Below are positions 1 through 35,405 of a stretch of 35,405 bases of DNA, piece after piece; positions within the stretch are counted from its first letter, which is position 1; every line of letters starts with the position of its first letter. The position numbers and the translations under genes are program-made. The DNA is from Chloroflexota bacterium. GTDB lineage: Bacteria; Chloroflexota; Dehalococcoidia; CAUJGQ01. The notes beneath the pieces are model-generated. The model ran no database searches. It saw only the letters and a list, made by a program, of their open reading frames with translations, and was not told the DNA's origin. The DNA lies in assembly GCA_963170165.1 (NCBI GenBank), contig CAUJGQ010000052.1, forward strand, positions 1 through 35,405, in the 5' to 3' direction.

Positions 1-348
1 GTTCTTCGCCTGGTATCCCTGCACCGTGCCATCCCGATTCACGACGAAGGCAACGTTGAGCAGCCCGGCGGCGGACTGCCACTCCATGCCCATGATCACG
101 GCGACCTTGTTCCGTCGAGCGATGGCGCACACCTGATCGAGTGCCGCCTGCTGCCGTTGCTGGTCCGGCGGCGGCACCGGAAAGTCCTCCCCGCGCAGCC
201 CGGGGAGGTATGCCTCGGGGAAGCAGACGATTGCCACGCCCAGCGCGCTGGCCTGCTCTAGGAAGCGCTCGACGATCTGCAGCCGCTCCTCCATGGCAGC
301 AGGGTTACGCGCCGCCGCCAAGCCGATGCGTAGACCTTCCCCTGCCAT
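1..348 (-). CDS. Carbon-nitrogen hydrolase (nitrilase superfamily), N-terminal part
   Basis: The gene runs off the left edge, so only its first 116 residues are present. Members hydrolyse C-N bonds of nitriles, amides or carbamoyl compounds through a Glu-Lys-Cys triad. The sequence shows the N-terminal core (RIGLAAARNP, residues 7-16), the catalytic-Glu motif FPEAYLPG at about residues 43-50, and GYQAKN at the window edge, whose Lys (115) fits the second triad residue. The catalytic Cys would lie outside. The ATG at 348 has a strong upstream GGGAGGAG about 9 bases away. The next gene upstream on the same strand ends 231 bases away, so this gene probably has its own promoter. The substrate cannot be told from this fragment. 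Confidence 0.85.
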   Translation of the reverse strand, partial: MAGEGLRIGLAAARNPAAMEERLQIVERFLEQASALGVAIVCFPEAYLPGLRGEDFPVPPPDQQRQQAALDQVCAIARRNKVAVIMGMEWQSAAGLLNVAFVVNRDGTVQGYQAKN

Positions 349-532
349 TGGCCTGTACTCCTCCCTGCGCTCATCCCCGATGCCGTATTGTCGCAGCCTG
401 CTGCATCGCCGCCTAGGGAACCGGCGGTCAGGGAGCAGCCGGCGGATTTGCGCCACTGTCAGCAGCTTGGGGTACAGGGCACGGCCGCGCTCGATGCGTG
501 CGTGGCAGCCGGCAAAGCCGCGTGGCCCCTCT

Positions 533-544
533 CCCGCGTGCGGG
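533..544. repeat. GC hairpin in a C-rich/G-rich intergenic block (gap 349-579)
   Basis: The 231-base gap 349-579 holds no gene. Its middle carries CCCCTCTCCC followed by CCCGC-GT-GCGGG (533-544) and then a G-rich run (545-559), so one strand can fold back on the other. Such C-tract/G-tract blocks are common intergenic repeats in GC-rich genomes. It lies just 3' of the alcohol dehydrogenase stop and could end that transcript, but there is no T tract. Confidence 0.3.
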
Positions 545-579
545 CAGGGCGGTAGGGGGAGGGCCGCCGCCTCGTTCCC

Positions 580-1644
580 CTACAGCTCCAAGATGGCGCG
601 TCCGGCGATCTTCCCTTGCTCCAGCGCTGCGGTCGCCTCGTTGATCTGGTCGAGGGTGTACCGCGTGGTGACGAGGGCATTCAGGTCCAGCTGGCCTTCT
701 TTGAACCAGCGGACGAACATCGAGAAATCGCGGTCAGGAACGCAAGAGCCGCCGATGGAGCCGCGCAGCGTCTTCTCGCCGACCAACAGCTCTTGCATGG
801 TCGAGTGCGGGAAGTCCGCGCCGGTCATCGGTACGCCCACCAGCACGGCGGTGCCGCCGCAACGACCGCCCACGACCCCCATCCGCACGGAGGGACTGAT
901 CTGCTCCATCGTCTTCTTCACGCCGATGCAGTCAAAGGCGTAGTCTGCGCCGCCGCCGGTCAACTCCTTGACCCGCGCCACGGGGTCGCCCTCGGAGGCG
1001 TTCACGCCGATGGTTGCGCCGAACTTCCGTGCAAACTCCAGCTTCTCCGCCGAGAGGTCAACGGCGATGATCGGGTCCGCTCCCACCACGGCGGCAGCGG
1101 CGATGGCAGAGAGGCCCACGCCACCGACGCCAAAGACGGCGACGCTTTCCTTCTCCTTGACCTTGGCGGTGTGGTAGACCGCGCCAGCGCCGGTCATCAC
1201 CGCGCAGCCGATGATCGCCGTCACGTCCACTGGCACGTCATCCGGCATCTTCACGACATACTGCTCATCGGCAAGCGTCGTGTCTGCCCAGGTAAAGACG
1301 TTTTGCGAGCGGGCGACGCTGCCGTCTGGAAGCTCCAGCATGACCGGCTGAGGCGGCCTGCTCACGCGCTCGCGGTCGCGCGCTACCCAGGTAACCATCA
1401 CCCGGTCGCCCTCTTTGACGTGCGTCACCTCCCGGCCGGCCGCCAGCACCACACCGGTGGACTCGTGGCCGAGGATAACGGGGTTGGCGCGCTGGCGGTG
1501 CATCTGGTGTAGCTGCGAGTGGCAGACGCCGCTGGCGAACTGCTTCACCACCACCTGATGTGGCCCCGGCGCCGGTAGCTGGAGGTCCATGATGCGCAGC
1601 GGCGCCGGCTCGGCCGGCAGGACAGCAACACGGGCAGGAAACAT
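580..1644 (-). CDS. Zinc-type alcohol dehydrogenase (MDR superfamily)
   Basis: A 354-residue NAD(P)-dependent medium-chain dehydrogenase. The ATG at 1644 is chosen because GGAGGAGAGGAG lies just upstream; the open frame continues to 1746 but without a ribosome site. The catalytic zinc ligands are visible: GVCHS (C41), GHE (H60/E61) and a Cys in IIGCAVMTG. The Rossmann motif GVGGVG is followed by a VDLS turn, whose Asp suggests NAD preference. The order resembles class III/NDMA-type alcohol dehydrogenases. The odd point is the structural-zinc lobe: in place of the four-Cys loop there is a WVARDRERVSRPP segment with no cysteine. It is divergent from a CoA-transferase gene, which suggests a catabolic locus for an alcohol or aldehyde. 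The substrate is unknown. Confidence 0.88.
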   Translation of the reverse strand: MFPARVAVLPAEPAPLRIMDLQLPAPGPHQVVVKQFASGVCHSQLHQMHRQRANPVILGHESTGVVLAAGREVTHVKEGDRVMVTWVARDRERVSRPPQPVMLELPDGSVARSQNVFTWADTTLADEQYVVKMPDDVPVDVTAIIGCAVMTGAGAVYHTAKVKEKESVAVFGVGGVGLSAIAAAAVVGADPIIAVDLSAEKLEFARKFGATIGVNASEGDPVARVKELTGGGADYAFDCIGVKKTMEQISPSVRMGVVGGRCGGTAVLVGVPMTGADFPHSTMQELLVGEKTLRGSIGGSCVPDRDFSMFVRWFKEGQLDLNALVTTRYTLDQINEATAALEQGKIAGRAILEL

Positions 1645-1724
1645 CAGTAACTCCTCTCCTCCGTCTGGCGGGCATCGTACAGCACATGCACGCCATGCGA
1701 ACGGCCGCAACGTCAAACCGCTGA

Positions 1725-1732
1725 AGTATACT
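1725..1732. promoter_or_regulatory. Palindromic AGTATACT, possible -10 for both divergent genes
   Basis: AGTATACT is its own reverse complement, so both strands read TATACT, a good -10 hexamer. It lies in the 160-base gap between the alcohol dehydrogenase (minus, start 1644) and the CoA-transferase (plus, start 1805). No clear -35 box at 16-18 bases is visible on either strand; TTGGCA on the minus strand (1751-1756) is 18 bases from the palindrome and 20 from its hexamer. Transcription in the two directions could be mutually exclusive. Confidence 0.45.
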
Positions 1733-1804
1733 GCCCCCACCAACAAGGCGTGCCAACGCTCGTCCCCGCTGACCGCTGAACGCTATGCCGCTGAGGTGCT
1801 GCGC

Positions 1805-2995
1805 ATGGGCCCGCTCACAGGGATTCGGATTCTGGACTTCACCCGCTTTCAGCAGGGCACCTTTGCCACGGTGCTGCTGGCAGACCTGGGGGCGGACGTT
1901 TGGAAGGTCGAACAGCCGGGCGGTGACCCCGGCCGCACACTCGGCCGCCATCAGGACGGCTTCTCCTCCTACTTCGAGTCGCTTAACCGCAACAAGCGCT
2001 CACTGTGCCTGGACCTGACCAAGCCGGAGGGCCGCGAGGTCGTCCTACGGCTGGCGGCGCGCGCTGACGCGGTGGCGGAGAACTTCCGCCCCGGTACCAT
2101 GGACAAACTCGGCATCGGCTATGACGTGCTGTCGCGCGTCAATCCGGCGCTGGTGTTCGCATCCGCCTCGATGTTTGGCCCCAATGGCCCGCGCGGGCGC
2201 GACCCCGGCTACGACACTATCGCCCAGGCGGCGGGCGGGCTGATGATGTTCCACACACGTGACGGCGATACGCCCACCGGCGTCCAGGGCGGGCTGGCGG
2301 ACCAGACGGGCGGGACGATGCTGGCACACGCCATCCTCGCCGCGCTCATTCACCGGCTGCGCACCGGCGAGGGGCAGAAGGTTGATGTCTCCCTATACGG
2401 CTCACAGGTGGCGCTCCAGGGTATCCACGTGGCCCGGCAGTTGCACCACACACCGTTGCGACCTCCGGGCGAATCCTCCGGCGTGCTCAGCCACCGGGCG
2501 CTGTGTGGCGATGGTCGCTGGATCGCCTTTGGCTTCCTGGAGGCCAAGCACTTTCCCAAGCTGTGTGCCGGCCTGGAGCTGGACGAGCTGGCCATCGATC
2601 CGCGCTTCGCAACCTCGGCTGCCCGCGGCAAACATCACGGCGAGCTGGTGGAGCTGATCGACGCGCGCGTCATTACCCGCCCCGCCGCCGAGTGGATCGA
2701 GCGGCTACGCACTGCCGACTGTCCCTGCACCGTCATCCATGACTACGAGATGATCGCCGCCGACCCGCAGGCCCGCGCCAACGGCTACATTCATGAGGAA
2801 GAGCACCCCGTCTGGGGCCATGTTCGCACCCAGGGGCCGGTCGCCCTCCTCTCCAAGACTCCTGCGTCCGTCCGCTGCCATGCTCCCATCACTCCCGGTG
2901 ACCACACCGACGCAATCCTGCATGAAGGCGGCTTCACCGATGCCGAAGTAGCGGAACTCCGGGCCAAGGGAGTGGTCAGCGGGGGGCAGGCATGA
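1805..2995 (+). CDS. CaiB/BaiF CoA-transferase family protein (class III)
   Basis: A 396-residue class III CoA-transferase, which moves CoA between carboxylic acids through an aspartyl-CoA intermediate. The N-terminal motif (LTGIRILDFTRFQQG) is followed by LADLGADVWKVEQPGGD, NRNKRSLCLDL and AENFRPGTMDKLGIGY, all family hallmarks. The catalytic Asp is D137 in RDPGYDTIAQAAGG. The length is normal. The ATG at 1805 with GAGGTG 8 bases upstream is preferred; the frame is open upstream to 1589 but that part overlaps the divergent promoter region. The stop overlaps the next ATG (ATGA, 2992-2995), so the two are translationally coupled. Donor and acceptor acids cannot be read from the sequence. Confidence 0.92.
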   Translation: MGPLTGIRILDFTRFQQGTFATVLLADLGADVWKVEQPGGDPGRTLGRHQDGFSSYFESLNRNKRSLCLDLTKPEGREVVLRLAARADAVAENFRPGTMDKLGIGYDVLSRVNPALVFASASMFGPNGPRGRDPGYDTIAQAAGGLMMFHTRDGDTPTGVQGGLADQTGGTMLAHAILAALIHRLRTGEGQKVDVSLYGSQVALQGIHVARQLHHTPLRPPGESSGVLSHRALCGDGRWIAFGFLEAKHFPKLCAGLELDELAIDPRFATSAARGKHHGELVELIDARVITRPAAEWIERLRTADCPCTVIHDYEMIAADPQARANGYIHEEEHPVWGHVRTQGPVALLSKTPASVRCHAPITPGDHTDAILHEGGFTDAEVAELRAKGVVSGGQA

Positions 2996-3849
2996 CCGCC
3001 GAGCTGGCCGCCGCGGTCACCGCGCAGTGCGCGGTGATCGCCCCGCTCTCCGAGACGGATCTTGAACGGCCCTGGGCGTGGCGCGCCTACGATGACGAAG
3101 GCGTGCGCTTCTCCTGCTTCCGCGTGCTGGAGGAGCTGCGCATGCTGGCGGTGCACATTGCAGACGGCCGCGCCCGCGCCGGGACGTTGCCGAGCCAGGC
3201 ACAGCGCATCCTCGCCCGCTACCATGTCGCCTTCCGTGAACTGGAAGGGCTGCTGTTGCTGGTGGGCGACGACCTGGCTGCCTGGCCTCCAGGCGCCGGC
3301 CAGTGGCCGCTGCCAGCCGTGCTGTCTCACATCACCTCGGCGGCCGCAGGGTTCTTTGCGGTCATCAGCGACGCCCAGCGCCGGCACCGTGCCGGTGAGC
3401 CGGGACCGGTGCGCTTCGACGGCACGGCACTGACGGCGTTCTACGGCGAGGATCTGGCCCGTTTCACCGACCTGGAGCGTGCGCCGCTCAGCGCCGTCCT
3501 GGCCGCGCTGCGCGGGCTGCACGGCCGGGTGGTGGACGGGCTGTCTGGTATCACCGATGCTGAGCTCGCGGTACCCTCGATCTGGTGGGAAGGGGAGCCG
3601 ATGCCGGCGCGCTTTCGCCTGCACCGGTTTGAGTCGCACCTGCGTCAGCACATGATTCAGGCAGAGCGGACGCTCGAAGCGGTAGCGGGGGCGCCGAGTG
3701 AGGCCCGGCGGCTGGCGCGGATGCTGCTAGCCGCGCTCGGTGATGCAGAAGGGGCCGCGCTCGGCGCGCCTGACCAGAGCGCCGCCGGCGAGACCGCGGC
3801 CGCCATCCGCGACCTCACGGCCGGCGTGCGCGCCGCGCTGTATGGCTAG
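2992..3849 (+). CDS. DinB-like metalloprotein
   Basis: A 285-residue protein with a DinB-superfamily four-helix bundle. The three-histidine metal site typical of the fold can be placed at H113 (LSHITS) and at H216/H220 in RFESHLRQHMIQAE. Members of this family act as thiol-dependent transferases, hydrolases or maleylpyruvate-isomerase-like enzymes, and many are uncharacterised. There is an extra helical N-terminal segment (residues 1-60) and an Ala-rich C-terminal tail. It overlaps the CoA-transferase stop by four bases and has no independent ribosome site, so it should be made in proportion to the transferase and may act in the same pathway. The exact reaction is unknown. Confidence 0.75.
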   Translation: MTAELAAAVTAQCAVIAPLSETDLERPWAWRAYDDEGVRFSCFRVLEELRMLAVHIADGRARAGTLPSQAQRILARYHVAFRELEGLLLLVGDDLAAWPPGAGQWPLPAVLSHITSAAAGFFAVISDAQRRHRAGEPGPVRFDGTALTAFYGEDLARFTDLERAPLSAVLAALRGLHGRVVDGLSGITDAELAVPSIWWEGEPMPARFRLHRFESHLRQHMIQAERTLEAVAGAPSEARRLARMLLAALGDAEGAALGAPDQSAAGETAAAIRDLTAGVRAALYG

Positions 3850-3864
3850 GGCCGGTTTCCGGCC
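3850..3864. terminator. Short GC hairpin between convergent genes
   Basis: GGCCGG-TTT-CCGGCC forms a perfect 6-pair stem with a 3-base loop right after the DinB-like gene and 25 bases before the end of the convergent PAP2 gene. No T tract follows on either strand, so intrinsic termination is only a possibility. Confidence 0.4.
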
Positions 3865-3888
3865 GGCATCGTGTCGCACGCGACCCGG

Positions 3889-5658
3889 CTAACCCTCTGA
3901 CTCCTCCGCCGGCAGCGGGCCCGCGGCATCGGGCTCTGGTTCAGGTTCGGATGGGGGTTCCGGCTCTGGCGCCAGCGTAGCGGGTTGCTCAACCGGCGGT
4001 GGCAGCAGGCTGGCCAGATCGTCTCCCCATGGCGCGGGAGCGAACGCCGGTTGCACCGGTGGCGGCGCGTCCGGCTCCGGCTCGGGAGCGGGCTCCGGTG
4101 GTGGCGCGACGTCTTCGGCCGGTGGCGACACGATCACCAGATCCGCCAGCGCATCCACCGCCTGCGCTGCCGTCTCGACGTCGGCAACCTCCGCCAGCGT
4201 GATGATCAGCAGATAGCGATGCCCCACGGGCAACCCCGCCTCGACGATGGCAGCGGCAGGCTGCCCAGCCCGCAGCGCGTAATACTCCACGTCCGGGCGT
4301 GGCCGCCCGAGCGGCGCCAGCCGTACCGGGGCGCGCGCTGCCAGCCCGGCTACCCGCTCGGCTTCCGGCGCGGCAAACGACACGTTGGCCGACAGTGAGT
4401 AGCAGGCAGTCTCATCGAGGTCGTACAGGAAGGCGGCGTACTTGCCGGATACGGGCAGCAGATAGGTGCCCGCCGTCAGGCTGGTGGCGGACCCCAGCGC
4501 GCAGGGCACGGGCTGCAGCGGCGCTTCACGGCCGGCGTGCACCTGCAACCCCGGCACCACCGGCCCTGCCTCCGTCGCCGGACGTCCGGGCCGCAGTGAG
4601 AACAGGATGACGGCAAGCGACAACGCCGCCACCGCCGGCAGGGCGGCATTGCCCGCCACCCGCCACGGACGTCCCAGCCGCGGCGCCGGGAACGACACCC
4701 GTGGTAGCCGCACCGCCAGCATGTCCGGCGCCAGCCACACCATCGCATAGGCCAGCAGCGCGACGAGATAGCCGGCCAGCACGTCGACTACCCAGTGCTC
4801 GCCCAGGTAGACGAGATTGAAGCCCATCGTGAGCGGATACAGGAGCGACGGCGCTGCCCGCCACCCCCACAGCCGTATCAGTACCAGGGCGAGCAACAGC
4901 GGCAGCGCTGCGTGGAGCGACGGCATGGCCGCCACCGGGTTGGCGTTCATGTGGTTGTAGGCCAGCCCGATGGGGGCGGAGGAGGGCAACCGCAGCACGG
5001 TCTCAATCGCGACCCGATGCACCGGCTCGATCACCCCTTGCAGGCCGGCCATCCACGGTGGCGCCGTCGGGTACAGCGCATACCCCACAAATCCCAGGTA
5101 GAACAGCGCCATCACCGACGCCAGATAGCGCCAGTACATCCGCCGCCCAGCTGCCGTCCAGATCACCATGCCCGTCGCCACCGGCAGCACAAAATGAAAG
5201 GCGTGCTGGACGGTGCCAAACCAGTCGTACCAGCTGGCACGCGAGGAGGTGAACAACCGGTCCTGCAACCAGAGCGTAGGCACGGCCCCGCCGAATAGCC
5301 AGCGGTCGGCGTTGATCGGCGCAGAGACGTGCACCGGCCGCCCCAGCTCATCGGCGATACCGGCCGTCGCCTGCCAGGAAAGCACGAGCAGCAGGAACGG
5401 GCCCCAGTCCAGCACGAACGGCCAGCCCCGGCCCAGCGCGATGGCAACCAGGAGCAGCGGCGGGATGAGATAGTCAGGCGTCGGCCAGCCACCGTGCGTC
5501 AGCAGGTAGGCGGACATGCCGGCGAGGTAGACCAGTGCCGCGAACACCGCCAGCGCCCGCACCGCCGCCTGCGCAGCAACCGCCCGCCGGACCGCCGGCA
5601 CGGGGCGGGCAGTCCGGGAGAGCGGCGTGTACGGTGGCCGGTTGATGCGCCGGGCCAT
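3889..5658 (-). CDS. PAP2/Aur1-like membrane phosphatase or phosphotransferase with C-terminal extension
   Basis: A 589-residue protein. Residues 35-310 hold several membrane helices and the PAP2 active site of the Aur1/inositolphosphotransferase type: YPTAPPWMA (196-204), AMPSLHAA (244-251, H249) and GEHWVVDVLAGY (286-297, H288 and D292). Family members hydrolyse or transfer phosphate/phosphoalcohol groups on lipids at the outer membrane face. A further hydrophobic helix (about 336-355) leads to an extra domain at about 365-510 with two cysteines (C386, C419). A tail of about 80 residues then follows, made almost entirely of Pro, Glu, Ala and Asp. Plain PAP2 proteins lack this part, so it is probably an extracytoplasmic sensing or wall-contact module; that is inference. 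The ATG at 5658 has only a weak GGTGAG upstream. Confidence 0.82.
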   Translation of the reverse strand: MARRINRPPYTPLSRTARPVPAVRRAVAAQAAVRALAVFAALVYLAGMSAYLLTHGGWPTPDYLIPPLLLVAIALGRGWPFVLDWGPFLLLVLSWQATAGIADELGRPVHVSAPINADRWLFGGAVPTLWLQDRLFTSSRASWYDWFGTVQHAFHFVLPVATGMVIWTAAGRRMYWRYLASVMALFYLGFVGYALYPTAPPWMAGLQGVIEPVHRVAIETVLRLPSSAPIGLAYNHMNANPVAAMPSLHAALPLLLALVLIRLWGWRAAPSLLYPLTMGFNLVYLGEHWVVDVLAGYLVALLAYAMVWLAPDMLAVRLPRVSFPAPRLGRPWRVAGNAALPAVAALSLAVILFSLRPGRPATEAGPVVPGLQVHAGREAPLQPVPCALGSATSLTAGTYLLPVSGKYAAFLYDLDETACYSLSANVSFAAPEAERVAGLAARAPVRLAPLGRPRPDVEYYALRAGQPAAAIVEAGLPVGHRYLLIITLAEVADVETAAQAVDALADLVIVSPPAEDVAPPPEPAPEPEPDAPPPVQPAFAPAPWGDDLASLLPPPVEQPATLAPEPEPPSEPEPEPDAAGPLPAEESEG

Positions 5659-5679
5659 AACTCACCATCGCGGGCAGGG

Positions 5680-5687
5680 TGACGTCA
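5680..5687. promoter_or_regulatory. TGACGTCA palindrome upstream of the PAP2 gene
   Basis: TGACGTCA lies inside a 10-base perfect palindrome (5679-5688, GTGACGTCAC) 22 bases before the minus-strand ATG at 5658. A second TGACGTCA is found at 6023-6030, just before the next minus-strand gene. Repeated 8-base palindromes in two neighbouring leaders suggest a shared operator; the regulator is unknown. Confidence 0.35.
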
Positions 5688-5790
5688 CATCACGGGCGTA
5701 CGCCGAGCATACGCCTGGGGCGTCCGGCGTTCATCACCGATCCGGTAACGATCCCAATGTCCCCAACGGATGTCTGAAGAATGAACGGTG

Positions 5791-6009
5791 TTAGCCCAGC
5801 AACGGTCCGCCCCGGTCGACGATGTCACCGGCCACGCTCACCACGGTGGGCCGTTCCTCACAGTAGCCACTGAACTCGCACTTGCCGAAGTAGAACACCT
5901 GCTTCTCTTTGTCGAACTCCACCGTCCAGGAGCCGATCAGCGGCGTCCCCGGCGTTTCCAGTTGCTGGCGAATGATCTCGGCGAGCGCGGCGAGTTGTTC
6001 CTTACCCAC
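5791..6009 (-). CDS. Small conserved-looking protein of unknown function
   Basis: A 72-residue protein starting at GTG (6009), with AGGGGG 8-9 bases upstream. It has a helical N-terminus (residues 2-18) followed by a beta-rich part, [21 protein letters not shown], with two cysteines spaced C44-x5-C50. It reads like a real compact alpha-beta protein, with balanced charge and aromatic residues rather than the Arg/Pro/Ala excess of shadow frames. I do not recognise the family. It lies between the PAP2 gene and the divergent ruvB. Confidence 0.6.
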
Positions 6010-6022
6010 AGGCGGGGCCCCC

Positions 6023-6030
6023 TGACGTCA
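6023..6030. promoter_or_regulatory. Second TGACGTCA palindrome
   Basis: A perfect 8-base palindrome 14 bases before the GTG of the small gene at 6009, in the divergent interval with ruvB. It is identical to the element at 5680-5687. At this distance it would overlap the transcript start of the minus-strand gene, as repressor operators do. Confidence 0.35.
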
Positions 6031-6094
6031 GATCGTGCTTACCCAAGTATAGCGGGCGAACGGTCCGGCCGTGTCGCCGGCGGTGGCACTGGGG

Positions 6095-6100
6095 TATACT
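6095..6100 (+). promoter_or_regulatory. -10 element TATACT of ruvB
   Basis: GGGGTATACT stands 34 bases before the GTG at 6135. TATACT matches five of six consensus bases. No good -35 hexamer lies 16-18 bases upstream, so this promoter relies on the -10 region or on an activator. Confidence 0.5.
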
Positions 6101-6134
6101 ATGGCCAAGAACAAACGTACTAGACAGAACCGGC

Positions 6135-7190
6135 GTGACGCCTGTGAATGACCGCTTGATCTCCTCCGGCGAACTCCCCGGCGAGGCCGAAGAGCCGGCG
6201 CTGCGCCCGCGGCGGCTGGCGGACTACATCGGCCAGGACAAGGTCAAAGACAACCTCACCATCGCCATCCGCGCCGCCCAGGCCCGCAGCGAGTCGCTCG
6301 ATCACGTCCTTCTCCACGGCCCGCCGGGGATCGGCAAGACGACGCTCAGTAATATCATCGCTCACGAGATGGGCGTCTCCATCCGCATGACCGCCGGCCC
6401 GGCTATTGAGCGCGCCGGCGATCTCGCCCAGATCCTCACCGGCCTGCAAAAGGATGACGTACTCTTCATCGACGAGATCCACCGGCTACCGCGGGTGGTC
6501 GAGGAAGTGCTGTACACGGCGATGGAAGACTTCGCCATCGACATCGTGCTCGGCAGAGGACCGGGATCGCGTAGTCTGCGGCTGCAGCTGCCACGCTTCA
6601 CCCTCGTCGGCGCCACCACCCGCTATGCGCTGCTCACCGCGCCGCTGCGCGATCGCTTTGGCATCACCCAGCGGCTGGATTACTACGACCAAACGGCGCT
6701 GGAAACGATTGTCACCCGCAACGCCGCCCTACTCGGCGCCGCGGTCGATGCCGCCGGTGCGTCTGAGATCGCCCGCCGCTCCCGTGGCACGCCGCGCGTT
6801 GCCAACCGGCTGCTGCGCCGTGTGCGCGACTACGCTCAGGTGCTGGCAGGTGGCGCCATCTCCCGTGACTCTGCCCGCGCCGCCCTTGCCCGGCTGGAAG
6901 TGGATGAACTGGGGCTGGATGAGATGGACCGCACGATCCTGCGCGCCATCATCCAGAAGTTCGACGGCGGCCCCGTCGGACTGGAAACGCTATCGGCGTC
7001 GGTATCGGAGGAGACGGACACGGTAATGGACGTGTACGAGCCGTATCTACTACAGCTTGGCTTCCTCAACCGCACGCCCCGCGGGCGCATCGCCACCCGC
7101 CGGGCATACGCCCATCTCGGCATCTCCTACCCGGAGCGCCGCGACACTCCCGAGCCCGCGCAGCTTGGCCTGTGGCAAGAGGATAGCTAA
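6135..7190 (+). CDS. ruvB: Holliday junction branch-migration helicase RuvB
   Basis: A 351-residue AAA+ motor which, with RuvA, drives branch migration of Holliday junctions in recombinational repair. Walker A is GPPGIGKT (62-69) and Walker B is DEIH (113-116). The RuvB signature [18 protein letters not shown] (159-176) holds the arginine finger. The sensor-2/lid motif [18 protein letters not shown] and the C-terminal winged-helix part ([19 protein letters not shown]) are complete. ruvA and ruvC are not adjacent. The start is GTG at 6135 or GTG at 6144 (MNDRLISSG, closer to the usual family start); neither has a clear Shine-Dalgarno. The convergent response-regulator gene ends only 7 bases after the stop. 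Confidence 0.97.
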
Positions 7191-7197
7191 AGCCCGC

Positions 7198-7641
7198 TTA
7201 CTCCTCGCCCGGATCCAGCAGACGGGCAGCAACGTCCAGCACCTGGTCGATGTCGAACGGCTTCGTGATCACCCCAGCCGCGCCGGCCTGCCGGGCACGA
7301 CGCCGGGCGCCGGCATCGGCGGTCAGCAGCACCACCGGCACCAGGCTGCCGCGGGCACGCAGTGCCGCCAGCACATCCCAACCCGACAGCCCCGGCAACG
7401 TCACGTCCAGAAAGAGCGCCGCCGGCGGGTCCACCTCACACAGGTCCAGCGCGTCATCACCGTCAATCACCGCGCGCACGGCATATCCGGCACTGGCCAG
7501 CAGCGCCTCGAGTAAGCGGCGGATCGCCGGATCATCCTCAACAACGAGGGCATAGCCGTCGACGGGGATGGTCGATGCTCCCGGGTGCGCGGCCGTCTGC
7601 TGACGTCGCACCGTCAGATCCCATTCAGCCATATGCACCAT
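7198..7641 (-). CDS. Single-domain response regulator (CheY-like receiver)
   Basis: A 147-residue protein: about 28 unstructured residues and then one receiver domain with no output domain. The acidic pocket is VVEDD (33-37), the phospho-acceptor is D79 in LFLDVTLPG, T107 lies in LLTADA and K127 in ITKPF, so all signature residues are intact. Such proteins act through protein-protein contacts, for example as phospho-shuttles or diguanylate-signalling adaptors. No histidine kinase is nearby, so it is an orphan here. The start could also be the ATG at 7632 (MAEWDL); neither has a good ribosome site. On the minus strand TTGACC at 7683-7678 could serve as a -35 box. Confidence 0.85.
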   Translation of the reverse strand: MVHMAEWDLTVRRQQTAAHPGASTIPVDGYALVVEDDPAIRRLLEALLASAGYAVRAVIDGDDALDLCEVDPPAALFLDVTLPGLSGWDVLAALRARGSLVPVVLLTADAGARRRARQAGAAGVITKPFDIDQVLDVAARLLDPGEE

Positions 7642-7724
7642 CGTGCGACGGGAACGGTATCAAACGGCCGCCGAACGGGTCAATTTTCCCGGCCCGGGAG
7701 GGGCGCCAGCGCTCTGCCACGCCG

Positions 7725-8039
7725 TTAGGCCGGCACGTCGCTACCCCGACCGCCGCCTCGGGGAGCGGCCGGCGCGGCCTCGCGACGGACGGCATCGAAC
7801 ACGTTCTGCTGGAACCCAACCGAGGCGAAGTTGAGCGAGAACATCGCCGCCGGCTGCGACCCAAACCCCTGGTAGTAGCCCTGCACATCCGGCTCGCCGG
7901 CCGCTGCCGCCCGCTGCACCATCGTCCACAGCAGCGCCGCTTCGTCCTCAGGCAATGTCGCACCCCACGCGGCGAGCTTCTGCGCATAGGACACGACGGC
8001 GGCATCCATCCCGTCCGCGGCCACATGATCGTTCGCCAT
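7725..8039 (-). CDS. Small protein of unknown function
   Basis: A 104-residue protein starting at ATG 8039 with AGGGGG about 7 bases upstream, a good ribosome site. The first 80 residues read as amphipathic helices (VVSYAQKLAAWGATL, EAALLWTMVQRAAAA) followed by a Phe/Gln/Gly-rich stretch (YYQGFGSQPAAMFSLNF) and a basic Gly/Pro tail. No transmembrane helix or Cys is seen. I do not recognise a family. It lies between the response regulator and csbD, all on the minus strand but with separate gaps. Confidence 0.55.
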   Translation of the reverse strand: MANDHVAADGMDAAVVSYAQKLAAWGATLPEDEAALLWTMVQRAAAAGEPDVQGYYQGFGSQPAAMFSLNFASVGFQQNVFDAVRREAAPAAPRGGGRGSDVPA

Positions 8040-8122
8040 GCTCTACCCCCTGCGCTCTGCCGCTCCTGGCCATCCACGCCACAGCGGCGAGGTTCACCAG
8101 GAGCCGGCCGAGAAACAGCGGT

Positions 8123-8128
8123 AGCATA
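8123..8128 (-). promoter_or_regulatory. Possible -10 TATGCT for the 104-residue protein gene
   Basis: On the minus strand TGCTATGCT reads as an extended -10 (TGN plus TATGCT), about 85 bases before the ATG at 8039. The -35 region is poor. Confidence 0.35.
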
Positions 8129-8197
8129 GCATGCACACTGGCGCCGCGAACGTCACCGATCGGACAGATCGGGGCCGTATTTTAACAACACGCAATT

Positions 8198-8401
8198 CTA
8201 CCGCTTGACGGCGTCCTTGACGGCATCGGTAGCATCGCCGGCGGCATCCTTCACTTTGCCCCAGGCGCCCTGAGCCTTGCCCTCCGTGCGCTCGGCTTCG
8301 CCTTCGGCTTCCATTCGCTCGTTGCCGGTGGTCTCGCCGAACTTGTCCTTCGCCCAGCCGGTGCCTTCCTTCATCTTGCCTTCCATGCGGTCCTTATCCA
8401 T
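8198..8401 (-). CDS. CsbD-family stress protein
   Basis: A 67-residue, highly charged, Lys/Glu/Gly/Ala-rich protein. The family pattern is clear: MEGKMKEGTGWAKDKFGE, then TEGKAQGAWGKVKDAAGD and a helical VKDAVKR end. CsbD-like proteins are small, abundant, mostly disordered or helical proteins induced by general stress; their molecular role is not settled. The ATG at 8401 has GGGGAGGC upstream. It is monocistronic, with 120 bases to the next gene on the same strand. Confidence 0.88.
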   Translation of the reverse strand: MDKDRMEGKMKEGTGWAKDKFGETTGNERMEAEGEAERTEGKAQGAWGKVKDAAGDATDAVKDAVKR

Positions 8402-8521
8402 GGCGTTGTTGCCTCCCCTATGCAGTTACCACTTAACGCTCGCATACGTGGCATCATGCACCCATAGCACCGCTGGCGTACCGGGTGCGCGGGGGGCTAC
8501 GCCCTTTGTACCGGCGTGGGA

Positions 8522-10348
8522 TTAGAACAGCGCAGGCGCGCGGGCGGTAGTCCGCCGTGGCCGCGACCTGGGCGGCGGGGTGGCCGCAACCTCGACGGGC
8601 CGCTGAAGCCGGTCCGCAGGCTCGGAGACGGCGGACTCGCGGGGCAAGACGGCCGGCTCGAACAGCGATTCGTGCGCCAACCGGCAAGCAGGGAGGGTAG
8701 CGAGCAGCGCCAGCAACGCTTCATCCGTTTCCGGCAGGGGCGACACTCCCAGTGCCCTCACCCCGGCAAGCGTGAGCCGCGCCCCCTCGCCGGCCTCCTG
8801 CCAATGCACGGAGAGGGCAGTGCTCAGCCGGTTCCGCAGTGCCGTGCTACACAACCCCGCGCCGGGGATATCCTGCCAGCCGGGCGGCGGCGGTGCAGCA
8901 GCTAGCGCCTGGGCCACCTCGCCATCGGTATAGCACCCAAGGAGCGGACCCAACTCGCGCAGCGCCAGCCAGCCTGCCGAGGCGGCACAGGCGGCACGCA
9001 GCCGCTCTGCGCCGCCGGCCGTGCGCGCCGCGAGCGCGTCAAAGCGGGCAGCGGCATCCAGCACCGGCTGGGGGGCCATTGCCTCCCGATACGCGACCAG
9101 CGGAAAGGGTAGATCCGCAAACGCGGGCAGTGAGCCATCGGGCACCGCGATGATCAACCGGGTATCCGCCGGCAGCTGCGCCAGCGCCGCGCGCTTCTTC
9201 GCCAGGTAGCCGGGCGTCCAGAAACCTGCGATCTCCAGGTAGACACGCAGCCCGCCACGATCCAGCGCGAAGTCTGGGATGATCACCCGCCGCCCAGCCA
9301 GCAACGGCGCCGGCTCGCGCACCAGCCGCCAGCCCGCCGCCCGTCCTTGTCGCTGCAGCGCAGCAAAGGCCGCCGCCAACGCTTCCTCCACCTGCGAGTC
9401 GTACGCTGGGCTGTCGATGTCACGGTCCCGGGCCGTCAGCGCCAGGCCGGGGACATCGAGCAGCACACGGGTCAGCAGCAACCGGTAGGGGCGCTCGTTC
9501 ACATGCAGGTGCGCGGCGGCGGTGTCATGCGTGCCCAGCGCCCGCAACAGCCGCAGCGCCACCAGCGCCAGCCGCGGCCCTGTGCTGGCTGGCGCAGCGC
9601 TTACCGCATCGGGACCAGCCAGCGTCAGACGCAGCACGTCCGTCTCCAGTCCGGCCCGCTCGATGTCGGCGTACACCCCCAGCCGCCGGCACCAGGCATA
9701 CAGCCGCCGAATCGTGCCCCCCGCAGGTTGGTGCAGCGTGAACACGATCCGCTCGCTCTGGCGCAACACCGTGGCCAGCGCCGCGCGATTGTAGCGAGCG
9801 AGCACTTCCACCACCGACGGGGCCGTCTCCGGCGGCGCGAGCAGCGCCTCCTCTTCAGCGTCCAGCCGCAGCGCCGCATCGAGGGCGGGACCGTCTTCGC
9901 CGGCCAGTCCGAGCGACCGTGCCAGCCGCGCCAGCGCCTCATCGCGCCGGCCGGACGGCACGTAACCCCCGTCGTGCTGATTCACCTGGTCGAACAGGCG
10001 CAAACGCAGTCCAGAGGGCGTGTCAATACCGGCGTCTGTGAGATGGCGGGCGCGCTCCTCGCCCAGTTCCTCGGCCAGTGTCCGCGCCGTCCAGGCGTAG
10101 AAGTCGAAGCAGCCGGCGGCCAGCCCGTGTCCCAACCGCCGTTCACCGGCAATGGCCACCACCACATCCGGGTCGTATTCGGCGCGGCGGCGGCCCGCCA
10201 GCCCGGCGAGGTAGTCGCGCACCCCCGCGGCGGCGGCCGTGGCGCGCCGGTCGTGTTCGGTCAGGAACATGACAGAGAAGATCGGCGGCCCGCCACCGGG
10301 GTCACGCCGGGCCCGCCAGCGTATGTCTGCCATGCTCAACGTGGCCAT
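8522..10348 (-). CDS. Bax1-type (DUF790) nuclease, XPB partner
   Basis: A 608-residue protein. In archaea Bax1 binds the XPB helicase and cuts DNA bubble structures at the ss/ds junction, in a nucleotide-excision-repair-like reaction. The N-terminus (residues 7-130) has the family start (ADIRWRARR) and a DYLAGLAGRRRAEYD segment. The central part corresponds to the family's helical region. The nuclease core is of PD-(D/E)xK type: E321/E322 in YDSQVEEALA, D359 in VIIPDF, E372 in VYLEIAGFWTPGYLAKK, and K384/K385. The tail after about residue 430 is Ala/Pro-rich and variable. The ATG shares one base with the stop of the XPB gene (TGATG), so translation is coupled; a second in-frame ATG 15 bases on is an alternative start. 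Confidence 0.85.
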   Translation of the reverse strand: MATLSMADIRWRARRDPGGGPPIFSVMFLTEHDRRATAAAAGVRDYLAGLAGRRRAEYDPDVVVAIAGERRLGHGLAAGCFDFYAWTARTLAEELGEERARHLTDAGIDTPSGLRLRLFDQVNQHDGGYVPSGRRDEALARLARSLGLAGEDGPALDAALRLDAEEEALLAPPETAPSVVEVLARYNRAALATVLRQSERIVFTLHQPAGGTIRRLYAWCRRLGVYADIERAGLETDVLRLTLAGPDAVSAAPASTGPRLALVALRLLRALGTHDTAAAHLHVNERPYRLLLTRVLLDVPGLALTARDRDIDSPAYDSQVEEALAAAFAALQRQGRAAGWRLVREPAPLLAGRRVIIPDFALDRGGLRVYLEIAGFWTPGYLAKKRAALAQLPADTRLIIAVPDGSLPAFADLPFPLVAYREAMAPQPVLDAAARFDALAARTAGGAERLRAACAASAGWLALRELGPLLGCYTDGEVAQALAAAPPPPGWQDIPGAGLCSTALRNRLSTALSVHWQEAGEGARLTLAGVRALGVSPLPETDEALLALLATLPACRLAHESLFEPAVLPRESAVSEPADRLQRPVEVAATPPPRSRPRRTTARAPALF

Positions 10349-11730
10349 CAGCGCACACCTACCGGCTGACGGCGGCGGCTGGCGACACGCGGCTCGGCGG
10401 TGTCACGCGTCACCAGCTCATACAGCACCGCCTCGCCCGCCTTGGGCCGGAGGATGCGGCCGAGGCGCTGGATGTACTCGCGACGCGTACCGGAGCCGCT
10501 GAGCACAATCGCCACCGAGGCATCGGGCACGTCCACGCCTTCGTTCAGCACGCGGCCGGTAGCGAGCACGGTGTACGCGCCGGCGCGGAAGCGCTCCAGC
10601 ACGGCGCGACGCTCTGCGGGAGGAGTGCTGTGGACAATCACGGGCAGGCACAGCCGCCGCCCCAGCTCTTCGACGGCGGCATTGTACTCGGAGAAGATCA
10701 GCACCCGCTCACCCCGGTGCCGCTCAAGCAGCTGCTCGACCGTCTCCAGCTTGCTGCCCGCGCCGAAGGCGATGCGCCGCGCCTCCTGATGGGCGCGCAG
10801 GGCGGCATACGCCATCGGGTCGCCGCCGCTACGGCGCAGCACCAACCGCTCGAAGTCCTCGGCGGTGCGCACCTGGAGACCGCGCGCCGCCAGGTAGCCG
10901 CGATAGGTGCGCACATGCTCGGTGTAGGCGGCACGCTCGGCATCAGACAGCGCCACCCGCAGCCGCCGCTCGCGGTAGGGGGCGATGTAGCCGGTGCGCG
11001 CCAGTTCTTCCGGCTCGCGGCGGAACACCTCCGGCCCCAGCAGCACATCCAGCGCGGCATGACCGCCGTCGGCCCGCTCTGGGGTAGCGCTCAGCCCCAG
11101 CCGGTACGGGGCGACTGCCGCCTCGGCGATACGCCGGTAGCCGGCAGCGGGGAGATGATGCGCCTCATCCGCCACCAGCAGGCCGAAGTGCGTGAGCAGC
11201 CGGGGATGACGGGATGCGGACTCGTAGGTGATCACCGTTAGCGGGCGCAGCTCGCGCTCGCCGCCGCCGACCACGCCCACCATCTCCGGCGGTGCGCCCA
11301 ACCCCTCAGCCAGCGCCGCCCGCCACTGAGCAAGCAGATCGAGCGTGGGCACGAGCACCACGGTCCACAGCCGCAGCGCGTTGATGGCCATCACGGCGAC
11401 GTGCGTCTTACCGGCGCCGGTGGGCAGCACGACAACGCCCCGGCCGCCGGCGGACTGCCACGCCGCCAGCGCCTCCCGCTGGTAAGGACGGGGCGCACGG
11501 CTGACGGTGGGGAGAAACGGCAGCACCGGCCGCGGGTCGAAGTGCAGCCGGGCCGCCGGCCCCAGCGCCCGTTCTATCTCCGGCAGCAGCAGCGGCAGCG
11601 CCCGCCACCCGCCCAGGCGCGGATCGTGCCGCAGGCCGGCGCCGGCGGGCAGTGCACCCAGCGCCTCCGGCGGATGGGGGACGAGCAACAGGTCGTTGCC
11701 ACGCAGATGGATGTCGACAACCGGCGTCAC
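10348..11730 (-). CDS. XPB/Rad25-type DNA repair helicase
   Basis: A 460-residue SF2 translocase of the archaeal XPB type. After a short damage-recognition-like N-terminus (1-70) come PRPYQREAL (80-88), Walker A PTGAGKT (103-109), DEAH (188-191) and LSATPERADG (213-222). The last aligns with the XPB RED element, which here reads RAD. The thumb region follows (about 260-330), with AEDFERLVLRRSGGD as in archaeal XPB, and then helicase domain 2 ending in GSGTRREYIQRLGRILRPK. The C-terminus is Arg-rich. The start is GTG 11730: TACACT is 6 bases upstream and there is no Shine-Dalgarno, so the mRNA is probably leaderless. It is the first gene of a two-gene operon with the Bax1 nuclease. Confidence 0.92.
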   Translation of the reverse strand: MTPVVDIHLRGNDLLLVPHPPEALGALPAGAGLRHDPRLGGWRALPLLLPEIERALGPAARLHFDPRPVLPFLPTVSRAPRPYQREALAAWQSAGGRGVVVLPTGAGKTHVAVMAINALRLWTVVLVPTLDLLAQWRAALAEGLGAPPEMVGVVGGGERELRPLTVITYESASRHPRLLTHFGLLVADEAHHLPAAGYRRIAEAAVAPYRLGLSATPERADGGHAALDVLLGPEVFRREPEELARTGYIAPYRERRLRVALSDAERAAYTEHVRTYRGYLAARGLQVRTAEDFERLVLRRSGGDPMAYAALRAHQEARRIAFGAGSKLETVEQLLERHRGERVLIFSEYNAAVEELGRRLCLPVIVHSTPPAERRAVLERFRAGAYTVLATGRVLNEGVDVPDASVAIVLSGSGTRREYIQRLGRILRPKAGEAVLYELVTRDTAEPRVASRRRQPVGVR

Positions 11731-11736
11731 ATCGCC

Positions 11737-11742
11737 AGTGTA
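11737..11742 (-). promoter_or_regulatory. -10 TACACT of the XPB-Bax1 operon, leaderless arrangement
   Basis: On the minus strand TACACT is followed by exactly six bases (GGCGAT) and then the GTG start. Transcription normally begins about 7 bases after the -10, which puts the first nucleotide at the start codon. The wider TACACTGG also occurs in the secA promoter (27861) and the GNAT promoter (32373). Confidence 0.5.
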
Positions 11743-11795
11743 CGCGGGGAGCGGGGAGCGCGGGGGGGCCGCACCGGCAGAACCTACCCGTGCCT

Positions 11796-12248
11796 CTACT
11801 CCGCTTCGAGTGTGGCGTTCACGGAGATATCGACGTTGCCGCGGAGGGCGTTGGAGATGGGGCAGCCCTGCTCGCCCTGCTGGGCCAGCTCCTGGAAGCG
11901 GGCCTGATCGATGCCGGGCACGACACCACGGACGGACAGCTGCGAGGATGCGACCTTGAAGCCGCCCTCGGGCCGGCGCTCAAAGCCGGCCACACACTCT
12001 ACAGCCAGACGGCGCGGGGGGCTACCGGCCCGGCCAAGGGTGGCGGCGAAGGCCATGGCGTAGCAGGAGGCGTGCGCCGCTGCCAGCAACTCCTCGGGGC
12101 TCGTGCGACCGTCCGGCTGCTCCGTGCGCGAGGCCCACGTTACCGGGCTATCGGTAAGGACGCCGCTGCTGACCATTGAAAACGTGCCGCTGCCGCTCAT
12201 CAGGTCGCCGTTCCAGGCCACCCGTGCCCGGCGTTCAATCGCTGCCAT
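11796..12248 (-). CDS. OsmC-family peroxiredoxin
   Basis: A 150-residue thiol peroxidase that reduces organic hydroperoxides. The start at ATG 12248 follows GGGAGG at 8 bases and gives the standard family beginning (a longer frame to 12347 is open but lacks a ribosome site). The active-site cysteines C62 (AAAHASCYAMAF) and C129 (GEQGCPISNAL) match the two-Cys OsmC/Ohr pattern, with the conserved SPEELLAAAH just before the first. SRTEQPDGRTSPEELL is closer to OsmC than to Ohr. A third Cys (C85) is non-canonical. It is a detoxification gene next to, but apart from, the DNA-repair operon. Confidence 0.92.
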   Translation of the reverse strand: MAAIERRARVAWNGDLMSGSGTFSMVSSGVLTDSPVTWASRTEQPDGRTSPEELLAAAHASCYAMAFAATLGRAGSPPRRLAVECVAGFERRPEGGFKVASSQLSVRGVVPGIDQARFQELAQQGEQGCPISNALRGNVDISVNATLEAE

Positions 12249-12371
12249 GAATGGAACCTCCCCATGGCGCGCCCTCTCTACCAAGGACGCGCTGCTACGC
12301 GCGGGGCCGCAATCCCGCGCTATCTCCAGTGTCGATGAAGCGCCCATCTGCCGCCACCGCGCGCGAGCACG

Positions 12372-12377
12372 TAGAAT
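12372..12377 (+). promoter_or_regulatory. -10 TAGAAT upstream of the secreted-protein gene
   Basis: TAGAAT (five of six consensus bases) lies 83 bases before the ATG at 12461, in the 212-base divergent gap with osmC. The -35 region is weak. It would drive the two-gene unit 12461-14650. Confidence 0.4.
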
Positions 12378-12460
12378 ACCGCTTCGAACGGCTGAGGGAG
12401 GAAGCGGCGTGGAGCCTCTGCCCTGTTACCCTCACCCCTTCGAGGTAGGGAGACCGGGAC

Positions 12461-13129
12461 ATGCTCAACCGATGCCGCTGGCTGGCGCTGGCGCTCCTGC
12501 TCGCCGTCGCGGCCGGCATGGCGCAACCGGTCTACGCGCAGAGCCCCACACCTACACCAGCGCCGGCGGCGCGTAACACGCTGGCGCTGACGCCGGGCTG
12601 CACAACGGTGGCGCTGGATTACGCCGCGGGCACGCCGCTCACCCGGATCGCCACCGATGTGCAGCCAGCCGCGGCGCTGCGGGGCATCTTCCGGGCGGAG
12701 GGCGGCGGCTTCCGGGCCTTCTCACCGGGCGCACCCACCGGGCTGAACGACTACACGGTGATTGGCACGCGCAACGAAGCGGCGTTCTTGTGCGTGGGCT
12801 CCGCCGCAGCCTTCTTATTGCCCGCGCCACGAATTGACGCACCACCCCTGACACCAGGGACAGTTATCTCCGCACCGGAGCGGGTGACCCGGCCACAACT
12901 GGTCGAGGTACAGATTGCCACCGGGCCGTATCTCGCCTGTGTAGGCGGCGTCAATATCCCCACCGCCGGACCGTCCATCCGCTGGGAGCGGATTGAGACC
13001 GCAGGTAGCGCGGCCGGCGTGGCCGTGATCACATTCGGTGTCTTGCAGGAGGACCTACCCGGCCTGGCACAACTGGCCGTGCGCTGCGCCGATGGCCGGT
13101 TGGTGCGGCTGTGGATTCAGATCATCTAG
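12461..13129 (+). CDS. Secreted protein of unknown function
   Basis: A 222-residue protein with a clear Sec signal peptide: MLNRCRW, a hydrophobic core ALALLLAVAAGMA and an AQA-type cleavage site near residue 27. A SPTPTPAPAA linker follows. The mature part is predicted beta-rich and repeats a short scheme, C-x-TVALDYAAGTPL near residue 47 and CVGSAAAFLLP near 111, each with one Cys. A further Cys pair (CVGGVN, VRCADG) could form disulfides. AGGGAG precedes the ATG by 8 bases. The stop codon TAG is part of the ribosome site (TAGGAG) of the following D-aminoacylase, so the two form an operon. I do not recognise the family. Confidence 0.75.
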   Translation: MLNRCRWLALALLLAVAAGMAQPVYAQSPTPTPAPAARNTLALTPGCTTVALDYAAGTPLTRIATDVQPAAALRGIFRAEGGGFRAFSPGAPTGLNDYTVIGTRNEAAFLCVGSAAAFLLPAPRIDAPPLTPGTVISAPERVTRPQLVEVQIATGPYLACVGGVNIPTAGPSIRWERIETAGSAAGVAVITFGVLQEDLPGLAQLAVRCADGRLVRLWIQII

Positions 13130-13138
13130 GAGCGGGCG

Positions 13139-14650
13139 ATGGCGGCGTATGACCTGGTGATTCGGGGCGGCACCGTGTACGACGGGGCGGGTGCTGACGG
13201 CGTGCGCGCCGATGTCGCCATAACTGGAGACCGTGTTCAGGCGGTGGGTGACATCGCCGGCCGTGGGGCAGTCGAGCTGGATGCCACTGGGATGGCCGTC
13301 ACCCCCGGCTTCATTGATGTCCATGCCCATGACGACATCGCGGTGCTGCTGGAGCCGGAGATGGCCTGCAAGGTGATGCAGGGTGTCACTACCGATATCG
13401 TTGGCAACTGCGGCTCCGGCGTCGTCCCCTTCGGCGAAGGGATGATGCGCTTCAGCCGCATGTACCCCGGCCTGACGCTGCCCTCGTGGGACGGTTACCC
13501 CGGCTATCTTGACCGCGTAGACGAAATCGCGCCGAGCTGCAACGTGGCGGTGCTGATGGGTCAGGGCACCTTGCGGATGGGCACCGCCGGCCTGGAGCGG
13601 CGGCCGGCAACCGCCGATGAACTGGCGCAAATGCTTGCCTGGGTGCAAGCGGGCCGGGACGCCGGCGCCGTCGGGCTGTCCACTGGCCTGATCTACGAGC
13701 CCGGGCGCTATACCCCCACGGAGGAGATCGTCACGCTGGCACGCGAGCTGGCGGGCGGGCATGGGTTGTACGCCTCACACATGCGCAACGAGGCGGGGGG
13801 GCTGCTGGACGCCGTGCGCGAGGCGATTCACGTCGGTGAGACCGCGGGCATCCCCGTGCAGATTTCCCACCACAAGGCCAGCGGTCCGGAGCACTGGGGA
13901 CGGGTGCGCGACTCGCTGCTCCTGATCGAGCAAGCGCGGGCGCGGGGCGTCGATGTCACCGCCGACCAGTACCCTTACACCGCCGGCAGCACCTCGTTCT
14001 ACGCGGTCGTCCAGAATGGCGCCTTCCGCAAGACGGCCAAGGCGGCGGACGAGCCGCAGGAGAGCGGCCTCGGCACGGTGCGCGCCGAGGATGTGCTGTT
14101 CGCCTCCTGCCCGCGCCGGCCGGAATGGGAAGGGCAGACGCTGGCGGCGCTGGCCGAAGCGTGGGACCTACCGCCGGAGGACGCCGCCGAGCGCATCCTC
14201 GATGTCGAGGGGCAAGCAGCGTTTGTGGTGATCTTCATGATGGATGAGGGCGACGTGCGTACCGTGTTGCGCCACCCCACGACGATGATCGGCTCGGATG
14301 GGCTGATCGCGGGCGAGAAGCCGCACCCGCGGCTGTATGGCTGCTTTCCGCGGGTGCTCGGCCGCTACGCCCGCGACGAAGGCGTGATCGACCTGGCGAC
14401 GGCAGTACACAAGATGACCGGGATGCCTGCCACCAAGTTCCAGCTACGGGATCGCGGCGTACTCCGCCCCGGCGCCTTCGCCGATATCGTCGTGTTCGAC
14501 CCCACCACCATCCGCGACACCGCCACCTATGAGGAGCCCAAGCGCTACCCAGAGGGCATCCGTGCGGTGTTCGTGAACGGCGTCGCTGTGGCGCGGGATG
14601 GCGCGCACACCGGCGCGCGGGCGGGGCGGGCGCTGCGGCGGGGGCGATAG
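13139..14650 (+). CDS. N-acyl-D-amino-acid deacylase (D-aminoacylase), amidohydrolase superfamily
   Basis: A 503-residue metal-dependent amidohydrolase that releases D-amino acids from N-acyl-D-amino acids. The metal motif GFIDVHAHDD (H62, H64) is followed by IVGNCGSG with the bridging Cys C91, a feature of D-aminoacylases. Next come GLSTGLIYEPG (179-189), the metal histidines in YASHMRNE (H214) and QISHHKASG (H244/H245), and the catalytic Asp in MIGSDGLI. The C-terminus returns to the small beta-sandwich with ADIVVFDPTTIRD. The ATG has AGGAG 6 bases upstream, overlapping the stop of the previous gene. Dihydroorotase or allantoinase are unlikely because of the Cys and EPG motifs. Confidence 0.93.
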   Translation: MAAYDLVIRGGTVYDGAGADGVRADVAITGDRVQAVGDIAGRGAVELDATGMAVTPGFIDVHAHDDIAVLLEPEMACKVMQGVTTDIVGNCGSGVVPFGEGMMRFSRMYPGLTLPSWDGYPGYLDRVDEIAPSCNVAVLMGQGTLRMGTAGLERRPATADELAQMLAWVQAGRDAGAVGLSTGLIYEPGRYTPTEEIVTLARELAGGHGLYASHMRNEAGGLLDAVREAIHVGETAGIPVQISHHKASGPEHWGRVRDSLLLIEQARARGVDVTADQYPYTAGSTSFYAVVQNGAFRKTAKAADEPQESGLGTVRAEDVLFASCPRRPEWEGQTLAALAEAWDLPPEDAAERILDVEGQAAFVVIFMMDEGDVRTVLRHPTTMIGSDGLIAGEKPHPRLYGCFPRVLGRYARDEGVIDLATAVHKMTGMPATKFQLRDRGVLRPGAFADIVVFDPTTIRDTATYEEPKRYPEGIRAVFVNGVAVARDGAHTGARAGRALRRGR

Positions 14651-14655
14651 CAGGC

Positions 14656-14678
14656 CCCCTATGCTTTCTGCCAGGGGC
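14656..14678. terminator. Weak hairpin between convergent operons
   Basis: CCCCT (14656-14660) can pair with AGGGG (14673-14677) across a 12-base loop just after the D-aminoacylase stop. There is no T tract. The rest of the 118-base gap to 14769 shows nothing else. Confidence 0.25.
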
Positions 14679-14768
14679 GGATCAGCTTCGTGACCCGGCC
14701 AGGAAGCATGACTGACTTCGGGGCAGGTGGCAAGCCACATCTGACCCCTCAACCAGCCGCCGGCCCCC

Positions 14769-17027
14769 TCAAACAGACAGCCGCACGCCGCCGGAGGTCA
14801 GTAGCCGCTCACGCTCGGCGGCGAGGCCGTGCTGAGCGAGGATCGCGTCGGTGTCGGCGCCGTAGCGGGGGGCAGGGCGGCCCGGCGTCACCGGCGTCCG
14901 AGACAGACGAGGCGGCGGGCCAATGGTGTCGATAAGACCGTAGCCTTCGTGCTCGCGGGTGATCGAGAGCCCGTGCGCCTTCGCCCAGGGGTCTTCCATC
15001 ACCTCGCGGGTGGTCGTGAGGATATGCGCGCCGGCGCCCGCCTCGGTAAACCGCGCCACCCACACGGCGGCGGCCTCCCGCGCGATGCGCTCAGCGAGGA
15101 AAACCGCCAGCTCTGCGCCGGTCAGCCCCGCCGCGCCGGCCAGTTCCGGGATGGCGGTGAGAGCCGCCAACTGCTCCTCGCGCGCGCCGAGGAACAGCCA
15201 GCGGTCTGCCGCCCGGTACAGCCGCTGGAGCGGGCCAAAGCCCAGCGCCGCCTGGCCGGCAGGCTCATCCCACACCCGGCCGGCGATGTCATACTGAAAC
15301 AGCGATTGCAGCGTACAGGCCGTGTAGGCGAGCGCCGTATTGACGAACTGGCCCCGGCCGGTGCGCTGCCGCTCCAGCAGGGCGAGGGCGACGGCGTAGG
15401 CGCCCATCAGGCCAGTGCCGAAGTCGTTGAGCGCGCCGCTCACCTGCAGGCGCGGCTGGCCCTCACCACCGAAGCGGACAGCCATGCCGCTGGTGGACTG
15501 AGCAAGTTGCTCGTGGCCGGGCCGCCCGGCCCACGGACCTTCGTAGCCATAGGCGTTGAGTGAGGCATAGATGATGTCCGGGCGGCGGGCACGCACGGCC
15601 TCATAGCCGGCTCCCAGCCGGTCGATGACGCCATGGCGGTAGTTCTCGACGACTACGTCGGCGTCTTCTACCAACTTCCAGAACACCTCCTGCCCCTCCG
15701 GCGTCTTGAGGTCCAGCACAATGCTGCGCTTGCCGCGGTTGACCTCCAGGTTGAAGGAGTTGGGCATGTCCGCCGCTGGGCGGCCTCCGGCCAGAATGCT
15801 GGGCCGGGCTGGGCCATCAATCTTGATCACATCGGCGCCGAACTCCGCCAGTGTGCGCCCGCAGGTCGGCCCGGCGAGCACGATGCACAGGTCCAGCACC
15901 TTGACGCCGTCCAGCACGGCCCGCAGCGGCGGCGCCGTGGGAGCGGCAGGAGCGGGGCGCGGCCGCTCCAGCTCGGCGAGGATGGCGGCGCGGTCCGCAT
16001 CGGGTGCGGGGGCGGGGCCGCGGATCGCGCCGGGGGTATCAGCCAGCCGCGCCGTGATACCGGGCTGAAGCATCGGGCCGTAGCGCGGGTCCTGCACTTC
16101 CACCGCCATGCCCGACCCGCGGGCGTGGGGATGACGCAGCCATTCGGCGCTGGAGCGGCAGACAACCAGCTCGGTGCCGGTGGCGGCAGCCAGGTCCTCC
16201 CACTCCTGCGCCGTGCGGGATCGGAACAGCGCCTGCACCTGCTCGGCCGCCTCCGGTTCCTGCCACCACTCGCCCGCGCCGGCAGCAATGATGAAGTCCA
16301 GGGCGTTCTTGTTGCCAAGGTGGAAGTAGATATAGCGGTCATCCTTGCACAGATGCTCGCCGAACCAGGCGGCGCGCGGGCCCGCGATCGGCGGCATCGC
16401 CGGCGTATCCGGCGCGTTGTGGATGCGCTGCCCCTGATAGCCGATCAGGGTGAAGGTGGAATCATACAGCGGCGTCACGATGCGCTGCCCCAGCCCATCG
16501 CGCCCGCGGGCGATCAGCGCCATCGTCACCGAGACCGCGCCGGTGAAGGCGGCGTAGCAGGACGAGACAGGCAGAGCACTGAACACCGGCCCCGCCGGTC
16601 CCGGCCGCTGGTAGCGACCGGCCGCCGCCTCTACCACCCCTTCCCAGGCGGGCAGGGCGGCGCGCGGGTCGTCAGCGGCGAAACCGGGCAGCGATAGATA
16701 CAGCAATCGCGGGTTGGCGGCGGTCAATTCCTCGGCGCCGAGGCCCAGCCGTTCCGTGACGCCGGGGCGAAAATTCTCCACCACCACATCGGCGGCTAGC
16801 GCCAGGCGACGGGCGGTGACGCGGTCCTCCGGCCGCGCCAGGTCCAGCGTGATGCTGCGCTTACCTCGGTTCCAGATGGCATTGGCGGGGGTGTCGTAGC
16901 GCGGCCCGCCGGGCGGCTCCACGCGGATCACGTCAGCACCCTGGTCGGCCAGCAGCATCGCCGCCAGCGGCCCGGCCACGTACTGGCCGAAGTCCACCAC
17001 CCGCACGCCATCGAGTGCACCCGCCAT
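14769..17027 (-). CDS. Tandem two-domain CaiB/BaiF CoA-transferase fusion
   Basis: A 752-residue protein made of two class III CoA-transferase domains in one chain: residues 1-340 and about 368-752, joined by a Pro/Ala-rich linker (RPRPAPAAPTAPP). Each half repeats the family series: LDGVRVVDFGQYVAGP / LDGVKVLDLCIVLAGP, NRGKRSITLDL / NRGKRSIVLDL and VVENFRPGV / VVENYRHGV. Class III enzymes normally work as interlocked dimers, so the fusion may be a built-in heterodimer. At the catalytic Asp position both halves carry Glu (E129 in PAWEGVVEA, E506 in RPGHEQLAQ). The ATG at 17027 with GGAG 7 bases upstream is chosen over the longer open frame to 17222. It is the second gene of an operon with the hydrolase 17 bases upstream. 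Confidence 0.9.
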   Translation of the reverse strand: MAGALDGVRVVDFGQYVAGPLAAMLLADQGADVIRVEPPGGPRYDTPANAIWNRGKRSITLDLARPEDRVTARRLALAADVVVENFRPGVTERLGLGAEELTAANPRLLYLSLPGFAADDPRAALPAWEGVVEAAAGRYQRPGPAGPVFSALPVSSCYAAFTGAVSVTMALIARGRDGLGQRIVTPLYDSTFTLIGYQGQRIHNAPDTPAMPPIAGPRAAWFGEHLCKDDRYIYFHLGNKNALDFIIAAGAGEWWQEPEAAEQVQALFRSRTAQEWEDLAAATGTELVVCRSSAEWLRHPHARGSGMAVEVQDPRYGPMLQPGITARLADTPGAIRGPAPAPDADRAAILAELERPRPAPAAPTAPPLRAVLDGVKVLDLCIVLAGPTCGRTLAEFGADVIKIDGPARPSILAGGRPAADMPNSFNLEVNRGKRSIVLDLKTPEGQEVFWKLVEDADVVVENYRHGVIDRLGAGYEAVRARRPDIIYASLNAYGYEGPWAGRPGHEQLAQSTSGMAVRFGGEGQPRLQVSGALNDFGTGLMGAYAVALALLERQRTGRGQFVNTALAYTACTLQSLFQYDIAGRVWDEPAGQAALGFGPLQRLYRAADRWLFLGAREEQLAALTAIPELAGAAGLTGAELAVFLAERIAREAAAVWVARFTEAGAGAHILTTTREVMEDPWAKAHGLSITREHEGYGLIDTIGPPPRLSRTPVTPGRPAPRYGADTDAILAQHGLAAERERLLTSGGVRLSV

Positions 17028-17044
17028 CGCTGTCTCCTCGGTAT

Positions 17045-17830
17045 TCAGCCGTCTACTTCTGACAGAAACGCAGCCAGCAGCCGGTTGAACGTCTCCGGCC
17101 GTTCCCAGTAGGTCGAATGTCCTGCCGCCGGGATGCGTTCCAGCCGGGCGTTGGGCAGCGCCGCCGCCAGTGCAGCCACGGCGGCCGGCGGAATCACCAC
17201 ATCCTCGTCGCCGGTGATGCACTGCACCGGGAGCCTCAGCGCCGCGATCCGCTCCACCGGCGTGGCGCGCATGCGGCCGAGTGTGCGCCGCAGGCGCTCC
17301 TTGTCCAGGTTCGGCGACAGGCCATCGATACCAAGATAGAGATGATGCAGCGCCGGTTGCTCCCGCGCCAGCCGCTCACCGCAGGCCGGGTGAATGCCGC
17401 GTGCGAACAGTGCCGCACCGGCCGCCGGGTCCTGCGCGGCGAAGGCTGCGTCAATCTCCGGTGCGGTGGCGATGCCGGTGGTGGAAGCCAGTACCAGCGC
17501 CCGCACCCGCCCGGGATGGTGGAGCGCATAGGCCAGGCTAGTCCAGCCGCCCATGCTCTGCGCCACCAACCGCACATCCTCGACGCCGAGGTGATTGATC
17601 AACGCCGCCAGATCATCGGCGAACGCATCGGCGCCGCGGCCATCGCTGTCCTCCGACATGCCAAAGCCGCGATGGTCGAACGTCACGCAGGTATAGCGGT
17701 TACGGAAGGCGGGGACCTGCTGCCACCAGGAGAGGTGGCCGCCGCCCAGGCCGTGGGCAAAGATCAGCGCCGGGCCGGAGCCGGCCGTTTCGTAGTAGAG
17801 GCGGCCACCGGCGACATCGAGCAGCGGCAT
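17045..17830 (-). CDS. Alpha/beta-fold hydrolase
   Basis: A 261-residue hydrolase with the standard order: oxyanion motif FAHGLGGGH (24-32), DHRGFGMSE (52-60), nucleophile elbow AQSMGGW with S92, acid D208 or D210 in ITGDEDVV, and H238 in AGHSTYW. It is closest in style to 3-oxoadipate enol-lactonase or carboxylesterase-type enzymes. The ATG at 17830 follows GAGG at 9 bases; a longer frame up to 17998 runs into the divergent Uma2 gene. It is the first gene of a two-gene operon with the CaiB fusion, so it may hydrolyse an ester, lactone or thioester in the same degradation route. The substrate is unknown. Confidence 0.9.
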   Translation of the reverse strand: MPLLDVAGGRLYYETAGSGPALIFAHGLGGGHLSWWQQVPAFRNRYTCVTFDHRGFGMSEDSDGRGADAFADDLAALINHLGVEDVRLVAQSMGGWTSLAYALHHPGRVRALVLASTTGIATAPEIDAAFAAQDPAAGAALFARGIHPACGERLAREQPALHHLYLGIDGLSPNLDKERLRRTLGRMRATPVERIAALRLPVQCITGDEDVVIPPAAVAALAAALPNARLERIPAAGHSTYWERPETFNRLLAAFLSEVDG

Positions 17831-17904
17831 AGGCGGGCCTCGTGACGGGATTGGGGGCAGGGTAGGACGGGAGCGGAGTTCGGACAAGGGCCACGGGTGC
17901 GCGG

Positions 17905-17910
17905 TACAAT
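17905..17910 (+). promoter_or_regulatory. -10 TACAAT of the Uma2 gene
   Basis: TACAAT, five of six consensus bases, lies 42 bases before the ATG at 17953 in the divergent interval with the hydrolase. TTCGGA (17879-17884) is the only -35-like hexamer, and its 20-base spacing is too long to count for much. Confidence 0.4.
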
Positions 17911-17952
17911 CGAGCGGCGGCGGGGGCTCGCCGCGGGAGACAAGGAGCCGCC

Positions 17953-18699
17953 ATGACGGTGATCCATCCGGGCATCGATGATCCGTTGGAGGCCCCAACC
18001 GAGGATGATCTGCCCTACTCGGACGGGATGCCCTTGGAGACGGAACGCCACGTCCACCAGATGAGCTTGCTCACCGAGACCGCACGCCGGTACTTCGCTG
18101 ACCGCGATGATGTCTACGTGGGCTGCGACATGTTCGTCTACTTCTCGCCTACCCAGCAGCTCACCCACGACTTCCGAGGTCCAGACGTCTTCATCGTGAC
18201 GGGGACAGTGCGGCGCGAGCGCAAGAGCTGGGTGACATGGCAGGAGGGGAAGGCGCCGGACGTCGTGATTGAGCTGCTGTCCGATAGCACGGCGCACACC
18301 GATCGCACCGTCAAACGCGAGATCTACGCCACCCGGCTGCGCGTGCCGGTGTACGTCTGGTTTCACCCGTTCACGGCGGAGCGCGAGGGGTTTCTCCTGC
18401 ACGGTGGCGAGTACCAGCGCATCCCGCCGGACGACGCGGATCGCCTGCAGATCCCGCTGCTCGGCCTGAGCCTCGTGCGCTGGACGGGTGCGGTCAACGA
18501 CGTGACCGCGACATGGCTGCGCTGGGCGGCGCCGGATGGGACGCTGATCCCGACGGCGGCCGAGGCGGAAGCCGCTGCCGAGCGCGCCGCGACCGCCGAG
18601 CGTGAGCGCGCCGAAGCCGAGCGCGGGCGCGCCGAGGCGCTGGCGGCGGAACTGGCGCGCTACCGTGAGCGGTTCGGCAGCTTGGACGGGGGAGTCTGA
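17953..18699 (+). CDS. Uma2-family (DUF820) endonuclease-like protein with coiled-coil tail
   Basis: A 248-residue protein with the PD-(D/E)xK core of the Uma2/DUF820 family: GPDVFIVTG (D78), APDVVIELLSDST (D103, E107) and a Lys at 121 in DRTVKREIYA, followed by VPVYVWFHP. All expected active-site residues are present. The cellular role of these very common proteins is unsettled; they expand in cyanobacteria and Chloroflexota. Residues about 196-240 are an Ala/Glu/Arg coiled coil (ERAATAERERAEAERGRAEA) that should dimerise. The ATG has GGAG at 6-7 bases. dnaJ follows after a 113-base gap with its own promoter. Confidence 0.88.
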   Translation: MTVIHPGIDDPLEAPTEDDLPYSDGMPLETERHVHQMSLLTETARRYFADRDDVYVGCDMFVYFSPTQQLTHDFRGPDVFIVTGTVRRERKSWVTWQEGKAPDVVIELLSDSTAHTDRTVKREIYATRLRVPVYVWFHPFTAEREGFLLHGGEYQRIPPDDADRLQIPLLGLSLVRWTGAVNDVTATWLRWAAPDGTLIPTAAEAEAAAERAATAERERAEAERGRAEALAAELARYRERFGSLDGGV

Positions 18700-18762
18700 C
18701 ACGTACCCCTGCAACAACGCTATCAAGCAGCCTGCGTGTTGTGGCAGCAGCATACGGGCCGA

Positions 18763-18771
18763 TGCTACGAT
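18763..18771 (+). promoter_or_regulatory. Extended -10 (TGCTACGAT) of dnaJ
   Basis: TGC directly before TACGAT gives an extended -10, about 42 bases before the dnaJ ATG. A -35-like TTGTGG (18739-18744) is spaced 21 bases away, too far for normal use. No CIRCE-type inverted repeat is seen. Confidence 0.4.
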
Positions 18772-18812
18772 AGAGCGGATACCCGGCGAACCGGGACGTT
18801 CGAGCGGTGCAG

Positions 18813-19958
18813 ATGGCGACGCAGCAACAGGACTTTTACGAGACGCTGGGTGTGGACCGGTCGGCCGGTCCCGAGGATATCAAGAAGGCTTTCCGCCGTC
18901 TGGCGATGCAATACCACCCGGACCGCAACAAGGAGCCGGGAGCCGAGGCGCGCTTCAAAGAGATCAACCAGGCCTACGAGGTGCTGTCCGATCCGGAGAA
19001 GCGGGCGGCGTACGACCGGTTCGGCCACGCCGGTGTGGGCGGAATGGGCGCCGGACAGGCCGGCTTCGACGGCTTCAACTTCGGCGGCTTCGGCGATATC
19101 TTCGACGCGTTCTTCGGTGGCACCGCCACCCGACAGCGACGCGGTGGCCCGGCCCGCGGCGCAGATCTGCGTGCCAACCTTACCCTCACCTTCGAAGAGG
19201 CGGTGTTCGGCGCAGATAAGCAGCTTGAGGTGGAGCGCAACGAGCAGTGCGCCATTTGCGGCGGCCTCGGCGCGGAGCCCGGCTCGCGGCCGGAGCGCTG
19301 CCCCACCTGCAACGGCACGGGCGAGATACGGCGGGTGCAGCAGAGCATCTTTGGCCAGTTCGTCAACGTCGCCGCCTGTGAGCGCTGCCACGGCGAAGGC
19401 CGCGTGATCACCTCTCCCTGTAAGGAGTGCCGTGGCGCCGGCCGCCAGCACAAGCGCCGCACCCTGGCGGTCAAGATTCCTCCGGGGGTGGACGCCCGCT
19501 CGCAAATCCGGCTATCTGGTGAGGGCGACGCCGGCGCGCACGGTGGCGGTCCGGGCAACCTCTACGTGCTCATCAATGTCCGCCCGCACGAGCACTTCAA
19601 GCGCGACGAAGATGACATCCTGTACGAACTGGGTGTGAACGTTGCTGAGGCGGCGCTGGGCGCGGAGAAGCGTGTGCCCACCGTCGATGGCGATGTGCTG
19701 CTCAAGATCCCAGCGGGAACGCAGTCAGACAAGGTTTTCGTGCTGCGTGAGAAGGGCGTTCCCCACCTGCGCGGCGGCGGCCGTGGCGACCAGCTCGTGC
19801 GCGTACGTGTGGTGACGCCTACCAACCTCAGCACCGAGCAGCGCCGCCTTATGGAACAGCTCCGCACCAGCTTCGGCGAGCGCCAGACCGAGGTTCCACC
19901 AGACGAGCCGCACGAGAAGGGTTTCTTCGAGAAATTCAAGGACCTGTTCACGGGGTAG
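18813..19958 (+). CDS. dnaJ: Chaperone protein DnaJ (Hsp40, type I)
   Basis: A 381-residue co-chaperone that stimulates DnaK ATPase and delivers unfolded clients. The J domain (residues 7-70) has HPD at 35-37. The Gly/Phe segment FDGFNFGGFGDIFDAFFGG follows. The four CxxCxGxG zinc motifs are all intact: CAICGGLG, CPTCNGTG, CERCHGEG and CKECRGAG. The C-terminal substrate and dimer domains are complete. ATG 18813 is preferred; GTG 18807 would add two residues. dnaK and grpE are not adjacent. It begins a same-strand run with a site-2 protease, prmA and rsmE. Confidence 0.97.
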   Translation: MATQQQDFYETLGVDRSAGPEDIKKAFRRLAMQYHPDRNKEPGAEARFKEINQAYEVLSDPEKRAAYDRFGHAGVGGMGAGQAGFDGFNFGGFGDIFDAFFGGTATRQRRGGPARGADLRANLTLTFEEAVFGADKQLEVERNEQCAICGGLGAEPGSRPERCPTCNGTGEIRRVQQSIFGQFVNVAACERCHGEGRVITSPCKECRGAGRQHKRRTLAVKIPPGVDARSQIRLSGEGDAGAHGGGPGNLYVLINVRPHEHFKRDEDDILYELGVNVAEAALGAEKRVPTVDGDVLLKIPAGTQSDKVFVLREKGVPHLRGGGRGDQLVRVRVVTPTNLSTEQRRLMEQLRTSFGERQTEVPPDEPHEKGFFEKFKDLFTG

Positions 19959-20042
19959 CGCGTGGTTTGTATGGTGGATTGTGGGGGCGGCCCGCATCAG
20001 GGTGCGCCTTCGCAATCCGAATGACGCAAGGCGGACATCGCC

Positions 20043-21230
20043 ATGGCATCACCGCCAACGCCGGCTGGGCCGGGAACGCCGCCGGCTGGAGCCGGAATGG
20101 CCGGGGCGTTTCGTGCCGGGCGCATCCTCGGCTTCGATGTCTTTGTCCACTGGTCCTGGCTGATCATCTTCTCGCTGTTCACCTGGAGCATTGCTTCCGA
20201 GTACCTGCCGGACGTCTATCCAGAATGGACGGCGCGGCAGCGGTGGTCAGCCGGGGCGGTGACGAGCCTGCTGTTCTTCATCAGCGTGCTGGCGCACGAG
20301 CTGTCGCACTCGGTGATGGCGCGGCGGCGCGGCATCCCCGTGGGCAGCATCACCCTGTTCATCTTCGGCGGTGTCTCCTCCCTCGGCGGTGAGGCACGCA
20401 GCGCACGGGATGAGTTCTGGATTGCCGTTGTCGGGCCGCTTACCAGCTTTGCCGTCGCGGCAATCTGTGGCGGCGTGTGGCTGGGTGCGCGCTCAGCCGA
20501 TGTCGATGTCGTGAAGGCAATCGCCGGCTATCTCGCCTCGCTCAATCTGACCGTGGGCATCTTCAACCTGCTGCCCGGCTTTCCACTGGACGGCGGTCGC
20601 GTACTGCGGGCGCTCGTGTGGGGGGCGAAGCGCAACATGCTGGAGGCGACGCGCATCGCCGCCAACGCCGGCCGGGCGGTGGCCGGCATCCTGATCGCCT
20701 TCGGTATCCTCTCGGTGGTGGCCGGTGCGGTGGGCGGGCTGTGGATGGTGTTCATCGGCTGGTTTCTGTGGAACGCGGCCGAGAGCAGCTACCAGCAGTT
20801 GATCATTCAGCGCAGCTTCGAGGGGCTGGGCGTTGCCCCGGCCATCGAGCGCGATGTGCCGCGCGTGTCGCCGGATACCAGCCTGCGCGCGCTGGCGCAT
20901 GACTACATCCTCAAGCAGAACCGCCGCGCCTTCTACGTCGCCGCCGTCGAGCAGGGCGATATCCTCGGCCTGGTGACGCTGGCCGACCTGCACAAGGTGC
21001 CGGATGAGGAGTGGGACGCCACCTCGGTCTACCGCGCCATGACCCCCCGCGCCCGCCTGATCACCGCTACACCCCGCATTGACGCGCTTGCTGCCGTCCA
21101 GCTGATGGCCCAGCACAACATCAACCAGATCCTGGTCATTGAAGACGGCCTGCCCGCCGGACTGCTCACCCGCGCCGCTCTGCTCTCGGTCATTCAGCTT
21201 CGCACGGAGATTCAGGCGCTGGAGGCGTAG
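20043..21230 (+). CDS. Site-2 protease family membrane metalloprotease with CBS pair
   Basis: A 395-residue polytopic M50 protease of the Rip3/SpoIVFB-like subgroup. The zinc motif is HELSH (H85, E86, H89) in a membrane helix, and the third ligand is D183 in LLPGFPLDGGR. There are about six hydrophobic helices up to residue 255. Residues about 270-390 form two CBS motifs (DTSLRALAHDYIL..., PRIDALAAVQLMAQHNINQILVIEDG), which in relatives bind adenine nucleotides and gate proteolysis. Substrates are usually membrane-tethered anti-sigma or transcription factors, but none is encoded nearby. ATG 20043 follows AAGGCGG; M19 (20097) is an alternative. It lies between dnaJ and prmA. Confidence 0.92.
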   Translation: MASPPTPAGPGTPPAGAGMAGAFRAGRILGFDVFVHWSWLIIFSLFTWSIASEYLPDVYPEWTARQRWSAGAVTSLLFFISVLAHELSHSVMARRRGIPVGSITLFIFGGVSSLGGEARSARDEFWIAVVGPLTSFAVAAICGGVWLGARSADVDVVKAIAGYLASLNLTVGIFNLLPGFPLDGGRVLRALVWGAKRNMLEATRIAANAGRAVAGILIAFGILSVVAGAVGGLWMVFIGWFLWNAAESSYQQLIIQRSFEGLGVAPAIERDVPRVSPDTSLRALAHDYILKQNRRAFYVAAVEQGDILGLVTLADLHKVPDEEWDATSVYRAMTPRARLITATPRIDALAAVQLMAQHNINQILVIEDGLPAGLLTRAALLSVIQLRTEIQALEA

Positions 21231-21232
21231 CC

Positions 21233-21319
21233 GCTTGCAGCCAGCAGCGGTCTGCCGCCGGCGGCGGTGGGGCTCTCGCCCGACCAGCGCCGAGCGCTTC
21301 CGCGCTGACGGCTGCAAGC
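21233..21319 (+). repeat. 10-base inverted repeat in the prmA leader
   Basis: GCTTGCAGCC (21233-21242) and GGCTGCAAGC (21310-21319) are perfect reverse complements, and pairing extends further inward with interruptions (CAGCGG / CCGCGC). The arms enclose a GC-rich loop with CCGCCGGCGGCGG. It starts 3 bases after the protease stop and ends 47 bases before prmA. It could be a terminator/attenuator or a processing site separating the two genes. Confidence 0.5.
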
Positions 21320-21366
21320 CAATCGCGGTAAGCTCGTAGCCGAACGCTCAAGGTAGATTGCCCGCT

Positions 21367-22281
21367 ATGACCTGGTGTGAAGTCTCCGTTGCTGTCCCGG
21401 TTGAGCAGGCCGAGCTGGCGGCCGAGGCGCTGCGCCTCGTCGCGCCCGGTGGCGTGAGCATCGAGGACCCTGTCGTACCGCTGGGGCCGGAGGAGGGGGT
21501 ACGGCTGGAGCGGCGGCGGCCCTCGGTGGTGAAGGCGTATTTGCCCGTCGATGACCGGTTGGGGGAGCGGCTGGGAGAACTCGACGCCGCCTTTGGTGCG
21601 TTGCAGTTGCGGCCGGTGATCCGCACACGCCAGGTGCAGGAGGAAGACTGGGCGGACGCCTGGAAGCAGCACTTTCACGTTGAGCGGTTCGGTGAGCGGA
21701 TCGTGATCCGCCCCTCGTGGCGCGCCTATGACCCGCACCAAGGCGATGTGGTGATCGTCCTCGACCCCGGTATGGCCTTTGGCACGGGACAGCACCCCAC
21801 TACGCGCATGTGCCTGGAACTGCTGGAGCAACACGTCACCGCCGGTGCGCGGATGGTGGACGCCGGCACCGGCTCCGGCATCCTCGCCGTTGCCGCCATC
21901 AAGCTGGGCGCTGCCTCCTGCCTGGCCGTGGACATCGAGCCCCAGGCCGTGCAGGTGACCCGCGAAAACGCGACGCGCAATGGTGTCGCCGCCGCGGTTG
22001 ATGTGGAACTGGGCTCGCTGGGCGAGGGCTGGACACGGCCCGTGCCGCCGCCATCCGGCCTTGATCTCGCCACCGCCAACATCACTGCTGCCGCCGTCGC
22101 TTCGCTCGCCCCGGCGCTGGCTGCGGTCTTGCGTGCCGGCGGAGTGCTGATCGCCTCCGGTATCATCGGCGAGCGCCTGCCCGAGGTGCTGACGGCCCTT
22201 ACCGCCGCCGGGTTCGACATCGAGGAAGTGCGGGAGTCAGGCGACTGGCGGGCGCTGCTGGCGCGCAAGCACCGGGGATGA
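21367..22281 (+). CDS. prmA: Ribosomal protein L11 methyltransferase
   Basis: A 304-residue SAM-dependent enzyme that trimethylates ribosomal protein L11. The N-terminal substrate domain has the family EEDWADAWKQHF motif (92-103). The catalytic domain starts with LDPGMAFGTGQHPTT (132-146), a PrmA hallmark, followed by the SAM motif DAGTGSGILAVAA (165-177) and ATANITA. The length is typical. ATG 21367 is used; an in-frame TTG at 21358 is possible, and AGGT at 21351 lies at an awkward distance from both. It is followed by rsmE, its usual neighbour in many bacteria. Confidence 0.95.
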   Translation: MTWCEVSVAVPVEQAELAAEALRLVAPGGVSIEDPVVPLGPEEGVRLERRRPSVVKAYLPVDDRLGERLGELDAAFGALQLRPVIRTRQVQEEDWADAWKQHFHVERFGERIVIRPSWRAYDPHQGDVVIVLDPGMAFGTGQHPTTRMCLELLEQHVTAGARMVDAGTGSGILAVAAIKLGAASCLAVDIEPQAVQVTRENATRNGVAAAVDVELGSLGEGWTRPVPPPSGLDLATANITAAAVASLAPALAAVLRAGGVLIASGIIGERLPEVLTALTAAGFDIEEVRESGDWRALLARKHRG

Positions 22282-22387
22282 GCGAGGACCCTCACCCCCA
22301 GCCCCCTCCCGTGTGGCGGATTACGGGAAACCAAACGTGCTGTGCTGCCCGCTGCGCGCGGCAAAGCCGGCCCGCTGAGAGACTGCT

Positions 22388-23206
22388 ATGCGCTTCTACT
22401 GTGCCACCCGCTTGCCGCCAGATGGGCCGCTGGTGCTGACCGGGGACACTGCACACCGGGCGGCGCGCGTGCTGCGGATGCGGGCAGGGGATACCCTGTG
22501 GCTGTTCGATGGCACGGGGCGCGAGGTGGAGGCCGTAATCGGCACCGTAGAACGAGGCTCGGTGACGGTGATGATCACCGCCGAACTGCCGCCGGCCCCG
22601 CCGGCGCCGCCATTCTTCCTGTACCAGGCGCTGATCCGGCCCAACCGCTTCGAGCTGCTGCTAGAGAAGGCCGCGGAGCTGGGTGTAGCGGCTATCCGCC
22701 CGATCATCTCCGCGCGCTGCCAGGTGCGGCCGGAGGAGTTGGGGGCGGTGCGCGGCGAGCGCTGGGGACGGATCCTGGCGGAGGCTGCCGAGCAAAGCGG
22801 GCGGCGTACCGTGCCCGACCTGAGCGCGCCGCTGCGCCTGGAAACGGCGCTCACCGCCGCGCCGGGGCTGCGGCTGCTCCCGTGGGAGCGTGAACGCGCC
22901 AGCGCCCCCCGCCTGGGCGACACGCTCCGGACGGCGGTACGTGACGGCCCGCCGCCTGCCCTCTCGATGTTCATCGGCCCAGAGGGCGGCTTTGCCCCAG
23001 AGGAGATCGAGGCCGCCCGCGCGGCTGGCGCCGTGCCGGTCTCGCTCGGACCGCTGATCCTGCGGGCCGAGACCGCCGCCATTGCCGCCCTCGCTATTGC
23101 CACCGATGCGTGGACCGGTAGCCGGCAGCCGGCGTCGGGCATGCGGGGGGATGGGGAAGCAGGGAGCGATAGACCGGGCGCGGCCCCGCTGTCCGCTGAG
23201 AGCTAA
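22388..23206 (+). CDS. rsmE: 16S rRNA m3U1498 methyltransferase RsmE
   Basis: A 272-residue SPOUT-class methyltransferase modifying U1498 of 16S rRNA. An N-terminal PUA-like domain (1-70, with RFYC, HRAARVLRMRAGD and LFDGTGRE) precedes the knotted domain: YQALIRPNRFELLLEKAAELGV (79-100), the SAM-binding GPEGGF (197-202) and LGPLILRAETA (220-230). Residues 243-272 are a Gly/Ser/Pro-rich tail longer than usual and probably disordered. The gap from prmA is 106 bases of C-rich filler with no gene. The ribosome site is weak. Confidence 0.95.
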   Translation: MRFYCATRLPPDGPLVLTGDTAHRAARVLRMRAGDTLWLFDGTGREVEAVIGTVERGSVTVMITAELPPAPPAPPFFLYQALIRPNRFELLLEKAAELGVAAIRPIISARCQVRPEELGAVRGERWGRILAEAAEQSGRRTVPDLSAPLRLETALTAAPGLRLLPWERERASAPRLGDTLRTAVRDGPPPALSMFIGPEGGFAPEEIEAARAAGAVPVSLGPLILRAETAAIAALAIATDAWTGSRQPASGMRGDGEAGSDRPGAAPLSAES

Positions 23207-23233
23207 CCACTGCCCTGCTACAAAGGAATGGCT

Positions 23234-23806
23234 GTGAACATCCCACCGGCACGCTGCGCCTGGGCGGCACGAGAGCCGTCCATCACCTACCACGACACAG
23301 AGTGGGGTGTGCCGCTGCACGATGACCGCGCGCTGTTTGAACTGCTGTCGCTGGAGGGTGCACAGGCCGGGCTGTCGTGGGAGACGGTGCTGAAACGGCG
23401 GGAGGGATATCGCCACGCCTTCGCCGGGTTCGATGCCAGGGTAGTGGCGGGCTGGGGTGGGCATGACATCGAGCGGCTGCTCGGCGACGCGGGCATCATC
23501 CGCCACCGGGGAAAGATCGCATCCGTCATCACCAACGCCCGGGCCGTGCTGGAGCTGCAGCGCACCTTCGGCTCCCTTGACGCCTACCTGTGGGCATTTG
23601 TGGACGGCGCGCCGCTGCGCAACGCCTGGGCGTCAATCGAGGAGGTACCGGCGCGCACGCCGCTCTCCGACGCGCTGAGCAAGGACCTCAAGCGGCGGGG
23701 GGTCACCTTCACTGGCACCACCATCTGTTACGCCTTCATGCAGGCGGCGGGGCTGGTAAACGACCACACCACCGGCTGCTTTCGGTACGCCGCCCTAGAA
23801 GCGTAG
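23234..23806 (+). CDS. tag: DNA-3-methyladenine glycosylase I
   Basis: A base-excision-repair enzyme removing 3-methyladenine, about 190 residues, the standard length. The zinc snap is complete: C8 (ARCAW), H20 (TYHDTEWG), H178 and C182 (VNDHTTGCFRY). The conserved LEGAQAGLSWETVLKRRE carries the catalytic Glu (E41). The ribosome site decides the start: AAAGGA (23222-23227) touches the ATG at 23228 but lies 6 bases before the GTG at 23234, so GTG (MNIPPARC) is the better start. ATG 23228 would add only two residues. It lies 27 bases after rsmE and is probably co-transcribed. Confidence 0.94.
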   Translation: MNIPPARCAWAAREPSITYHDTEWGVPLHDDRALFELLSLEGAQAGLSWETVLKRREGYRHAFAGFDARVVAGWGGHDIERLLGDAGIIRHRGKIASVITNARAVLELQRTFGSLDAYLWAFVDGAPLRNAWASIEEVPARTPLSDALSKDLKRRGVTFTGTTICYAFMQAAGLVNDHTTGCFRYAALEA

Positions 23807-23889
23807 GGCCGATTTCACCCGAACGAGGGGGCAGCCGCGCTGCTGCTACGCGCTATCACGAAAGGAGGAACCGAACAGGAGGCTGTCCC

Positions 23890-24459
23890 ATGGCGGACAC
23901 GATCACTGCCACCCCCAAGAACAATGTGATTCCGGATGATCCACGATTCGTCGCAGCGGAGACCGTCCCCGGCGAGCCAATGGCGCAGGAGCGCGACAAG
24001 GCGCAGGCGGGCGGTATGCACTGGGCGGTGCGGGCGCTGGCGGCGGGCGTCACCGGCGCAGCCGTCGTCACCGCACTCAACGAGGCAGGGCGGCGGCTGG
24101 TCCCGCAGTCGCCAAGGATGGACCTGATCGGCGGGCGGGCGGTGGCCAAGACAGCCGGCGCGCTGGGGCTGAGGCGCCCTGAGCACAAGGAGCGCTACCG
24201 CATCTCGCTGGCGGGCGACCTGCTCAGCAACAGCGCCTATTACGCGCTGGCCGCGGCCGGTGGACGGCGTTCCATCCCGGCGGGGGGCGCTATCGGTCTG
24301 GCTGCCGGCGCGGGAGCGGCCTGGCTGCCCAAGCCGCTGGGGCTGGGGCGTCAGCCAGACGCGCGCGGGGCACTGACACCCGCACTCACCGTCACGTGGT
24401 ACACCCTCGCCGGTCTGGCCGCGGGCGCCGTAGCGCGGCTGCTGGGACCGAAGCGGTAA
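23890..24459 (+). CDS. Small membrane protein of unknown function
   Basis: A 189-residue protein. A polar N-terminus (1-40) is followed by several hydrophobic, Gly/Ala-rich helices: WAVRALAAGVTGAAVVTAL, LAGDLLSNSAYYALAAAG, AIGLAAGAGAAWL and YTLAGLAAGAVARLL. About four membrane segments are likely. The ATG has AGGAGG 8 bases upstream, and a second AAAGGAGG lies further up (23861-23868). I do not recognise a family. Position after tag suggests only loose association. It ends at a strong hairpin (24481-24516). Confidence 0.7.
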   Translation: MADTITATPKNNVIPDDPRFVAAETVPGEPMAQERDKAQAGGMHWAVRALAAGVTGAAVVTALNEAGRRLVPQSPRMDLIGGRAVAKTAGALGLRRPEHKERYRISLAGDLLSNSAYYALAAAGGRRSIPAGGAIGLAAGAGAAWLPKPLGLGRQPDARGALTPALTVTWYTLAGLAAGAVARLLGPKR

Positions 24460-24480
24460 CGCGCGATCAACCGCCGGCAA

Positions 24481-24516
24481 GCGGGGGAGGCTGCGGCTTG
24501 TGTCAGCTTCCCCCGC
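24481..24516. terminator. Strong bidirectional hairpin
   Basis: GCGGGGGAGGCTG (24481-24493) and CAGCTTCCCCCGC (24504-24516) form a 13-pair stem with one G-U/G-T pair and a 10-base loop. It lies between two convergent genes ending at 24459 and 24582. There is no T tract, but the stability and position fit a shared terminator. Confidence 0.6.
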
Positions 24517-24581
24517 CAGGCAACACGTGAGCGGCGCGGGCATGCCGTGTCAGCGTTCAGTGCTGGCCGCTGGTGGCTTGC

Positions 24582-25274
24582 TTACCACTTGACATCAATC
24601 ACCACGCGGGCCGGCGCTTCCAGCAGCGTCACCTTGTAGCGCTTGACGCCGGTGATACCAATCGCCCAGTCCACGTGGCCCTCGAAGTCGCAGAACTGGC
24701 GGGCCTCGACGATGGCGCCGCCGGGGCCGGCCAGCGTGGTGCTGGGGATGCTGAGCTGTCCGGCCTGGGTATGGGCGTCCACGCCGGTAAAGCGCACGGC
24801 GATCAGTGATTGCCCCGCCACCCGCACCGGCTGCCCCGATCCGCAGGCCGCTACTGCGCTGGTGTACGCCACTACCCCTGGCGGTCGCACGTCGCGGAAC
24901 TGAAACACAATCCGGTCCCAGCCGCCCTCTTCCGGGTGCGATCCCACACGCACATCGGTGAGTAATGCCTGCCGCCCCGGCGGGTCCGGGTTCGCCTTAA
25001 CCGTCACCGGCTCCGTGCTGCCGGGGTTCTGCGGCGCGACGGTGCCATCAACGCGCCCCGGCGTGGCCGTGCTTGTGACCACAACCGTTGCCGTGCGGCT
25101 CGGGGTCGTCGCAGGCGTTCCCGGAGGTGTGGAAGCAGGTGAAGGTGATGCGCTGGCCGTCGCCGTGCCGGGCGCCGTGGCGGTTGCCTGCCCGGACTTC
25201 TCTCCGCCGCCGCCCCAGCATCCCGACAGCAGCGCCGCTGCGACCCCCACCAGCGCCCACGCTCTCAACCGCAT
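24582..25274 (-). CDS. Lipoprotein with AMIN-like domain
   Basis: A 230-residue lipoprotein. The signal peptide (MRLRAWALVGVAAALLSGC) ends in a lipobox with C19 as the lipidated residue. Residues about 20-95 are a Thr/Ser/Pro/Ala-rich wall-spanning linker. The folded part (about 100-230) follows the AMIN-like scheme: VRVGSHPEEGGWDRIVFQF, the PPGVVAYTSAV segment, GSGQPVRVAGQSLIAVRF and a final ITGVKRYKVTLLEAPARVVIDV. AMIN-type domains usually bind cell-wall or envelope glycans or target proteins to the envelope; the role here is unknown. The ATG at 25274 is preferred over GTG 25277, with GGGGGTGA upstream. Confidence 0.82.
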   Translation of the reverse strand: MRLRAWALVGVAAALLSGCWGGGGEKSGQATATAPGTATASASPSPASTPPGTPATTPSRTATVVVTSTATPGRVDGTVAPQNPGSTEPVTVKANPDPPGRQALLTDVRVGSHPEEGGWDRIVFQFRDVRPPGVVAYTSAVAACGSGQPVRVAGQSLIAVRFTGVDAHTQAGQLSIPSTTLAGPGGAIVEARQFCDFEGHVDWAIGITGVKRYKVTLLEAPARVVIDVKW

Positions 25275-25463
25275 CACGTCACCCCCGCCTATCCGCTACT
25301 CAAGACAACGAACGGCGCCGTGATGGCGTTTCAGCGTGCTGCGCCCCGCGATCCGTGCTCAGCCGTCAGCGGTGAACCGGCCATCGAGGCAGCGCGCGGC
25401 GATGACGTGGCGACCGGCAGAGCCGCCGCCCGGCTCAGTGAGACGCCAACCGCTAGCAGCTCC

Positions 25464-26759
25464 TCACAGCACGTTGCGGGGCCGGGCGAGGTCACCGTCT
25501 GCAAATCGGGCGAAGCGCATAGCGTGGAGGTCGAGCGAGGGCTTGCCATCCAATATCAGCTCGGCCAGCAGGCGGCCGGCGATGGGACCCATCGCGAAGC
25601 CGTGGCCGCTGAAGCCGGTGGCGAACACCAGTCCGGGCACGGTTTCTGCCGGTCCCAGCACCGGCACGGCGTCGGGCGTGGCGTCGATCATCCCGGCCCA
25701 GGCGCGGCGGATACGCAGGTCCCCCAGCTGCGGGAACAGCGCCAGCAGGTTACGGCGGGTGACGGCTACGGTGTGGCGGTTGACAGGCGGCTCTACGCCG
25801 ACGGTATGGGCGAACGGATGATGCCGGGCCGGGGCGCCGGGTAATCGCCGGGCGATATCCTTCACCAGTTCGCCATCAAGGTGGAACTGGAACATCTGCC
25901 GGTTCTTGAGGTAGTTGGGCAGGAACAGCGGTAGGTGGCGCAGGGCATCGAGGGTAATGTGGTAATCCGAAGGCCGCCCGGCAGCGATGTAGAAGCTGCC
26001 GTCCCGCTTCTGGCGGAAGGCGATACCGGGCGCCCACACCCCGGCCCGGGTTAGCGGCGGCGCCGGCTCCGTCTGTGCCACCGTCGAACGGACGGCACGC
26101 AGGGGCAGCGAGAGCCCGGCCATCCGCGCGACGGCGGCGGAGTGCGCCCCGGCAGCACAGATTACGACCGGCGCGTTGATGCGCCCGCCCTCGGTGCGCA
26201 CGCCGGTGACGCGCCCGCCCGCGCGCTCCAGCCCCTCCACCGCGCAGCCGGTGATGATCGTCGCCCCGTGCCTGCGGGCGGCGCGGGCCAGCGCCTCGGT
26301 GGCTTTGTACGGCTCGGCATGGCCGTCACTGGGGGTGTACATACCGCCGGCCGCCGGACCTTGCAGGCCGGGAAGCAGCTCGTCAAGCTCAGCGCGGGAG
26401 AGGATACGGGTATCGAGGCCGTGCGCTTTGGCGATATCGAGCCAGCCGCGGAACTGCTCCATCCGCGCGTCGTCGTTGGCGACGCCGAGATTGCCGCCCT
26501 GCACCCACTCGATGTCCTCGCCCAGTTCGGCGGACATCCCCTGCCACATACGATTGGCCGCCACCATCAGCGGCACCTCATCCGGGTCGCGCCCCTGCTG
26601 GCGGACAAATCCCCAGGCGCGGCTGGACTGCTCCCCGCCGATGCGCCCCTTCTCCACCAGCGTCACCGCCGCCCCGCGCTTGGCCAGCTCATACGCCGTC
26701 GCACAGCCGGCGATACCGCCGCCGATGATCACCACATCCGCCGATTGCCCGCTGGTCAT
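25464..26759 (-). CDS. FAD-dependent oxidoreductase (DAO/sarcosine-oxidase-like)
   Basis: A 431-residue flavoenzyme of the D-amino-acid oxidase family. The FAD motif GGGIAG lies at 13-18, followed by the VTLVEKGRIGGEQSSRAWGFVRQQ segment that binds the flavin. The family tail is seen at DATPDAVPVLGPAE and GLVFATGFSGHGFAMGPIAG. Enzymes of this group oxidise the C-N bond of glycine derivatives, sarcosine or D-amino acids. The ATG at 26759 has AAGGAGG 8 bases upstream; the open frame continues to 26999 but overlaps the divergent gene. D-aminoacylase, 11 kb away, would supply D-amino acids, but a link is speculative. The gap 25275-25463 has no gene. Confidence 0.9.
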   Translation of the reverse strand: MTSGQSADVVIIGGGIAGCATAYELAKRGAAVTLVEKGRIGGEQSSRAWGFVRQQGRDPDEVPLMVAANRMWQGMSAELGEDIEWVQGGNLGVANDDARMEQFRGWLDIAKAHGLDTRILSRAELDELLPGLQGPAAGGMYTPSDGHAEPYKATEALARAARRHGATIITGCAVEGLERAGGRVTGVRTEGGRINAPVVICAAGAHSAAVARMAGLSLPLRAVRSTVAQTEPAPPLTRAGVWAPGIAFRQKRDGSFYIAAGRPSDYHITLDALRHLPLFLPNYLKNRQMFQFHLDGELVKDIARRLPGAPARHHPFAHTVGVEPPVNRHTVAVTRRNLLALFPQLGDLRIRRAWAGMIDATPDAVPVLGPAETVPGLVFATGFSGHGFAMGPIAGRLLAELILDGKPSLDLHAMRFARFADGDLARPRNVL

Positions 26760-26787
26760 GCACGCGCCTCCTTGGACCGTGTGCCGG

Positions 26788-26793
26788 AGTATA
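26788..26793 (-). promoter_or_regulatory. -10 TATACT of the FAD oxidoreductase
   Basis: On the minus strand TATACT lies about 28 bases before the ATG at 26759, giving a leader of about 22 bases that contains the AAGGAGG site. It lies inside GTATAC-centred dyad sequence in the divergent gap with the ribbon-helix-helix gene. The -35 region is weak. Confidence 0.45.
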
Positions 26794-26849
26794 CGGCGCG
26801 GGCAATTCAGCCGCACGAATGGCATGATAGCCCGAGCAGGAGGGCAGAC

Positions 26850-27050
26850 TTGGACGATGTCAGACGCCTCACCGTCGTGTTGCCAAGTGCGTTGCTTGCC
26901 GAAACCGATGCCGTCGCCGGGCGTCGTCGTCGCAGCGTGTACATCGCGGAAGCCGTGAGGGAGAAGCTGGAGCGCGAGCGGATGCGAAGGACGCTGCATG
27001 AAGCGGCCGGTTCCATCGACGTCAGCGAGTACTCAGACTCCCAGCAGTAG
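26850..27050 (+). CDS. Ribbon-helix-helix (CopG/VapB-like) protein, orphan antitoxin candidate
   Basis: A 66-residue protein starting at TTG 26850; AGGAGGG (26838-26844) lies 5 bases upstream and no ATG or GTG is suitably placed. RRLTVVLPSALLAETDAVAG is the beta strand and first helix, RRRRSVYIAEAVREKLERERM the second helix and an Arg-rich extension. This is the usual layout of RHH antitoxins: DNA-binding N-terminus, then a toxin-contacting tail (RRTLHEAAGSIDVSEYSD). A toxin gene would be expected directly downstream, but the next gene on this strand (27215) is not a PIN or RelE-like protein. It may repress the divergent oxidoreductase promoter. Confidence 0.75.
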   Translation: MDDVRRLTVVLPSALLAETDAVAGRRRRSVYIAEAVREKLERERMRRTLHEAAGSIDVSEYSDSQQ

Positions 27051-27214
27051 CGCTCGGGCAGGCCGTGCGGGCACGTGCCGGGGAAGCGGCCAACCAGCAG
27101 CGACGAGCATCACGATGCAGCAAACGGGTCTGCGCTGACGGCGGTGCTGGCTTTCACCAAGGCAATGAGCGCGAGTTGCCGCCAGCACGCAACGCAACAC
27201 AGGAGTGGCCCGCC

Positions 27215-27499
27215 ATGACATACCAGATGTGGATTGAGAGGGATAGCGGCGCTCGCGTTGTCGTGCGCCTGGAAGCCGGCGAGGTGATCGGTGCGGCGTC
27301 GAGCCTCTCGCTGGACGATTACGACCGGTTGCTGACGGGTGAGTGGCACGAGGATGAGCGGGTGCCCTACGACATCCTGCAAGAGATCATCGGTGACCGC
27401 ACACGCTACCAGGTGGAGTTTGTGTCGGAAGAGGGCGCACGTTGCGGGCGCTGTGGACAGCCAGCGCACTACCTGCCATGTGACGGAGGTGAGGCCTGA
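27215..27499 (+). CDS. Small CxxC protein of unknown function
   Basis: A 94-residue acidic protein. The ATG at 27215 has AGGAG 9 bases upstream; the frame is open back to 27065 but upstream residues look non-coding. It begins with a beta-rich part (YQMWIERDSGARVVVRLEAGEVIG), then LSLDDYDRLLTGEWHEDERVPYDILQEIIGDR, and ends with CGRCGQPAHYLPC, which could hold a zinc ion with a third Cys. An inverted repeat GTGCTGG/CCAGCAC (27144-27150, 27182-27188) lies in its leader. I do not recognise a family. Confidence 0.6.
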   Translation: MTYQMWIERDSGARVVVRLEAGEVIGAASSLSLDDYDRLLTGEWHEDERVPYDILQEIIGDRTRYQVEFVSEEGARCGRCGQPAHYLPCDGGEA

Positions 27500-27724
27500 C
27501 GGATGCGGTCGAGGCGTTCGGCCAGCGCATCCCAGTCCATTGATGCCCATGCGCCGATCACCCAAGGCGCGGCCAGTGCGCCGGATGACGAATTCTTCGC
27601 TCGGTGGCGACGGCGCCGCGGCGCAGTAGTGCATCAAGCCGGCGTCATCATCGTCGATCAGGGCAACGAGGGGCAGACTGCCTGGGACTGCCATGCTGCG
27701 AACGAGGAGACGTTCGGCAGCCAT
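27469..27724 (-). pseudogene. Frameshifted small gene (antitoxin-like remnant)
   Basis: From ATG 27724 one minus-strand frame reads MAAERLLVRSMAVPGS, LPLVALIDDDDAGLMHY and PPSEEF (to about 27590), which looks like a folded small protein. The following residues in that frame look random. In the next (+1) frame, from about 27568, the sequence instead reads PWVIGAWASMDWDALAERL and then DRIRQASPP, ending at a TAG at 27469. A W-x-DMDWD...LDRIR ending is, as I recall it, typical of small proteins encoded beside PIN-type toxins. A single inserted base (or two lost) between about 27568 and 27590 would explain both halves. Its 3' end overlaps the plus-strand gene 27215-27499. Confidence 0.4.
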
Positions 27725-27860
27725 GATCGCGTTGCTCCTCAGGTTGTTATTGCACACGGCGCCGTGCACATCCCCGGAAGAAACCCTTGGTGTTCGGGCA
27801 CGCTGCTGCCGCTCCTGCGTTCACACTGAACTTCCAGCGCCATGCCCCGGACCTTCGCGG

Positions 27861-27866
27861 TACACT
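27861..27866 (+). promoter_or_regulatory. -10 TACACT of secA
   Basis: GCGGTACACTGG: the transcript should begin near 27873, two bases before the leader ORF ATG (27875) and about 67 bases before the secA ATG. No good -35 is visible at 16-18 bases. The same TACACTGG string occurs before the XPB gene and the GNAT gene. Confidence 0.5.
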
Positions 27867-27874
27867 GGAAAGAG

Positions 27875-27939
27875 ATGCGCCGATGCGCCCCGGCCTCGGG
27901 CCGTGCGGGCAGCCGGTGTTTCGGCCCGGAGGCCCGTGC

Positions 27940-27943
<4 letters not shown>
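27875..27943 (+). CDS. Putative 22-residue leader peptide of secA (upstream ORF)
   Basis: The ORF ATG (27875) to TGA (27943) encodes [20 protein letters not shown] plus two more residues, 22 in total. Its stop overlaps the secA start as ATGA (27940-27943). Its ATG lies 8 bases after the end of the TACACT -10 element, so it would be translated from a leaderless or nearly leaderless mRNA end; GGAAAG just before is only a weak ribosome site. A ribosome translating it must unwind the hairpin 27892-27934 that hides the secA ribosome site. The peptide is Arg-rich and is not a signal sequence, so it differs from E. coli SecM. Its translation is inferred, not shown. Confidence 0.4.
27892..27934 (+). 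promoter_or_regulatory. Hairpin sequestering the secA ribosome binding site
   Basis: GGCCTCGGGCC (27892-27902) pairs with GGCCCGGAGGCC (27923-27934) in 11 base pairs with one bulged G and a 20-base loop. The secA Shine-Dalgarno GGAGG (27928-27932) is entirely inside the 3' arm. An alternative weaker pairing of CGGGCC with GGCCCG at 27931-27936 is also possible. In this state initiation at the secA ATG (27940) should be blocked until the structure is melted. Confidence 0.6.
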
Positions 27944-30759
<2,816 letters not shown>

Positions 30760-31097
30760 GCGAGGCAAATCCTCCCCCTGTACCTCCTCGCCCGCAAGAC
30801 GGAGGTTGGCAGGAGGCTGCATCCGGGTACCGCGCTCGTGCCCAGCAGCGCCAGGGAAGGGAGGCCGCCGGGCAGCCCGCGTGCCGGAGTCGGCGCTTCG
30901 ATCAAGAAAAGCAGCCGGTGGCGGTATGGGCCGGTACCGGCTCGCCGGCCCTTCCTCCCGCGCCGCCAAGGTCTTCTGGCTTAAGAACGATGCTTCGCCT
31001 GGTTGGGCCGGCATGGCCGGGGCGGGCGGCTCCCCCTCAACCCCCCTGCCGGCCATCCCTCCTGCGCTGGGGGCAGATCCAGACTGAACGGGGCTGA
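30760..31097. other. 338-base gene-free interval between convergent secA and 31098 genes
   Basis: No ORF here looks coding; the overlapping minus-strand frame is Arg/Pro/Ala-rich. The interval holds several GC hairpins, the clearest being GGGCCGG (30928-30934) with CCGGCCC (30945-30951), plus the minus-strand terminator listed separately. I compared it with known patterns of RNase P RNA, tmRNA, 4.5S RNA and cobalamin riboswitches and saw none of their conserved boxes. A small RNA cannot be excluded. Confidence 0.5.
30904..30942 (-). terminator. Intrinsic terminator of the 31098-32156 gene
   Basis: On the minus strand AGCCGG (30942-30937) pairs with CCGGCT (30918-30913) and is followed at once by GCTTTTCTT (30912-30904). 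The competing 7-pair GGGCCGG/CCGGCCC stem overlaps it. It lies about 155 bases after the stop of the minus-strand gene and is the best stem plus T-tract in the window. Confidence 0.55.
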
Positions 31098-32156
31098 TTA
31101 CCTCCCGGCGCCACTCGCGAACTCGACCTCTATCGCGGCCGGTTCTGGGCCGGCCGCGGCCGGCGGCTCCGCCTCTGCGCATGGCACGGTCTCCGCGGAC
31201 GCCGGGGCCATCCTGCGCTCGTGCTCGGCGATTGCCGCAGCCAAGATCGGCGGCGCCTGGCCGCCTGCGATCATTGCCTCAAACAGGTAATAGGGGTCGT
31301 CGGCCAGCGGCGTACTGTGGATAGTCTCACCGGCCGAGAAGGCGTGGAAGCCGGACGGGCGGGTTGCCGCCAGCGCCGTCACCTCGGCCGCATCGACGCC
31401 GTTACGGGCGCAGTACCGCGCGAACTCGCGGGCAAAGGCGATGTTGAGGAAGCGATATGCCTGCTCCAGCATCCGCGCCGCCTCCGCTGCCTCTACCGAT
31501 GGCGCGGGCAATGGGTTAACCATGACCTGGCGGAAGAACAGCCACGTCAGGTACGCCGCTGTCTCGTCCAGCCCGCTGGTCAGCGCTGGCACCTCGGCAA
31601 ACGGCAGCCGGGGGGTGACCGCATCGGCTCGCGACGGCGCGTAGCCGATCAACGCCGTCTCTCCCAGTTCGAAGCGGGCCGCTACCATCGGCGCAATCAG
31701 TTCTCGCGTCGTCCCGGGCGGCACGGTGCTCTCGACGATGATCAGCCGGGCGCGGCCATCGTCGGGCAGGTGCCGCACCAGCGTACGGACCGCGTTGATC
31801 AGCGCCGAGTAGTCCGGGCAATGCCCGGCACTGTCACGGCGGGTGGGGGTGGGCGCGGCCACGATGGCAATGTCGCTGCCGGCCAGCACCACCGGGCTGT
31901 GCACAGCCTGATAGGTAGGCTGCTGGCTGGCGACGGTGCAGCGCTCAATCGCCGTGCTGGCCGTGTCGAAGCCGTAGACGGTGTAGCCGGCCGCCGCGAT
32001 CTGCTCTGCCAGGGGAAACCCGGCCCGCCCCTGGCACACCACCGTGCACACCGCATCGCGGGTGGCGATCCGCTCCGCCAGCCGGTGGGCTGTGGCCGGC
32101 ATAGATGGCGCGGTCACGTGTTCACCGCCGGTCACCGAAGGTTCTAGCGTCTGCAT
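31098..32156 (-). CDS. Nucleotide-sugar dehydrogenase homologue, probably catalytically inactive
   Basis: A 352-residue relative of UDP-glucose/UDP-ManNAc dehydrogenases, about 80 residues shorter than active enzymes. Recognisable parts are the Rossmann region (GRAGFPLAEQIAAAGYTVYGFD, 43-64), IVAAPTP (98-104), VESTVPPGTT (141-150), YRFLNIAFAREFA (234-246) and DPYYL (287-291). Key residues have changed: SPER reads APSR (S175 for Glu), the catalytic Lys in AxxxK is Arg (R228), and the GGHC box is TIHSTPLAD with no Cys. The first Gly of the NAD motif is Cys (C41). The C-terminal UDP-binding domain is replaced by an Ala/Glu/Pro-rich tail. The ATG at 32156 follows AAAGGA at 9 bases; ATG 32180 is possible. 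Confidence 0.78.
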   Translation of the reverse strand: MQTLEPSVTGGEHVTAPSMPATAHRLAERIATRDAVCTVVCQGRAGFPLAEQIAAAGYTVYGFDTASTAIERCTVASQQPTYQAVHSPVVLAGSDIAIVAAPTPTRRDSAGHCPDYSALINAVRTLVRHLPDDGRARLIIVESTVPPGTTRELIAPMVAARFELGETALIGYAPSRADAVTPRLPFAEVPALTSGLDETAAYLTWLFFRQVMVNPLPAPSVEAAEAARMLEQAYRFLNIAFAREFARYCARNGVDAAEVTALAATRPSGFHAFSAGETIHSTPLADDPYYLFEAMIAGGQAPPILAAAIAEHERRMAPASAETVPCAEAEPPAAAGPEPAAIEVEFASGAGR

Positions 32157-32269
32157 GGCGCGCCATCCTTTCCTTGACATACCGTCTACTCGGTACTGTT
32201 CGGTGACGATGACCGTGTTTCATCCCGCCACTATCAGTATCGGCAGAGACAAACTACGCGAATGTCAGG

Positions 32270-32309
32270 CAGATACCCCGCATATCTGTCATCTTGGCCG
32301 CAAGGGCCA
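32270..32309. other. Two small hairpins in the divergent 32157-32399 interval
   Basis: CAGATA-CCCCGCA-TATCTG (32270-32288) and TGGCC-GCAAG-GGCCA (32295-32309) are perfect short inverted repeats in the 243-base gap between the minus-strand dehydrogenase homologue and the plus-strand GNAT gene. The first could be an operator; the second could be a simple RNA stem. Nothing else is seen in the gap apart from the promoter listed next. Confidence 0.3.
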
Positions 32310-32350
32310 TATCCCCTGCATTTGCTGCGGTTCCCGGCCCTTGGTCCGTG

Positions 32351-32378
32351 TTGGCAGCCGGATCCAGGCGGTTACACT
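32351..32378 (+). promoter_or_regulatory. Promoter of the DUF1059-GNAT gene (TTGGCA-16-TACACT)
   Basis: TTGGCA (32351-32356) matches five of six -35 bases and stands 16 bases before TACACT (32373-32378). Transcription would start near 32385, leaving a 15-base leader with the GGGGAGG ribosome site. This is the most complete sigma-70-type promoter in the window. Confidence 0.65.
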
Positions 32379-32399
32379 GGCGGCCGGGGAGGATGACCG

Positions 32400-33146
32400 A
32401 TGCCGATGCTTCGCTGTAATGAGGGCCACGAGATCCACGGTGAGGACAGCGGGCAGTTGCTGGCGGGGATTCGCGCCCATCTGCGCGAGGTGCACCCGGA
32501 GCTACAGCTGCCCGACGGCCTGATTGAGGACTATGTCACTGCATCGCTACGCATGGGCGAGCCCCGGCCGCGCCTGACCCAAATCAGCACGCCGGTGGTT
32601 GTTCCGCTGACGCCGGACCGGGCGGAAGCCTGGCTTCGGTTCTTCGACCTTGAGGGCTTCACCGACAACCCCGCGTGGGCAGGCTGCTACTGCATGTACT
32701 ACCGTTTCGGCGGCAGCCCGGCTGAGTGGCAGCAACGCCGCGCCGCCGAGAACCGTACGGCCGCTGCCACGCTCATCGGTGAAGGACAGCAGACCGGCTT
32801 CCTCGCCTATGTGGACGGCACGCCGGCGGGATGGCTGAACGCCGGGCCACGCTCCGCTTACCGCGGCCTGCCCGACGTCACGGCCGGTGCGGGCGCAGAC
32901 GCCGCCGCCACCTGTTTCGTGATCGCGCCACCGTACCGCCGTCACGGCATCGCTCGCGCGCTGCTGGATGAGGCCATCGCCCACTTCCGGACCCATGGCT
33001 ACGCCCGGCTGCTGGCCTTTCCGGCAAAGGATGCAGACAGCGCCGCCGCCATGTATCACGGTCCGCTGGCGATGTACGAGGCAGCGGGGTTTCAGCACCT
33101 GGGTGAGGACGAGCGATCCGTGATCCTGGTCAAGACACTGACATGA
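32400..33146 (+). CDS. DUF1059-GNAT fusion acetyltransferase
   Basis: A 248-residue two-domain protein. Residues 1-50 look like a DUF1059 module: MLRCNEGHEIHG, LLAGIRAHLREVHPEL and LIEDYVTASL, with C6, H10, H27 and H32 as possible metal ligands. Residues 60-248 are a GNAT N-acetyltransferase: acetyl-CoA motif CFVIAPPYRRHGIARALLDEAI (172-193), a CYCMYYR segment near 96-102 typical of one GNAT subgroup, and the closing MYEAAGFQHLGED. The ATG has GGAGG 7 bases upstream. An Eis-like acetyltransferase follows 46 bases downstream with its own ribosome site, probably in the same transcript. The acceptor is unknown. Confidence 0.85.
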   Translation: MPMLRCNEGHEIHGEDSGQLLAGIRAHLREVHPELQLPDGLIEDYVTASLRMGEPRPRLTQISTPVVVPLTPDRAEAWLRFFDLEGFTDNPAWAGCYCMYYRFGGSPAEWQQRRAAENRTAAATLIGEGQQTGFLAYVDGTPAGWLNAGPRSAYRGLPDVTAGAGADAAATCFVIAPPYRRHGIARALLDEAIAHFRTHGYARLLAFPAKDADSAAAMYHGPLAMYEAAGFQHLGEDERSVILVKTLT

Positions 33147-33192
33147 GCGGGACACCGCCGGCGGTCGCGCCATCCGCGCAGGAGCGAAGGGG

Positions 33193-34416
33193 ATGAGCGT
33201 CATCTATCGCGGTCACCGGCCGGAGGAGGAGCACCAGCGCTGGTGGGCCCACCGTGCCGGTTTCGGTGACAGCACCGCCGATGCCGAGATCGCGCGCAGG
33301 ATGGCGCTGCCCACCAGCTACCAGCCCGCGTACACCCTTGTAGCGGAGGTTGACGCTGCGATTGCCGCCCAGGTCACGACGCTACCGTTCACCATGCGCT
33401 GGAGTGGCCACGACATCGCATGCGGCGGGGTGACCGCCGTCAGCACGCTCCCTACCCACCGCCGCCAGGGCCATGTGCGCGAGCTGATGTGCCGGTCCTT
33501 CGCTCGGATGCGGGATCAAGGGCAGCCGGTGGCGATGCTATGGGCCTCGATGGCCGCCATTTACCAGCGTTTCGGCTACGGCATTGCCTTCACCAACCGT
33601 ATCTCCCGGTTTGACCCGCGCACCCTGCGGTTCGCTGCCAGCATCGCCACACCGGGGCGGACCCGCATGGTGCGCTCGAGCGAGGCGGCGCCCGTACTCT
33701 CGCCCGTGTACATGCGTTTCGCGGCGCCGCGCACACTGATGCTGCACCGCACGCCTCACGTCTGGGAGATGAGCATCTTGGCCCTGCACCGAGAAGGGGC
33801 GCCGCTGCTGGTGGCGACCTACGAAGAGGCCGGCGAGGTGCTCGGTTACTGTATCTACGAGGTGGAAGACCAGCGCCGGGACGAGCCGGGGCCGGACCAG
33901 CGCATCACCGTACGGGAGTTCGTCTGGCTGACCCCCGCTGCCCATCGGGCGCTGATCCATCACCTAATCGGCTATGACCTGGCGTTCGAGGTGCGGATCT
34001 GGCGCGTACCGTTCGATGACCCGCTGTTCCATCACACCCAGGAGCCGCGGCTACTGCGCCTGCACGCCGAAGACGGCACGCTCCTTCGCATCGTCGATGT
34101 GGCCGCCGCCCTGGCCGGGCGGGGATACGACGCAGACGGCCGGCTGCGCTTTGCACTCGCGGATGAGCTGTGCCCGTGGAACAGCGGTGTATGGGAGCTG
34201 GCGGTCGAGGGGGGCAGCGCGCGGGTGACCACCTGCGCCGCGGAGACGAAGCTAACGCTCACCCCGCGCGCCCTGGCGATCATCGCCAGCGGCCACCAGC
34301 CTGCATCGTGGCTGGCCCGCGGGGGCATGATCTCTGGGGCGGGCGGTCAGGCGCTCGCCACGGCCGACGCCCTGTTCCGGACCAGCTTCGCGCCGTTTTG
34401 CGCCGATCCGTTTTGA
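33193..34416 (+). CDS. Eis-like GNAT family N-acetyltransferase
   Basis: A 407-residue protein with the size and order of the Eis family, which acetylates aminoglycosides or protein lysines at several positions: an N-terminal GNAT domain, a second GNAT-like domain and a C-terminal SCP2-like domain. The acetyl-CoA motif is TAVSTLPTHRRQGHVRELM (81-99). YQRFGYG (124-130) holds the general-acid Tyr. The chain ends in PFCADPF, like other Eis proteins whose terminal carboxylate acts as base. The ATG has AGGAG 8 bases upstream. Whether it gives drug resistance cannot be told. It pairs with the GNAT gene just upstream. Confidence 0.88.
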   Translation: MSVIYRGHRPEEEHQRWWAHRAGFGDSTADAEIARRMALPTSYQPAYTLVAEVDAAIAAQVTTLPFTMRWSGHDIACGGVTAVSTLPTHRRQGHVRELMCRSFARMRDQGQPVAMLWASMAAIYQRFGYGIAFTNRISRFDPRTLRFAASIATPGRTRMVRSSEAAPVLSPVYMRFAAPRTLMLHRTPHVWEMSILALHREGAPLLVATYEEAGEVLGYCIYEVEDQRRDEPGPDQRITVREFVWLTPAAHRALIHHLIGYDLAFEVRIWRVPFDDPLFHHTQEPRLLRLHAEDGTLLRIVDVAAALAGRGYDADGRLRFALADELCPWNSGVWELAVEGGSARVTTCAAETKLTLTPRALAIIASGHQPASWLARGGMISGAGGQALATADALFRTSFAPFCADPF

Positions 34417-34425
34417 GCGAGGTAT

Positions 34426-34788
34426 TCAGCGGACGGGCCGGCGCAGGTAGTCAACCATATACGGCGGCAGGCCGTCTGGATGGGCGGCGGCATACACGGC
34501 CATTGCTTGTGCGAGTGCGGTGTAGTCGCGACTGTCGAATGCCCTGGTGACGATGAGAACGCCCGCGTGTGGCTCCCCTCGCTGCTGACAGTCCCACGTC
34601 ACCTGCACAAAGTCCTCAACATCGCGGGTGACCAATACCCGCTCCACCGTGGCGGCAAAGCGCAGTTGCGCCGCATCGCTCGCGCCAAGCATGCCGCTGT
34701 CGTGAACCGTCAGCACATCGACCCCAAGGCGGCGGGCAACCACGGCAACGACGGGCGGTAGGTTTTCATCGAGGTAGAACCGCGTCAC
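34426..34788 (-). CDS. DUF5615 PIN-like toxin candidate
   Basis: A 120-residue protein (122 if the GTG at 34794 is used). It has the PIN-like acidic signature FYLDENLPP (D7, E8, N9), then a segment with LTVHDSGMLGASDAAQLRFAA and LVTRDVEDF (second acidic cluster) and a final ALAQAMAVYAA helix. DUF5615 proteins are small PIN-fold proteins usually found as the second gene of a pair with DUF433, and are thought to be RNase toxins. The GTG at 34788 overlaps the antitoxin stop as GTGA (34785-34788), which supports that start. It is complete and appears functional. Confidence 0.82.
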   Translation of the reverse strand: MTRFYLDENLPPVVAVVARRLGVDVLTVHDSGMLGASDAAQLRFAATVERVLVTRDVEDFVQVTWDCQQRGEPHAGVLIVTRAFDSRDYTALAQAMAVYAAAHPDGLPPYMVDYLRRPVR

Positions 34789-35231
34789 GGCCACTGTGGG
34801 GAGGCGACCGGACGCACGCCCGCGGGCGTGGCCCGATACTGCCGCTGGAGCATCCCGGCAATCTCATCGCTGTAGATGCCGGCATAGGCGACAGCGGCGC
34901 GCAGCTGGTCTAACGAAAGGTGCGGGAAGCCAAGCAGCAGCGCGCCGAAGTCGCGGCCCAGCGCCAGGTACTGGTCGATCACCTCCCAGACCTCCAGCCC
35001 GGTGCCGCGCACCTTGCCGCGCCACTCATCGTGGTGGTACCACTGCACCACCTCGGTGAACCCATCGACCGGCCGCTCCGGTGGACGGCTGCCGCTGCCA
35101 TTGGCGGGCGGAGCGGCGGCGATCAGGCGCACCACGACCTCAGCCTCCGCCCCCTCCGGCAGCTCGGGCGCGACCACCTCAATCCGGCCACCCGGGCCGA
35201 CCACTGCCTGCTGCCGCACTTCCCGTTGCAT
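34785..35231 (-). CDS. DUF433 antitoxin with AbrB-like N-terminus
   Basis: A 148-residue protein. Residues 1-38 are a short beta module (QQAVVGPGGRIEVVAPELPEGAEAEVVVRL) like the swapped-hairpin start of antitoxins. A linker follows, and then the DUF433 helix-turn-helix region (about 70-130: TGLEVWEVIDQYLALGRDFGALLLGFPHLSLDQLRAAVAYAG). It would bind both its own promoter and the DUF5615 toxin encoded directly downstream, with which it shares four bases. The gap to the upstream acyl-CoA synthetase stop is 39 bases, so the pair may be co-transcribed with that gene. The ribosome site is weak. Confidence 0.8.
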   Translation of the reverse strand: MQREVRQQAVVGPGGRIEVVAPELPEGAEAEVVVRLIAAAPPANGSGSRPPERPVDGFTEVVQWYHHDEWRGKVRGTGLEVWEVIDQYLALGRDFGALLLGFPHLSLDQLRAAVAYAGIYSDEIAGMLQRQYRATPAGVRPVASPQWP

Positions 35232-35270
35232 GACCCGTACCCGCCGCTCCCGATTCCCTGTCTACGGTCC

Positions 35271-35405
35271 CTACCCGCGCGCCACTTCCGCCGTCATCGC
35301 CTGCCAGGCCTCGCGCGCCTCCTCGACCGAGCCTTCGTCCTCGATGGTCGAGATATCGCCCGGCGGCGTGTTGAGCACCACCGCCTTCAGCACGCGGCGC
35401 ATGAT
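35271..35405 (-). CDS. Acyl-CoA synthetase (AMP-forming), C-terminal end
   Basis: Only the last 44 residues are in the window; the gene enters from the right edge. IMRRVLKAVVLNTPPGDIST followed by IEDEGSVEEAREAWQAM matches the end of acetyl/acyl-CoA synthetases, where the Lys just before IMRR (the adenylation lysine, outside this window) is the acetylation-controlled residue. Such enzymes activate carboxylic acids with ATP and CoA. The substrate cannot be judged. The DUF433/DUF5615 pair follows on the same strand. Confidence 0.75.
   Translation of the reverse strand: MMRRVLKAVVLNTPPGDISTIEDEGSVEEAREAWQAMTAEVARG

Follow-up and report, generated by a model that had tools for sequence, protein, structure and literature searches.

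An intact XPB-Bax1 helicase-nuclease gene pair from a Chloroflexota branch of the family

The window, a 35,405-nucleotide stretch of DNA from a Chloroflexota bacterium, carries on its minus strand (positions 8522-11730) an XPB-type helicase gene followed by a gene for a Bax1/DUF790 nuclease (Table 1). The two form an operon, as proposed in a preliminary description of this DNA: the stop codon of the first gene and the start codon of the second share one base, and the same -1 overlap occurs in 10 of 26 archaeal pairs. The signatures on which that description based its assignment to XPB and Bax1, namely, DEAHH, AEDFERLV, and REYIQRLGRILRP in the helicase and IPDF and EIAGFWTP in Bax1, were all re-found. 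Bax1 proteins of Chloroflexota come in three forms, here called A (about 410 to 490 residues), B (608 to 778 residues, including the window protein), and C (438 to 577 residues). No third component conserved beside the pair was seen by inspection of the loci.

Table 1. Features of the helicase-nuclease locus and positions of related loci
Feature	Position	Strand	Detail
TACACT, exactly 6 bases before GTG	11737..11742	-	sequence
XPB-type SF2 helicase	10348..11730	-	460 aa, GTG start
N-terminal DRD-like region, residues 1-80	11491..11730	-	inside Foldseek alignment to 6p4f_C
DEAHH Walker B box, residues 188-192	11155..11169	-	sequence
RED-position motif, R219-A220-D221 (RAD)	11068..11076	-	sequence
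Thumb (ThM), residues about 263-322, wedge Phe293 (= StXPB F278)	10765..10944	-	sequence and model
TGATG, helicase stop/Bax1 start overlap of one base	10346..10350	-	read directly
Bax1/DUF790 nuclease	8522..10348	-	608 aa, ATG start
Bax1 NTD, residues 1-196, D163/E165 (= AfBax1 D133/E135)	9761..10348	-	alignment mapping and model
Bax1 central Cas2/ferredoxin-like domain, residues 197-296	9461..9760	-	model
Bax1 nuclease domain, residues 305-437: D317, S318, E321/E322, D359, E372, W377, K385	9038..9436	-	alignment and model
Bax1 C-terminal domain, residues 445-571, winged-helix-like	8636..9016	-	model
Form-C loci beside XPB-like helicases	L077-L084, L087, L088		PD-(D/E)XK residues lost
Kinase-like ORF	L050:10907-13492	+	by eye
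Kinase-like ORF	L053:11109-13325	+	by eye
Kinase-like ORF	L089:5254-7479	-	by eye

The helicase matched the ResIII, Helicase_C, and ERCC3_RAD25_C profiles and contains the SF2 core (Walker A, DEAH, and motif VI). Its best PDB matches were the XPB proteins of A. fulgidus and S. tokodaii (E values of 4e-102 and 1e-94), and several of these chains come from XPB-Bax1 complexes. Archaeal XPB also gave the top structural hits: an AlphaFold2 model built with a homologue alignment (mean pLDDT of 91.2) was fitted by Foldseek to the DNA-bound archaeal chain 6p4f_C with a TM score (TMq) of 0.86 and an rmsd of 2.5 Å over 448 columns, so that the fit extends over the N-terminal region, the two RecA domains, and the thumb. 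The thumb is full-length, with about 62 residues, as in archaea, and model helices at residues 263-283, 290-302, and 305-322; the position of StXPB W298 is taken by His314. A profile of archaeal DRDs did not match the window helicase, and the same profile misses most form-B DRDs, while a form-B DRD profile, built with the window sequence included, matched 7 of 9 Planctomycetota and 7 of 21 archaeal DRDs. The preliminary description had singled out the RED element, which reads RAD here. The reading is correct, but it is no peculiarity of this pair: R219 and D221 are invariant across a 38-sequence helicase alignment, and variation is confined to the residue between them. Helicases of this branch typically carry RAD (9/16 form-B helicases, compared to 4/10 form-C and 2/21 archaeal ones), and StXPB itself carries RDD (PMC7672443).

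The 608-residue product of the second gene matched PF05626 (DUF790) with an E value of 3e-35 and 122 bits against a gathering score of 28.8, and its PDB matches were Bax1 chains only (E values of 2e-14 with the single sequence and 5e-43 with an alignment profile). In its model, obtained in the same way as that of the helicase (mean pLDDT of 89.7), residues 1-437 fit all solved Bax1 structures with Z scores of 21 to 23 and rmsd values of 4.7 to 5.7 over 362 to 373 aligned residues, a range that covers the four comparisons fitting as one body; 6p4o_B, which can be aligned only if its domains are allowed to move, is not part of it. The NTD-CRD-NUS fold is thus present, with a Z score of 23.3 to 6p4f_B (rmsd of 5.0 over 365 residues). 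The catalytic residues of AfBax1, E275, D305, and E318 (PMC7293015), map to E322 (whose neighbour E321 is more conserved), D359, and E372 of the window protein. D163, E321, D359, E372, W377, and K385 are kept in 21/21 form-B Bax1 proteins, and the active-site residues to which the preliminary description referred are intact. The C-terminal domain, compared as part of the full-length model, found its best matches in SelB winged helices (Z scores of 9.1 and 8.4); the better of these, with an rmsd of 4.1 over 122 aligned residues, is barely above chance likeness. In archaeal Bax1 this domain is the least conserved part and is missing in many proteins (PMC7293015).

Among 400 Chloroflexota genomes, 57 contain PF05626. 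When GTDB genomes were scanned, at least 558 relatives came up, and among the matches listed are Archaea, Ktedonobacteria, Planctomycetota, and one cyanobacterium; the presence of DUF790 in cyanobacteria had been pointed out as early as 2005. The pair is also present on two Deinococcus plasmids, annotated there as "DEAD/DEAH box helicase" and "DUF790 family protein," and related pairs are found on haloarchaeal plasmids. The searches of viral contigs and phages returned no Bax1 relative, and a viral origin was rejected on these grounds. A parallel helicase-nuclease arrangement was observed in an Idiomarinaceae phage (L188:1036-4267), in which an SF2 helicase is flanked by a Cas4-domain exonuclease and a VRR-nuclease.

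We placed both proteins in quick trees with SH-aLRT support, using SF2 proteins of phages and plasmids as the root for the helicases and midpoint rooting alone for Bax1. Mycobacterial-type XPB branches first among the helicases, and the Bax1-partnered helicases, the window protein among them, form one clade (support of 97). Phage and plasmid helicases fall outside it, so that grouping with phage or restriction-type SF2 enzymes, the outcome that the preliminary description had named as fatal to its proposal, was not found, and a restriction or phage-type helicase was rejected. The clade splits into a Chloroflexota-only group of forms B and C (95) and a group of archaea, form A, Planctomycetota, and Deinococcus (95); the Bax1 tree contains the matching split at a support of 100. 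The window helicase lies within form B (91) as an early long branch, and in the Bax1 tree its partner could not be assigned a firm place among forms B and C. The pair lies in a Chloroflexota-only branch that adjoins the archaeal clade and is not nested within it. The notion of an archaeal-type system as an oddity in a bacterium is not supported: the Chloroflexota clade and the group with the archaea are sisters, and the pair occurs in other bacterial phyla. The two genes have evolved in parallel, with their distance matrices correlated at r values of 0.87 overall and 0.97 within form B (0/2,000 shuffles). This would be expected if both genes travel together, and common ancestry also contributes. 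One Dnd-system helicase joins Planctomycetota inside the Bax1-partnered clade on a branch of length 2.95, which we tentatively read as long-branch attraction. A form-B pair from a metagenome-assembled genome labelled Proteobacteria (L115:6467-10115) groups among Chloroflexota and is probably misbinned.

The preliminary description called for a search of the genome for uvrABC. All three genes are present and full-length, and the pair thus coexists with the standard pathway and would supplement UvrABC; its use as a stand-in for missing nucleotide excision repair was rejected. A uvrC match was found in 30/30 Bax1-positive Chloroflexota searched, 28 of them over the cutoff. The window genome holds no further strong XPB-family match, a mycobacterial-type XPB included. 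A partial second UvrA-like sequence (G000:C148:97-1905) lies in the same genome. Synteny with one genome of the same family was limited to ruvB. The GC content of the contig (0.687, against 0.678 for the sampled genome) and its Chloroflexota-like ruvB make contamination unlikely.

The window pair is genuine and complete, a bacterial XPB-Bax1 whose family is known but whose Chloroflexota branch has been little described. We put at roughly 0.78 the probability of the fuller reading, that this form-B pair acts as a heterodimer in secondary repair of bubbles or forks beside UvrABC. The mechanism is well supported by homology with the archaeal complex, from which we infer complex formation, polarity, and cutting. 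The Bax1 N-terminal domain would dock onto the thumb/HD2 half of XPB; XPB would travel along duplex DNA and split the junction of single- and double-stranded DNA with its thumb, Phe293 acting as the wedge; and the PD-(D/E)XK domain of Bax1 would cut the displaced 5' tail beside the junction. The complex could thereby process bubbles or forks as a secondary repair activity alongside UvrABC. Several observations count against this reading. Besides the residues at which the helicase departs from StXPB (the middle of the RED motif and the W298 equivalent), both proteins miss the NCBIfam cutoffs: the window Bax1 scores 64 and 59 with the Sulfolobus- and Archaeoglobus-type equivalogs, against a cutoff of 500 bits, and the helicase scores 232 with the mycobacterial-type XPB model (NF045503), against 610 bits. 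In archaea, deletion phenotypes are absent or marginal, and no effect of deleting bax1 or xpb2 was observed in Sulfolobus islandicus (PMC4471258); to call XPB-Bax1 an excision unit, as the preliminary description did, goes beyond what has been proved even in archaea. In the literature searched, we found no biochemical study of a bacterial XPB-Bax1 pair.

Another combination of an SF2 helicase with a nuclease would be an anti-phage or anti-plasmid system, in which case the pair would not serve repair. The helicase does match PADLOC PbeA at 173 bits, and the patchy distribution and plasmid-borne relatives in Deinococcus and haloarchaea would suit such a role. However, archaeal XPB is matched far better (345 bits), the window Bax1 has no PADLOC match at all, the viral contigs and phages searched lack a Bax1 relative, and the genes around the pair have a housekeeping appearance (ruvB, which was tested, and OsmC- and CsbD-like genes, judged by eye). 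We regard defence as unlikely.

A separate question, which concerns expression only and is compatible with the repair reading, is whether the pair is a stand-alone leaderless operon with TACACT as its own promoter. The preliminary description based this claim on the six-base spacing to the GTG, which is correct, and a clear Shine-Dalgarno word is absent there. The spacing, however, is within chance. In 279 genes (431 kb) of the window genome, TANNNT at spacer 6 was found at 5 of 1,172 candidate starts, the same as at neighbouring spacers and without a peak; these starts were uncurated, which would dilute but hardly erase a true peak. Shine-Dalgarno-like words in the same 431 kb peaked strongly at spacers 5 to 9. 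No sigma-70-like pair was found, and an OsmC-like gene on the same strand ends 65 bp upstream, making read-through possible. A dedicated leaderless promoter is accordingly improbable.

Recent horizontal import from archaea, as an oddity of one genome, could be suggested by the absence of DUF790 from all 59 relatives sampled, which share the family or class of the window genome (in nearly every case the class), and by the length of the terminal branch that leads to the window Bax1 (1.28), but it is very improbable given the splits in both trees, which leave transfer between Chloroflexota classes possible, and the higher identity of the helicase to form-B (51 to 57%) than to archaeal helicases (about 38 to 46%).

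With the archaeal XPB-Bax1 systems of known structure (A. fulgidus 6p66; S. tokodaii 6p4f, 6p4o, and 6p4w; P. furiosus Bax1 8gy8), the window pair shares gene order, often the one-base overlap, the thumb-bearing helicase fold, the multidomain Bax1, and all nuclease residues. It differs in its separate clade, in RAD where these have RED or RDD, in the His at the W298 position, in the winged-helix-like C-terminal domain of Bax1, and in a host with complete uvrABC. In the Deinococcus plasmid, Planctomycetota, and form-A pairs, the helicase likewise adjoins Bax1, and the catalytic residues are intact in form-A and Planctomycetota Bax1. In contrast to the window protein, Bax1 in these three groups is short (mostly about 405 to 430 residues) and lacks the C-terminal domain, and their helicases carry a Trp as thumb wedge, where the window has Phe; in the trees, these pairs fall on the archaeal side. 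Mycobacterial-type XPB shares the XPB core and the RED motif position but has 22 residues in the thumb region instead of about 62, a long and different N terminus, and a clade of its own. A 2012 mycobacterial study stated that such an XPB complex was at that time unidentified in bacteria, and the XPB-Bax1 papers in the literature searched treat the system as archaeal.

Form C departs from this pattern. E372, W377, and K385 are gone from 10/10 of its Bax1 proteins and D359 from 5, and D163 is kept in all 10. The accompanying helicases keep their motor motifs, and a recognizable DRD was found in 0/10 with the archaeal and form-B profiles, a result that depends on the form-B profile, since the archaeal one misses most form-B DRDs. 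Position 165, the partner of D163, is nonacidic in form A, Planctomycetota, and the cyanobacterium, and the D133A/E135A substitution in AfBax1 weakened XPB binding tenfold (PMC7293015). Because the Asp is nearly universal and the second acid is not, a docking role for D163 appears no less likely than a second nuclease site. We tentatively suggest, as a possibility that may well prove wrong, that XPB-Bax1 is old in Chloroflexota independently of archaea and has split there into a nuclease-active form and a sister without the nuclease site and the DRD that retains the helicase motor and the N-terminal Asp of Bax1. If so, the indispensable job of Bax1 would be to clamp and control the helicase, cutting would be dispensable, and the proposed N-terminal nuclease site would really be an XPB-binding residue. 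Nuclease-dead form C provides a natural experiment on the function of Bax1 and on whether it has one nuclease site or two.

Since the bacterial clade is substantial, it also provides cultivated hosts, such as Thermogemmatispora and Ktedonobacter, in which the in vivo role of the pair could be studied beside a working UvrABC. Only in some Ktedonobacteria, members of these two genera, does a kinase-like open reading frame, recognized by eye, lie on the opposite strand between the XPB and Bax1 genes.
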